From a virus, in the IMG/VR virus record IMGVR_UViG_3300031274_000006, positions 1-40,830 of that record: a stretch of 40,830 nucleotides of DNA; one strand, given 5' to 3'. This document shows positions 1 to 40,830 of this stretch, one piece after another; positions within the stretch are counted from its first letter, which is position 1, and each line of letters begins with the position of its first letter. The translations under genes and the position numbers were made by a program. Below the pieces are notes generated by a model. It searched no databases. It saw only the letters and a program-made list of their open reading frames with translations, and was not told the origin of the DNA.

Positions 1-127
1 TGAGCCATCGCATCGAGGTCATCGAGGCTGAAAAGCGGGTGCTGCAGGCACGCGTCGAGGCGCTGGAGGTGGAGCGAGATACACTACGGCGCAGGGTAGA
101 CGATTTGCAGGCGCGATTGGATGCGGT
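1..127. repeat. Left copy of 127-bp terminal direct repeat
   Basis: These 127 bases recur exactly at the right end of the window. The reading frame entering here is the continuation of the gene that runs off the right end. The exact length 127 equals a common assembler k-mer, so the repeat most likely marks a circular assembly graph. It then reflects a circular or circularly permuted genome rather than a biological terminal repeat. Confidence 0.97.
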
Positions 128-170
128 TCTAAAGTGGGCCATTCCGCGCGGCTACAAGCCGCCAGAATAG
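3..170 (+). CDS. C-terminal part of membrane/coiled-coil protein (continues from 40514)
   Basis: Open frame entering from the left edge and ending with TAG at 168-170. It encodes a heptad-like charged helix beginning SHRIEVIEAEKRVLQARVEA and ending in WAIPRGYKPPE. It is in frame with the gene starting at 40514, giving a 119-residue protein on the circular molecule. The coiled coil spans roughly residues 55-105 of the joined protein. Its place directly after a holin-like gene suggests a lysis accessory or membrane-anchored spanin-like role, but that is inference. Confidence 0.85.
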   Translation, partial: SHRIEVIEAEKRVLQARVEALEVERDTLRRRVDDLQARLDAVLKWAIPRGYKPPE

Positions 171-173
171 GCG

Positions 174-1055
174 ATGGCCTCCAAACGCCGCAAATCGAAT
201 AGGCTGATCGTGGTGCTGCTATCGGACACCCACGCCGGCCACAAGCTGGGCCTGCTGAACCCGGCAACGGTGCTGATGGACGAGGTAGGGGAGCACTACT
301 CGCCGGGGCTGAACACGACACAGACGTACCTGTGGACCCTTTACCAATCGCATATCGAGCAGGTGGCTGAGCTGGCGGGCAAGGCGCCGGTGATCGTCAT
401 CCACAATGGCGACGTGACGCAAGGGACCAAGTATCCGTCGCACCTGACGTTACCGCTCATCAGCGACCAGGTGATCGCGGCGGGCTACAACCTGCGCCCG
501 TGGTACGAGCATCCGACCATCAAGGTCAAGGCGATGCGCGTCATCGTCGGGACGGCGGCGCACACCCTGGAGTCTGCCACCGAGACGCTTGTAGCGCAAC
601 GGCTCGCACAGCAGTACCCGAAGGTGGATACCAGGCCGCTGTATCACGCCTCCATTGCGCTAGATAGACAAGATGGGCAAGTTATCGACTGTGCTCACCA
701 CGGGCCATTCCCAGGCGGGCGCAAGTGGCTCAAGGGCAATTCGGCGCGCTACTATCTGCGATCGGCGATGATGGAGGAGCTGGTGGACGGTGAAGTGCCA
801 CCGCGATTGTACGCTCGGGCGCACTACCACGAGTGGGTGCGCGAGACGGTGCGTATCCGCCAGAATGGGCAGGATGTGGAGAGTGACCTGGTGATTACGC
901 CCAGCTACTCGGGCATTGACGATTACGTGAGGCGGGCCACGCGCAGCAAGCGCAAAATCGACCACGGCCTGGTGGTGTGTGTGTTCGAGGATGGCCTGCG
1001 CGAGATTGTGCCGTTGTATGAGGAACTGGACATCAGGACGAGGGAGACGCTGTGA
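174..1055 (+). CDS. Calcineurin-like metallophosphoesterase
   Basis: 293-residue putative phosphoesterase with a two-metal centre. Visible motifs are SDTHAGH (residues 17-23, metal-binding D18 and H20), NGDVTQG (78-84, the GD box), a TAAHTLES segment that may replace the usual GNHE box, HHGPFPGG near 175 and RAHYHEW near 215, where H-x-H is expected. Such enzymes are frequent in phage genomes beside packaging genes; substrates may be nucleic acid ends or phosphorylated metabolites. The ATG lies four bases after the previous stop, and the gene overlaps the next start by 4 bp (GTGA). The canonical GNHE motif is not clean, so the subfamily is uncertain. Confidence 0.85.
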   Translation: MASKRRKSNRLIVVLLSDTHAGHKLGLLNPATVLMDEVGEHYSPGLNTTQTYLWTLYQSHIEQVAELAGKAPVIVIHNGDVTQGTKYPSHLTLPLISDQVIAAGYNLRPWYEHPTIKVKAMRVIVGTAAHTLESATETLVAQRLAQQYPKVDTRPLYHASIALDRQDGQVIDCAHHGPFPGGRKWLKGNSARYYLRSAMMEELVDGEVPPRLYARAHYHEWVRETVRIRQNGQDVESDLVITPSYSGIDDYVRRATRSKRKIDHGLVVCVFEDGLREIVPLYEELDIRTRETL

Positions 1056-1288
1056 CCGGCGACCTCGACGCCATCCTGGCCGAGATCCGCGAGCTGTCGG
1101 CCCGCCCGGTGATGCGGCCTACCGACGTAACAGTGGACATGCTGCAGGAGATTTACGGCGGCGTGGCACCGGGCACAGCCAAAGAGCGCGCTGGCCACGA
1201 CCTGGTGGACACGGGATTATACGAGACATTGAAGGTGTACGACCCGGAGGCGCGGCGGGAGCGAAGGGTGTGGAGGAAGATAAAGTGA
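1052..1288 (+). CDS. Small phage protein, unknown function
   Basis: 78 residues, GTG start overlapping the metallophosphoesterase stop (GTGA) and itself overlapped by the next GTG start. The sequence is mostly helical and charged: an N-terminal acidic helix (DLDAILAEIRELSA) and a basic C-terminus (RRERRVWRKIK). No family is recognised. The tight overlaps on both sides show translational coupling and support that it is real. Its position just before the terminase leader would fit a packaging accessory protein, without direct evidence. Confidence 0.7.
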   Translation: MTGDLDAILAEIRELSARPVMRPTDVTVDMLQEIYGGVAPGTAKERAGHDLVDTGLYETLKVYDPEARRERRVWRKIK

Positions 1289-1548
1289 TCGCAGCATTCT
1301 TTTGTGGATGGTTGTACGGCTACCTAGTCCGCAACGCCATCATCTCGGAACACAACCGACGACTTCTGGCAGAGACGTGGCTGAGCGACGATGATTGGTT
1401 GGAGAGTCTGCGGGCCTGGGATGAATTGAGCGACGAGGCGCTTGCAAACTTCGACCGCCAGATTGAGATAGGGCCAGGCGTGCTCGATATGGATTCGACA
1501 GGCGGGACTTTTTGGGTGCAGCCTGATTCGAGAACGGCTACTGGTTAA
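1285..1548 (+). CDS. Small hypothetical protein with N-terminal hydrophobic helix
   Basis: 87 residues from a GTG overlapping the previous stop (GTGA at 1285-1288). A longer open frame begins at 979, but it would overlap two well-supported genes, so the coupled GTG is preferred. The N-terminus (VIAAFFCGWLYGYLVRNAII) is a short hydrophobic segment that could be a membrane anchor. The rest is acidic and tryptophan-rich (DDDWLESLRAWDELSDEALANF). Function unknown. It is the last gene before the 163-bp terminase leader. Confidence 0.65.
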   Translation: MIAAFFCGWLYGYLVRNAIISEHNRRLLAETWLSDDDWLESLRAWDELSDEALANFDRQIEIGPGVLDMDSTGGTFWVQPDSRTATG

Positions 1549-1551
1549 TTG

Positions 1552-1711
1552 TAAGGGGAGACGTCCGCCGAGGTAGGGCGGAGGGTGGGGATGGGAGCGA
1601 CTGTAGGCGGACATCATCTCTCCTCCTTTGGGACCGTGTGGGGCGGGGATGTCGCCGGGGCTGAACCGCCCCCACGGCGAGGGAAGCGTGATAGCAAGTA
1701 GGAGCAGGTAA
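1552..1711 (+). promoter_or_regulatory. Structured leader upstream of terminase genes; candidate packaging site
   Basis: 163 bp without a convincing gene. GTCCGCC at 1563-1569 can pair perfectly with GGCGGAC at 1606-1612, while its TCCGCC part can instead pair with GGCGGA at 1577-1582. Two mutually exclusive hairpins are therefore possible. Outer purine/pyrimidine arms (AGGGGAGA at 1553-1560 and TCTCTCCTCC from 1617) extend the longer fold. A 22-base element at 1662-1683 recurs at 8299-8320. AGGAG at 1700-1704 precedes the CTG start at 1712. In many phages the packaging site lies next to or inside the small terminase gene, so this is the best pac/cos candidate; no promoter is evident. Confidence 0.45.
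1662..1683. repeat. 22-bp dispersed repeat, copy 1
   Basis: Matches 8299-8320 at 21 of 22 positions (difference at the 18th base). The core CCGCCCCCACGG is followed by YGAGGG. The C and G runs can form a short stem. This copy lies 28 bp before the start of the small terminase. Confidence 0.7.
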
Positions 1712-2020
1712 CTGGCAGCGGCGAGAAAGTCAAACGGGCAGTGGAAGAAGGGGCAATCGGGCAATCCCAGCGGGCGCCCCAAGCGCAGCGTCGAGGAGAA
1801 ATACCTTGCGGCGCTGTATCGCCGTGTTTCGGTGACGGACTGGAACACGATCATCGACTCGGCGGTGGCCCGTGCCAAGGCCGGCGACTCGACGGCGCGC
1901 CAGTGGCTCAGCGACTATCTGCTGGGCAAGCCGGTGCAGCGCCAGGAGATCAGCGGGCCGGATGGTGGCCCGGTCACGGTGAACTTCGTTGACTCAAACC
2001 TCAGCAGCGCCGACATATAA
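1712..2020 (+). CDS. Terminase small subunit-like protein (DUF5681 type), apparent CTG start
   Basis: 102 residues. The N-terminal motif GQWKKGQSGNPSGRP is the signature of DUF5681 phage proteins, which sit where small terminases are expected. A helical body ending TARQWLSDYLLGKPVQ follows. Small terminases recognise the packaging site and regulate the large-subunit ATPase. The frame is closed by TAA at 1709-1711. Between that stop and the conserved motif the only start-like codon is CTG at 1712, seven bases after AGGAG. A GTG at 1832 would delete the conserved motif. The 3' end overlaps the large subunit start by 32 bp. Confidence 0.75.
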   Translation: MAAARKSNGQWKKGQSGNPSGRPKRSVEEKYLAALYRRVSVTDWNTIIDSAVARAKAGDSTARQWLSDYLLGKPVQRQEISGPDGGPVTVNFVDSNLSSADI

Positions 2021-3305
2021 TGTACCCAGCGCCTACGCGCAGAACCGCGACGCCTTCCGCTGCCGGGACGCCGAGGTACTGCTCATCGGTCCGGCAGAGA
2101 CGGGCAAGACCTACGGGTTGCTGTGGAAGCTGCACCTGTGCGCGCTCAAGTATCCGAAGGCGTCTATCGTCATCCTACGAAAGACCTTAACATCGACATA
2201 CTCGACCGTGCTGGTCACGTTCAAGGAAAAGGTGGTCGGCGAGGATTCGCCGATTCGCGCCTATGGCGGCGAGAAATCGGAGTGGTTCGACTATCCGACC
2301 GGGGCGCGCATTTGGGTGGCTGGCCTGGACAAGTCAAGCCGCATCCTATCCGCCGAGCATGACATCATCTATGTCAATCAGGCCGAGGAGCTGACGCTGG
2401 ATGAATGGGAGACGCTGACCACGCGCACGACGGGCCGGGCGGGGCATACGCCCTACAGCCAGACCATCGGCGATGCGAACCCGACCTACCCGACACATTG
2501 GATGTACCAGCGCGAGGGTATCAGCCGATTCTATAGCTGGCACCGGGACAACCCGACGCTCTATGACCACGAGGCGGAGGAATGGACCGAGCAGGGCGAG
2601 GAAACGCGGCTGCGATTGTCTAGGCTGACAGGCTTGCGCAACAAGCGTTTATGGTTGGGCCAGGCTGTCCAGGCCGAGGGCGCGGTGTACGATGGTTATA
2701 GCGAGGCGCTGCACCACGTTGACCGTTTCGACATTCCGGCGGATTGGCGGCGTATCCGCGCAGTGGACTTTGGCTATACCAACCCGTTCGTATGCCAGTG
2801 GTGGGCAATAGATGGTGATGGGCGAATGTTCATGTACCGTGAAATCTACCGCACGCAGACGCTCGTAGAGGACCACGCCCGAGACATTGTGCGGCTGAGT
2901 GAGGGCGAACGAATCGAGGCGACTGTGTGCGACCACGACGCAGAGGACCGCGCGACGCTAGAGCGACACGGCGTGCCGACGACCCCAGCGACCAAGGGCA
3001 TCTCGCTGGGTATACAGGCTGTGACAGCGCGGCTATCGAAGGCCGGCGACAACCGGGCGCGGCTGTTCGTACTGCGCGACTCGCTGGTGCAGGAGGACGC
3101 GGCGCTGGTGCTCGATTACAAGCCGACCTGCACAGCAGACGAGTTCCCGGCCTATGTCTGGCCACAGGCCAAGGATGGCAAGCCGATTAAGGAAGTGCCA
3201 GTAGATGTGGATAACCACGGCATGGACGCGATGCGCTATGGCGTGATGTACGTGGATGGCATCAAGCCGGTCATCGCGCCAGCGGAGAACCCATTTTATG
3301 CCTGA
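1989..3305 (+). CDS. terL: Terminase large subunit
   Basis: 438 residues; the DNA-packaging motor with N-terminal ATPase and C-terminal RNase H-like nuclease. Walker A is GPAETGKT (34-41). The Walker B region is IIYVNQAEEL (126-135), with N130/Q131 where acidic residues are common and E133/E134 following. Nuclease acidic residues are D260 in AVDFGYTN, an Asp near 316 in CDHDAEDR and D413 in NHGMDAMRYG. The start is TTG at 1989, inside the small-terminase gene; no other in-frame start precedes Walker A. The ATG at 2020 is out of frame. Length and order fit a terminase_6/terminase_3-like protein. Confidence 0.95.
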   Translation: MTQTSAAPTYNVPSAYAQNRDAFRCRDAEVLLIGPAETGKTYGLLWKLHLCALKYPKASIVILRKTLTSTYSTVLVTFKEKVVGEDSPIRAYGGEKSEWFDYPTGARIWVAGLDKSSRILSAEHDIIYVNQAEELTLDEWETLTTRTTGRAGHTPYSQTIGDANPTYPTHWMYQREGISRFYSWHRDNPTLYDHEAEEWTEQGEETRLRLSRLTGLRNKRLWLGQAVQAEGAVYDGYSEALHHVDRFDIPADWRRIRAVDFGYTNPFVCQWWAIDGDGRMFMYREIYRTQTLVEDHARDIVRLSEGERIEATVCDHDAEDRATLERHGVPTTPATKGISLGIQAVTARLSKAGDNRARLFVLRDSLVQEDAALVLDYKPTCTADEFPAYVWPQAKDGKPIKEVPVDVDNHGMDAMRYGVMYVDGIKPVIAPAENPFYA

Positions 3306-4644
3306 GCTGAGAGAATACAACCTGGAGCAGCCGGACGAGCTGACGGACATCGCGCATGACGAGCAGGCGCACCGCGAGCGCGAGGAGAAGGCTGCCTGGG
3401 AATACTACAACGGTGAGATGCGCCCGCCGCTCAAGGTGCGCGTGGACCAGCCGAACGATAACGTGATCATTGGCCTCATCGCCAAAATGGTGGACCAGGC
3501 CGTGTCGATGCTCATGGGCGAGGTGCCATCATTCGACATTGACGAGAACCAGCAGACGCCAGAGGAGGACCGGATCGAGGAGGTGCTGGATGCCAGCAAA
3601 GGCCCGATTCTGCTGCACAACCTGGCATTGTACGGGGCGCTGTGCGGCCATTGTTTCCTCAAGCTGCTGCCGGCGATGGATGGCGAGGCGGTGGAGGAGC
3701 TCAAGTTGGTCGGGCTGGACCCCAAATTATGTACTGTCTACTGGGCGCCGGGCGACTTTTCCGTGGTGAATGCCTACAAGATCCAGTGGCGTGCCGGCGA
3801 TGACATCTACCGGCAGGACATCGTGCGCGGCGAGCTGGTCGATGGCGTCGCCGACGGGCAATGGCTGGTGCGCGACCTGTTCGCCGAGCGTGGGCGCAAG
3901 TTCGAGGAGGTATCGAGCGCCACCTGGGGCTGGGACTTCCCACCCCTCGTGGACTGGCAGAACCTCCCCAACCCGCGCGGCTACTATGGCCAGCCTGACC
4001 TCGTGAACCCGTCGCTGAATGACCGCGTGAACCTGGTGGCGTCTAACGTGCTGCGCATCCTCAAATACCACGCGCACCCGCGCACGATCGTCACCGGAGC
4101 GCAGGCGTCGCAGATACAGGACACGTCGGTGGACCAGATGTGGACCATTCCGAATGAGGCGGCGCAGGTGTTCAACCTGGAAATGCAGAGCGACCTGTCC
4201 TCATCTATGGCGATGCTGAACGCCCTCCAGGCGGCGTTCTACAGCGAGCACCGGGCCGTCGATATGACCAGCCTCAAGGACAAATTGGGCCAGCTCACTA
4301 ATTTCGGCCTGCGCTCATTGTTCCGCGATGCGCTCGACAAATTGAACACCAAGCGCGCGCTGTACGGCGACGGCCTAAGCGAGATGGCGCGGCGCATCCT
4401 CGTGCTCTCGGGGATGGAGGACGTGACGCCCAAGGTGGTGTGGGGCGAGGCACTCGACTTCAACGGGATGGAGGAGATACAGGAGATCCAGCTTGAGATG
4501 GGCCTGGGCATCCTGAGCAAAGAGACGGCAGCCAAGGAGAGGGGCCGCGACTGGGAAGCGGAGCAGCAGCGCCTGGACGCGGAGAAGCAGGGCGAGCAGA
4601 ACCTGGGCGAGCTGCTGCTGGGCGCGTTTGAGGGAGGTGGGTAG
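3298..4644 (+). CDS. Portal protein
   Basis: 448 residues, SPP1 gp6-like portal by order and sequence character. The N-terminus (YYNGEMRPPLKVRVDQPNDN) leads into IIGLIAKMVDQAVSMLMGEVP, typical of the entry to the portal clip/wing region, and the C-terminus is a long acidic helix. The portal forms the dodecameric ring for DNA entry and head-tail joining. ATG 3298 overlaps the terminase 3' end by 8 bp; a longer frame from 3256 is possible but would overlap more. The stop overlaps the next GTG by one base. Confidence 0.93.
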   Translation: MPELREYNLEQPDELTDIAHDEQAHREREEKAAWEYYNGEMRPPLKVRVDQPNDNVIIGLIAKMVDQAVSMLMGEVPSFDIDENQQTPEEDRIEEVLDASKGPILLHNLALYGALCGHCFLKLLPAMDGEAVEELKLVGLDPKLCTVYWAPGDFSVVNAYKIQWRAGDDIYRQDIVRGELVDGVADGQWLVRDLFAERGRKFEEVSSATWGWDFPPLVDWQNLPNPRGYYGQPDLVNPSLNDRVNLVASNVLRILKYHAHPRTIVTGAQASQIQDTSVDQMWTIPNEAAQVFNLEMQSDLSSSMAMLNALQAAFYSEHRAVDMTSLKDKLGQLTNFGLRSLFRDALDKLNTKRALYGDGLSEMARRILVLSGMEDVTPKVVWGEALDFNGMEEIQEIQLEMGLGILSKETAAKERGRDWEAEQQRLDAEKQGEQNLGELLLGAFEGGG

Positions 4645-4928
4645 TGAGCGACGTATTCGACCGCCCGCGCATCGTCACCTGGCACGAGATGCTCAAGACG
4701 CTGCTGCCCTACATCGAGAACTACCCCTGGGCGATGGACACCATCGGCGACCTGTGGCGCATGTGTACGCCGACGCCGAACCAGGTGCTCCGTCCAGACC
4801 CGGTGCTGACCGAGACGCGCATCATCATGCCCGTCGACTTCGCCAAGTGGTGGTCGGATGTGCAGCAGCGGATGGGGATTGAGGCGACGCCCAACGAGGT
4901 CATCCCGGCCCGTAGGAGCTGGGCATAG
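4644..4928 (+). CDS. Conserved-position head-region protein, unknown function
   Basis: 94 residues from a GTG sharing its first base with the portal stop codon. It has several tryptophans and a central proline-rich stretch (CTPTPNQVLRPDPVL), and ends with a FAKWWSDVQQRMGI helix. It lies between portal and MuF-like head protein with one-base overlaps on both sides, so it is translated with the head genes. No domain is recognised; it may be a small portal- or prohead-associated factor. Confidence 0.7.
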   Translation: MSDVFDRPRIVTWHEMLKTLLPYIENYPWAMDTIGDLWRMCTPTPNQVLRPDPVLTETRIIMPVDFAKWWSDVQQRMGIEATPNEVIPARRSWA

Positions 4929-6037
4929 TGAGCGAGGGACGTGCGGCGCATCCCGTCATTGCCTACAGCGATGCAGCGAGGGATAAGTTGCTGCAGGGCG
5001 AACGTAACCGGGCGGCGCGATTGGTTCGCGTCTACGGGGCAGCCTATCAGCGGCTCGGCGCATTCGTGGAAGCGCTGACCGCACGCTGGGAGGCGGAGAA
5101 CGAGACGGGCGCACTCACCCGCGAGCAGATGAAGGCGCTCGATAGCTACCGCAATCTGCAGCGTCAGATCGCCCGGGAGATCGACCGCTTCGGCGCCTAT
5201 GCCGGCACGGAGATGAACCAGGGCGCGCGCGAGGCCGTGGCCCAGGCGCTCAAGGACGCCAAGGCCGAGGTACAATTGGCGCTCGACGCCGTACCAGTGC
5301 AGCGACTAGAGCGCGTGTGGCGCAATCTGCCCGACCAGGCTGTCGAGCAGCTATTGGGGATGACTGAGGAAGGGTCGCCGCTGCGCTCCAAGCTCGACAA
5401 GGAATTGGGCAGCGCCGTGGCTCAGCGCGTGGCGGACAAGCTGCTTGAGAACGTCGCGCTGGGCAAGAATCCGCGCGAGACAGCCAGGACGGTCAAGCGC
5501 GAGATGGGCGTGGGGCTAGAGTGGGCGCTGCGCACGATTCGCACGGCGCAGATTTGGAGCTATCGCACGGCCAAGCAGCAGTCATGGAGCGAGAATCCAG
5601 CGCTCTATCGCGGGTGGACGTGGCACGCGCACTTGGGCGATCCGCGCACCTGCCCGGCTTGCATTGCGATGCACGGCACGCAGCATCCGCCCGACGAGGT
5701 GCTGAACGACCATTACAACGGTCGCTGCGCGCCCATCATAAAGACGCCGACCTATGCCGAGATGCTGGGGATTGAGCCGGTCGAGGGCGACGTGTCACCT
5801 GCCGACCGGGTGGAGAATGGCGCACAGTGGTTCGCGTCGCAGCCGGACGCATTCAAGCAGCAAGTGCTCGGCGCGGCAAGGTTCCGTGCCTACCAGGCCG
5901 GTGAGCTGACGATGGACGAGGGTCCTCGTGGCATCGTCGGCGTGCAGGATGATGAGGTCTATGGCCCGATGCGCCACGCCAGGAGTCTCAAGGCAGCGCT
6001 CGGCGACGAGGCGGCGGGGTTCTATGCCCGTCCCTGA
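4928..6037 (+). CDS. Minor head protein, phage Mu F / SPP1 gp7 family
   Basis: 369 residues. The C-terminal half has the MuF signature: a WHAHLGDPRTCPACIAMHG cysteine segment, then HPPDEVLNDHYNGRCAPI, where paired Cys/His residues close the fold. The N-terminal 200 residues are helical. In SPP1 and Mu such proteins bind the portal, enter the prohead and help DNA ejection or head morphogenesis. GTG start; a clear GGAGG precedes the next gene rather than this one, and this gene is coupled by one-base overlap to the gene before it. Confidence 0.88.
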   Translation: MSEGRAAHPVIAYSDAARDKLLQGERNRAARLVRVYGAAYQRLGAFVEALTARWEAENETGALTREQMKALDSYRNLQRQIAREIDRFGAYAGTEMNQGAREAVAQALKDAKAEVQLALDAVPVQRLERVWRNLPDQAVEQLLGMTEEGSPLRSKLDKELGSAVAQRVADKLLENVALGKNPRETARTVKREMGVGLEWALRTIRTAQIWSYRTAKQQSWSENPALYRGWTWHAHLGDPRTCPACIAMHGTQHPPDEVLNDHYNGRCAPIIKTPTYAEMLGIEPVEGDVSPADRVENGAQWFASQPDAFKQQVLGAARFRAYQAGELTMDEGPRGIVGVQDDEVYGPMRHARSLKAALGDEAAGFYARP

Positions 6038-6062
6038 TAGCTAGACGACCCAGGAGGTCAAA

Positions 6063-6662
6063 GTGACTGAGGAAACACCGGGCCAGGAGCCCACAGAAGA
6101 AACGGAAGGCCAGGAGCCAGCCGCTACCGAATCAACACTAGATGCAGAGGCGCTGCAGGCTGAACTGAAGCGAGCGCGACGCGAGGCCGCCAAGTACCGC
6201 ACAGAGCTACGGAAATCTCAGGAGGCCCAGGAGGCCGCGAAAGAGGCTGAGATGACCGAGCTTGAGCGGCTGCAGGCGACCGTTGCGAAACTGCAAGACA
6301 GGGCCGAGCAGGCCGAGGTCAACGCCAAGCGGATGGTCGTGCGCAACGCGACCACCATCGCCGCGACTAAGGCCGGGGTTCGTCCCGACGCGCTCGATAT
6401 TGTCACCGCGCTGATCGACGCCGACACCCTGGAGGTGGACGACGACGGCAACGTGGAGGGCCTGGCAGAGGCGATCCAGGCGATCGTCAAAGAGCGTCCT
6501 TTTCTGACGGCGACCGATACCAAAAACAGAATCACCCCGACCAATCCGGCGGACGGCGCCGGGGGCGAGACGCGACAGCAAAAGCTCGACCGCTTGTTCT
6601 ACGGGCACAAGAACACCATGTTCGGCGGGCCGGGCGGCGGGGTGATCACACCGGAACAATAG
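6063..6662 (+). CDS. Capsid scaffolding protein
   Basis: 199 residues, GTG start seven bases after AGGAGG (6050-6056). Composition is typical of siphovirus scaffolds: an acidic Glu/Gln/Pro-rich N-terminus, then a long coiled coil (about residues 30-95, LQAELKRARREAAKYRTELR) and a short basic C-terminal region (ETRQQKLDRLFYG) that would bind the capsid protein. It lies directly upstream of the major capsid gene. It is expected to be absent from mature particles. Confidence 0.88.
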   Translation: MTEETPGQEPTEETEGQEPAATESTLDAEALQAELKRARREAAKYRTELRKSQEAQEAAKEAEMTELERLQATVAKLQDRAEQAEVNAKRMVVRNATTIAATKAGVRPDALDIVTALIDADTLEVDDDGNVEGLAEAIQAIVKERPFLTATDTKNRITPTNPADGAGGETRQQKLDRLFYGHKNTMFGGPGGGVITPEQ

Positions 6663-6672
6663 GAGGCCATAA

Positions 6673-7530
6673 GTGGCTATCTCTCAACTGACCAGCATCT
6701 CGTCTTATCTCCCTGAGATATTCGAGGATGCAATGTTTGTCGCTCGTGAGCAGAACCTCATGAGCAATCTCGTTTTCAACTACAGCGGCTCGGGCTTTAT
6801 GATCCGCAACGTGCCGGTGCGACCCGCCATTACGGCGGAGGGCATCGCCGACGCGGTGGACTATAACGCGCCGACGACCTGGACCAAGAGCGCTGGTGCG
6901 ACGCTGACGCCGGGCGAGATCATCGCCCAGGCGCTCCTGACCGACCAGCACATCGAGTCGGACCAGGAGGATGCGACGCGTACCGTCTCGCTTGAGCTGG
7001 GCGGCGCCATCGCCACCAAGATCGACGTGGACATCTTGAGCGACTTTGCAAGCCTGACCGCTGAGGCGGGGCCGGGCGCGGGCAACGCGCTGAACTACAG
7101 CTACCTTGCAGCGGCCTATGTGCTCGCCTCGACGGCGGCAAAGAGCACGGGGCCGTTCTATGCGGTCCTGCATCCATACCAGTGGCACGACATCTGGGTG
7201 GAGCTGGGCCGGCCTGCTGCGACCTACGACTTCCTGGGCGACGTGGCGAACGAGGCTATGCGCTCCTACGCCGTGGGCCGTTGGCTGGGCATGACGTGGT
7301 TCACGTCGGCCAACATCACCATCGACGCCACCGACGACGCGGTAGGCGCTGTGTTCCACCGCGAGGCGCTGGCGCTGGACACGCGGCGTGCGCCACGGCT
7401 GGAGGCCGAGCGCGATGCGTCCTTGCGTGCGACCGAGCTCAACATGACCGCCGGCTATGCACACGGCGTGCGGCGCAGCACCTACGGGTACTACATCACC
7501 AGCGACGCCAGCGATCCGGCGGGCAGCTAA
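6673..7530 (+). CDS. Major capsid protein
   Basis: 285 residues, GTG start seven bases after GGAGG. Position (after scaffold, before connectors) and sequence fit an HK97-fold capsid protein: an N-terminal helix (SYLPEIFEDAMFVAREQNLM), an E-loop-like segment rich in Thr/Val/Pro, a central A-domain with FYAVLHPYQWHDIW, and the C-terminal stretch GAVFHREALALDTRRAPRLE, which resembles the final strands of this fold. No N-terminal delta domain is needed because a separate scaffold is present. Confidence 0.9.
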   Translation: MAISQLTSISSYLPEIFEDAMFVAREQNLMSNLVFNYSGSGFMIRNVPVRPAITAEGIADAVDYNAPTTWTKSAGATLTPGEIIAQALLTDQHIESDQEDATRTVSLELGGAIATKIDVDILSDFASLTAEAGPGAGNALNYSYLAAAYVLASTAAKSTGPFYAVLHPYQWHDIWVELGRPAATYDFLGDVANEAMRSYAVGRWLGMTWFTSANITIDATDDAVGAVFHREALALDTRRAPRLEAERDASLRATELNMTAGYAHGVRRSTYGYYITSDASDPAGS

Positions 7531-7542
7531 GGAGAAATGACA

Positions 7543-7935
7543 ATGTTTCCTTCACAAGCACCAGTAGTGATCAACTTCAACATCTCGGCTGACCCGGCGG
7601 CGGACCAGATTTACCCGGTCCTGTACGTGCCGACCGGGCGACAGTTCACCATCCTGAGCGCGTCCGCTGTGACTGCCGACGATGTGGCAGCCGCGACGGA
7701 TAACTATTTCACCGTTGCCCTCCAAAACGGGGGCACCGCCGGGACGGGCACGACTGCCGTCGCTGCGGCCATCGGTGGAACGCCTGGCTGGACGGGCCTG
7801 CTCCCCAAGGCGTTTACCGTCAGCGCGAACGAGCTGACCGCCGGGCAAGTGTTGAACGTGGCCTATGACGAGACGGGCACCGGCACCTTTGGCGTCCTGA
7901 ACGTCCAGGTCGTGGGCGTATGGGGCGAGGCGTAA
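7543..7935 (+). CDS. Probable head decoration protein
   Basis: 130 residues, rich in Thr, Ala, Gly and Val with alternating beta-strand character (NYFTVALQNGGTAGTG). It sits right after the capsid gene, where decoration or stabilisation proteins usually lie. An ATG at 7537 lies only two bases after GGAG, so ATG 7543 (spacing eight) is preferred. A second protein of similar composition follows at 7993. No family is recognised; the assignment rests on position and composition. Confidence 0.65.
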   Translation: MFPSQAPVVINFNISADPAADQIYPVLYVPTGRQFTILSASAVTADDVAAATDNYFTVALQNGGTAGTGTTAVAAAIGGTPGWTGLLPKAFTVSANELTAGQVLNVAYDETGTGTFGVLNVQVVGVWGEA

Positions 7936-7949
7936 TCGTCCCTTTGACT

Positions 7950-7976
7950 GGGGCGGGTGCGCGATTGGCCCGCCCC
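7950..7976 (+). terminator. GC-rich hairpin downstream of capsid genes
   Basis: GGGGCGGG (7950-7957) pairs perfectly with CCCGCCCC (7969-7976) around an 11-base loop, followed only by TTAC. It lacks a U tract, so it may be a weak or partial terminator or an mRNA-stabilising 3' structure. Either would let capsid and decoration transcripts accumulate above downstream genes. Confidence 0.5.
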
Positions 7977-7992
7977 TTACCTGGAGGACATC

Positions 7993-8286
7993 ATGGATCG
8001 ACCTGTTTCGGTATCGAGCCGCACGACAGCCGGCGCCGCCCTGACCGGTTCCGGTGCGTTGGTAGCCGTCAACATCTGTGCTGGCGCCGACGCGGCAACG
8101 GTGACGTTATACGACAACACGGCGGGCAGCGGGACCGTCATCTGCAAGCTGGGCGTAGGTATCGGGCTGAGCGCGAGCTTTTGCCCGGCGTCGCCAATCA
8201 GCGTCACCAATGGCATCTATGTCGCCCTGACCGGCACCACGCCGCAGATCAACGTCGCATACATGCATCTAGCCTGGGCAAGCTGA
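7993..8286 (+). CDS. Small probable virion protein, possible second decoration protein
   Basis: 97 residues from ATG 7993, six bases after GGAGG; a longer frame from 7957 would start inside the preceding hairpin. Beta-rich and Thr/Gly/Ala-rich (TAGAALTGSGALVAVNICAG, VTLYDNTAGSGTVICKLGVG). The NICAGADAATVTLYDNTAGSG type of sequence is common in small phage virion proteins of unknown role. It may be a paralogue-like partner of the 7543 gene, but similarity is only compositional. Confidence 0.65.
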   Translation: MDRPVSVSSRTTAGAALTGSGALVAVNICAGADAATVTLYDNTAGSGTVICKLGVGIGLSASFCPASPISVTNGIYVALTGTTPQINVAYMHLAWAS

Positions 8287-8298
8287 GGCGCGAGGCGA

Positions 8299-8320
8299 TG
8301 AACCGCCCCCACGGTGAGGG
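8299..8320. repeat. 22-bp dispersed repeat, copy 2
   Basis: Matches 1662-1683 at 21 of 22 positions. Here it sits 14 bp before the GTG start of the repeat-rich virion gene at 8335. Both copies lie in untranslated leaders of plus-strand structural genes, suggesting a shared regulatory or protein-binding element. Confidence 0.7.
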
Positions 8321-8334
8321 GGCAGAGGATAGTA

Positions 8335-10671
8335 GTGGCCTGGACTGAGCTAATCGAGAAACGCGGCACAACCAGCCGCACATACGCAGACGGGAACAAG
8401 CGCAGCTTCCACACGGTGCTGAAAACGCGCTTGCATTATGAGTCTGCGCTCGATTCCGGCGTTCTCGACGCCGAGATAGATGCCACGCCCGTTCGCGTTG
8501 ATACTGCCGCATTCGACGGTTGGCGTGTGGAGACGATGGGCTGGCACTATGCCCTGGGCCGCGACCTCCTCAACCACGGCAACGAGGACGGTTGGGTCGG
8601 GTTCGGTGGGCGCAAGGGCGCTCATTGGTTCAAGTATAGGCTGAACCGAGTCGGCTATATCCACGGTCCCACGCGGGACTGGCAGGACATCGGCGGGCTG
8701 GCGACGTATAACCGGCTCAATCTCAGCCAGCAGACAGACGCCCTGACCATCGGCCCCAATGGTGATGAGATTGTTGTCCAGGCCCACGCGACCTGGGCCA
8801 ACCTCTGGGCCACACCAGGCGGCGGGTCCATCGGCATCTCGTGGCACGTCGAGGGGCGCGGGCTGAAAGAGGAGATCAAGGTCAACCAGGCGGCTAGAGA
8901 GTGGATCGCCGCCAACCGCCCACCGACCACGCCGATTGACGAGACGTGGTTCTCGTTCCTGTTCCGGCTGGACTGGAGCGATATACCGCGCATTGTGAGA
9001 GCGGGCATCCTCCAATCGGCAGACGATGATTTTGCCGACGATGGCGAGCGCATCGAGCTGCGGGACGCGCTGGACCGCGTGCTGGCACTGATGCCGCTGG
9101 ACACCGTGAGCGTGCCGGGGACAGATGAGGGCGCTCCGATCCGCAAGCGATTTTATAGCGACGGCGGCAACCATTTTCTCGTCATCGGCGTGCGCTGCGA
9201 TACGTTGGTGGGGCTGCCTGCGGGCGACCTGGTGTTCGACCCAACGTTCACCGATGGCTATGGTGGGGATGTAGATACTGCATGCGATACGTGGATTTAT
9301 TCGGGGAAACCTACCTACAACAACGGTGCTAGAGACCGATTTGCGATTGCTGGCAGCGGCAGCACCTTGATTCGATTCGATCTATCGGCTATTCCGGCGG
9401 ACGCCACGTTCAACAGCGCCACGTTAACTCTGACGAGCCTCACTACCTCTAAGACTGTATCCAATGAGGCGCATCGCGTGCTGGAGGCAAACGGAGATTG
9501 GATTGAGGGCGCAACAAATTACGCACAGGCAGCGGCAGGAGAGCCATGCTGGGACGCGAAAGAGGCAGATGGATCGGGCGGAGTAACTACAGCGTGGGCC
9601 GGTAGTGCAGGATGCGGCACGAGCGGGACAGACTATGAGGCGTCAGCGCTAGGCTCATATAGCGATACCATAGGCGACTATGGCGATGAGGTCATGTCGC
9701 TGGCAGATATTTCTGATTGGTTCGGTTTCAGTCCGAACAGCGGTATGATCCTGATTAGAACGGATGACCAAGACGTTCTTGCTGCGAGTTCAGAATATGC
9801 GACTACCGGAGATCGTCCGGCCTTGGTGGTCGAGTACACGGCGGCGGGCGGAGCGACCTATACGCTGACCGCCGATGCAGGGAGCCTGGAGCTTGCAGGG
9901 CAGGACGCAGGGCTGACCGCAGCACGGGTGCTGACCGCCGACGCAGGTGCGTTCGAGTTCACGGGCTACGACGCCGGACTCTACCGGGGATACACGCTGG
10001 CGGCAGACGCGGGCAATGTGGAGCTTACGGGGCAGGATGCAAGCCTGCTTGTTTCCCGCCAGCTTGCGGCAGACACCGGCGCACTGGAGCTCACAGGTCA
10101 CGATGCTGGGCTCATCGCCAGCCGCCTATTGAGTGCAGATACCGGCGCGCTGGAGCTGACTGGCCACGACGCGAGCTTGCTGGTGAGCCGCCTGCTGAAC
10201 GCCGAGGCCGGCACGCTGACCTTCACCGGGCGCGATGCGACGCTGACCTACACGCCCATTGGTGGGCCGACGTACACGCTGACCGCAGACGCGGGCACGT
10301 TCACGCTCACCGGGCAGGACGCCGGACTTATCGTCTCGCGGCTGCTGAGCGCCGAGGCCGGGGCCGTGGTGCTGACCGGTCACGACGCGGAGATCGTACA
10401 CGGTTATGTGCTGACAGCGGAAGCGGGGAGCCTGGAGCTTACGGGCAACGACGCAGCACTGGTGCTGGGCAGGGTGCTGCAAGCGGAAACGGGCACCCTG
10501 GAATTGACCGGCTATGACGTGACGTTCCTGTACTCGGGTGCGCCGGCGGTCGTCACGCCAGATAGCAGGATATTCGTCATCGCGGCTGAGGATCGGGTAT
10601 ACGTCATCGTCGCAGAAGATCGCATAGACGCGATCGCCGCCGAAGATCGGACATATGTAATCAACGCATAG
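8335..10671 (+). CDS. Large repeat-rich virion protein with DNRLRE-like domain
   Basis: 778 residues. GTG 8335 follows AGAGGA; an upstream GTG at 8314 lies inside the 22-bp repeat and is less likely. Residues 1 to about 330 form a conserved-looking globular part. About 335-502 resemble a DNRLRE/carbohydrate-binding type domain (STLIRFDLSAIPADATFNSA ... RPALVVEY). Residues 509-735 hold ten 20-27-residue repeats with consensus LxADAGxxELTGxDAxLxxSR. The C-terminus carries four short AEDRxYVI-type repeats. It is probably displayed on the particle as a head fiber or decoration and may bind glycans. It lies between head proteins and connectors. No enzyme motif is seen. Confidence 0.75.
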   Translation: MAWTELIEKRGTTSRTYADGNKRSFHTVLKTRLHYESALDSGVLDAEIDATPVRVDTAAFDGWRVETMGWHYALGRDLLNHGNEDGWVGFGGRKGAHWFKYRLNRVGYIHGPTRDWQDIGGLATYNRLNLSQQTDALTIGPNGDEIVVQAHATWANLWATPGGGSIGISWHVEGRGLKEEIKVNQAAREWIAANRPPTTPIDETWFSFLFRLDWSDIPRIVRAGILQSADDDFADDGERIELRDALDRVLALMPLDTVSVPGTDEGAPIRKRFYSDGGNHFLVIGVRCDTLVGLPAGDLVFDPTFTDGYGGDVDTACDTWIYSGKPTYNNGARDRFAIAGSGSTLIRFDLSAIPADATFNSATLTLTSLTTSKTVSNEAHRVLEANGDWIEGATNYAQAAAGEPCWDAKEADGSGGVTTAWAGSAGCGTSGTDYEASALGSYSDTIGDYGDEVMSLADISDWFGFSPNSGMILIRTDDQDVLAASSEYATTGDRPALVVEYTAAGGATYTLTADAGSLELAGQDAGLTAARVLTADAGAFEFTGYDAGLYRGYTLAADAGNVELTGQDASLLVSRQLAADTGALELTGHDAGLIASRLLSADTGALELTGHDASLLVSRLLNAEAGTLTFTGRDATLTYTPIGGPTYTLTADAGTFTLTGQDAGLIVSRLLSAEAGAVVLTGHDAEIVHGYVLTAEAGSLELTGNDAALVLGRVLQAETGTLELTGYDVTFLYSGAPAVVTPDSRIFVIAAEDRVYVIVAEDRIDAIAAEDRTYVINA
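9859..10539 (+). repeat. Ten-copy intragenic repeat array (about 66-70 bp units)
   Basis: Degenerate tandem units encoding LxADxGxxELTGxDAxLxxSR within the virion protein. The seventh unit follows a TPIGGPT linker that restarts the array. Units differ widely at DNA level while keeping the protein pattern, so selection acts on protein structure, probably a beta-roll or stacked beta-strand stalk. Confidence 0.85.
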
Positions 10672-10680
10672 GAGACAATC

Positions 10681-11124
10681 ATGGCAACGTTCGTACTCAT
10701 TCCAGACTGGTTAGAGAACATGGTCGAGAACGCGGACCTGGAGAGCGACCAGTTTGTGATCGCGCTCTCGAACACGGCGCCAGGGGCAGAATCCACCGAC
10801 CCGACGGGCGACGGCGACGGCATCCTGGCCAACATCACCGAGGTCGCCTATACCAACTGCTCGTCGCGCGACATCACCACGATATTGAGCAGCCAGACCA
10901 GCAGCACCTACAATCTGGTCCTGGGGGACATCACGTTGACGGCATCGGGCGACGTGGGACCATTCAGGTACGTGTACGTCTATGACGACACGGTGACGGT
11001 GCCAGCCGATCCACTAGTCAATTACTGGGACTATGGCAGCTCGATCACCCTGCACAGCGGCGAGACGCTGCTGGTGGACATGGACGGCAGCAACGGGCTG
11101 TTCAGTATAGCCGAGCCAGTATAG
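10681..11124 (+). CDS. Phage virion protein, unknown role
   Basis: 147 residues with ATG seven bases after GGAG. The sequence FRYVYVYDDTVTVPADPLVN and YWDYGSSITLHSGETLLVDM are typical of a widespread small phage structural family usually found beside fiber-tail adaptor genes. It is predicted all-beta. The neighbouring downstream adaptor gene supports a role in fiber attachment or tail tip, though the gene lies before the head connectors. Confidence 0.7.
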   Translation: MATFVLIPDWLENMVENADLESDQFVIALSNTAPGAESTDPTGDGDGILANITEVAYTNCSSRDITTILSSQTSSTYNLVLGDITLTASGDVGPFRYVYVYDDTVTVPADPLVNYWDYGSSITLHSGETLLVDMDGSNGLFSIAEPV

Positions 11125-11134
11125 GCGGTGAGCC

Positions 11135-11455
11135 ATGGCGTTCTATCAGTTCCCTGAAAAGGACCCGTCGGCGGTGCTCGATTTCGTGTTTGACTGGAAG
11201 GCGCTGACCAACGGCTCAGGCGACGCCGACGATGGCGACTGGCTGGGCAGCGGGGAGACGATCACCGACCACACCATCACGGTGCCGGATGGTATCACGG
11301 TGGACTCGTCAAGCCTGACGGATACGAACACGTCGGTGACGGTATGGCTCTCTGGCGGCACGGCATACCAGGACTATATCGTGGCCTGCAAGATCGTGAC
11401 CTCCGCCGGTCGCACGGACGAGCGCAGCGGCATCGTGCCGGTGAGGGACCGTTGA
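11135..11455 (+). CDS. Phage fiber-tail adaptor-like protein
   Basis: 106 residues. The pattern EKDPSAVLDFVFDWKAL, SGETITDHTITVPDGITVDS, TSVTVWLSGGTAYQDYIVAC and the final TSAGRTDERSGIVPVRDR matches the short beta-sandwich family annotated as phage fiber-tail adaptors. ATG 11135, with GGCGG upstream, is a weak ribosome site. The stop is followed immediately by the ATG of the glycosyltransferase (no gap), so the two are translationally linked. Confidence 0.78.
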   Translation: MAFYQFPEKDPSAVLDFVFDWKALTNGSGDADDGDWLGSGETITDHTITVPDGITVDSSSLTDTNTSVTVWLSGGTAYQDYIVACKIVTSAGRTDERSGIVPVRDR

Positions 11456-12637
11456 ATGCGAATCCTATGGAGCAGTAACGCCCTGTGGGCCAATACCGGC
11501 TACGGCGTCCAGGCAAAGCACCTGCTGCCACGGCTGCGCGCGCTGGGGCACGACGTGGCACAGTTCGCGTGGTACGGCTTGCAGGGGTCGTGCATCGAGG
11601 CCGACGGGATACGCATCTACCCGGGGCTGCACGACCCGTGGGGCCTCGACATCATCCAGGGCCACATCAAGCACCACGACGCGGACCTGCTGGTGTCGCT
11701 GCAAGACATATGGGTGCTGCCCGACAACTACGCCGACATGATCCACGAGGTGGGCGCCAAGTTCGCACCGTGGTTCCCGGTGGACCACGACCCGATCCAA
11801 CAGCTCGTCGTGGACCGGGCGGCGACGTCGGACTATCCGTTGGTGTACTCACAGCACGGTGCGCGGGCGGCGGAGGCCGCTGGGCTTGAGGCGCGCTACA
11901 TGCCGTTGGGCATCAGCGACGAGTATCTGAACGCCACCATCACCAAAGCGGAGGCACGCGACAAGCTCGAATGGCCGCAGGACGCCTACGTGCTGACGAT
12001 GGTCGCAGCCAACAAGTCGATGCCGTCGCGCAAGTCATTTCCCGAGGTGCTGCAGGCGTTCAAGCAGTTCCGTGCCAGGCACGAGGAAGCGCTGCTGTAC
12101 GTGCACACGCATACCAATGCATCGGGCGGCGTCGACTTTGAGAAGATCCTGAAGCGCCTTGAGCTGCCCGAGGACAGCGTGCGGTTCCCGAATCAATACC
12201 TGAATGCGATCGGCGCGCTGGGCGAGGACTATCTGGCGGCGGTCTACCGTGCGTCTGACTGCCACCTGTCACCGTCGCACGCCGAGGGCTTTGGGCTGCC
12301 GATTGTGGAGGCCCAGGCGTGCGGGACGCCGGTCATCACGACCAAGTGGGTGAGCATGCCCGAGCTAACGTGGAACGGGCTCATGGTCAAACCCATGCAG
12401 CTCGAATGGACGCCAATGAACTCGTGGAATGCCGTACCCGGCGTGGACGATATTCTGTGGGCGATGGAGAGCATCTATCGCTGGTCGCCGGACTATCGCC
12501 AACACCACGGCGCGAGAGGGCAGCAGGCGGCGTCACACTATAGCTGGGATGTGATCGTGCGGGATTACTGGGCGCCGTTCCTTGAGGAAGTGGAGGAGGA
12601 AATACGTGGCGAAGACGCACGCGATAGTGGGAATTAG
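11456..12637 (+). CDS. GT4-type (GT-B) glycosyltransferase
   Basis: 393 residues. The N-terminal domain begins [17 protein letters not shown], a GT-B acceptor-domain start with a glycine loop. The donor-binding domain carries the E-x7-E motif in [21 protein letters not shown]277 and E285, the hallmark of GT4 enzymes. Phage GT4 enzymes can glycosylate virion proteins, phage DNA or host surface glycans. The ATG directly abuts the previous stop and the 3' end overlaps the next gene, placing it in the late structural operon. That argues for modification of a virion protein rather than early takeover. Confidence 0.9.
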
Positions 12638-12824
12638 TCTGCTAGACAAAGTTGCCTCAGCGCTGCTGATTGACCCTGGCTTGGTGCGACGTATCGTGTT
12701 GGATCTGCCCTATGACGACGTAGCCGTCGCCTACGTAGAGACGCTGGTAGACAAGAAGATGCTTGAGATCGAGTGGGATATGTCCGGCATAGTGATACAC
12801 GGCGGGCCCGGCAGTGCCGACTGA
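12606..12824 (+). CDS. Small unknown protein between two glycosyltransferases
   Basis: 72 residues from GTG 12606, seven bases after GGAGGAGG inside the end of the GT4 gene; a longer frame from 12582 is disfavoured by the ribosome site. It looks like a small alpha/beta protein ([40 protein letters not shown]). Its stop overlaps the next start by 11 bp. No family is recognised. Location suggests a partner of the glycosylation genes. Confidence 0.65.
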
Positions 12825-13425
12825 CTATCTGCTGCAGCACGCGCGTGACGAATACCAGTGCTGCCTGGACGTGTCCGCGCCAATCCACCAAGCCTATGCG
12901 CAGCGGCACGGACTAGAGTACCGACGCTACGACGGCGCGACGCTGCTGCGATATACCGGCCACTGGGATGCGGTCTATCATATGCTGAACCTGATGGACG
13001 AACCCGGCACGCGGTGGGTCTACTGGGTGGATGCGGACGCGCTGATCGTGGACGATGCGGAGCTTCACGAGGCGCTGCCCTCCTGGGCCAGGCTGGGGAT
13101 GTGCAGGCACCCGAACCCGCCGCATTTCAACTGTGGCGTGCTGTTCATTCGCAACACGCTGGCCACCCGCATCTGGCTCGGAGACGTGCTCAAGGGAGCG
13201 CCAGGGCATTGGCCGCATTACCAGCAGGCCATCATGAACGATCTGCTCGAGATGCGGCGCTGGTCGGGGCTGTGTACGCGGATGGACGATGTGTGGAATA
13301 GCACCGTGGTTCTGGACGGGCCGGTCGATTGCCACATTCGCGCCTGGCACGCAGGCGGGCCGCCGGAGAGGCGAGCGCAGCGAATGGCCGAGGAGATAGC
13401 GCAGCGAGGGATAGACTATGGCTAG
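12814..13425 (+). CDS. GT-A glycosyltransferase-like protein with DxD motif
   Basis: 203 residues. The pattern YAQRHGLEYRRYDG, HWDAVYHMLNLMDEPGTRWV, YWVDADALIVDD (D73-A-D75, metal/nucleotide-sugar site), then FNCGVLFIRNT and YQQAIMNDLLE is that of nucleotide-diphospho-sugar transferases of the galactosyltransferase GMA12/MNN10 type. The ending HAGGPPERR fits a substrate-binding histidine segment. The GTG start overlaps the preceding gene by 11 bp. It is short, as phage forms often are. Together with the GT4 enzyme it may build a two-step glycan. Confidence 0.82.
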   Translation: MPTDYLLQHARDEYQCCLDVSAPIHQAYAQRHGLEYRRYDGATLLRYTGHWDAVYHMLNLMDEPGTRWVYWVDADALIVDDAELHEALPSWARLGMCRHPNPPHFNCGVLFIRNTLATRIWLGDVLKGAPGHWPHYQQAIMNDLLEMRRWSGLCTRMDDVWNSTVVLDGPVDCHIRAWHAGGPPERRAQRMAEEIAQRGIDYG

Positions 13426-13999
13426 AGATGGCATGGGTAACTTGATCCAGCGGGTGCGCCTGCTGGCGAACGCCAACACCGACGAGTGGACATATGGCAC
13501 CCGCACCTATTGGACCGACGATCTGATCGAGGACCAGCTCGACCTGCACCGGGTGGAGTATATGGAGCAGGCATCGCCTATCCCGGTGAATGTGGGCGGC
13601 TCGACGGCTTACCACGATTACAAGCTATCCCACGGCTATCTGGAGGAAGCGGAGAGCGGCACGGCAAACTGGTCGGTGCTTGACAGTGCCGGCACGCTGG
13701 CCGGGACGGCGACCTACACGACCAATTACGAGGCCGGGTTGATTACCTTCACCGCCGACACGCGCGGCACGACGATGACCGTGCGCTACAACACCTACGA
13801 CGTGTTCGCGGCGGCGGCGGACATCTGGCGCACGCGCGCGTCCAACGTGGCCCTGTACTATGACATCCGCGAGGGGGAGCATTCGCTCTCTCGCTCGCAG
13901 ATGTTCGACCACTGCATCCGGCAGGCGACGATAATGGATAGCAAGAGCGGCATTGCAGGCGGCGGCATGACAAGGATGTATCGCAGTGACCTTAACTGA
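13418..13999 (+). CDS. Head-tail connector (adaptor) protein
   Basis: 193 residues, ATG overlapping the glycosyltransferase end by 8 bp. The N-terminal segment NLIQRVRLLANANTDEWTYG, then WTDDLIEDQLDLHR, is a familiar start of phage gp6/gp15-like connector proteins. A beta-rich insert follows, and a C-terminal helix (AAADIWRTRASNVALYYDIR) packs as in adaptors. It begins the connector block and is expected to dock on the portal. Confidence 0.78.
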   Translation: MARDGMGNLIQRVRLLANANTDEWTYGTRTYWTDDLIEDQLDLHRVEYMEQASPIPVNVGGSTAYHDYKLSHGYLEEAESGTANWSVLDSAGTLAGTATYTTNYEAGLITFTADTRGTTMTVRYNTYDVFAAAADIWRTRASNVALYYDIREGEHSLSRSQMFDHCIRQATIMDSKSGIAGGGMTRMYRSDLN

Positions 14000-14360
14000 C
14001 GGCGAACTGGAATCCATACGGCTTGACTTTGAGGAGCAGATTCTCGACCAGACCTGCACCATCCAAACGCTGACGCTCACTGCCGATGGGCTGGGCAGCT
14101 TTACGAAGACGTGGGCCGATACTTACAAGAATGTGCCTTGCCGGCTGGGCGTGGACAGCCGCGCGGCAGCGCTGGGCATCATTGGCGAGCGCGAGAGCTA
14201 TCCCGACAGCTACACGCTGAATGTGATGCACGACCAGGCCATTGCGGAGGGCGATCGCGTCGTGGCCGGTGGCGTGACCTACGAGGTGACGCACGTCAAG
14301 GACAGCAGCGTGCAATGGGTATTCCTACGCGCGGCGCAACTGAGGCGACTAGATGGCTGA
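13986..14360 (+). CDS. Head closure / head-tail joining protein
   Basis: 124 residues; GTG 13986 overlaps the previous gene by 14 bp. The beta-barrel pattern QTCTIQTLTLTADGLGSFTK ... TYKNVPCRLG ... YTLNVMHDQAIAEGDRVVAG is the head-closure (stopper, SPP1 gp16-like) family, which seals the portal channel after packaging. Order adaptor, closure, gp10-like and terminator is the standard siphovirus connector layout. Confidence 0.83.
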   Translation: MTLTDGELESIRLDFEEQILDQTCTIQTLTLTADGLGSFTKTWADTYKNVPCRLGVDSRAAALGIIGERESYPDSYTLNVMHDQAIAEGDRVVAGGVTYEVTHVKDSSVQWVFLRAAQLRRLDG

Positions 14361-14712
14361 CTTTGAGGTCAAGGTCGATTACAACAAGCTGGACCGGATG
14401 GTCCGGCGGATGGGCTTCAAGGTGGAGGATCTGATCGAGAAAACGGCGCGCGACACGGCAAGCCAGGCTTCCGCCAACACGGTGCGCGTGGATACAGGGT
14501 TGATGAAGAACTCCTGGGATGCGCGCAAAGAGGGGCGCTTTAGCTGGGCTGTGGGTGACTACGGGTGTGGGTATGCGTGGTTCCACGAGCACGGCTTCCA
14601 CCACTGGATTACGAGCGCCTGGATACCGGCGACGCCGATGCTGCTGCCGGCGTTCACGCAGCAGTGGGACGTGTTCACGCGCTCGCTTCACCGCGCGGGG
14701 GTGCTGCTATGA
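14353..14712 (+). CDS. HK97 gp10-like neck/tail completion protein
   Basis: 119 residues with ATG overlapping the previous gene by 8 bp. The pattern SQASANTVRVDTGLMKNSWD followed by a beta-turn-rich segment, then YAWFHEHGFHHW and a C-terminal helix, is characteristic of the HK97 gp10 family, with the VDTGxLxxS core. These proteins sit at the head-tail interface. ATGA overlap with the next gene. Confidence 0.85.
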   Translation: MADFEVKVDYNKLDRMVRRMGFKVEDLIEKTARDTASQASANTVRVDTGLMKNSWDARKEGRFSWAVGDYGCGYAWFHEHGFHHWITSAWIPATPMLLPAFTQQWDVFTRSLHRAGVLL

Positions 14713-15155
14713 CCGTACCTGAATCGCCAACTGAAGCCGCGCTCTACACCACCCTGACCGGCGGCACGGCGCTGACGGCACTCCTGGCGGGCACGGCGAG
14801 CGTCTACAACACCGTCATCCCCGCCGGGGCCAGCTATCCGTGCGTCGTGTTCAATCTGGCGGCGGGGCTCGACGCCAACGACGAGCCGGGCCACAGGCGC
14901 CACCAGGAGGAGTACCAGGTCAAGGTGGTGGACCAGACGAGCATGGCCCACGCTGGCAGCGTGGCGGCGCAGATCGATACGCTGCTGCACGCCGTCGGGC
15001 CGGGCACGGCAAGCAACCTGAGCGTTTCGGGCTACCGCGTCCTGTTTCAGGAGCGGGTGCGCCCGGTGCGATATGTCGAATCGTCGGCAGAGGGCCAGCG
15101 ATTCTATCATGCAGGCGGCATCTATCGGGTGCGCCTAGAGGAAGGGACATCATGA
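14709..15155 (+). CDS. Tail terminator / tail completion protein (DUF3168-like)
   Basis: 148 residues from ATG 14709, coupled by ATGA overlap. The sequence LYTTLTGGTALTALLAGTAS, AGASYPCVVFNLAAGLDAND and YQVKVVDQTSMAHAGSVAAQ matches tail terminator proteins (lambda gpU/DUF3168). These cap the tail tube and join it to the head. An extended frame from 14565 would overlap the previous gene and has no supporting ribosome site. Confidence 0.83.
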   Translation: MTVPESPTEAALYTTLTGGTALTALLAGTASVYNTVIPAGASYPCVVFNLAAGLDANDEPGHRRHQEEYQVKVVDQTSMAHAGSVAAQIDTLLHAVGPGTASNLSVSGYRVLFQERVRPVRYVESSAEGQRFYHAGGIYRVRLEEGTS

Positions 15156-15556
15156 GCTCTACATCTCATACTGGCGAAGCATTGGTCGTGACGTGGAACG
15201 CGGACGCCCTCGAAGCGGATTTCCGCACGCTCACGATCACGGAGACGGTCAACGACGCGGACGGCACCAGCGGCGCGGATGCCTACGTGCGGCACCTGCC
15301 GACGCAGACGGACGCCAACATCGCCCTGGAGCTGGTGAGCATCACCGGCACGGCAGGAACGGCCACGTGGGCCGGCCTGGTGCCAGAGGGCACCGGCACG
15401 CTGGTGTGGTATCCTGAGGGGACGGCCACCGGCTATCGTTACGGATCGGTATCCTGCTACGTCAGCGGGCGCACCGAGACAATACCCTATAACGACGTGG
15501 CGACCTGGGCGATCACGTTCCTGCCGCAGTCGGCCATCACGCACGGGTTCAACTAA
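15152..15556 (+). CDS. Major tail (tube) protein
   Basis: 134 residues from ATG 15152, with GGAAGGG upstream and ATGA overlap. All-beta and Thr/Gly-rich, with DALEADFRTLTITETVNDAD and ending TWAITFLPQSAITHGFN. Position between tail terminator and tail chaperones defines it as the tube subunit. It is shorter than many tube proteins and has no added Ig domain. The stop overlaps the next ATG by one base. Confidence 0.82.
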   Translation: MSSTSHTGEALVVTWNADALEADFRTLTITETVNDADGTSGADAYVRHLPTQTDANIALELVSITGTAGTATWAGLVPEGTGTLVWYPEGTATGYRYGSVSCYVSGRTETIPYNDVATWAITFLPQSAITHGFN

Positions 15557-15900
15557 TGGCCGATGCGCTGAAGCTCACCAAGACCGTCAAGTTTGGGGGC
15601 TATGAGGCCGAGGTGGTTCACGGCGCATTCCCAGCACAGCGGTTCCACGGCGCCTTCGTGGAGATCCTCAAGGGCCAGCTCCAGACCGGGTTCTTCGAGC
15701 GTGACACACAGCCGCTCCTGGCCTTTGTCGAGAGTTGGACCGCGCCGGGCGACTGCCACGACCTCAAGGCGTGGGAAGCGCTCGACTGGATCACCGAATA
15801 CGGGGCGCTGCGCCGGGCGATCCTCGACATCGTGAACGAGCATCTGGAGAAGGTCGGGGGCGACCTCCCAAACTCGCCAAGCGCACCTACCTCGAGCTGA
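15556..15900 (+). CDS. Tail assembly chaperone, short form (gpG-like)
   Basis: 114 residues. The small alpha/beta protein (VKFGGYEAEVVHGAFPAQRF, LKAWEALDWITEYGALRRAI) lies between tube and tape-measure genes, where tail assembly chaperones are expected. Codons 105-106 (CCA AAC at 15868-15873) with the preceding C form the canonical slippery heptamer C CCA AAC. Ribosomes that stay in frame end at TGA 15898-15900; those that slip back one base make the long form. Confidence 0.85.
   Translation: MADALKLTKTVKFGGYEAEVVHGAFPAQRFHGAFVEILKGQLQTGFFERDTQPLLAFVESWTAPGDCHDLKAWEALDWITEYGALRRAILDIVNEHLEKVGGDLPNSPSAPTSS
15867..15873 (+). promoter_or_regulatory. Programmed -1 ribosomal frameshift heptamer C CCA AAC
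   Basis: Zero-frame codons are CTC CCA AAC; slipping back one base re-pairs as CCC AAA. This exactly fits the X XXY YYZ rule. It sits near the end of the short chaperone frame, and the -1 frame is open for 60 more codons. Confidence 0.85.
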
Positions 15901-16055
15901 GGCACGGGGGCGCGATGGAATGGGACGTGATCCGCGTGCTGCTGGCGCAGCGGTTCAACTGGACATTGACCTACATCGACAGCCTGAGCGTGGTTGACGT
16001 CATGTCGGTGATGGCCGTCTTGGATGGCATGGGGAAGGCACAGGATGGGAGTTAA
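15873..16055 (+). CDS. Frameshift extension of tail assembly chaperone (gpGT-like C-terminus)
   Basis: The -1 frame read after slipping at 15867-15873. It adds 60 residues (LAKRTYLELRHGGAMEWDVI ... GMGKAQDGS) to the first 106 residues of the short form, giving a 166-residue fusion. No start codon with a ribosome site is seen for separate expression. In lambda-like phages the minor frameshifted product binds the tape measure and recruits tube protein; about a few percent slippage is usual in the family. A small stem (CCTC 15890-15893 with GAGG 15899-15902) lies downstream. The end overlaps the tape measure start. Confidence 0.83.
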   Translation, partial: LAKRTYLELRHGGAMEWDVIRVLLAQRFNWTLTYIDSLSVVDVMSVMAVLDGMGKAQDGS

Positions 16056-17868
16056 TGCGCAAGAAGTAGCAAGCGCCCTGGTGCGCTTCGTCGGCGATCT
16101 CAAGCCGCTCGAAAAAGACACGCAGCAGGCCAAGAAAACCCTGGATACGCTCAGCAAGCATAACTTCGGCAAGACGCTGAGTGATGGTGCGCTGTCTGCT
16201 GGACGGTCGATGCTCGACCTGTCCAAAAACATCTTCTACGTGCGCGAGGCACTGCAGACGGTAATCAGCCTGGCCGGCACGTTCGCGCGCGCCTTCCTGC
16301 AGCCGGCGATGGAGCTGGAAAAGACAAGGAACGCGCTCATCGGCATCATGGGCAGCAGCGAGCAGGCCGACGCACTCCTGGGCCAGCTCAGCGACACCGC
16401 CGACCGCTTTGGGCTCAACCTCAAGGATCTGCAGGGCCAGGCCGTTTCACTCGCCGTCATCTCTGAGGGCGATATAACGATGGCGAACGAGTATGCGATG
16501 GCCCTGGCCCGCATCAACTCGCTGCGTCCCGACCTGCCGCAGCAGCGCCAGCTTGGCGTTATCTTTGCACTGCGCGAGGGCGACTTTTCGCGCGCGTCGA
16601 TGCTGCTGGATGTGCCCAAGGAGAAGCTGGAGGAGCTGGCCGGCGTGGCAAGCGATGCTGCCGGTCAAGTATCCTCCGAGACGAGCGCGCTGGTTGAAAA
16701 GGTGGCTCGCCTGACCGATAGCGAGATAGCCAAGATTCGCGTTGCCGTGGACGAAGGCACCGAAGTGCCCCTTAGCTATTTCGGCGATCTCTCGAAGGTG
16801 TCCAAGGAAACGGCAGACGCCATCAATAAAGCCATCGACAAGGTTGCGTGGTTCGGAGAAAAGCAACTGGGCACGTACACCTCGGTGAGCCGCTCGGCTG
16901 GCGAAACAAGCGCCTGTGGAAAGAATCTGGCGGAGAATCTCAAGAAGGGCCTCAGCACCGGCGCGATCAATGACCTGCTGGCGGGCCTGGGCGCATCTGA
17001 TAAGATGATGAGCCTGGTCGGCAACTCGATGTCCAATCAGCTACAGAAGCTGCAGAACCAGTGGCTTGAGTTCCGGCAGACGGTGGGCCTGAAAGTGCTT
17101 GAGGCGCTGGCCGGGCCATTCAACAATCTGCTAAACTGGCTGCAGGACAATGAGGACATGGTGATCGGCCTGGCGGAGGCATTCGGCACGTGGTTGGCTG
17201 GCGGTATCCAGAAGTTCCTCGAATGGTTGACCCTGGATAAACTGGACGCAATCGCCAACAGCATCATGAACATCGCCTCTGCTGTCGGCGACCTGATCGC
17301 ACGGTTCGCGGCGATGCCGGCCTGGGCGCAAAAGTTGATGATCGGCGGCGCGGTGGCGCTAGGGCCGGGGGGCGGCGGGCGATTGCTCGGCGGCCTGGCG
17401 CTCAAGGGCGCTGGCAAGCTGCTGGGCGGCGGAGCAGCTGCCGGGGCTGGGGAAGCAGCAGCAGGCGGAGCAGCGGCAGCCGGGGGCGTGACGGGCCTTG
17501 GCGTGGCAGGCTCTATCCTGGGCGGCGTGGGCCTGGGGCTGGCAGGAAATGAGGCCATCAGCCGCACCCAGTGGGGCCAGGAGCACGGCGTACAGTCTAC
17601 GCGCAATGTACTGAGCGTCGGCGCCTACGGCCTGGGGAGCCTGCTCGGCGGCGAGGAACTGGGCAATAAGTGGTTCAGCGGCGTCAGCGGCATTCAGCCT
17701 GGCCAGAAACAAGAGGTCGAGGTCCACGTGACCGTGGACGACGAGGGCGCGCTGCGTGCCTATACTCAAGACGAGATCGGGCGCAACAACAGCGACATTG
17801 TGAGCGGCTGGGCCGGCGGCGGGCCATCGTCGGCCTCGTTTGCGGCGTGGAGTGGAGCAGGCGTATGA
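16045..17868 (+). CDS. Tail tape measure protein
   Basis: 607 residues from ATG 16045, six bases after GGGGAAGG and overlapping the chaperone extension. Long helical N-terminal and central parts include FVGDLKPLEKDTQQAKKTLD and LQNQWLEFRQTVGLKVLEAL, typical of phage tape measures. A glycine/alanine-rich low-complexity region (about residues 440-510) may contain membrane-active helices. At roughly 0.15 nm per residue, a family rule, this predicts a tail of about 90 nm. It sets tail length and is ejected ahead of DNA. Confidence 0.9.
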   Translation: MGVNAQEVASALVRFVGDLKPLEKDTQQAKKTLDTLSKHNFGKTLSDGALSAGRSMLDLSKNIFYVREALQTVISLAGTFARAFLQPAMELEKTRNALIGIMGSSEQADALLGQLSDTADRFGLNLKDLQGQAVSLAVISEGDITMANEYAMALARINSLRPDLPQQRQLGVIFALREGDFSRASMLLDVPKEKLEELAGVASDAAGQVSSETSALVEKVARLTDSEIAKIRVAVDEGTEVPLSYFGDLSKVSKETADAINKAIDKVAWFGEKQLGTYTSVSRSAGETSACGKNLAENLKKGLSTGAINDLLAGLGASDKMMSLVGNSMSNQLQKLQNQWLEFRQTVGLKVLEALAGPFNNLLNWLQDNEDMVIGLAEAFGTWLAGGIQKFLEWLTLDKLDAIANSIMNIASAVGDLIARFAAMPAWAQKLMIGGAVALGPGGGGRLLGGLALKGAGKLLGGGAAAGAGEAAAGGAAAAGGVTGLGVAGSILGGVGLGLAGNEAISRTQWGQEHGVQSTRNVLSVGAYGLGSLLGGEELGNKWFSGVSGIQPGQKQEVEVHVTVDDEGALRAYTQDEIGRNNSDIVSGWAGGGPSSASFAAWSGAGV

Positions 17869-18218
17869 GCAGCTACTTTCAGGCGTGGGGCAGCGTGTTG
17901 ACGACGTGCCCCGATCCGGCGACCTATACTCCGGTGCCGCCGCCCGTCGTGGGGCGGCTGGCCAGCGCCAAGCCAGTAGCGCAGGGCTACGAGCAGGGCG
18001 ACTTGACGTGGAATGCCTTGACGGTGGCTGAGTACGCCGACCTGTGGGGCCGGTGGAACACGAACAAGGATACCTCCGGCACGTTCCAGATCCCCAACCG
18101 CGCGGGCAGCGGGCCGACCTCGTTCCGGTCGGTCGTGGCCTATGCGGAGGAGCCACGCGGGACGTGGGGCCAAACGCTCCGCATGGGCGTCAGTATGCAC
18201 ATCGTGATCATAGGATAG
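17865..18218 (+). CDS. Tail tip component, possible distal tail protein
   Basis: 117 residues, ATGA overlap with the tape measure. Sequence AVAEYADL-type helix (LTVAEYADLWGRWNTN) followed by SGTFQIPNRAGSGPTSFRSV and a final RMGVSMHIVIIG beta strand. Position between tape measure and hub is where the distal tail protein lies, but it is shorter than classic Dit proteins. Role by position only. Confidence 0.65.
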   Translation: MSSYFQAWGSVLTTCPDPATYTPVPPPVVGRLASAKPVAQGYEQGDLTWNALTVAEYADLWGRWNTNKDTSGTFQIPNRAGSGPTSFRSVVAYAEEPRGTWGQTLRMGVSMHIVIIG

Positions 18219-18221
18219 GCG

Positions 18222-19769
18222 ATGCCAGAACTTAGCGGCCCCCAGCTCGCCAAGCTCAAGTCCACCCACCAGCGGGTGGACTGCCAGTTCGTCGTGTTGC
18301 CGACGTGGTATCCTAAAGGCATCATTACCGTTATGGGCGGCGCGATCTCGTGGCTCGATATGGTCAACATCTACCCCCGCCACGCCTGGGTCGCCAACTC
18401 GGGTGCGATCGTCCTCGACGGCAACGACAGCCAGCAGCACGACCGCACGGCGGCGACGGGGCATGTTTTCACCCTGGAAGCGGGCAGCGGCGGATTGGTG
18501 GACCATTCCGATGGGACTGCAACCTACACTGCTCCTGCTTCGGGCTCTGGCTATGCCACCATCGAACTGGCTACAGATGGCAGCGGCCAACCTTGTTATG
18601 CCTATGTCGCCTACGGCACGGCGGAACTGAATGTCGGCGAGGTGACTTCGTTTCACGCGGACATCCAGAGCGGCGGCTGGGAGATGACGGTCAGGGCTTA
18701 CGGCGATGTGGACGCCTTCGACCGCAATGCCGGCGTGCTGCTCAAGGTGGATGACTACTGGAATGGCAGTGAGGATACGTTCGGCGGCTACAAGTGGAGC
18801 CACGGCGTATTCTATGGCTACGTGGTAGATCCTCGGCGCGTCCACGAGGACCACATGCACACCTACATGGAGTTCACGCTGCACAGCGTGGAAAAGATGA
18901 TGCGACGCGCGACGCTGCTCGAAATGGTGTTCGCCACCTCGGGCAGCGGTGACGACCTGACCGATGCCAGCCTAAAGGTACTCGACCCGATCTGGTGGGT
19001 GCTGATGGACGAGTTCAACCAGCGCCATAACTGCTGGCTATTCGCGGATACCACGACCATCACCAATCTGAAACTATCGCGCGGTCCAATGTGGGACGTG
19101 GTAGAGGATGTTGCCAAACGCAGCTTTTGCGCGTGCTACACGACTCGTCTAGGCGACTTCCATGTCATCCCCGATGCCGACGTTCGATGGTGGATAGACT
19201 ACGAGCAGGGAGGCAGCGAGGGACCGCCAGAGTACACGAACAACCTCACTTGGACCAAGGAGCTATTCGAGGCCATCGACCTGGAACAATACGCCGACCC
19301 AAACCCCGGCGGCAACGGCTCGGCATTGCCCGATCCCCCGGTGCAGCAGGTCGTCCTGACGGGCATCCAAAGCGACCTATCGGAGATATGGGCGCGCTAT
19401 CCCAGCGATGTGAACATTGAATCCGCCGGCAGCCTGGAGAAGCTGACCGGGCTCATCTGTGAGGATGCGCCGACGCTTGAGACGTGGGCCGCGCGATATT
19501 TCCACAAAGTGTGTGGCACGACACAGGTTGACCTGCAGCTATTCCTGATGCACTGCGTGGACCTGTACACGCCTTGCGCGCTGACGTTCACGCCGGATGC
19601 CAACCGCGTCACAAACACCGAGATCGCCTATACTGCTGCAGGTGGCTTCTATGTGACGAGCCTTGATTACACCATCGACCCCGGCCTGGGCACATGGCGC
19701 GGCAACGTGCATCTGTCGCAGCGTGGCAACCAGTCACCCAACGACGTGGGAGAAAACAGCGATGACTAG
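18222..19769 (+). CDS. Tail hub / baseplate protein (Tal-like)
   Basis: 515 residues, ATG 18222. Tail-lysin/hub proteins of siphoviruses occupy this slot. There is an N-terminal domain, an Ig-like insertion at about residues 70-140 (VFTLEAGSGGLVDHSDGTAT), then a hub-like core with GWEMTVRAYGDVDAFD, SVEKMMRRATLLE and a C-terminal segment with NTEIAYTAAGGFYVTSLDYT. No peptidase motif is visible, so a structural hub is more likely than a tail-associated lysin. ATGA-type overlap with the fiber gene. Confidence 0.75.
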   Translation: MPELSGPQLAKLKSTHQRVDCQFVVLPTWYPKGIITVMGGAISWLDMVNIYPRHAWVANSGAIVLDGNDSQQHDRTAATGHVFTLEAGSGGLVDHSDGTATYTAPASGSGYATIELATDGSGQPCYAYVAYGTAELNVGEVTSFHADIQSGGWEMTVRAYGDVDAFDRNAGVLLKVDDYWNGSEDTFGGYKWSHGVFYGYVVDPRRVHEDHMHTYMEFTLHSVEKMMRRATLLEMVFATSGSGDDLTDASLKVLDPIWWVLMDEFNQRHNCWLFADTTTITNLKLSRGPMWDVVEDVAKRSFCACYTTRLGDFHVIPDADVRWWIDYEQGGSEGPPEYTNNLTWTKELFEAIDLEQYADPNPGGNGSALPDPPVQQVVLTGIQSDLSEIWARYPSDVNIESAGSLEKLTGLICEDAPTLETWAARYFHKVCGTTQVDLQLFLMHCVDLYTPCALTFTPDANRVTNTEIAYTAAGGFYVTSLDYTIDPGLGTWRGNVHLSQRGNQSPNDVGENSDD

Positions 19770-21528
19770 GGGCAACCTCGTCGGCCAGGCGCTACACGCT
19801 CAATCTCGCAAGCAGGCATTCGAGGATAGTTCACTGCGGCGCGCCCGCGTAACCAGCATCACCAACTGGGACACGGCGGGGCTGCAGCTGGTCTTGGAAG
19901 ATACGGGCGAGACGATCTATTGCCAGGGCCGCGCGTCGGGTGCGGTGTTCGACCTCTCCGTTGGCGATTACGTATGGGCGCGACGCCTGGTCGGCGGGCA
20001 GCGCAACGAGTGGATCGTGGTCGGCTTTTGCGAGACGGCGGGCGGCTCGTTCGTGCCGTCGCTACGCGGCTCTGTCGGTCAGATCAGCGAACTGTATGCC
20101 TCAGACGGCAGCCCGCAGGCACTAGACACCGACGCTGCTGGCGATATGACCGTCCTTACCAACCTGATCGCGCCGACGTTCAAGCTACAGGACACCGGCG
20201 CGGACAACACGCTGGCCCTCACCTACAACGAGGACGCGACCGCAGATCGGGTATTCAACCTCGTGATGGGCGACGCCGACCGGACGCTGACACTCTCGGA
20301 TGATGTGACGCTGGGCGATTGGTTCGACCAGTCGGTGAAAGCGGCTGCATCGCCAACCTTTGCCTACCTCAAGTTTACGCCCGGCAGCGCGCCCGGTGTG
20401 CCCGCTGAGGGCGACGTGTACGTGAACAGCACGGATCACAACATCTACTTCTACAACGGGACCGCCTGGGAGGACTTGGCCGGCGCAGGCGGCGGAGGCG
20501 TGACCGGTTCGGGCACGACGAGCTACATCCCCAAATGGACGGGCTCGACATCCCTGGGCGACTCGATTGTCTACGATGATGGAAGCAACCGTATCGGCAT
20601 CGCCACAACCAACCCAACGACGAGGCTGCAGATCGGCAATCTGGACGCTCAAAACACCCTCAAGGTTACTGGCCTATCTACCGCCAATATGGCACCGGTC
20701 ATTTCCCTGTTCCGCAGCGGCACGAGAGAACTCGTCATCGCATGTGCTGCAGATGGCGACTTTATTCTGGCAAGCACGGCGGGCCTGGCCAACTACCAGG
20801 ATGCCACGCTCACGGCGGCGGCGCATCTAACCATTGACACCAGCGGCAACGTTGGCATCGGAACGACAGGGCCTAGTTTCAAGCTCGATGTCGTCGGGCA
20901 GATTGGATCGTCTGGTGCGCAGGCGGGCCTGCAATTGTTGCCGCGCGACGGGACGGGCAACAACTATGTGATCTACAATCCGACAGGCGACGATCTCCGA
21001 ATATGGAGGACGACCGTCGGGGATAGGTTCATCTTCACCGATGCGGGCAGTTTCAGGCTCTCAACGGTTACTACTCCCGGCACGCCGACGGAAGGCGAGA
21101 TATATGCCGACGCCGACCACAATCTCTACTACTACAACGGCACCGGCTGGGATGACCTGACTGCCGGCGGCGGGACCGGATTGTGGACCGACCAGGGCAC
21201 CTACATCTATGCCAACAATTACACGAGCGCCGTCGTCACCGACACGGAGCGCTTTGGCATCGGCACGACCAACCCGCTGGGCAAGCTGGACAGCACGCAA
21301 TCCAATGCATCCGGAGCCATCCCGCCCCTGTACCTCTACCAGGCCGACGTGGACCAGCCGCTGATCATGTTTCGCGGTCAGGCAACGACCGGCCTGGGCA
21401 ACAACATCATCGCCGAGGTCGAAGTAACTACCGCGACGCGGGCGGGCTGGCTGCGCATTGAGGTGCAGGACGACGGCGCGCAGATCGCCAGCCAGGACTA
21501 TTTCATCCCCATCTACACACTGGCATAG
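19762..21528 (+). CDS. Tail fiber / receptor-binding protein
   Basis: 588 residues from ATG 19762. The first 115 residues resemble an OB-fold-like baseplate-attachment domain (ARVTSITNWDTAGLQLVLED). The rest is fibrous. Two near-duplicate modules occur, PGVPAEGDVYVNSTDHNIYF and PGTPTEGEIYADADHNLYYY, each followed by YNGTxWxDL and Gly-rich linkers. Three GIGTTxPxxKL turns (IGIATTNP, VGIGTTGP, FGIGTTNP) are typical of triple-stranded beta-helix fibers. It is the best receptor-binding candidate. No intramolecular chaperone is evident at the C-terminus. Confidence 0.83.
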   Translation: MTRGNLVGQALHAQSRKQAFEDSSLRRARVTSITNWDTAGLQLVLEDTGETIYCQGRASGAVFDLSVGDYVWARRLVGGQRNEWIVVGFCETAGGSFVPSLRGSVGQISELYASDGSPQALDTDAAGDMTVLTNLIAPTFKLQDTGADNTLALTYNEDATADRVFNLVMGDADRTLTLSDDVTLGDWFDQSVKAAASPTFAYLKFTPGSAPGVPAEGDVYVNSTDHNIYFYNGTAWEDLAGAGGGGVTGSGTTSYIPKWTGSTSLGDSIVYDDGSNRIGIATTNPTTRLQIGNLDAQNTLKVTGLSTANMAPVISLFRSGTRELVIACAADGDFILASTAGLANYQDATLTAAAHLTIDTSGNVGIGTTGPSFKLDVVGQIGSSGAQAGLQLLPRDGTGNNYVIYNPTGDDLRIWRTTVGDRFIFTDAGSFRLSTVTTPGTPTEGEIYADADHNLYYYNGTGWDDLTAGGGTGLWTDQGTYIYANNYTSAVVTDTERFGIGTTNPLGKLDSTQSNASGAIPPLYLYQADVDQPLIMFRGQATTGLGNNIIAEVEVTTATRAGWLRIEVQDDGAQIASQDYFIPIYTLA

Positions 21529-21536
21529 GAGGAGAC

Positions 21537-21722
21537 ATGGCGCATATCGTCACCGTTTTTGAGGAGCAAGGCGGCGTGACATTCGTCGTGAGCGAGGGCC
21601 TGGCTGATGCCGACGCCCTGCAGATGATGCAGCTCATCGAGCACGAGCTGCAGCGGCGCATCGTGCGGGCGGAGATTGAGGCCGAGGCGGAACCACAGGA
21701 GGCGGACAGTGAACCAGGCTGA
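21537..21722 (+). CDS. Small acidic protein, unknown
   Basis: 61 residues, ATG after GGAGGAGAC. It begins with a beta hairpin-like segment (HIVTVFEEQGGVTFVVSEGL) and ends with an acidic helix (EIEAEAEPQEADSEPG). It overlaps the next start by 14 bp. It lies between fiber and lytic enzyme genes; perhaps a fiber-associated or lysis-control factor. No family recognised. Confidence 0.65.
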   Translation: MAHIVTVFEEQGGVTFVVSEGLADADALQMMQLIEHELQRRIVRAEIEAEAEPQEADSEPG

Positions 21723-22179
21723 GACGAAAATCTCCCAGGCCATCCTGCTGCTGCAGCAAGCGCTCGCGCTGATGAGCCAACCCGGCGATGACGTGCTGCT
21801 GCTCGCCCGCGCTATCCAGGGCGAAGGGGCCGGACTGTTCACCGATCGGGCATTGTGCGGCCTGTGGATCGGACATACCGCCGTGAACCTATACCAATCC
21901 GACTGGCAGAATGGGCGCTGGGCCAGCGTCGCCGACGTGGTGCGCGATCGCTTCCACGGCTATGTGAACGTCGCCGAGCCCGCCGATTGGGCAATTGACC
22001 TGGCGGACATGGTGCTACACGAGGACGACATTACCGGCGGCGCGCAGGCTATGCTCTCGCTGGCGGACCTGCACGCGCACGGCTGGCCGCTGAGAGATGA
22101 CCTACTGCTGCGGGCGTTCACCACACCCGACGGGCGCCAGCTACGGTTCTATGGCACCTGGGCGGAGGAGTGGAGATGA
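21709..22179 (+). CDS. SleB-like cell wall hydrolase (putative)
   Basis: 156 residues from GTG 21709, about nine bases after AGGAGG. The segment LLARAIQGEGAGLFTDRALC (E39 the candidate catalytic glutamate), then IGHTAVNLYQSDWQNGRWAS and VADVVRDRF, resembles the SleB/hydrolase_2 fold of peptidoglycan amidases/lytic enzymes (usual LARxIxGEAxG, xVxNRV). An N-terminal amphipathic helix precedes the domain. It probably cleaves the wall during entry or lysis. Match is by motif only; the gene is followed by a second candidate enzyme with ATGA overlap. Confidence 0.65.
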   Translation: MNQAETKISQAILLLQQALALMSQPGDDVLLLARAIQGEGAGLFTDRALCGLWIGHTAVNLYQSDWQNGRWASVADVVRDRFHGYVNVAEPADWAIDLADMVLHEDDITGGAQAMLSLADLHAHGWPLRDDLLLRAFTTPDGRQLRFYGTWAEEWR

Positions 22180-23813
22180 CCCACGCCCTGCACGGCCTGC
22201 ACGTCTCAAGCATCCGCGACCAGATGGCGCTGCCTGTCGCGCCACCGGGGAACCTGATGTGGACTGAGATCGCGGGCACTGACGGCGGCGACTATTCGCG
22301 CCACGAGCTGCTGGGCTATACCAACATCGTGCGGCTCAATTGGTCCTACGGCCACGGCACGATACCGGACCCAGCGCAGTATGGCGAGTTCGCCACCAAC
22401 TGCGGCGCGTTCGTCGCGCGCAGCCAGGGCTGCCACACGTGGGTCATTGGTAACGAGCCCAACCATTCCCAGGAGCGGCCACCGTCGGGCATCATCACGC
22501 CGGAGGATTACGCCGAGTGCTTCATCAAATGCTACGATGCCATCAAGGCAGTGCGGCCCGACGACCTGGTTCTGCCCGCGCCCATCGCACCCTACAACTG
22601 GGAGAGCGGCGATTGCCTGGAGTACCTTGACGACATGGCACAGGAGCTGGCTGCCAATAGTGTTGTGGACGGCTGGGTGCTGCACGCCTACACGCGGGCG
22701 CACGATCCGGCGCTGATCACGAGCGAGCTGCGGGTGGATAACGAGCACTGGCACTTTCGCACCTATCGTGACCAAGCGGCCGTGGTGGCAAAGCACGCGC
22801 TGGACGTGCCGCTGTTCCTGACCGAGGCCAACCCGACCAAGGGCTGGCAGAATGTCAACAACGGGTGGATACGTGAGGCACTGTGCGAGATTGACACGTG
22901 GAACCAGGGCCACCCGCACCAGGTGATTCGGGCAGTATGCCCATTCCGCTGGCACGACCCCAGCCGCCCCGAGTGGAGCATCGGCGACAAAGCGGGCGTG
23001 GTGGAGGATTACACGCAAGCGGCAGAGTTGGGTTATTCGTGGGATAGTTGGGATAGTGAGCCTGGCGAGCCGGAGCCGCCAGATGAGGAGGAACCTGTGA
23101 GCGGATTCGTGAATGGTAACATGGCTCTGCCGTTTATAGAGGAGCCGGGGCACAACAATATCCTAGTTGCGAAGGGATGGAGGGCGTGGTGGGCATCTGA
23201 GAGATGGCACGAGCAGGACCAGAATCCCGCACGTCCGCTGAAGGTCGGCGAGTACAAGCCAATCTTCGCCGCCAATTATCCCTATCGCGTCCTCGAGGGC
23301 GAAACGTGCCAGTGTTGGTTCGTGCAGTTCGGCGTGATGCACGGTGGTATCTATCAACAGGTGAACGTCGGCGCGGGCAAGCGCGTGACGTTCAGTGTAC
23401 CCTTCCAGGCGTGGTGTACGGAGGGGCAAGACCCGCACGTGTCAGACGGTGAAATCTACCTCCGCGCTGGCATTGATACGCGAGGGGGCATTGACTGGCA
23501 GGCTGATAGCATCGACTGGGGCAACTGGGTGCGCGGCGAGGCTGAGTATGCGTCCACGTCCATCAGCACTATTTCGCAGACAGGCACTATCACTCTGTTC
23601 ATTCATACCTGGAACAAGTGGGCGCTGCCAGGGCATAACGACATCTACGTGGACGCGGTGACGCTGGCAGTTGAGGGCGAGGACGACGATGTGCCCCCGA
23701 CGCCATCCATCGAGGGCGTGCTACGGGTGGAGATCACCGGGCCAGGCGGCGGGCCGATTCAGGTGCAGCAGGTCAGCGGGCAGGGGTTGATAGCGCGGCT
23801 ATTCGGGCGGTAG
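22176..23813 (+). CDS. Glycoside hydrolase-like lytic enzyme (TIM barrel, clan GH-A type)
   Basis: 545 residues from ATG 22176, six bases after GGAGGAG. Residues 1 to about 285 resemble a (beta/alpha)8 glycosidase. WVIGNEPNH places the probable acid/base E94, and LFLTEANP places the probable nucleophile E217, the usual NEP/E pattern of clan GH-A. An acidic proline linker (EPGEPEPPDEEE) leads to a C-terminal beta-sandwich domain (about 310-510), probably carbohydrate-binding, with a short glycine-rich tail. It may be an endolysin or virion-associated polysaccharide depolymerase. The 3' end overlaps the convergent minus-strand gene by 15 bp. Confidence 0.72.
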   Translation: MTHALHGLHVSSIRDQMALPVAPPGNLMWTEIAGTDGGDYSRHELLGYTNIVRLNWSYGHGTIPDPAQYGEFATNCGAFVARSQGCHTWVIGNEPNHSQERPPSGIITPEDYAECFIKCYDAIKAVRPDDLVLPAPIAPYNWESGDCLEYLDDMAQELAANSVVDGWVLHAYTRAHDPALITSELRVDNEHWHFRTYRDQAAVVAKHALDVPLFLTEANPTKGWQNVNNGWIREALCEIDTWNQGHPHQVIRAVCPFRWHDPSRPEWSIGDKAGVVEDYTQAAELGYSWDSWDSEPGEPEPPDEEEPVSGFVNGNMALPFIEEPGHNNILVAKGWRAWWASERWHEQDQNPARPLKVGEYKPIFAANYPYRVLEGETCQCWFVQFGVMHGGIYQQVNVGAGKRVTFSVPFQAWCTEGQDPHVSDGEIYLRAGIDTRGGIDWQADSIDWGNWVRGEAEYASTSISTISQTGTITLFIHTWNKWALPGHNDIYVDAVTLAVEGEDDDVPPTPSIEGVLRVEITGPGGGPIQVQQVSGQGLIARLFGR

Positions 23814-24017
23814 GCCACGGGCATCAATAGCCTCAGCAATAGCTCTGGCAGCCATCCACCCGCCGCGCGCCTTCTCCTCCTCGTCTGGATGGTCGGGATG
23901 AGGATGCTGCTCCCATTCCTGCAAGCGTAGCATTTCCTGGCGGGCGATCTCCCGGCATGCCTCCCGCTCGGCGCTCACGGCAGTGGCGATGCGCTGCTCA
24001 TACAAAAGGTTGCTCAA
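23799..24017 (-). CDS. Short AAEREAC/IRARG-family protein (A)
   Basis: 72 residues. TTG 24017 lies five bases after AGGAGG and overlaps the upstream stop (TTGA), so it is chosen over a longer frame from 24143. It contains AVSAEREACREIARQEM and ends AIAEAIDARGLPPE, the two hallmarks shared with three neighbouring genes. Such short helical phage proteins are common but of unknown function. It is the last gene of the minus-strand operon and converges on the glycosidase gene. Confidence 0.65.
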   Translation of the reverse strand: MSNLLYEQRIATAVSAEREACREIARQEMLRLQEWEQHPHPDHPDEEEKARGGWMAARAIAEAIDARGLPPE

Positions 24018-24217
24018 GTTAGCCTCCTGTCTACAATGTAGGCGACTAGCAGGACCACGCCCAAGGCGGCGGCGATGACGACAATCGGGAACACGCACAG
24101 TCCGAGTGCCCAGTTGATGGACATCAGCGAGTGGATTGCCCACCTGGTCACGGTCTGCAAAACGCTGAACACGATCAATATGCCGATGCCTATGCCTATT
24201 TTCTTGAGAGTGCTCAT
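24014..24217 (-). CDS. Small membrane protein with two transmembrane helices
   Basis: 67 residues, ATG 24217 in an ATGA overlap with the upstream stop. Two hydrophobic segments (IGIGIGILIVFSVLQTVTRW and a second, WALGLCVFPIVVIAAALGVV) are separated by a short loop, with a basic tail (VDRRLT). Possible antiholin, superinfection-exclusion or host membrane factor; context does not decide. Confidence 0.75.
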   Translation of the reverse strand: MSTLKKIGIGIGILIVFSVLQTVTRWAIHSLMSINWALGLCVFPIVVIAAALGVVLLVAYIVDRRLT

Positions 24218-24465
24218 TCCGTGTCTCCCCTGGCGCGGATGTTGGCGACCATAACGTACAGTGCCCCTGCTATTTCGCCGTGTTTATTTGCGAGTGCCGT
24301 GTTGCCTGCCTCAAGGCACATTCCCGCGATCGCCCCCCGCTCGGCGGCGACGGCTTCGGCAATCTTGCCCTGTATCCATCCGGCAAGCGTGACTGTGTGG
24401 TCCTCGGCCAGTGCGCGAGCAACCGCATCCGCCATCTCTAGTATCTCGTCTGTCGTTTTACCCAT
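24214..24465 (-). CDS. Short AAER/IRARG-family protein (B)
   Basis: 83 residues, ATG 24465, preceded by GGAGGTGAG and overlapping the upstream stop. It has IAEAVAAERGAIAGMCLEAG and ends VANIRARGDTE, matching proteins A, C and D of this operon at both conserved blocks. The cysteine and helix pattern are retained. Unknown function. Confidence 0.68.
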   Translation of the reverse strand: MGKTTDEILEMADAVARALAEDHTVTLAGWIQGKIAEAVAAERGAIAGMCLEAGNTALANKHGEIAGALYVMVANIRARGDTE

Positions 24466-24745
24466 GTCTCACCTCCTCCTTCACCGCCTCCCCACGGGCG
24501 CGGATGGCGGCGGCAATATGCTTTGCCATCGCAATCTCACCGCCAGACCACGCCGATAGATTGCTCGGCACTTCAGGGGCCCGGCTCATAGCAGATGCTC
24601 CAAAATCCTCCGCCACCTTCGCGCACGCCTCCCGCTCAGCGGCGACGGCAAGCCGCACCTCCTCGTCTATCATCGCCCATACCTTGGCCCGGAACGTCAG
24701 CGGCTCCGCCATTGCGCGAGCTATCTCTAGCAAAGTAGGACTCAT
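24458..24745 (-). CDS. Short AAEREAC/IRARG-family protein (C)
   Basis: 95 residues, ATG 24745 in an ATGA overlap. It contains RLAVAAEREACAKVAEDFG and AKHIAAAIRARGEAVKEEVR. The DNA for the C-terminal block (24487-24509) is identical over 23 bp with that of protein D (24753-24775). This indicates recent duplication or gene conversion. Length differences between the blocks show free linker variation. Confidence 0.7.
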   Translation of the reverse strand: MSPTLLEIARAMAEPLTFRAKVWAMIDEEVRLAVAAEREACAKVAEDFGASAMSRAPEVPSNLSAWSGGEIAMAKHIAAAIRARGEAVKEEVRHG

Positions 24746-24960
24746 CTCACCACCTCCCCACGGGCGCGGATGGCGTTCAGCGCATACGTGAGCTGGCGGA
24801 TGGCATACCGCGCCTGGCGGACGATTCGCGGGTCGCTCACCGTCTCATCATCGAGCGCCCGCTGGTGGACATCAATGAGCCTCTGGATGATTGCCAAGTT
24901 TGCCTCCCGCTCGGCGCGCACGGCTTCGGCATCGACGTAATAATTCTTATTCTCGCTCAC
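24742..24960 (-). CDS. Short AERE/IRARG-family protein (D)
   Basis: 72 residues from GTG 24960, coupled to the upstream stop (GTGA) and preceded by GGAGGTGAG. A longer frame from 25089 would overlap the upstream gene and is rejected. AVRAEREANLAIIQRLIDVH lacks the cysteine of the other members; the end YALNAIRARGEVVR keeps the family tail. Predicted helical. Confidence 0.68.
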   Translation of the reverse strand: MSENKNYYVDAEAVRAEREANLAIIQRLIDVHQRALDDETVSDPRIVRQARYAIRQLTYALNAIRARGEVVR

Positions 24961-25154
24961 CTCACCTCCTCCTTCACCATCTCCAACACGTCCTCCCCCT
25001 GCCCTGCCGGCAGCGCGCCGAACTCCAACAACTGGCAGCGCAGCAGGTGGGCCGCCAACTCGCGCTCGGCGGCGGTCAGCTTCGGCCACATCGCCGCGAC
25101 GGGCGACGTGAGCATGCGGGCCACGTCCTCTCGGAAGAAAATCTCAAGTGCCAT
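24957..25154 (-). CDS. Small unknown protein
   Basis: 65 residues from ATG 25154 (MALEIFFREDVARMLTSPVA), with GAGGGG just upstream; a longer frame from GTG 25217 is possible. Helical, with the segment LTAAERELAAHLLRCQLLEF. It ends in VKEEVR, like protein C, and is coupled to the next gene. The 66 bp upstream (25155-25220) holds only TACGTGCG-type short repeats. Confidence 0.6.
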   Translation of the reverse strand: MALEIFFREDVARMLTSPVAAMWPKLTAAERELAAHLLRCQLLEFGALPAGQGEDVLEMVKEEVR

Positions 25155-25220
25155 CCCCTCGCTCCCTTCTCCCCCACTACGTGCGCCTACGTGCGTGCGT
25201 ACTGTACGGCGCTGCACGCG

Positions 25221-25538
25221 CTAGGTAGGCGGCGGTGGGGGATAGTCGGCCTTCAGAATCTCTAGCATTTGCCCCACTGTTATGGCGCGCCCATGCTCCA
25301 GATATGCGTGCATCGCCTTCTCACGCACGCTATCATAGCAGACACCCGCCTGGCGCTCACAGAACAACTCTATGACGCTTTCGGCCTGATAGCACTCAAC
25401 ACATACTAGGTCAACGCGCTTTGTGGCTGGCGTCGTGGTAACATCGGTAACGTGGATACGCAACAGGTCGTCACCAACAACGGTATCGTCACGCCGAATC
25501 TCGCGCGCTTTGCCACACCATCTGCATACCTCCATCAT
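25221..25538 (-). CDS. Zinc-ribbon protein
   Basis: 105 residues from ATG 25538, inside a TAATG overlap with the upstream gene. Two Cys pairs (CRWC near the N-terminus and CVEC near residue 48) can form a zinc ribbon. A helical C-terminal part (MHAYLEHGRAITVGQMLEIL) and a five-proline tail follow. Likely nucleic-acid- or protein-binding; no family assigned. Confidence 0.7.
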   Translation of the reverse strand: MMEVCRWCGKAREIRRDDTVVGDDLLRIHVTDVTTTPATKRVDLVCVECYQAESVIELFCERQAGVCYDSVREKAMHAYLEHGRAITVGQMLEILKADYPPPPPT

Positions 25539-26200
25539 TACACCTCCATCTCGTAACTTGCTACGTACCGCATCGCCTCATCGAACCCGGCGCGAAACTC
25601 GTACCCGCTCAAATGGTGCTCGGGATTCTTCCACCGCAGCACGCCGCGCGCTATCATCTCGTCGCGCAGCGCCGTGAACTCCTGCGGCGTCACGCCCTCC
25701 CGCCCCGCGCTGGCCTCCGCAAAGCTCAGCCCCAGCGGTGCATCCTCGTCGGCTCGCCACGCCAGCACCCGGCGCGCAAACGCGCACAGCTCGGGCGTAA
25801 TGTCCACGTCGAGCAGCCGGTGCGTGTTGCCCGCGACAAGCTCAAGCCGTGCGTGGACGACTGGGCGTTCTGGCTCGGGCGCATCGAAGTCGAGCCGGTC
25901 CATCTCCTGTCGCACCGGCCCCCTGGCCTTCGCCCGCGCCACCCGCTCGCTCACCGCGTGCAGCAGGAACAGCGCGACGAACAGCCCCGCCCCGGCCTGT
26001 GCGCCACGCCACATCGCACGCAGCGGCACGGCCCACCACGCCAAGTCGCTGCCCGCTGCCTGCCCGCCGACGAACAGCGCCACCAGGACGCCGAAGCCAA
26101 GCGCAAGGGTCACGGCCTGCCCGCGTGGCACGCGCACGTCCAAGTCCACGACGGACGGTGTAGACTCGACGTTGGCGGTGGTGTCCAGGCGGCGGGGCAT
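25538..26200 (-). CDS. Membrane protein with two N-terminal helices and cytoplasmic domain
   Basis: 220 residues from ATG 26200, two bases after the upstream stop; a GTG at 26221 would add seven residues. Hydrophobic segments lie at about residues 29-50 (TLALGFGVLVALFVGGQAAG) and 65-83 (AGAGLFVALFLLHAV). A soluble C-terminal domain follows, with SAGREGVTPQEFTALRDEMI, whose winged-helix-like run ends in RGVLRWKNPEHHLSGYEF. It could anchor a host factor or DNA to the membrane. Function unknown. Confidence 0.68.
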   Translation of the reverse strand: MPRRLDTTANVESTPSVVDLDVRVPRGQAVTLALGFGVLVALFVGGQAAGSDLAWWAVPLRAMWRGAQAGAGLFVALFLLHAVSERVARAKARGPVRQEMDRLDFDAPEPERPVVHARLELVAGNTHRLLDVDITPELCAFARRVLAWRADEDAPLGLSFAEASAGREGVTPQEFTALRDEMIARGVLRWKNPEHHLSGYEFRAGFDEAMRYVASYEMEV

Positions 26201-26202
26201 GG

Positions 26203-26400
26203 CTAGACCAACTCCATCCACTCGCTGGCGGAATCAAGGCAGTGCCCACATTCAGCGCAATGGGATTCGACCTCCACCTCGGCTTGGTTAGCGCTCTCCT
26301 CGGCAGTCCGAATCCAGGCGTGTAGGCGGACCCTGACCTTGCGCTTGCACCTCGCACAGTAGCGGACTTCGGCCTCGGTCACATAGTCATCTTCCATCAT
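26203..26400 (-). CDS. Small zinc-ribbon protein
   Basis: 65 residues from ATG 26400, right after GAGGAGGG; the ATG at 26397 is an alternative. Cys pairs CARC and CAEC, about 38 residues apart, with a basic strand (KRKVRVRLHAWIR) between. Ends in an acidic patch. Typical phage zinc microprotein of unknown role. Confidence 0.7.
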   Translation of the reverse strand: MMEDDYVTEAEVRYCARCKRKVRVRLHAWIRTAEESANQAEVEVESHCAECGHCLDSASEWMELV

Positions 26401-26714
26401 CCCTCCTCTCGGGCGGCATCGGCCTCCACGCTCTGCCAATCGGTTTTCTCCTCATAGGCAGTCAGCATGGCAAAGTAGCGTTCACTGAGCGGGCGGTATT
26501 GCTCCTCCCAAATCCGATGCTGCTCCTTCTCTTTCTGCATCAGCTTGTCGGACAGATCGCGGAGCAAGCGTGCCTCGCTGTCCTTGCGTCTCCTGAACAT
26601 CTCTGCCGACTCGTCAAGCAGTAGTTTGGCTGCCATTTCCAAGCCGGAACGCTGGCCCAGCACAAAGCCCGTTGTGCTGATTTTCTCAGCGATTTCGGTA
26701 GGAGAGAGATTCAT
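26397..26714 (-). CDS. Helical protein, unknown
   Basis: 105 residues, ATG 26714 after GGAGGAGCAATCACA. The N-terminal segment (LSPTEIAEKISTTGFVLGQR) precedes long charged helices (RRRKDSEARLLRDLSDKLMQ) with coiled-coil character. Overlaps both neighbours by four bases. No family recognised. Confidence 0.68.
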   Translation of the reverse strand: MNLSPTEIAEKISTTGFVLGQRSGLEMAAKLLLDESAEMFRRRKDSEARLLRDLSDKLMQKEKEQHRIWEEQYRPLSERYFAMLTAYEEKTDWQSVEADAAREEG

Positions 26715-26974
26715 TGTGATTGCTCCTCCTCTGCAGCATCGGCCTTATCCCAGTCCCACTTCGCAAGCCAATCTACAATAGCCTCGGCGGCATCCTCAAA
26801 GTCAGCGCTCGTGGCCATTGTCGGCCACATTTTGCACAGTTCATTCAGTAGTCCACTCGAATAGAGCATGAGCATCTTGCGTCCGGCATCCGTCATTGTC
26901 TCCCGGTTCTCGACGCAAGCAATCTTGAACGCAGCACGCTCATCCGCTGATAGATTGATGCTTACTCGTGACAT
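26711..26974 (-). CDS. Putative ribbon-helix-helix DNA-binding protein
   Basis: 87 residues from ATG 26974, seven bases after GGAGG. The N-terminus SRVSINLSADERAAFKIAC, then NRETMTDAGRKMLMLYSSG, fits the ribbon plus two helices of Arc/CopG-type proteins. It is the first gene of the minus operon and adjoins the strong promoter, so autoregulation is plausible. Upstream in-frame codons to 27121 cross the promoter and are not coding. C-terminal helix is acidic. Confidence 0.68.
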   Translation of the reverse strand: MSRVSINLSADERAAFKIACVENRETMTDAGRKMLMLYSSGLLNELCKMWPTMATSADFEDAAEAIVDWLAKWDWDKADAAEEEQSQ

Positions 26975-27007
26975 GTTTACGCCTCCGCATGTTTGTGCGT
27001 TTGCACC

Positions 27008-27036
27008 ATTGTACCACGCCCCGCCCCACCTGTCAA
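27008..27036 (-). promoter_or_regulatory. Promoter of minus-strand operon
   Basis: On the minus strand TTGACA (27036-27031), exactly 17 bases, then TACAAT (27013-27008). It is close to the sigma70 consensus. A GTGCAAACGCACAAACATGC stretch just downstream has repeated CAAAC/CACAAAC elements that may be an operator. Confidence 0.85.
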
Positions 27037-27198
27037 GGGTTATTCGCGTCGTGTGACTGTACTCGTAGAAGGCAAAGACGTGAATAGCGCGGGGCGTCGG
27101 GCATGGCGAATCCAATCTCAACCAAAAGTCAATTTCCTGGCGTCCCTGGCGCTATCGGCGTTGTTCGGCATGTGACGATACAGCGTGTGCAATGTAGC

Positions 27199-27228
27199 TT
27201 GACAGAGTGAACACTTCTGTGCTATACT
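27199..27228 (+). promoter_or_regulatory. Promoter of plus-strand early operon
   Basis: TTGACA (27199-27204), 18 bases, TATACT (27223-27228). It is divergent from the minus promoter 163 bp away and precedes AAGGAGG and GTG 27274. Between the two -35 boxes (27037-27198) I see no supported gene; a 40-codon frame there lacks a ribosome site. Confidence 0.82.
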
Positions 27229-27273
27229 ATGTGCAGTTCAGTTGAGAGAGAGCGCGCGACAAGGAGGCAAACA

Positions 27274-27645
27274 GTGAAGGCAGGACAGAGAATCAAGGTC
27301 AAGTGGGATGGGGCGACGGGAACCATTGTCAGCCTGGATCAACACAGGGCTTTTCTGAAGATGGACAAGCCGGACGAGGATGGCGTGTCCGAGTACTTCG
27401 AGAGCCTGGAGGAGATCGAGCCGTTGGAGCAGGCACCGGAAGCGCACGATTTCGACAAGGGCTTCGGCATCGGCGGGCTCGGACGGTTCGAGGAAACGCC
27501 ATACATCCCTACGGTCGAGCAGATGGAGCGGGAAGACGCACGGGTCGCCAAGCTGCAGCGGTGCCGGAAGTGTGGGCAGCTCGAGGGCGATGTGATGTTC
27601 AGCACAGATCCAGATAGCGGGCTGTGCGACGACTGCTACGGATAG
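27274..27645 (+). CDS. Early protein with KOW/SH3-like N-terminus and zinc ribbon
   Basis: 123 residues, GTG six bases after AAGGAGG. The N-terminal strands (KAGQRIKVKWDGATGTIVSL) resemble small SH3/KOW barrels. The C-terminus has CRKC and CDDC pairs for zinc binding. The central part is acidic. It is the first gene after the rightward early promoter, so likely abundant at infection start. Could bind RNA or host polymerase; no direct proof. Confidence 0.72.
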   Translation: MKAGQRIKVKWDGATGTIVSLDQHRAFLKMDKPDEDGVSEYFESLEEIEPLEQAPEAHDFDKGFGIGGLGRFEETPYIPTVEQMEREDARVAKLQRCRKCGQLEGDVMFSTDPDSGLCDDCYG

Positions 27646-27654
27646 GAGAACACA

Positions 27655-27891
27655 ATGGAGCACATCGAGCACAAGGAGTTCACAGTCATTCACGGTCCCC
27701 GCTACCGCCCGCTGGTCGAAACGGTCGAGCTCAACGGCGTATCACCAGAGGAACCGCTGACACCAAGCTTGGCGTCCCGTGCTGCATTGGCGGCGACGGG
27801 ACATCGGCGGAACGTGACGGTATGGAGCACAGAGGATTACGGCTATCGGCTCTACGCCAAAAGCCACCGCAAGGTTCAGCGCGACGACTAA
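27655..27891 (+). CDS. Small early protein, unknown
   Basis: 78 residues, ATG after ATAGGAGAACAC. Beta-rich N-terminus (HKEFTVIHGPRYRPLVETVE) and basic C-terminus (KSHRKVQRDD). It closes the first early transcription unit: a strong terminator follows 15 bases after the stop. No family recognised. Confidence 0.68.
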   Translation: MEHIEHKEFTVIHGPRYRPLVETVELNGVSPEEPLTPSLASRAALAATGHRRNVTVWSTEDYGYRLYAKSHRKVQRDD

Positions 27892-27906
27892 CCCCGTCCC
27901 ACACAC

Positions 27907-27938
27907 AAAGCCCCCTGGCGAGAGGGGGCTTTTCTTTT
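27907..27938 (+). terminator. Rho-independent terminator
   Basis: Ten-base perfect stem (27907-27916 with 27923-27932, core GCCCCC/GGGGGC) around a six-base loop GGCGAG, followed by a T-rich tail TTTTCTTTT. It ends the short two-gene early unit. Confidence 0.92.
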
Positions 27939-28052
27939 CCCGGCTAGACTAACGTGACGCGGGGCATCCTGCGGGGTTAGGCGGGCTGCACGAACGCGAC
28001 CTGGACGACCTCTCCCTCCTCCACGAACACGCGCACGCCTGCCTTTTGCACA

Positions 28053-28112
28053 GGTGTACATCGGTGTACACGATGTGTACACCTGCGGACATAGGTGTCC
28101 ATTGGGTGTACA
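28053..28112. promoter_or_regulatory. GGTGTACA iteron cluster with perfect inverted repeat
   Basis: GGTGTACA at 28053, 28063 and 28105, with variants TGTGTACA at 28074 and GGTGTCC at 28094. Spacing is 10, 11, 20 and 11 bp, so copies lie on one helix face. GGTGTACAC (28063-28071) and GTGTACACC (28075-28083) form a perfect inverted repeat around GAT. The cluster lies 51 bp upstream of the 28163 promoter, in a 336-bp gap without a well-supported gene. It is a candidate activator/repressor site or an origin. Confidence 0.8.
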
Positions 28113-28162
28113 TATGGAATATCAAGGAATTGCTAGAGATTTGCCCGGATGCGACTTGGGGG

Positions 28163-28191
28163 TTGACAGACACTATAAAATGTGATAGACT
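28163..28191 (+). promoter_or_regulatory. Promoter of long plus-strand operon
   Basis: TTGACA (28163-28168), 17 bases, TAGACT (28186-28191). The spacer holds a second AT-rich stretch (TATAAAAT). It precedes AAGGAGG and ATG 28228 and would drive the 28-34 kb genes. Confidence 0.78.
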
Positions 28192-28227
28192 ATAGGCGTA
28201 GCTGGAAATCTAGACTTCAAGGAGGCA

Positions 28228-28530
28228 ATGATGGCAGACAGAACTCCCCCCACCCGAATCAACGTAGTTTTGTACGACCCCGACATCGAGATCGTTGACG
28301 CCGCTGACACCAACGACGCCGGACGCTCGGCCACCATCCGGAACATCATCCGCGAATGGAATGACCTGCAACCGCTGGCACAGGACGCCGAACTGTTGCG
28401 CAGCTTCGCCGAACTGGATGGAACGTCGGTTGCCGAGACGCTGCATCGCATTCTGCGCACCCACCTGCGACAGCCCGCCCGGGTGCTCGTGGACCAGGGC
28501 GTCGAGTACCAAGTCGAAGGAGGCAAGTGA
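28228..28530 (+). CDS. Putative ribbon-helix-helix regulator
   Basis: 100 residues, ATG after AAGGAGGCA (a second ATG follows at once). TRINVVLYDPDIE could be the DNA-binding ribbon and GRSATIRNIIREWND the first helix of an RHH protein; the rest is helical with a second possible helix pair. It is the first gene behind the iteron cluster and promoter, so it may bind GGTGTACA sites. Inference only. Confidence 0.62.
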   Translation: MMADRTPPTRINVVLYDPDIEIVDAADTNDAGRSATIRNIIREWNDLQPLAQDAELLRSFAELDGTSVAETLHRILRTHLRQPARVLVDQGVEYQVEGGK

Positions 28531-28778
28531 TGAGAAACCCATTTCAAGGTGGTTGGTCCTGGCTCAAGGAGCGCCTACCGCTCAAGCCGAAACACACCGA
28601 CAAGCTGGCAGAGATGCGACGTGCTCGCAACGCTCACATTGCCACGTCGCCCGCCGCACGCCAATCGTTCAAGCTCTATTGGCGTGAACTGAACAAGCGC
28701 ACGGCGTTGCGTGGCATTCCCCGCGCCGACCGTAGGCGCATCGCCAGGCAGTGGTATCACGATGCCAAAGCCCACTAA
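28530..28778 (+). CDS. Small basic protein, unknown
   Basis: 82 residues from ATG 28530 (ATG sharing the A of the previous TGA; GTG 28527 is an alternative). Strongly basic: WLKERLPLKPKHTDKLAEMR and GIPRADRRRIARQWYHD. Composition suits nucleic acid binding. Overlaps the next gene's start by 17 bp. Confidence 0.65.
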   Translation: MRNPFQGGWSWLKERLPLKPKHTDKLAEMRRARNAHIATSPAARQSFKLYWRELNKRTALRGIPRADRRRIARQWYHDAKAH

Positions 28779-28923
28779 CCCCCCACCCCGCGCCACCGTC
28801 AGCAAGTGTCCCACATGCGGCCAGCCCGCGATTCGTTGGCCCGACGGGGAGCAGAAATGCACCAGGGACCACAGCACGGCAGAGCAGGTGATCGATGCCA
28901 ACGAGAAAAGAGGGAAGCGGTGA
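28762..28923 (+). CDS. Zinc-finger microprotein
   Basis: 53 residues from ATG 28762, within the 3' end of the previous gene. Contains SKCPTCGQPAIRWPDGEQKC, a CxxC pair plus a third Cys and a following His that could bind zinc. Ends in a short charged helix. A longer frame from 28711 is unlikely. Confidence 0.62.
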   Translation: MPKPTNPPPRATVSKCPTCGQPAIRWPDGEQKCTRDHSTAEQVIDANEKRGKR

Positions 28924-29195
28924 ACAAGCTGGGCGAGCTGCAGCACACAGTCACCAACGGCGACGAGATATGGTGGTATCAGGACAAAGGGCCACAGATG
29001 CGCGTCTGGAGGAACGAGCACGGTCCAGCATACCGGCGCTGGGAAGTAAAGGTCTATCCCACCTACCGCGATTGTTGGATGACGCACACGACGTGGTATC
29101 ACGACGCCTTCCCGCTCAAGCGCTACGCAATCCACGCGGGCCAAGAGAAGTTGCGAGAGGCCGCCCTGTTCTATGAAGGAGACGACCGTGCCTAA
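28920..29195 (+). CDS. Small tryptophan-rich protein, unknown
   Basis: 91 residues, GTG 28920 overlapping the previous stop (GTGA). Rich in Trp, Tyr and His (EIWWYQDKGPQMRVWRNEHG, CWMTHTTWYHDAFPLKRYAI). Predicted beta with C-terminal helix. No family recognised. Confidence 0.65.
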   Translation: MNKLGELQHTVTNGDEIWWYQDKGPQMRVWRNEHGPAYRRWEVKVYPTYRDCWMTHTTWYHDAFPLKRYAIHAGQEKLREAALFYEGDDRA

Positions 29196-29213
29196 CCCAT
29201 ATGAGGAGGCGAC

Positions 29214-29552
29214 ATGACCATCTACGACACATTCAACCTTCCCGCCCCATCTGATTTCGAGCTGGCCACGCTCGACCGTCGCATCAACTGGCCCGGGTTC
29301 GACGTGCAGCCGACGACGCGGTGCGGGTACGCGTTCTGGTGCCAGCTTCGCAACGTCAACGGCGCGCGACCGTACCTGTGGACGTGGATCGAGGACAACT
29401 GCGAGCACCCGCCACAAGGTGAGAAACGCATCTACACCGTGGCGCGCTGGGATTCGCTGCTGGCCTGCTACGAGCACGAATGCCAGGAGCAGGACGCCCG
29501 CGACGAGGCCGAGACGGTGGCCGACGCACGCGCAGCGAGCTACCCGTACTAG
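29214..29552 (+). CDS. Hypothetical early protein
   Basis: 112 residues, ATG three bases after GAGGCGAC with GAGGAGG upstream. Segments INWPGFDVQPTTRCGYAFWC and RPYLWTWIEDNCEHPP suggest a compact, possibly disulfide- or metal-containing domain; an acidic helix ends it. Unknown function. Confidence 0.66.
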   Translation: MTIYDTFNLPAPSDFELATLDRRINWPGFDVQPTTRCGYAFWCQLRNVNGARPYLWTWIEDNCEHPPQGEKRIYTVARWDSLLACYEHECQEQDARDEAETVADARAASYPY

Positions 29553-29578
29553 GCAGCACCGACAAGGAGGAAAGTGAG

Positions 29579-29788
29579 ATGTGCAAAGAGGCCAAGGATA
29601 TTGCCGCACAATCGCTGGAGACTTTGGGAATCGCCGCAGGAATGCCGATGCCGCACGATACGGGGGCCATAGAAATGTATATGGTAGCGCGCACCGAGGC
29701 ACTGGTCAGCATCGCGCTATCGCTGGCCGCACTCGCCGAGGCGGGCACGTTCACGCTCGCCGAGGTGTCCCGCGCGGTGAATCTATAG
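29579..29788 (+). CDS. Small helical protein, unknown
   Basis: 69 residues from ATG 29579, eight bases after AAGGAGG. Mostly helical (ALVSIALSLAALAEAGTFTL); it ends FTLAEVSRAVNL. An upstream frame to 29480 overlaps the preceding gene and is rejected. Unknown role. Confidence 0.66.
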   Translation: MCKEAKDIAAQSLETLGIAAGMPMPHDTGAIEMYMVARTEALVSIALSLAALAEAGTFTLAEVSRAVNL

Positions 29789-29816
29789 TCATCCATCCAA
29801 AGGAGGACGCCCGCTG

Positions 29817-29951
29817 ATGATTGGTGCTAACTCAGATGAATCCACAACATACAGCTATGTGACCGAGCATAGTCCCCCTTATGCAAGCACGGCGGCGGAC
29901 CTCGGGGCCAGCGACCCCGGGAGATGCCGCACCATCCCAAAGGAGACGTAA
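29817..29951 (+). CDS. 44-residue small protein upstream of ERF gene
   Basis: ATG 29817, 11 bases after AAGGAGG (29799-29805), ending TAA at 29949-29951, one base before the ERF ATG. The peptide (MIGANSDESTTYSYVTEHSP...) is polar and acidic. It contains the ERF ribosome site AAGGAGA in its last codons. It may be a real microprotein or a leader peptide controlling ERF translation. Confidence 0.5.
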   Translation: MIGANSDESTTYSYVTEHSPPYASTAADLGASDPGRCRTIPKET

Positions 29952-29952
29952 G

Positions 29953-30642
29953 ATGAAAACGACAGGAACCCCGGAACAGTTGGCCAGTCTATACAGGCGC
30001 ATGGCGGAGGCGATGGCACAGATCAAGCGCCTGCCCAAGCGCGGCAAAAACACTCACTTCAACTATGAATACGTCACCGACTCCGACGTGCTCGACGCCG
30101 TTCGCGGCGCGATGGGCAACGTGGGTATCGCCTTTTTCAACGACGTGGTGGACATGAGCAAGGACGGCAATCGCACTGAGATCATGCTGGACGCTATGTT
30201 CGCCGACAGCGAGACGGGCGCGACCGTGATTGTGACTTGGGTCGGCGAGGCGCTCGACAGCCAGGACAAGGGCATGAACAAGGCGCTCACCGGAGCCGTC
30301 AAGTATGGCTTGCTCAAGACATTCTTGATGTCCACCGGCGAGGACGACCCCGACGACGAGGCGGCAGAGGACAAGGGAAACGGGCACAAGGCGGAAGCAC
30401 CAAAGCCTGCCCTGCACTGGACACACGATAGCAAGGTGCTGGGCCGACTGTGGCAATATGCCCGCGAGAATCTCGGTATGTCCGACGACGAGGTCCACCA
30501 GGCGTTGAAGGTTGAGAGCGTCAAGAGCTTCACCGGGACAATGGACGAGGCCAAGGCAGACTTGGACGCCTGGGCCGATGCGCATGCCAAGATCGACGCA
30601 GCCGTGGCCGAGGTGTACGGAGAGGAGCCTGCAGGTGAATGA
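29953..30642 (+). CDS. erf: ERF-family single-strand annealing protein
   Basis: 229 residues from ATG 29953, seven bases after AAGGAGA. The ERF core is clear: AQIKRLPKRGKNTHFNYEYV, then DVLDAVRGAMGNVGIAF and DKGMNKALTGAVKYGLLKTF followed by TGEDDPD. ERF proteins form rings, anneal complementary single strands and promote phage recombination and circularisation. An Ala/Pro linker precedes a C-terminal helical domain (LGMSDDEVHQALKVESVKSF) that may bind host SSB or DNA. No cognate exonuclease or SSB gene is adjacent; the PD-(D/E)XK protein at 35553 or the VRR-like protein at 38334 could serve. Confidence 0.9.
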   Translation: MKTTGTPEQLASLYRRMAEAMAQIKRLPKRGKNTHFNYEYVTDSDVLDAVRGAMGNVGIAFFNDVVDMSKDGNRTEIMLDAMFADSETGATVIVTWVGEALDSQDKGMNKALTGAVKYGLLKTFLMSTGEDDPDDEAAEDKGNGHKAEAPKPALHWTHDSKVLGRLWQYARENLGMSDDEVHQALKVESVKSFTGTMDEAKADLDAWADAHAKIDAAVAEVYGEEPAGE

Positions 30643-30856
30643 GGAATGGACAGTCCTGACCCCGAGCTATGGCCCCGGCGACCGTCTGGTGCTGGGACGA
30701 CGCCTCGACTTTGGCGGCTGGCTGCTGACCTACGGCTACGTCGAGAATGGCGTGGTGCGCCAGAGCGCGCTTGCGGGCAGCGTGGACATCAGCGACGCCG
30801 AATTGGCGGTGTTGCTGCAGATGGCACGCGGGGAGCCCGCCGATGGTCCGCGCTGA
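30635..30856 (+). CDS. Small protein, unknown
   Basis: 73 residues from GTG 30635, overlapping the ERF stop by 8 bp. Beta-rich (DRLVLGRRLDFGGWLLTYGY) with a helical end (DAELAVLLQMARGEPADG). Coupled to ERF and to the next ATG at 30843. No family recognised. Confidence 0.62.
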   Translation: MNEEWTVLTPSYGPGDRLVLGRRLDFGGWLLTYGYVENGVVRQSALAGSVDISDAELAVLLQMARGEPADGPR

Positions 30857-31034
30857 GTCGCCCGACAAAAGCCATATGTTCGGGCTGACGCTCAAGTGGC
30901 AGACGGAATTGCGGGCATATGCCGAAGTCTGCGAGCACTATGGGCAGCTATCGAATGAGGCCGCTATGGCCAATTATGACCTGGCGGAGCGTATCGCCAA
31001 GCTGGAGATTGAGGCACGGAAGGCAACTGAGTGA
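30843..31034 (+). CDS. Small helical protein, unknown
   Basis: 63 residues from ATG 30843, overlapping the previous gene by 14 bp. Helical with TELRAYAEVCEHYGQLSNEA and a charged C-terminus. The stop shares bases with the next GTG (GTGA). Unknown function. Confidence 0.6.
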   Translation: MVRAESPDKSHMFGLTLKWQTELRAYAEVCEHYGQLSNEAAMANYDLAERIAKLEIEARKATE

Positions 31035-31165
31035 TTCATCGCTGCTGGGCCGTGCGTGACATTGTGCCCACTATACCGAATGTCCGCAGGGCTGACGGCG
31101 GCACCAGCAGCTATGGCATCCGTCCGGGGTTCAAGTCGGCTTCATGCCGTGCGCTGTTCCGGTAG
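31031..31165 (+). CDS. 44-residue basic microprotein (putative)
   Basis: GTG 31031 in a GTGA overlap with the previous stop, ending TAG at 31165. Basic peptide MIHRCWAVRDIVPTIPNVRR followed by a glycine-rich tail and two Cys. It rests on translational coupling only, with no separate ribosome site. Confidence 0.42.
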   Translation: MIHRCWAVRDIVPTIPNVRRADGGTSSYGIRPGFKSASCRALFR

Positions 31166-31239
31166 TCCGCGACCACTATACAGGTTGTGGAAGCGGCGGG
31201 ACAGCCCAGCCCCGGCGGGTGCCTGAGAAGGAGGCGACG

Positions 31240-31494
31240 GTGAAGGCAGAGCAATTGGCGCTACTCAAGGAACTTGCAGAGATTGAACATGGAGACTTTG
31301 TGCCCAATGCCGATCTCTCATTGGTACAGCGCATAGCAGCAGAGTGTACCCCACTGTTGATCTGGCGCTCGCTTGACATCGCGTACAGCCTGGGCCAACG
31401 CGACGCCCACCATACCGTGTCTGAGCGGGCCGCGAGTATGGCAGATTCGGCATCCCTGCGCGTCAAGTTCATTCTGAAGATGATGGAGGACTGA
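31240..31494 (+). CDS. Small protein, unknown
   Basis: 84 residues, GTG 31240 six bases after AGGAGG. Helical throughout (LALLKELAEIEHGDFVPNAD, SLGQRDAHHTVSERAASMAD). A longer frame from 31144 overlaps the 44-residue frame and is unlikely. Unknown role. Confidence 0.65.
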   Translation: MKAEQLALLKELAEIEHGDFVPNADLSLVQRIAAECTPLLIWRSLDIAYSLGQRDAHHTVSERAASMADSASLRVKFILKMMED

Positions 31495-31495
31495 T

Positions 31496-31663
31496 ATGGG
31501 CACATACAATCGCGGCTACCGACGCTACGGCCACGGCCCACGCGCCAGCCACGAACCTGTGGCGGAGACGGCAGTAATCGAGTGGAGCACGGCCCTGATG
31601 TGGGCCTGCATGATTGGCCTCGTGGCCGGCCTATTCGCGGCCTACCTGATGGGGTGGGTGTGA
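31496..31663 (+). CDS. Small single-pass membrane protein
   Basis: 55 residues, ATG 31496, one base after the previous stop. A basic, tyrosine/glycine-rich N-terminus (GTYNRGYRRYGHGPRASHEP) precedes one hydrophobic helix (LMWACMIGLVAGLFAAYLMG). Positive-inside rule predicts a cytoplasmic N-terminus. Too short for the usual automatic cutoff, but the close spacing to both neighbours supports it. Confidence 0.62.
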   Translation: MGTYNRGYRRYGHGPRASHEPVAETAVIEWSTALMWACMIGLVAGLFAAYLMGWV

Positions 31664-31664
31664 G

Positions 31665-31871
31665 ATGGACATCGCACAATATTCCCTGTGGGAACTCGAG
31701 ATCGACCGGGCCGCGTGCATAAAGGACAACCGCCTTTGCGAAGATGCACTCTCGCGGGGCATTGAAACCTACTTTGACGGGCATGAGGATGTCCGTGAAC
31801 GAATGGCCCAAAACACGCGCATCATTGCCATCATCGACGCTGAATTAGCGCGACGCGAGGAGGCGGTGTGA
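31665..31871 (+). CDS. Small helical protein, unknown
   Basis: 68 residues, ATG 31665, one base after the previous stop. Acidic and helical (QYSLWELEIDRAACIKDNRL; IIAIIDAELARREEAV). Its TGA overlaps the next ATG. Unknown function. Confidence 0.63.
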   Translation: MDIAQYSLWELEIDRAACIKDNRLCEDALSRGIETYFDGHEDVRERMAQNTRIIAIIDAELARREEAV

Positions 31872-31975
31872 TGACCCACTTCGCCGAGATCATGTTCACC
31901 CTGTTCACAGCGGCGTTCCTGGGCATCGGCGTGCTGCTGCTGTGGGCGAAGCAGAACCGGAGGCCAAGACAATGA
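31871..31975 (+). CDS. 34-residue membrane microprotein
   Basis: ATG 31871 overlaps the previous TGA by one base; TGA 31973-31975 overlaps the next ATG. One hydrophobic helix (EIMFTLFTAAFLGIGVLLLW) and a basic tail (AKQNRRPRQ). Coupling on both sides supports it. Confidence 0.6.
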   Translation: MTHFAEIMFTLFTAAFLGIGVLLLWAKQNRRPRQ

Positions 31976-32163
31976 ACAAGGAAACCGTTGCAGCAAACAT
32001 CATCGCCAGCCTACTATGCTCCGCCTTTTGGGGCGGCGTCATGCTCGCCGCGACGCACTCGTGGGTGTCGGCTGCCGTGACGATGGCTGTGTGCTACCTG
32101 GGCACGTCGCTGGTGGTCGGGCTATTCCAGAACAGCGCGGACCCGAGAGAGGTGGGGCGGTGA
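31972..32163 (+). CDS. Small membrane protein with two helices
   Basis: 63 residues from ATG 31972 (ATGA overlap). Hydrophobic helices at about 8-26 and 30-50 (WVSAAVTMAVCYLGTSLVVG). The third small membrane protein in 700 bp; all precede the secreted protease, suggesting a cell-envelope gene set. Function unknown. Confidence 0.67.
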   Translation: MNKETVAANIIASLLCSAFWGGVMLAATHSWVSAAVTMAVCYLGTSLVVGLFQNSADPREVGR

Positions 32164-32441
32164 ACTGTCCATATTGTAATGGAACGGGTGAGCGCGATAC
32201 GGGCGGCTTTGACCAGTCTGACCATCCCATCAGCGTCGAGTGCCCCGACTGCAAAGGGACGGGCAAGGTAGACCCGCGCATCCTGGAGCGCAACGGGCTC
32301 CTGGGCCGCATCCGTGCGCTGCAGGCCAGCATCGACTATGCCGCGCCAGAGCTGGAGGGCATGTATCGCACCAAGCGCGACGAATGCGCGTGCCGAGTGG
32401 ACGAACTGAGCGAGGCGCTGCGACAGGACGGGCTGCTATGA
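32160..32441 (+). CDS. DnaJ-type zinc-finger protein
   Basis: 93 residues, GTG 32160 in a GTGA overlap. Two CxxCxGxG motifs, CPYCNGTG and CPDCKGTG, are the hallmark of DnaJ cysteine-rich zinc centres. A C-terminal helical pair follows (LLGRIRALQASIDYAAPELE). No J domain. Such mini-proteins are common in phages and may bind a chaperone client or RNA polymerase. ATGA overlap couples it to the protease gene. Confidence 0.75.
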   Translation: MNCPYCNGTGERDTGGFDQSDHPISVECPDCKGTGKVDPRILERNGLLGRIRALQASIDYAAPELEGMYRTKRDECACRVDELSEALRQDGLL

Positions 32442-33544
32442 CCACCCGCCTTCTCCTAGTCCTAACGCTCGCGCTCCTGCTGGCTGCTCCCGCCACCGCA
32501 CAGTCGCCGCAGTACGAGAGCGGCGTCATCGCCGTGCGCAGCGACGCCGGACGGTGGGAATTGCTGCGCGTGGCACCGGGGACGGAGGAGGCGCACCTCG
32601 CCTCGTTGGCGTCGGCTGGGCGCGAGACGACCCGGCTGCACATCTTGACGATCGAGCAGCAAGATCCACCGCCCAGGCCGCTGCCGTTCGACTCGCCGAT
32701 ATACCTGCCTACCGTCACCCGAGACTATGACCCGCACGTACCTACGGACCCGCTCTGGTCGGAACAGTGGGACATGCAAACGATAGGCGTACAGCGCCAG
32801 GATGGTGACGCTGGCGCTATCGTCGCCGTGCTCGACACCGGGTGGTATGCACTGGACGACGAGCCGCACATGGTGTCCGGCTGGGACTGCGTGGACGAGG
32901 ACGACGACCCGTCGCCCATCGCCAACCACGGAACGCACGTGGCCTCCGTGCTCGCCGCGCCACACAATGACCTGGGGATTGCCGGGGCCTGCGGTGAGTG
33001 CAGGCTGATGGTAGTGCGCGTCTGTTCCTACGACTGCGCGGAAACGGACATCTACGAGGGCGTCGAGTACGCCGTGGCGCACGGCGCTCGCGTGATCAAC
33101 ATGTCCCTGGCCGGCTCGTTTCTGATGCCCTACCTGCACCAAGCGGTGCAGGATGCCGTGGCGGCCGGCGTCGTGGTCGTGGCGGCAGCGGGCAACCAGG
33201 GCACGGCGAGTCCGATGTATCCGGCGGCGTGGCCTGAGGTCGTGGCCGTGTCATCCGTGGACGCCGACTTGGCGCTGGCATATGATTCAAGCTACGGATA
33301 CATCGACTTTGCGGCACCTGGGGACATGGTGCTCGGCGGCTGTGGCAGCGGCGATAACTACTGCTACAAGCGCGGAACGAGCATGGCAGCCCCACACGTC
33401 GCCGGTGCATTTGGGCTGGTGCTGTCGGAGCATCCCGAGTGGACTTCACAGCAGGCATACAATTGGCTCGCGTCGCACGCGCTCGACCTCGGCGAGCCGG
33501 GATGGGATGCCTGGTACGGGTGGGGGATGGTGAGGGTAAGATGA
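32438..33544 (+). CDS. Secreted subtilisin-like serine protease (S8)
   Basis: 368 residues. An N-terminal signal peptide is visible (TTRLLLVLTLALLLAAPATA, AxA site before Gln-Ser). Residues 22-115 form a short pro-region, including YLPTVTRDY. The S8 catalytic set is complete: D133 in VAVLDTGW, H164 in NHGTHVASVLA, oxyanion N253 in AAAGNQG and S315 in GTSMAAPHVAG. The mature enzyme should act outside the cytoplasm, in periplasm, at the surface or in released lysate. A complete exported protease is unusual in a tailed phage. It is in a plus-strand operon coupled by ATGA to the zinc-finger gene and directly followed by another zinc-ribbon gene. Confidence 0.93.
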   Translation: MTTRLLLVLTLALLLAAPATAQSPQYESGVIAVRSDAGRWELLRVAPGTEEAHLASLASAGRETTRLHILTIEQQDPPPRPLPFDSPIYLPTVTRDYDPHVPTDPLWSEQWDMQTIGVQRQDGDAGAIVAVLDTGWYALDDEPHMVSGWDCVDEDDDPSPIANHGTHVASVLAAPHNDLGIAGACGECRLMVVRVCSYDCAETDIYEGVEYAVAHGARVINMSLAGSFLMPYLHQAVQDAVAAGVVVVAAAGNQGTASPMYPAAWPEVVAVSSVDADLALAYDSSYGYIDFAAPGDMVLGGCGSGDNYCYKRGTSMAAPHVAGAFGLVLSEHPEWTSQQAYNWLASHALDLGEPGWDAWYGWGMVRVR

Positions 33545-33753
33545 ACGCTGCTCAACTGTCCTTCGACGACGCCACGCCGCCATCCACGGCAACCTGGGAC
33601 TGGCTAAGCAAGCGCGACCACATGCCGCCGCACTACCGGGTGGGCGTGCTGTGCCCACACTGCCACCAGACGGTCGTCGCCAAATGGACGCCCTCGCACT
33701 GGTGGGTATGTGGCAACTGCAAGGCGGCATGGCAAGAGAGGGTGTGGGTATGA
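33541..33753 (+). CDS. Zinc-ribbon microprotein
   Basis: 70 residues, ATG 33541 overlapping the protease stop (ATGA). Cys pairs CPHC and CGNC, separated by VVAKWTPSHWWV, fit a zinc ribbon. Basic and aromatic; likely DNA- or RNA-binding. Next start overlaps. Confidence 0.7.
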   Translation: MNAAQLSFDDATPPSTATWDWLSKRDHMPPHYRVGVLCPHCHQTVVAKWTPSHWWVCGNCKAAWQERVWV

Positions 33754-34007
33754 CCACGCTCACCATCGTCACGCCGGGACCGTACATCGTCGGCCAAACA
33801 GTGCTGGTGGCACAGCGATGGAACAATACGTTGGGCGTCGGATTTCGCTGTGGCGTGCAGCGCGTCTCCGATCACGAGCTCCTCGTCCGCGTCGGCGGCA
33901 AGCCACTGGCGTTTCAGCAGCACGAGCCGGGCGTGTGGTCCTGGTGCCAGCCGGACCAGACGAGCTTTGACGTGGGGGACGAGCAGGCGACGCTGTGGGA
34001 GGTGTAG
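33750..34007 (+). CDS. Small beta-rich protein, unknown
   Basis: 85 residues, ATG 33750 in an ATGA overlap. KOW/SH3-like strand pattern (GPYIVGQTVLVAQRWNNTLG, HELLVRVGGKPLAFQQHEPG). It is the last gene before the next promoter, which starts two bases after its stop. Confidence 0.65.
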   Translation: MTTLTIVTPGPYIVGQTVLVAQRWNNTLGVGFRCGVQRVSDHELLVRVGGKPLAFQQHEPGVWSWCQPDQTSFDVGDEQATLWEV

Positions 34008-34008
34008 G

Positions 34009-34037
34009 TTGACAGCGGAGAGGGATCATGGTAAGAT
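34009..34037 (+). promoter_or_regulatory. Promoter ahead of structured RNA and ParB-Dam gene
   Basis: TTGACA (34009-34014), 17 bases, TAAGAT (34032-34037). The same -10 TAAGAT and 17-base spacing recur at 40141-40169. Predicted start near 34044. Confidence 0.85.
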
Positions 34038-34043
34038 GGGTAC

Positions 34044-34188
34044 AAGCCTAGACCGAAGTGCGGGTGTTCTGTTTTGCGGACACCTCTCACAAACCCATAC
34101 GAGTTTGCGGCGAAAGAGCCCGCTATCTACAGCGCCCGCCTTCGGTCTAGGCAACCAAGGTGTCCGTCGTAGGTAGTGGGCTTTTTTG
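34044..34188 (+). ncRNA. Highly structured RNA / leader with competing folds, unknown family
   Basis: The region starts just after a promoter and ends at a T6 tract. Helix P1 pairs 34046-34058 with 34140-34152 (13 perfect pairs) and continues 34060-34064 with 34135-34139. The P1 loop holds GGUGUUC/GGACACC (34063-34069 with 34078-34084) and CAAAC/GUUUG (34090-34094 with 34103-34107). The 3' tail repeats complements to this loop: GGUGUCC 34159-34165 with 34078-34084, and 34169-34182 with 34117-34130 (14 pairs with two G-U). These cross P1, so pseudoknots or a switch are implied. It could be a free ncRNA or an attenuator for the gene at 34211. Confidence 0.72.
34117..34188 (+). terminator. Terminator-like long hairpin at end of structured RNA
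   Basis: AGCCCGCTATCTAC (34117-34130) pairs with 34169-34182 and is followed by TTTTTT (34182-34187). The loop of 38 bases is long, so efficiency may depend on whether P1 forms. Confidence 0.65.
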
Positions 34189-34210
34189 CGTTCACACGGA
34201 GGGCGAGACC

Positions 34211-35551
34211 GTGAAGGTACACGTTTCTGATCTGACCGTTGACCCCGAAATTCAGCTTGCTTCGCGTGGCACTGACCCCAATACAGTGCAGGACTACGTG
34301 ATCGCCATGACAAACGGTGACGAATTCCCCGCGATCGTTGCATTCCGCGAGAATGGCACGATTCTACTATCGGCGGGATTCCACCGGGTAGCGGCGGCCC
34401 AATTTCTTGGACTGGCAGAGATTGAGGCAGAGATCCGCGAAGGCAGTCGCCAAGACGCCATGGTCTATGCTGCCATCGACAACGCCAAGAATGCGCGTCC
34501 GATGTCTCAAGCTCAAAAGCGCGAGGCCGGCGCGCGGCTGCTGAGGCTGACGGATTGGAGCCAAGAGCGGATTGCCAAAGAGCTTGCTGTGGGTATAGGC
34601 ACCATTTCGCGCTGGGCATCATCTCTTCCAAACGGAAGAGATAAGCCAGTCACCGTCACCCGCAATGGTACGACCTACACGATGGATATATCAAACATCG
34701 GCAAGGCGCAGCCCGAGGAAAGAGAACTGCCCACACCGCCGGCGATTGAGCTTGCAGAAAAGATGGTTGCGCAAGGCGAGTGTCCGAGCAAGGAAGAATG
34801 GGCAATGGAGCCAGAGACCTATACCGGACACTGCCACAAGGGATGCTATGCCCCCCGCGTTTTGACGAAGGGCTCAGTCTATGAGTATGGCGTCTATGGC
34901 GTCTACGTCTGCTCGGGCTGTGGTTACGCATATCCACCCTTCTGTGCTCCTGCCGCAATGTCTGATGCCGAGCTGGCACAATATAATCGAGGACTGTCGG
35001 AATTTGACAAGGACGAAGAGGAGCGCGAGCCCGAGCCCGACCCCATGGCCGTCCACTACTCCAGTAAGACCGCTGAGCACTACACCCCGCAGGTCATCAT
35101 AGACGCCACGCTTGCTTGCTTGGGCGAGATTGACCTGGACCCATGCTCAAACAGCCAGCTCAGTCCCAACATACCCGCGGCCAGGCACTTTACGGCGGAC
35201 AACGACGGCCTGATGATGCCCTGGGGCGGGCGCGTCTACATGAATCCGCCTTACGGGAGAGAGATTGATGACTGGGTAGCCAAGCTATGCCTGGAGTATG
35301 AGCGCGGCGATGTGACCGAGGCCATCGCCCTTGTGCCAGCACGCACCGACACGCAATGGTGGCTACGACTACGCGACTATCCGGTGTGCTTTATCATCGG
35401 GCGCCTGACGTTCGGAGGCAACACCGATCCGGCGCCGTTCCCATCTGCCGTGTTCTATCTTGGCAACGACATTGGCGCGTTCTATCACGCATTCTGTGAG
35501 CTGGGTGATTGCTGGCAGCGCATGGAGCCCGGCGTATCATTTGGAGAGTGA
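34211..35551 (+). CDS. ParB-like / zinc-ribbon / Dam-type DNA N6-adenine methyltransferase fusion
   Basis: 446 residues, GTG 34211 seven bases after GGAGGG; a frame from 34160 would start within the terminator. Residues 1-95 show a ParB/sulfiredoxin-like fold (SAGFHRVAAAQFLGLAEIEA). Residues about 100-145 have a ParB-type helix-turn-helix (QERIAKELAVGIGTISRWAS). A Cys cluster follows (HCHKGC ... CSGCGYAYPPFC). The C-terminal region from about 290 is a phage Dam-like methyltransferase with LDPCSN and the catalytic NPPYG (345-349), plus FTADNDGLMMPWGG. It probably methylates adenine at selected sites, with N-terminal modules giving specificity or control. Confidence 0.88.
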   Translation: MKVHVSDLTVDPEIQLASRGTDPNTVQDYVIAMTNGDEFPAIVAFRENGTILLSAGFHRVAAAQFLGLAEIEAEIREGSRQDAMVYAAIDNAKNARPMSQAQKREAGARLLRLTDWSQERIAKELAVGIGTISRWASSLPNGRDKPVTVTRNGTTYTMDISNIGKAQPEERELPTPPAIELAEKMVAQGECPSKEEWAMEPETYTGHCHKGCYAPRVLTKGSVYEYGVYGVYVCSGCGYAYPPFCAPAAMSDAELAQYNRGLSEFDKDEEEREPEPDPMAVHYSSKTAEHYTPQVIIDATLACLGEIDLDPCSNSQLSPNIPAARHFTADNDGLMMPWGGRVYMNPPYGREIDDWVAKLCLEYERGDVTEAIALVPARTDTQWWLRLRDYPVCFIIGRLTFGGNTDPAPFPSAVFYLGNDIGAFYHAFCELGDCWQRMEPGVSFGE

Positions 35552-35552
35552 G

Positions 35553-35990
35553 ATGAATCAAGGACAGAAGGCAAACGCTACGGGCAGAGAAGCAGAGGAC
35601 ATCATCGGTGGCGTCCTAATGCGGAAAGGCTGTCATGTAGAACGGCAAGTGGACATCGGGCCGAGCATCTATGATACCCCCATCTGTGCTGACTTCCGGG
35701 TGTTCGGGCTGCGCCAATACCCGAATGGCCTGATCATCGAATGCAAATGGCAGTCGGCTACGGGCAGCGTGGACGAGAAATTTCCCTACCTCGTTCGGAA
35801 CATCAAAGAGGTTTTCCCCCTGCCGACCATCATCGTTCTGAGCGGTGGCGGGTACAAGCCTGGTGCTGAGAACTGGCTGAGACACCAAGTAGATCACCAG
35901 CTTGTCGCAGTGATGAACTTGGAAGAGTTCATCACCTGGATGATGGACGCCGAGGCTGCTGGCGAAATCGTCAAGCAGACTCTTTGGTAA
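35553..35990 (+). CDS. PD-(D/E)XK family nuclease
   Basis: 145 residues, ATG 35553 one base after the methyltransferase stop. The core shows ADFRVFG with D47, then IIECKWQ with E63-C-K65, the D-xn-ExK active site. It is followed by FPYLVRNIKEVFPLPTIIVL and GGGYKPGAENWLRHQV, which completes the fold. Similar phage proteins resemble type II restriction-like or recombination nucleases. Directly following a Dam-like methylase, it may form a modification/cleavage pair, or act with ERF. No separate specificity domain is visible. Confidence 0.8.
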   Translation: MNQGQKANATGREAEDIIGGVLMRKGCHVERQVDIGPSIYDTPICADFRVFGLRQYPNGLIIECKWQSATGSVDEKFPYLVRNIKEVFPLPTIIVLSGGGYKPGAENWLRHQVDHQLVAVMNLEEFITWMMDAEAAGEIVKQTLW

Positions 35991-35999
35991 GGAGCTCCA

Positions 36000-36926
36000 A
36001 TGCCTAGCCGACGAATGATTGACCCATGCTTCTGGATGTCTGAGACGATGGCGTCGCTGACCGTGCGCCAACGCCTGCTCTTTATCGGGCTGTTCTCCAA
36101 CGCCGACGACCAGGGCCGATTGCGTGCCCACCCGGCGCTGATCCGCTCTACGGTGTTCCCCTACGAGGACATACCCCTATCGGACATTGAAAGCGACCTG
36201 GAGGCCCTACACGGCATTCAGAGCGTGTTCGTGTACACTACCGAGGGCAAGTCCTATCTACAGATCGTCAACTGGTGGAAGTACCAGTCACCACAGTGGG
36301 CCTATCCCTCAGACATCCCCGCGCCGAACGGTTGGCATGACCGCCTGCGGTATCGCCGGGACAACGAGGTGCTGACTGACAACTGGCCCACCAAGAATGA
36401 ACCCGAGCCTTTACCTAACGACTTACCTAACGACTTACCTAACGACAACGGCCAAGGCGATGGGTGGCCCCATAGAGTTAGGGTTAGCACTAGCGTTAGC
36501 AGTAGCGTTAACGATACAGAAGAACCCCCAAGGGGCGCTGACGCGCCCGCCGTTTCCTCGTCTCCCGTTCCTACTTGTTGGGATGACTGGGAAGAAGCCT
36601 ATAAGACCTACGCCAACACGCCAGCGCTTATCCGTCGCATGGTCGAAATACTCTATCCCGGCCTGGACCCACCTGACTATGGTGAGATAGGGGGTATCGC
36701 CAAGCGCATGGGCAAGGGCAAGGCCGGATTCAAGCGCCTTATGGGGCTCTTGTGGGAGTATAGCAAGCGCCCGCCCGACGGCGACCTGCTGCCGTACCTG
36801 TTACGGGTGCATTTGGGGAAAGAGCGCGACAACGGGCATGACAAACCCGACGTGACCTCAAGCGAGTATCGTAAGGCGCGCTACATGACCGACGCAGCGA
36901 TGCCGCTCGAAGTGGACGATACGTGA
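36000..36926 (+). CDS. Replication initiator / replisome organizer (DnaD-like context)
   Basis: 308 residues, ATG 36000 after AAGGAG. The N-terminus RMIDPCFWMSETMASLTVRQ, RLLFIGLFSNADDQGRLRAH and FPYED ... YLQIVNWWKYQ is the well-known phage replisome-organizer winged helix that binds the origin. The middle (about residues 135-185) is a low-complexity linker encoded by two iteron arrays (LPND repeats and VSxS). The C-terminal helical domain is DnaD/helicase-loader-like (TYANTPALIRRMVEIL). It should bind the origin in its own gene and recruit the host helicase. No other replication enzymes are present. Confidence 0.88.
   Translation: MPSRRMIDPCFWMSETMASLTVRQRLLFIGLFSNADDQGRLRAHPALIRSTVFPYEDIPLSDIESDLEALHGIQSVFVYTTEGKSYLQIVNWWKYQSPQWAYPSDIPAPNGWHDRLRYRRDNEVLTDNWPTKNEPEPLPNDLPNDLPNDNGQGDGWPHRVRVSTSVSSSVNDTEEPPRGADAPAVSSSPVPTCWDDWEEAYKTYANTPALIRRMVEILYPGLDPPDYGEIGGIAKRMGKGKAGFKRLMGLLWEYSKRPPDGDLLPYLLRVHLGKERDNGHDKPDVTSSEYRKARYMTDAAMPLEVDDT
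36411..36446. repeat. Three perfect 12-bp iterons (TTACCTAACGAC)
   Basis: Exact tandem triplet at 36411, 36423 and 36435. Because the unit is four codons it encodes LPND three times. The reverse complement carries CGTTAGG, related to the second array. Probable initiator-binding part of the replication origin. Confidence 0.88.
36479..36514. repeat. Three imperfect 12-bp iterons (TAGSGTTARC type)
   Basis: TAGGGTTAGCAC, TAGCGTTAGCAG and TAGCGTTAACGA at 36479, 36491 and 36503. Shared core CGTTAG or variants is in inverted orientation relative to the 36411 array; 32 bp separate the two arrays. Together they look like a phage origin inside the initiator gene, as in lambda O. Confidence 0.82.
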
Positions 36927-36970
36927 CTCAACGCCCCCGCCCCGGGCCTACCGTGGTAAAGGAGATGACG

Positions 36971-37174
36971 ATGGTTGACGAGCTCCAGACCTATATACCG
37001 GAGAACCTGACCCTAGAGCAGTGGCGCGACCTGGGCCGGCGGTTGGAAGTATTGATGGACACCGTGGCGCTGCTGGGCGTGGCTCCTCGTGACATGCCGC
37101 CGGCCTATAGGCAATCCTGGGCTGAGCTGCACACGGAGCTAAAGGCAGCCCTCGGGCCGGGCGAAGGAAGATGA
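36971..37174 (+). CDS. Small protein, unknown
   Basis: 67 residues from ATG 36971, six to eight bases after AAAGGAG; ATG 36965 adds two residues. Helical (LTLEQWRDLGRRLEVLMDTV, YRQSWAELHTELKAALG). Unknown, coupled to the next gene by ATGA. Confidence 0.63.
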   Translation: MVDELQTYIPENLTLEQWRDLGRRLEVLMDTVALLGVAPRDMPPAYRQSWAELHTELKAALGPGEGR

Positions 37175-37344
37175 TGATGCGTGACCGACTGCAGTTGTGG
37201 ATCTACCGTTCGTTCGTGACCCACTGCGGCGACCTCCACAATGCCGAGTTCGAGGTATGCCGACACTGGCCGTGCTGGCTGGCGGCGTGGGTAGAGGCGC
37301 GGCTGTATCGCTGGCTGTATGGCGTATGGGCCGAGGAATGGTGA
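37171..37344 (+). CDS. 57-residue tryptophan-rich protein
   Basis: Three successive ATG codons from 37171, overlapping the previous TGA; GAAGGAAG precedes. Trp/Arg-rich amphipathic helix (CWLAAWVEARLYRWLYGVWA) suggests membrane or protein interface binding. The next ATG is one base after its stop. No family recognised. Confidence 0.58.
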   Translation: MMMRDRLQLWIYRSFVTHCGDLHNAEFEVCRHWPCWLAAWVEARLYRWLYGVWAEEW

Positions 37345-37345
37345 C

Positions 37346-37510
37346 ATGCACCTCCACTGCCCGCGCTGCCGGCGCATCCGTGCGATGATATTCCACCACC
37401 GCTACTGGCGCGCCGGGCGGATGTGGAAGCGCTACCATTGCCCGGTGTGCGGCGAGGCGCGGAGCGTGCGTGCAAATGTGCAGCCGTTTTGGGCGGAACG
37501 AAGTCGATGA
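37346..37510 (+). CDS. Ogr/Delta-like zinc-finger protein (putative)
   Basis: 54 residues from ATG 37346. LHCPRCRRIRAMIFHHRYWR and WKRYHCPVCGEARSVRANVQ give two CxxC pairs spaced as in Ogr/Delta or similar phage zinc regulators that activate late genes. The match is by spacing and basic residues only. It overlaps the next gene's upstream starts. Confidence 0.6.
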   Translation: MHLHCPRCRRIRAMIFHHRYWRAGRMWKRYHCPVCGEARSVRANVQPFWAERSR

Positions 37511-37521
37511 TGGAGATGACG

Positions 37522-37971
37522 ATGTGCCAATGGGGAACGTGCGTGATGGTGTACGTTAAGGTGCCCGCAGACCTCTCTGCTACAGGTCGGGACGAATGGC
37601 GGCTCAAGGCCATTGATGCTTGCATCGCCGACATCGTGGCGGCGCTGCAGGCAGCAGGCATTGATATGCGGTCATCTTGTTGTGGACACGGGGAGGAACC
37701 CGGGCATATTGAGTTGCAGGATGGGCGTATCCTAATCATAGGCCGTCCCGTGCGGGACAAAGGAGATGATATGCTAACCGTGACCTTTCATAACGACGGC
37801 ACCGGCAACGAGGCCATCGGCAACTATGACGTGACTGTGGCGGTAAACGATACCATCATCTACACCTGTCGCATTGAAGGGCATGAGCGTCGCCGTGGTT
37901 GGACGGAACTGGTGGACCGGCTGGTGTTTGCGGCATACCGAGAGGAGATGGAGGCTGATGATGGGACGTGA
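37522..37971 (+). CDS. Phage protein of unknown function with CCGHG motif
   Basis: 149 residues from ATG 37522, six bases after GGAG; ATGs at 37507, 37510 and 37516 are alternatives. Recognisable common phage segment: AALQAAGIDMRSSCCGHGEE then HIELQDGRILII. The Cys-Cys-Gly-His motif may bind metal. The rest is beta-rich (MLTVTFHNDGTGNEAIGNYD). Function not known. Confidence 0.65.
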   Translation: MCQWGTCVMVYVKVPADLSATGRDEWRLKAIDACIADIVAALQAAGIDMRSSCCGHGEEPGHIELQDGRILIIGRPVRDKGDDMLTVTFHNDGTGNEAIGNYDVTVAVNDTIIYTCRIEGHERRRGWTELVDRLVFAAYREEMEADDGT

Positions 37972-38347
37972 GCTGGACGTGAAGATAGCAGTGGCGATGG
38001 GGTGCGATGCGGGCTGTGGTAGGACATACTCAGGCGATATGCAGGACGATTACCCAACTTGCCTATGCCCCGACAAGGCGCACGCGGACCCGTTGAGCTA
38101 TGCCGAGCGGCAGCTCTACCGCTATAGCAGCGATTGGAGTGCTGCCAAGCTGGTAGTCGATGCGGCGGTCCGTGACGGCATGGATGTACAACTGGAAATC
38201 TACGCAGACGAAACGCTGTGCATCCTGATATTGGGCGACCCAAACGCGGCAGTGGCAGGAAGCGTCTGGCGAACCGCGCCGACGTTGCCCGAAGCTGTCT
38301 GTCTCGCATTCCTTGCGGCGAAGGAGGCCAGCCATGACCGAGAGTGA
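37958..38347 (+). CDS. Phage ABA-sandwich domain protein
   Basis: 129 residues, ATG 37958 (or 37961), close after GGAGG. The C-terminal 90 residues YSSDWSAAKLVVDAAVRDGM ... LEIYADETLCILI ... TAPTLPEAVCLAFLAAKEAS match the small phage ABA-sandwich domain (BC1872-like). An N-terminal Cys cluster (CDAGC, CLC) could bind zinc. These domains occur in early phage genes with no known activity. Confidence 0.75.
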   Translation: MMGRELDVKIAVAMGCDAGCGRTYSGDMQDDYPTCLCPDKAHADPLSYAERQLYRYSSDWSAAKLVVDAAVRDGMDVQLEIYADETLCILILGDPNAAVAGSVWRTAPTLPEAVCLAFLAAKEASHDRE

Positions 38348-38633
38348 GATGCTGGAAGATGTGGATGAGCTTATGTCGCGCGCTGGGTTCGTGGTGGACA
38401 AGTTCAGCCAGGACCGTCGCACGAGGGCGCAGCTTGCCGGGCATCCCGATCGCGTCTACCTGGGGCACGGTCGGTGCCTGTATGTCGAGGGCAAGGTTGG
38501 CGTGAATGGGCTGACCACCGCTGAGGAGAAATGGTGGGCGGAGCATCGGCCCTACTTCCATCCACCGTGGGTTGACGGGCGCGTCTGGCGCAGCGTGGAC
38601 GATGCCGCAGAGTGGCTGCAGGAGATCCGATGA
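38334..38633 (+). CDS. VRR-NUC/PD-(D/E)XK-like nuclease
   Basis: 99 residues, ATG 38334 overlapping the previous gene by 14 bp, with AAGGAGG upstream. GHPDRVYLGHGRCLYVEGKV holds D39 and E52-G-K54, the PD-xn-ExK site of VRR-NUC nucleases, which resolve flaps or junctions. Length is typical of stand-alone phage VRR proteins. It may supply the junction-processing step of recombination with ERF. Confidence 0.75.
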   Translation: MTESEMLEDVDELMSRAGFVVDKFSQDRRTRAQLAGHPDRVYLGHGRCLYVEGKVGVNGLTTAEEKWWAEHRPYFHPPWVDGRVWRSVDDAAEWLQEIR

Positions 38634-38902
38634 CCGGCCAGTCGCAATACTTCCACGCCACGGCGCCCTGGGACCACTACGAGAGCAACCATAGCTGGTT
38701 CCGCGGCATGAGCGCCGACGACCCGCGCATCGTGTGGTGTACGCGCTACTGCACCCTGCCGCCGGATGCGTGCGAGAAGCACGAGGCTTGTCCCTTCCAC
38801 TGGGAGCGCGACGGGCAGGTCGGCTACATCCCGGCGGGTGTGGCATTGGAGCGATGCAAGCGACTGGTAGAGGAGGCTGAACGTGCAAAGACACAACACT
38901 GA
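38630..38902 (+). CDS. Small cysteine-containing protein, unknown
   Basis: 90 residues, ATG 38630 in an ATGA overlap. Two Cys pairs (WCTRYC and CEKHEAC) with His residues could bind zinc or iron-sulfur; the last part is helical. Its 3' end is overlapped by the homing endonuclease start by 20 bp. Confidence 0.65.
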   Translation: MTGQSQYFHATAPWDHYESNHSWFRGMSADDPRIVWCTRYCTLPPDACEKHEACPFHWERDGQVGYIPAGVALERCKRLVEEAERAKTQH

Positions 38903-39413
38903 GGAATGGCGCTCGGTTAAAGCTTTTGAGGGATGGTATGAAGTAAGCAACCTAGGACGCGTGAGGCGCGTGAAGGGTGGATCGGGAACGAGCCCCGGCA
39001 GAATATTGCGACTGGGCATTGTCAGAAACGGATATAAACAAGCGCGATTGTTCGCGGGCCGAAAGCGTAGCGCCCGTTATGTGCATAGGCTAGTCGCAGA
39101 GGCGTTCTTAGGTGAGCCACAAGGGTGCCATGAAATCAATCACCGCAACGGCGACACCGGTGATAACAGAGTAGAGAATCTAGAGTGGGTCACACACAGC
39201 GAAAACATGCTCTATTCTTATCGTGTTTTGGACGCCACGCCCAGCAGGGGAGAGGCCCATTATCGCGCCAAGCTCACAAGGGAACAAGTGCGTCAAATCA
39301 GAAGCCTCTACGCGGCGGGAGAATGCACCCAGGTTGAGCTAGCGCGTAGGTTTTCGGTGAGTCAACCGAATATTAGTGAGATCGTCCGCCGAGATACATG
39401 GAAGCACATATAG
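38883..39413 (+). CDS. HNH homing endonuclease with NUMOD4 domain
   Basis: 176 residues from GTG 38883. NUMOD4 segment EEWRSVKAFEGWYEVSNLGR, then HNH core (VHRLVAEAFLG, CHEINHRNGDTGDNRVENLE, WVTHSENM), then a C-terminal helix-turn-helix (QVELARRFSVSQPNISEIVR). These enzymes cut at a specific site and spread by repair. The coding sequence looks richer in A/T-ending codons than its neighbours, fitting lateral transfer. It follows and overlaps the previous gene, so its insertion may have replaced that gene's original end. Confidence 0.9.
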   Translation: MQRHNTEEWRSVKAFEGWYEVSNLGRVRRVKGGSGTSPGRILRLGIVRNGYKQARLFAGRKRSARYVHRLVAEAFLGEPQGCHEINHRNGDTGDNRVENLEWVTHSENMLYSYRVLDATPSRGEAHYRAKLTREQVRQIRSLYAAGECTQVELARRFSVSQPNISEIVRRDTWKHI

Positions 39414-39421
39414 GAGGCAAG

Positions 39422-39658
39422 ATGCTACGCGGACATGGCATGGGTGATTTCGAGGGCGCGGAACCTGGGCCGGTCGAGGGGCGCTGCCGCGTGTGTCACG
39501 CCTACATCGGCCCGGGCTCGCGCTACTGCTACCACCACAAGATTCTGAGGACCAAGGCCCGGGCGCAGGTCGAGCGGCTGTGCGAGATTGCGCACCGGCG
39601 GAAGGTGCGGCAGATGATTCAGGACTGGTGGGCGGCGACGGAACCGGAGGAGGCGTGA
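39422..39658 (+). CDS. Zinc-finger microprotein
   Basis: 78 residues, ATG 39422 with GGAGG seven bases upstream. CRVCHAYIGPGSRYCYHH gives C-x2-C and C-x-H-H zinc ligands, followed by a basic helix (RTKARAQVERLCEIAHRRKV). Probably nucleic-acid-binding. One-base overlap with the next ATG. Confidence 0.68.
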   Translation: MLRGHGMGDFEGAEPGPVEGRCRVCHAYIGPGSRYCYHHKILRTKARAQVERLCEIAHRRKVRQMIQDWWAATEPEEA

Positions 39659-39912
39659 TGAACTACGATCCAGAGGAGCGCAAGTGGACGCATTGGCGAG
39701 CGGTAAAAGAGCTGCGCGAACAAAGGAGGCGGGAAAAGGCGGATGCCGAATGGTCGCTGGTCGGACACATCGTCAAAGACCTGTTCCTGGCACTTCTCAC
39801 TGCCCTATATGCCCCATCGTCGGGACACCAGGCGGCATTTGCTCTTATATCGCTGTTCTGGATATTTGCGGCTGTGGGTAGGGTTGTGACGTGGCTTAAC
39901 CAGCGCGACTAG
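39658..39912 (+). CDS. Small membrane protein
   Basis: 84 residues, ATG 39658. Basic N-terminal helix (WRAVKELREQRRREKADAEW), then two hydrophobic segments (LVGHIVKDLFLALLTALYAP and FALISLFWIFAAVGRVVTWL). Holin-like by size, but the gene at 40276 is the other candidate. Context: shortly before the lysis-like genes. Confidence 0.66.
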   Translation: MNYDPEERKWTHWRAVKELREQRRREKADAEWSLVGHIVKDLFLALLTALYAPSSGHQAAFALISLFWIFAAVGRVVTWLNQRD

Positions 39913-39932
39913 GTACGACACCGGAGGAGATT

Positions 39933-40157
39933 ATGGCAGAGCCGGGGCGAGCGGCGTGGCGATGTCCGCAATGTGGGTTCGTCGTGGGCTGGGTAAACGA
40001 TGACAATCAGCTCGTCATCTGGCGTTATCCCGGTGGCTTCATCATCCTCCGCTGTGGCACGTTCGCGTGCGCGTGCGGGGCGGTGGTGGAGTGGCGCCAG
40101 GCTGCCCCGCCAAGGAGGGTTGACAAAATGTCAACTAAACTTGACATCGCGCCTTAA
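39933..40157 (+). CDS. Zinc-ribbon protein overlapping downstream promoter
   Basis: 74 residues, ATG 39933 six bases after GGAGG. CPQC and CACG with an intervening strand (NQLVIWRYPGGFIILRCG) form a zinc ribbon. Its last codons (VDKMSTKLDIAP) are the DNA of the operator palindrome and -35 box of the next promoter. Confidence 0.7.
   Translation: MAEPGRAAWRCPQCGFVVGWVNDDNQLVIWRYPGGFIILRCGTFACACGAVVEWRQAAPPRRVDKMSTKLDIAP
40120..40146. promoter_or_regulatory. TTGACA/TGTCAA operator-like palindrome at holin promoter
   Basis: TTGACA (40120-40125), three A, TGTCAA (40129-40134) form a perfect inverted repeat. A third TTGACA (40141-40146) is the -35 box, 21 bp (two helical turns) from the first. 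A repressor or activator bound to the palindrome would touch the polymerase site. Confidence 0.72.
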
Positions 40158-40169
40158 TTGTGGTAAGAT
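40141..40169 (+). promoter_or_regulatory. Promoter of holin-like/lysis and packaging unit
   Basis: TTGACA (40141-40146), 17 bases, TAAGAT (40164-40169); the same boxes and spacing as the 34009 promoter. Predicted start near 40176. It may drive genes 40276 through the terminase on the circular genome. Confidence 0.87.
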
Positions 40170-40175
40170 GAACTA

Positions 40176-40256
40176 GCAGGCTGGAAGGGCGGATAATCCC
40201 CCAGCCACCCCGGAGATGAGCGCCCGGAACCCCATTGGGTTTCGCGGCGCTTTTTT
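40176..40256 (+). promoter_or_regulatory. Short structured leader ending in a terminator
   Basis: GGCTGG (40179-40184) pairs with CCAGCC (40201-40206), with inner GGG/CCC. GGGCG (40187-40191) can instead pair with CGCCC (40221-40225), part of the terminator arm, which would free polymerase to read through. An attenuator or riboswitch-like leader for gene 40276 is plausible; alternatively an 80-base ncRNA. Confidence 0.55.
40220..40256 (+). terminator. Rho-independent terminator within lysis leader
   Basis: GCGCC (40220-40224) pairs with GGCGC (40246-40250); inner AACCC/GGGTT (40228-40232 with 40237-40241) closes a CATT loop. TTTTTT follows at 40251-40256. Confidence 0.85.
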
Positions 40257-40275
40257 GTTGTCTGGAGGAGATACC

Positions 40276-40503
40276 ATGAACCCTGTTTCTGGACTGCTAC
40301 GCTCGCGCAAGTTCCTGCTTCTTGTGCTCGATACCATCATCTCGCTCGTTCTCTTTTTCGTCGGCAAATATGCATCGCCCAACCTGGCTGAGGATATCAA
40401 GTTCATCATCGCTGCCTATCAGCCGGTATTCGTGGCAATCATCGTCGCTATCTCGGTAGAGGACGCGGCGGCCAAGCGGTCGGGCACATTCAAGTATCAG
40501 TAG
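40276..40503 (+). CDS. Holin-like membrane protein
   Basis: 75 residues, ATG 40276 six bases after GGAGGAG. Basic start (LLRSRKF), hydrophobic helix (LLLVLDTIISLVLFFVGKYA), a short polar loop and a second helix (YQPVFVAIIVAISVEDAAAK), with a basic tail. The pattern SRKF ... AYQPVFVAIIVAISVEDA is that of small class II phage holins. A holin makes membrane lesions that release or activate the wall-degrading enzyme. Those enzymes lie far away at 21.7-23.8 kb. Confidence 0.72.
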   Translation: MNPVSGLLRSRKFLLLVLDTIISLVLFFVGKYASPNLAEDIKFIIAAYQPVFVAIIVAISVEDAAAKRSGTFKYQ

Positions 40504-40513
40504 GCGGGCAACG

Positions 40514-40830
40514 ATGAATCTAGACTGGCTCTCTCTCGACATGTTCGTTGCAGCGCTGCCCGGTATTGCGGCATTGATCGCGGTCCTTATCGCCTGGCGC
40601 GCTGCGAAGGGCCAGCGTAACGAGACGGCGGCAGGCACGCGTAAGACCGGCGTCGAGGCGCTGGCGACGGTGGTCACGGCCCTACAGACTGAGGTCACGC
40701 GGGTGAGCCATCGCATCGAGGTCATCGAGGCTGAAAAGCGGGTGCTGCAGGCACGCGTCGAGGCGCTGGAGGTGGAGCGAGATACACTACGGCGCAGGGT
40801 AGACGATTTGCAGGCGCGATTGGATGCGGT
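40514..40830 (+). CDS. Membrane-anchored coiled-coil protein, N-terminal part (continues at 3-170)
   Basis: ATG 40514, ten bases after the holin-like stop. The frame is open to the right edge and ends at 170 on the circle (119 residues in total). An N-terminal hydrophobic helix (MFVAALPGIAALIAVLIAWR) is followed by a long charged coiled coil. Partner of the holin-like protein by position; spanin-like or antiholin role is possible. Confidence 0.78.
   Translation, partial: MNLDWLSLDMFVAALPGIAALIAVLIAWRAAKGQRNETAAGTRKTGVEALATVVTALQTEVTRVSHRIEVIEAEKRVLQARVEALEVERDTLRRRVDDLQARLDA
40704..40830. repeat. Right copy of 127-bp terminal direct repeat
   Basis: Exact copy of positions 1-127. Collapsing the two copies gives a circle of 40,703 bp and joins the gene starting at 40514 to its C-terminal part at 3-170 without a frame break. 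Confidence 0.97.

Follow-up and report, generated by a model that had tools for sequence, protein, structure and literature searches.

A putative bistable transcription attenuator at the head of phage replication genes, recurring by architecture in unrelated leader sequences

What is the short, strongly folded RNA that appears to be transcribed immediately ahead of a ParB-Dam gene in this phage, and does it belong to that gene? The window (the whole 40,830-base phage record analysed here) had initially been annotated as carrying an RNA of no known family at this place, with its own promoter, a long closing helix, two inner hairpins, a 3′ tail complementary to two loop segments and a terminator, and a trans-acting RNA, a riboswitch-like attenuator and a decoy against RNA-guided defence had been offered as roles. 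All of the noted elements are present, at coordinates that were exact or within 1–2 nt, whilst no support was found for the decoy.

The promoter is of the sigma-70 type, near-consensus and on the plus strand, as are all leader parts below (TTGACA-17-TAAGAT, 34009–34037; −35 box 34009–34014, a 17 nt spacer, −10 box 34032–34037, with a TG before the −10 box). The leader RNA of ca. 144–145 nt would run from 34044, a start placed by the −10 box, to the end of the U-tract at 34187. Its 5′ end carries P1a (34046–34058), the 5′ strand of the putative antiterminator helix, which forms 13 perfect pairs with P1b (34140–34152); beyond one bulged U, seven more pairs join the extension strands GCGGGTG (34060–34066) and CGCCCGC (34133–34139), so that P1 totals 20 pairs, the upper end of the 18–20 first reported. 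The 5′ extension strand, which is invariant in the nearest relative (the L002 leader, below), is also usable in the inner hairpin P2 (34062–34085, GGGTGT...ACACC); in predicted folds of the growing RNA P2 forms first and is then displaced by the P1 extension. The second inner hairpin, P3 (34090–34107; CAAAC at 34090–34094 with GTTTG at 34103–34107), has a corresponding hairpin in L002. As for the tail, T1b (34158–34166) makes nine pairs with T1a (34077–34085), not the seven originally counted, a complementarity also found in L002, whilst the longer pairing stands at 14 or above: T2b (34169–34187), the terminator 3′ strand with its U6 tract (34182–34187), makes at least 14 pairs with T2a (34114–34130). 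The ribosome-binding site of the next gene, GGAGGG, follows at 34198–34203, 11 nt 3′ of the U-tract. Further upstream, two strong divergent promoters (TTGACA-TACAAT at 27008–27036 on the minus strand, TTGACA-TATACT at 27199–27228 on the plus strand) are likely to be an early control region. A short distance before the leader, in the early region, lies a subtilase-family (S8) serine protease gene (32240–33544), and positions 32016–32441 encode a small protein with CxxCxGxG zinc motifs which is weakly like Anti-TRAP and DnaJ central domains, below Pfam cut-offs.

The leader structure is real and not a product of chance: the window leader was more stable than 200 of 200 shuffled sequences (fold z = −5.3), and the L002 leader gave z = −5.4. 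As the 3′ strand of P1 lies inside the T2 loop, P1 and T2 compete, which bears out the mutually exclusive folds of the initial annotation. Their predicted energies are −60.2 kcal/mol for the P1 state and −61.4 kcal/mol for the T2 state, a gap of ~1 kcal/mol.

Independent evidence for both helices comes from L002, which was found via terminase relatives (83% identity) and carries its leader at L002:1957–2137. All 30 of the 30 P1 and T2 pairs are kept between the two leaders, with no broken pair, and seven have changed on both sides, five in P1 and two in T2, against zero to one in controls with slid partners; only these two leaders can be aligned, so the covariation rests on two sequences. Compensatory changes, which the initial annotation had named as the sign of a genuine fold, are thus present. 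Upstream of the L002 leader lies a relative of the zinc-motif gene of the window, an order inferred across contig ends because these overlap, and replication genes lie downstream. Both ends of the corresponding record G001 (L089:1–700 and L002:1–700) overlap with scattered mismatches, which suggests that two strains were assembled into a genome that is circular or permuted. The gene next to the L002 leader is not ParB-Dam, and the RNA therefore belongs to a position rather than to that gene.

Sequence similarity did not extend the family beyond this pair. A covariance model built from the two leaders matched only L002 among 50 related records; in 400 genomes from a single phylum its one match was weak and partial. 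In blastn (E up to 10) the window RNA gave only short chance matches in the phage and plasmid collections, as did the L002 copy against phages; matches in mycobacteriophages, short and ascribed to chance, overlap a region adjoining an integrase gene. Motif patterns returned L002 and chance-looking matches from viral contigs and nothing further of note among those of the matches listed from genome contigs that were scored, and ParB-Dam used as bait yielded no viral or genome locus. Since the two-sequence model gave nothing further of note, we searched instead for the layout: a T2 ending at a U-tract, a P1 linking the 5′ end to the T2 loop and a promoter just upstream (promoter ≥9/12, T2 score ≥28, P1 ≤−25 kcal/mol, 80–175 nt from −10 box to U-tract), with cut-offs chosen after the first members were known. 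In 2.49 Mb of phage loci, a set which is partly redundant and biased in its sampling towards terminase relatives, this descriptor picked out nine distinct leaders, vs. none in 74.5 Mb of locally shuffled sequence, a control that does not preserve real promoter–terminator units; looser cut-offs found ten vs. ~0.75 expected.

The nine are the window leader, those of L002, L091, L101, L289 and L078, two in L326 (record G453) and one common to L092 and G453, so that a single phage, G453, holds three; the leader of L077, with the same helices and a weaker promoter, is a tenth. A near-consensus promoter occupies the equivalent place in most of the other leaders, and nine of ten units combining a promoter with a wide-loop terminator have a P1 of ≤−25 kcal/mol. 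When 5′ ends were shuffled, the real one beat at least 95% of them in eight of nine cases (≤4.2% paired as well). The exception is L289, whose P1 was matched by 334 of 1000 shuffled 5′ ends and is absent from its predicted fold; failing this check (33%) makes its membership doubtful. Beyond the window and L002 the leader sequences are unrelated, no exposed sequence conserved across them was found, and P1 varies in sequence from leader to leader, also among those of a single phage. Two further candidates, L059:4110–4340 and L102:17763–17970, were set aside as another kind, located ahead of capsid/scaffold genes; the two resemble each other in layout, with a strong promoter and ~200–220 nt before a wide-loop terminator, and this stretch may encode a small protein from its 5′ end.

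Across the leaders, the predicted course of folding is broadly shared. Before T2b is synthesised the predicted fold is dominated by P1 in the window, L002, L092, L077 and L078 leaders, whilst the leaders of L091, L101 and G453 show only parts of it, in L091 and L101 the inner part only; in the full-length RNA, T2 is the predicted minimum for nine of the ten leaders, L002 being the exception. On a nested path from P1 to T2 the barrier is ~49 kcal/mol in the window and 27–49 kcal/mol among leaders with a predicted P1 state, so that a standing P1 should not be replaced during the passage of the polymerase, unless by a pseudoknotted route, and the decision must then fall early, at P1a. The same barrier makes alternative folds the simpler reading of what had been annotated as pseudoknots. 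On paper the tail-to-loop helices do cross the closing helix; the energy models ignore pseudoknots, and P1 might coexist with part of T2 in a partial pseudoknot. A coexisting triple-crossing pseudoknot of P1, T1 and T2 was rejected as the main reading: linkers of 0–11 nt would have to span P1 in several members, and T1 is not general among the leaders.

The position of these leaders is more constant than their sequence. In all ten, 9–30 nt separate the end of the U-tract from the start codon that follows (the terminator strand itself holds the likely ribosome-binding site in L101 and L289), and eight of the ten head a replication-module cluster, which favours the attenuator among the roles first proposed. 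In the window the ParB-like and adenine methyltransferase (Dam) gene (34211–35551) is indeed the first gene after the leader, followed in the same cluster by genes for a PD-(D/E)XK nuclease-like protein (35460–35990) and a replication initiation protein (36000–36926), all on the plus strand. Elsewhere the first gene differs, with several downstream functions in the relatives assigned by eye: the L002 leader is followed by a 107-aa ORF, an HNH-like protein and a confirmed relative of the window initiation protein; that of L091 by a short ORF, a protein with a ParB-like start and an MT-A70 methylase domain, and a likely initiation protein; that of L101 by an HNH-like protein, a PriCT-2 primase domain and a confirmed relative of the window initiation protein; and that of L289 by an HTH_36 protein and then a DnaA/DnaC-like ATPase. 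Replication-like proteins, by inspection, follow in L077 and L078. G453 encodes a DUF3102/MT-A70 methylase, a 172-aa nuclease-like protein (by inspection) and a protein resembling the window initiation protein. A second leader, 1.15 kb upstream, precedes a small CxxC ORF and then an RNA ligase gene (PF09414) in the unit at L326:5055–6051. The third runs antisense to head genes and precedes a 72-aa ORF; in this moron-like unit (L277:1881–2216; L092:9100–9440) the leader and the 72-aa protein are identical in both records.

The locus thus presents a promoter, two helices that covary, two states of nearly equal predicted stability and an architecture that recurs. As in attenuators generally, promoter, leader and intrinsic terminator stand directly before a gene, and a helix that competes with the terminator carries compensatory changes (in two sequences). 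We consider it probable, with appreciable room for other readings, that the leader is a cis-acting bistable transcription attenuator of the early/replication operon, with P1 as the antiterminator. It would form the 5′ leader of an operon running from ParB-Dam through the nuclease to the replication-initiation genes. RNA polymerase would start at 34009–34037, and P1a would pair with P1b ~80 nt later, giving a very stable helix before the last terminator strand is made. With P1 standing, T2, whose loop holds P1b, could not fully form and the polymerase would read on; were P1 prevented or undone, T2 would form, transcription would stop at the U6 tract and a 145-nt RNA would be released. What we infer is an antiterminator role for P1, the occurrence of both outcomes and a regulated switch. 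As P1 sequences differ between leaders, the input should either ignore sequence or be the leader's own sequence. Candidates of the first kind would be polymerase speed, a phage or host elongation factor or a structure-binding protein, and a common protein would fit the presence of three leaders in one phage; a candidate of the second would be the terminated RNA, whose pairing with new transcripts would account for the differences among the P1s. The evidence speaks against a metabolite riboswitch: no conserved aptamer was found, and the window RNA had no match in Rfam 15 at the gathering score, riboswitches included, with only weak sub-threshold ones, in line with its annotation as no known family. 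A leader peptide was rejected, as no convincing ribosome-binding site and ORF common to the window and L002 was found.

The terminated 145-nt RNA would exist under an attenuator as well, and could act in trans. It is conceivable, though we think it rather unlikely, that this RNA is the main product, a trans-acting small RNA with read-through being incidental; in a special form it would pair via P1b/P1a with its own new transcripts and force termination, as autogenous feedback or superinfection immunity in the manner of satellite phage P4. The unit has its own promoter and a strong terminator, the P1s differ between leaders as self-recognition needs, and neither P1 arm, nor any P1-like sequence, occurs again anywhere in the window. 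Terminated prophage leaders that act in trans do exist, such as IsrK of Gifsy-1 (PMC4825925), and the antisense attenuation of pIP501 repR (PMC4981023) offers a further precedent of a general sort for terminated RNA acting on new transcripts. However, a U-tract abutting the start region of the next gene in ten of ten leaders would be odd for a stand-alone RNA, no exposed sequence is conserved across the members, and there is no sign that the window phage is temperate. The most far-reaching version is a tentative proposal that we hold to be doubtful: the terminated leader RNA would recognise its own nascent leader via P1, as an RNA-only gate to the replication programme with leader-specific feedback or immunity and orthogonal copies coexisting in one phage, an undescribed class defined by its architecture.

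An improbable alternative is a constitutive promoter and terminator resembling lambda pR′-tR′, passed only with a phage antitermination protein, where P1 would be a stable fold or a protein loading site. The layout of promoter, short RNA, terminator and operon does match lambda pR′, three units in one phage would again suit a common protein, and the window holds a second promoter–terminator unit at 40141–40256. This reading leaves the P1 complementarity unexplained, however; under the same descriptor the lambda pR′ region itself shows the terminator, but its P1 is weak (−13.3 kcal/mol), and none of the window proteins tested, which covered the small ORFs in part, was recognised as an antitermination protein. 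The unit at 40141–40256 consists of a promoter with the same −10 box (TTGACA-17-TAAGAT), a short hairpin RNA and a strong terminator, followed by a small ORF near the record end; it is without a P1-type helix and resembles a pR′-like late leader.

Attenuation of the pT181/pIP501 type, in which an antisense RNA across the leader would bind P1a and let the terminator form, follows the same logic as in plasmid rep leaders, among them that of repR with RNAIII as the inducer of attenuation (PMC4981023), but is highly improbable here. A consensus scan of eight leaders, all but the two G453 operon leaders, found no promoter-like site of ≥8/12 on the opposite strand inside the leader, nor one in the 200 nt that follow the U-tract of the window, L002, L091, L078, L077 and L092 leaders; weak 8/12 sites occur on the opposite strand ~90–160 nt downstream in L101 and L289. 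Finally, the L002 copy lies inside a long open frame, but the covariation, the distance-matched promoters and the nine vs. zero leaders in shuffles leave a chance or coding-constraint artefact scarcely credible. A zinc-ribbon-like open frame across the L002 copy was rejected as an explanation, as the window copy carries a stop.

If the attenuator reading holds, an RNA switch common to uncultured tailed phages stands before their replication genes, with fold and layout kept and sequence not. Homology searches would then miss it, so it could be common and unnoticed. It would also make a testable claim on the timing of replication in these phages, and offer, as sets made by nature, attenuators that differ from one another within a single architecture, with three present in the same phage.

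Among known systems, the order of promoter, short RNA, intrinsic terminator and operon is that of the lambda pR′-6S RNA-tR′ unit, which serves the late genes and is Q-dependent; unlike the window leader, lambda pR′ showed no strong P1 in the same scan. In satellite phage P4, the leader-encoded CI RNA controls the replication operon by premature termination, and the P4 stretch scanned showed no promoter–P1–T2 signature at the family thresholds. For IsrK of Gifsy-1, transcription from one prophage promoter either terminates as a small RNA or continues as the message of the ORFs that follow (PMC4825925), yet IsrK acts in trans on translation of the long isoform, and its architecture and gene context differ from those of the window leader. 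A shared logic is seen in the rep leaders of pT181 and pIP501/pAMbeta1, where a 5′-proximal antiterminator competes with an intrinsic terminator (PMC3753616; PMC4981023): here, too, a leader ahead of replication gene(s) sets an antiterminator near the 5′ end against a terminator. In these plasmids the switch is worked by a counter-transcribed antisense RNA, whereas no antisense promoter was found for the window leader, in which P1a, unlike in pT181 and pIP501, sits at most a few nt from the putative 5′ end and finds its partner in the loop of the terminator. Riboswitches, T-box and ribosomal-protein leaders likewise use mutually exclusive antiterminators and terminators, but keep a conserved aptamer or protein site, whereas no sequence is conserved family-wide here, and the large ornate phage RNAs GOLLD and ROOL reach several hundred nt and match Rfam, whilst the window RNA has 145 nt and no match. 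A search of part of the literature brought up no account of phage leaders that form a family with this architecture. Attenuators are a known kind of element, of which this leader architecture, judged from sequence, looks like an undescribed form.
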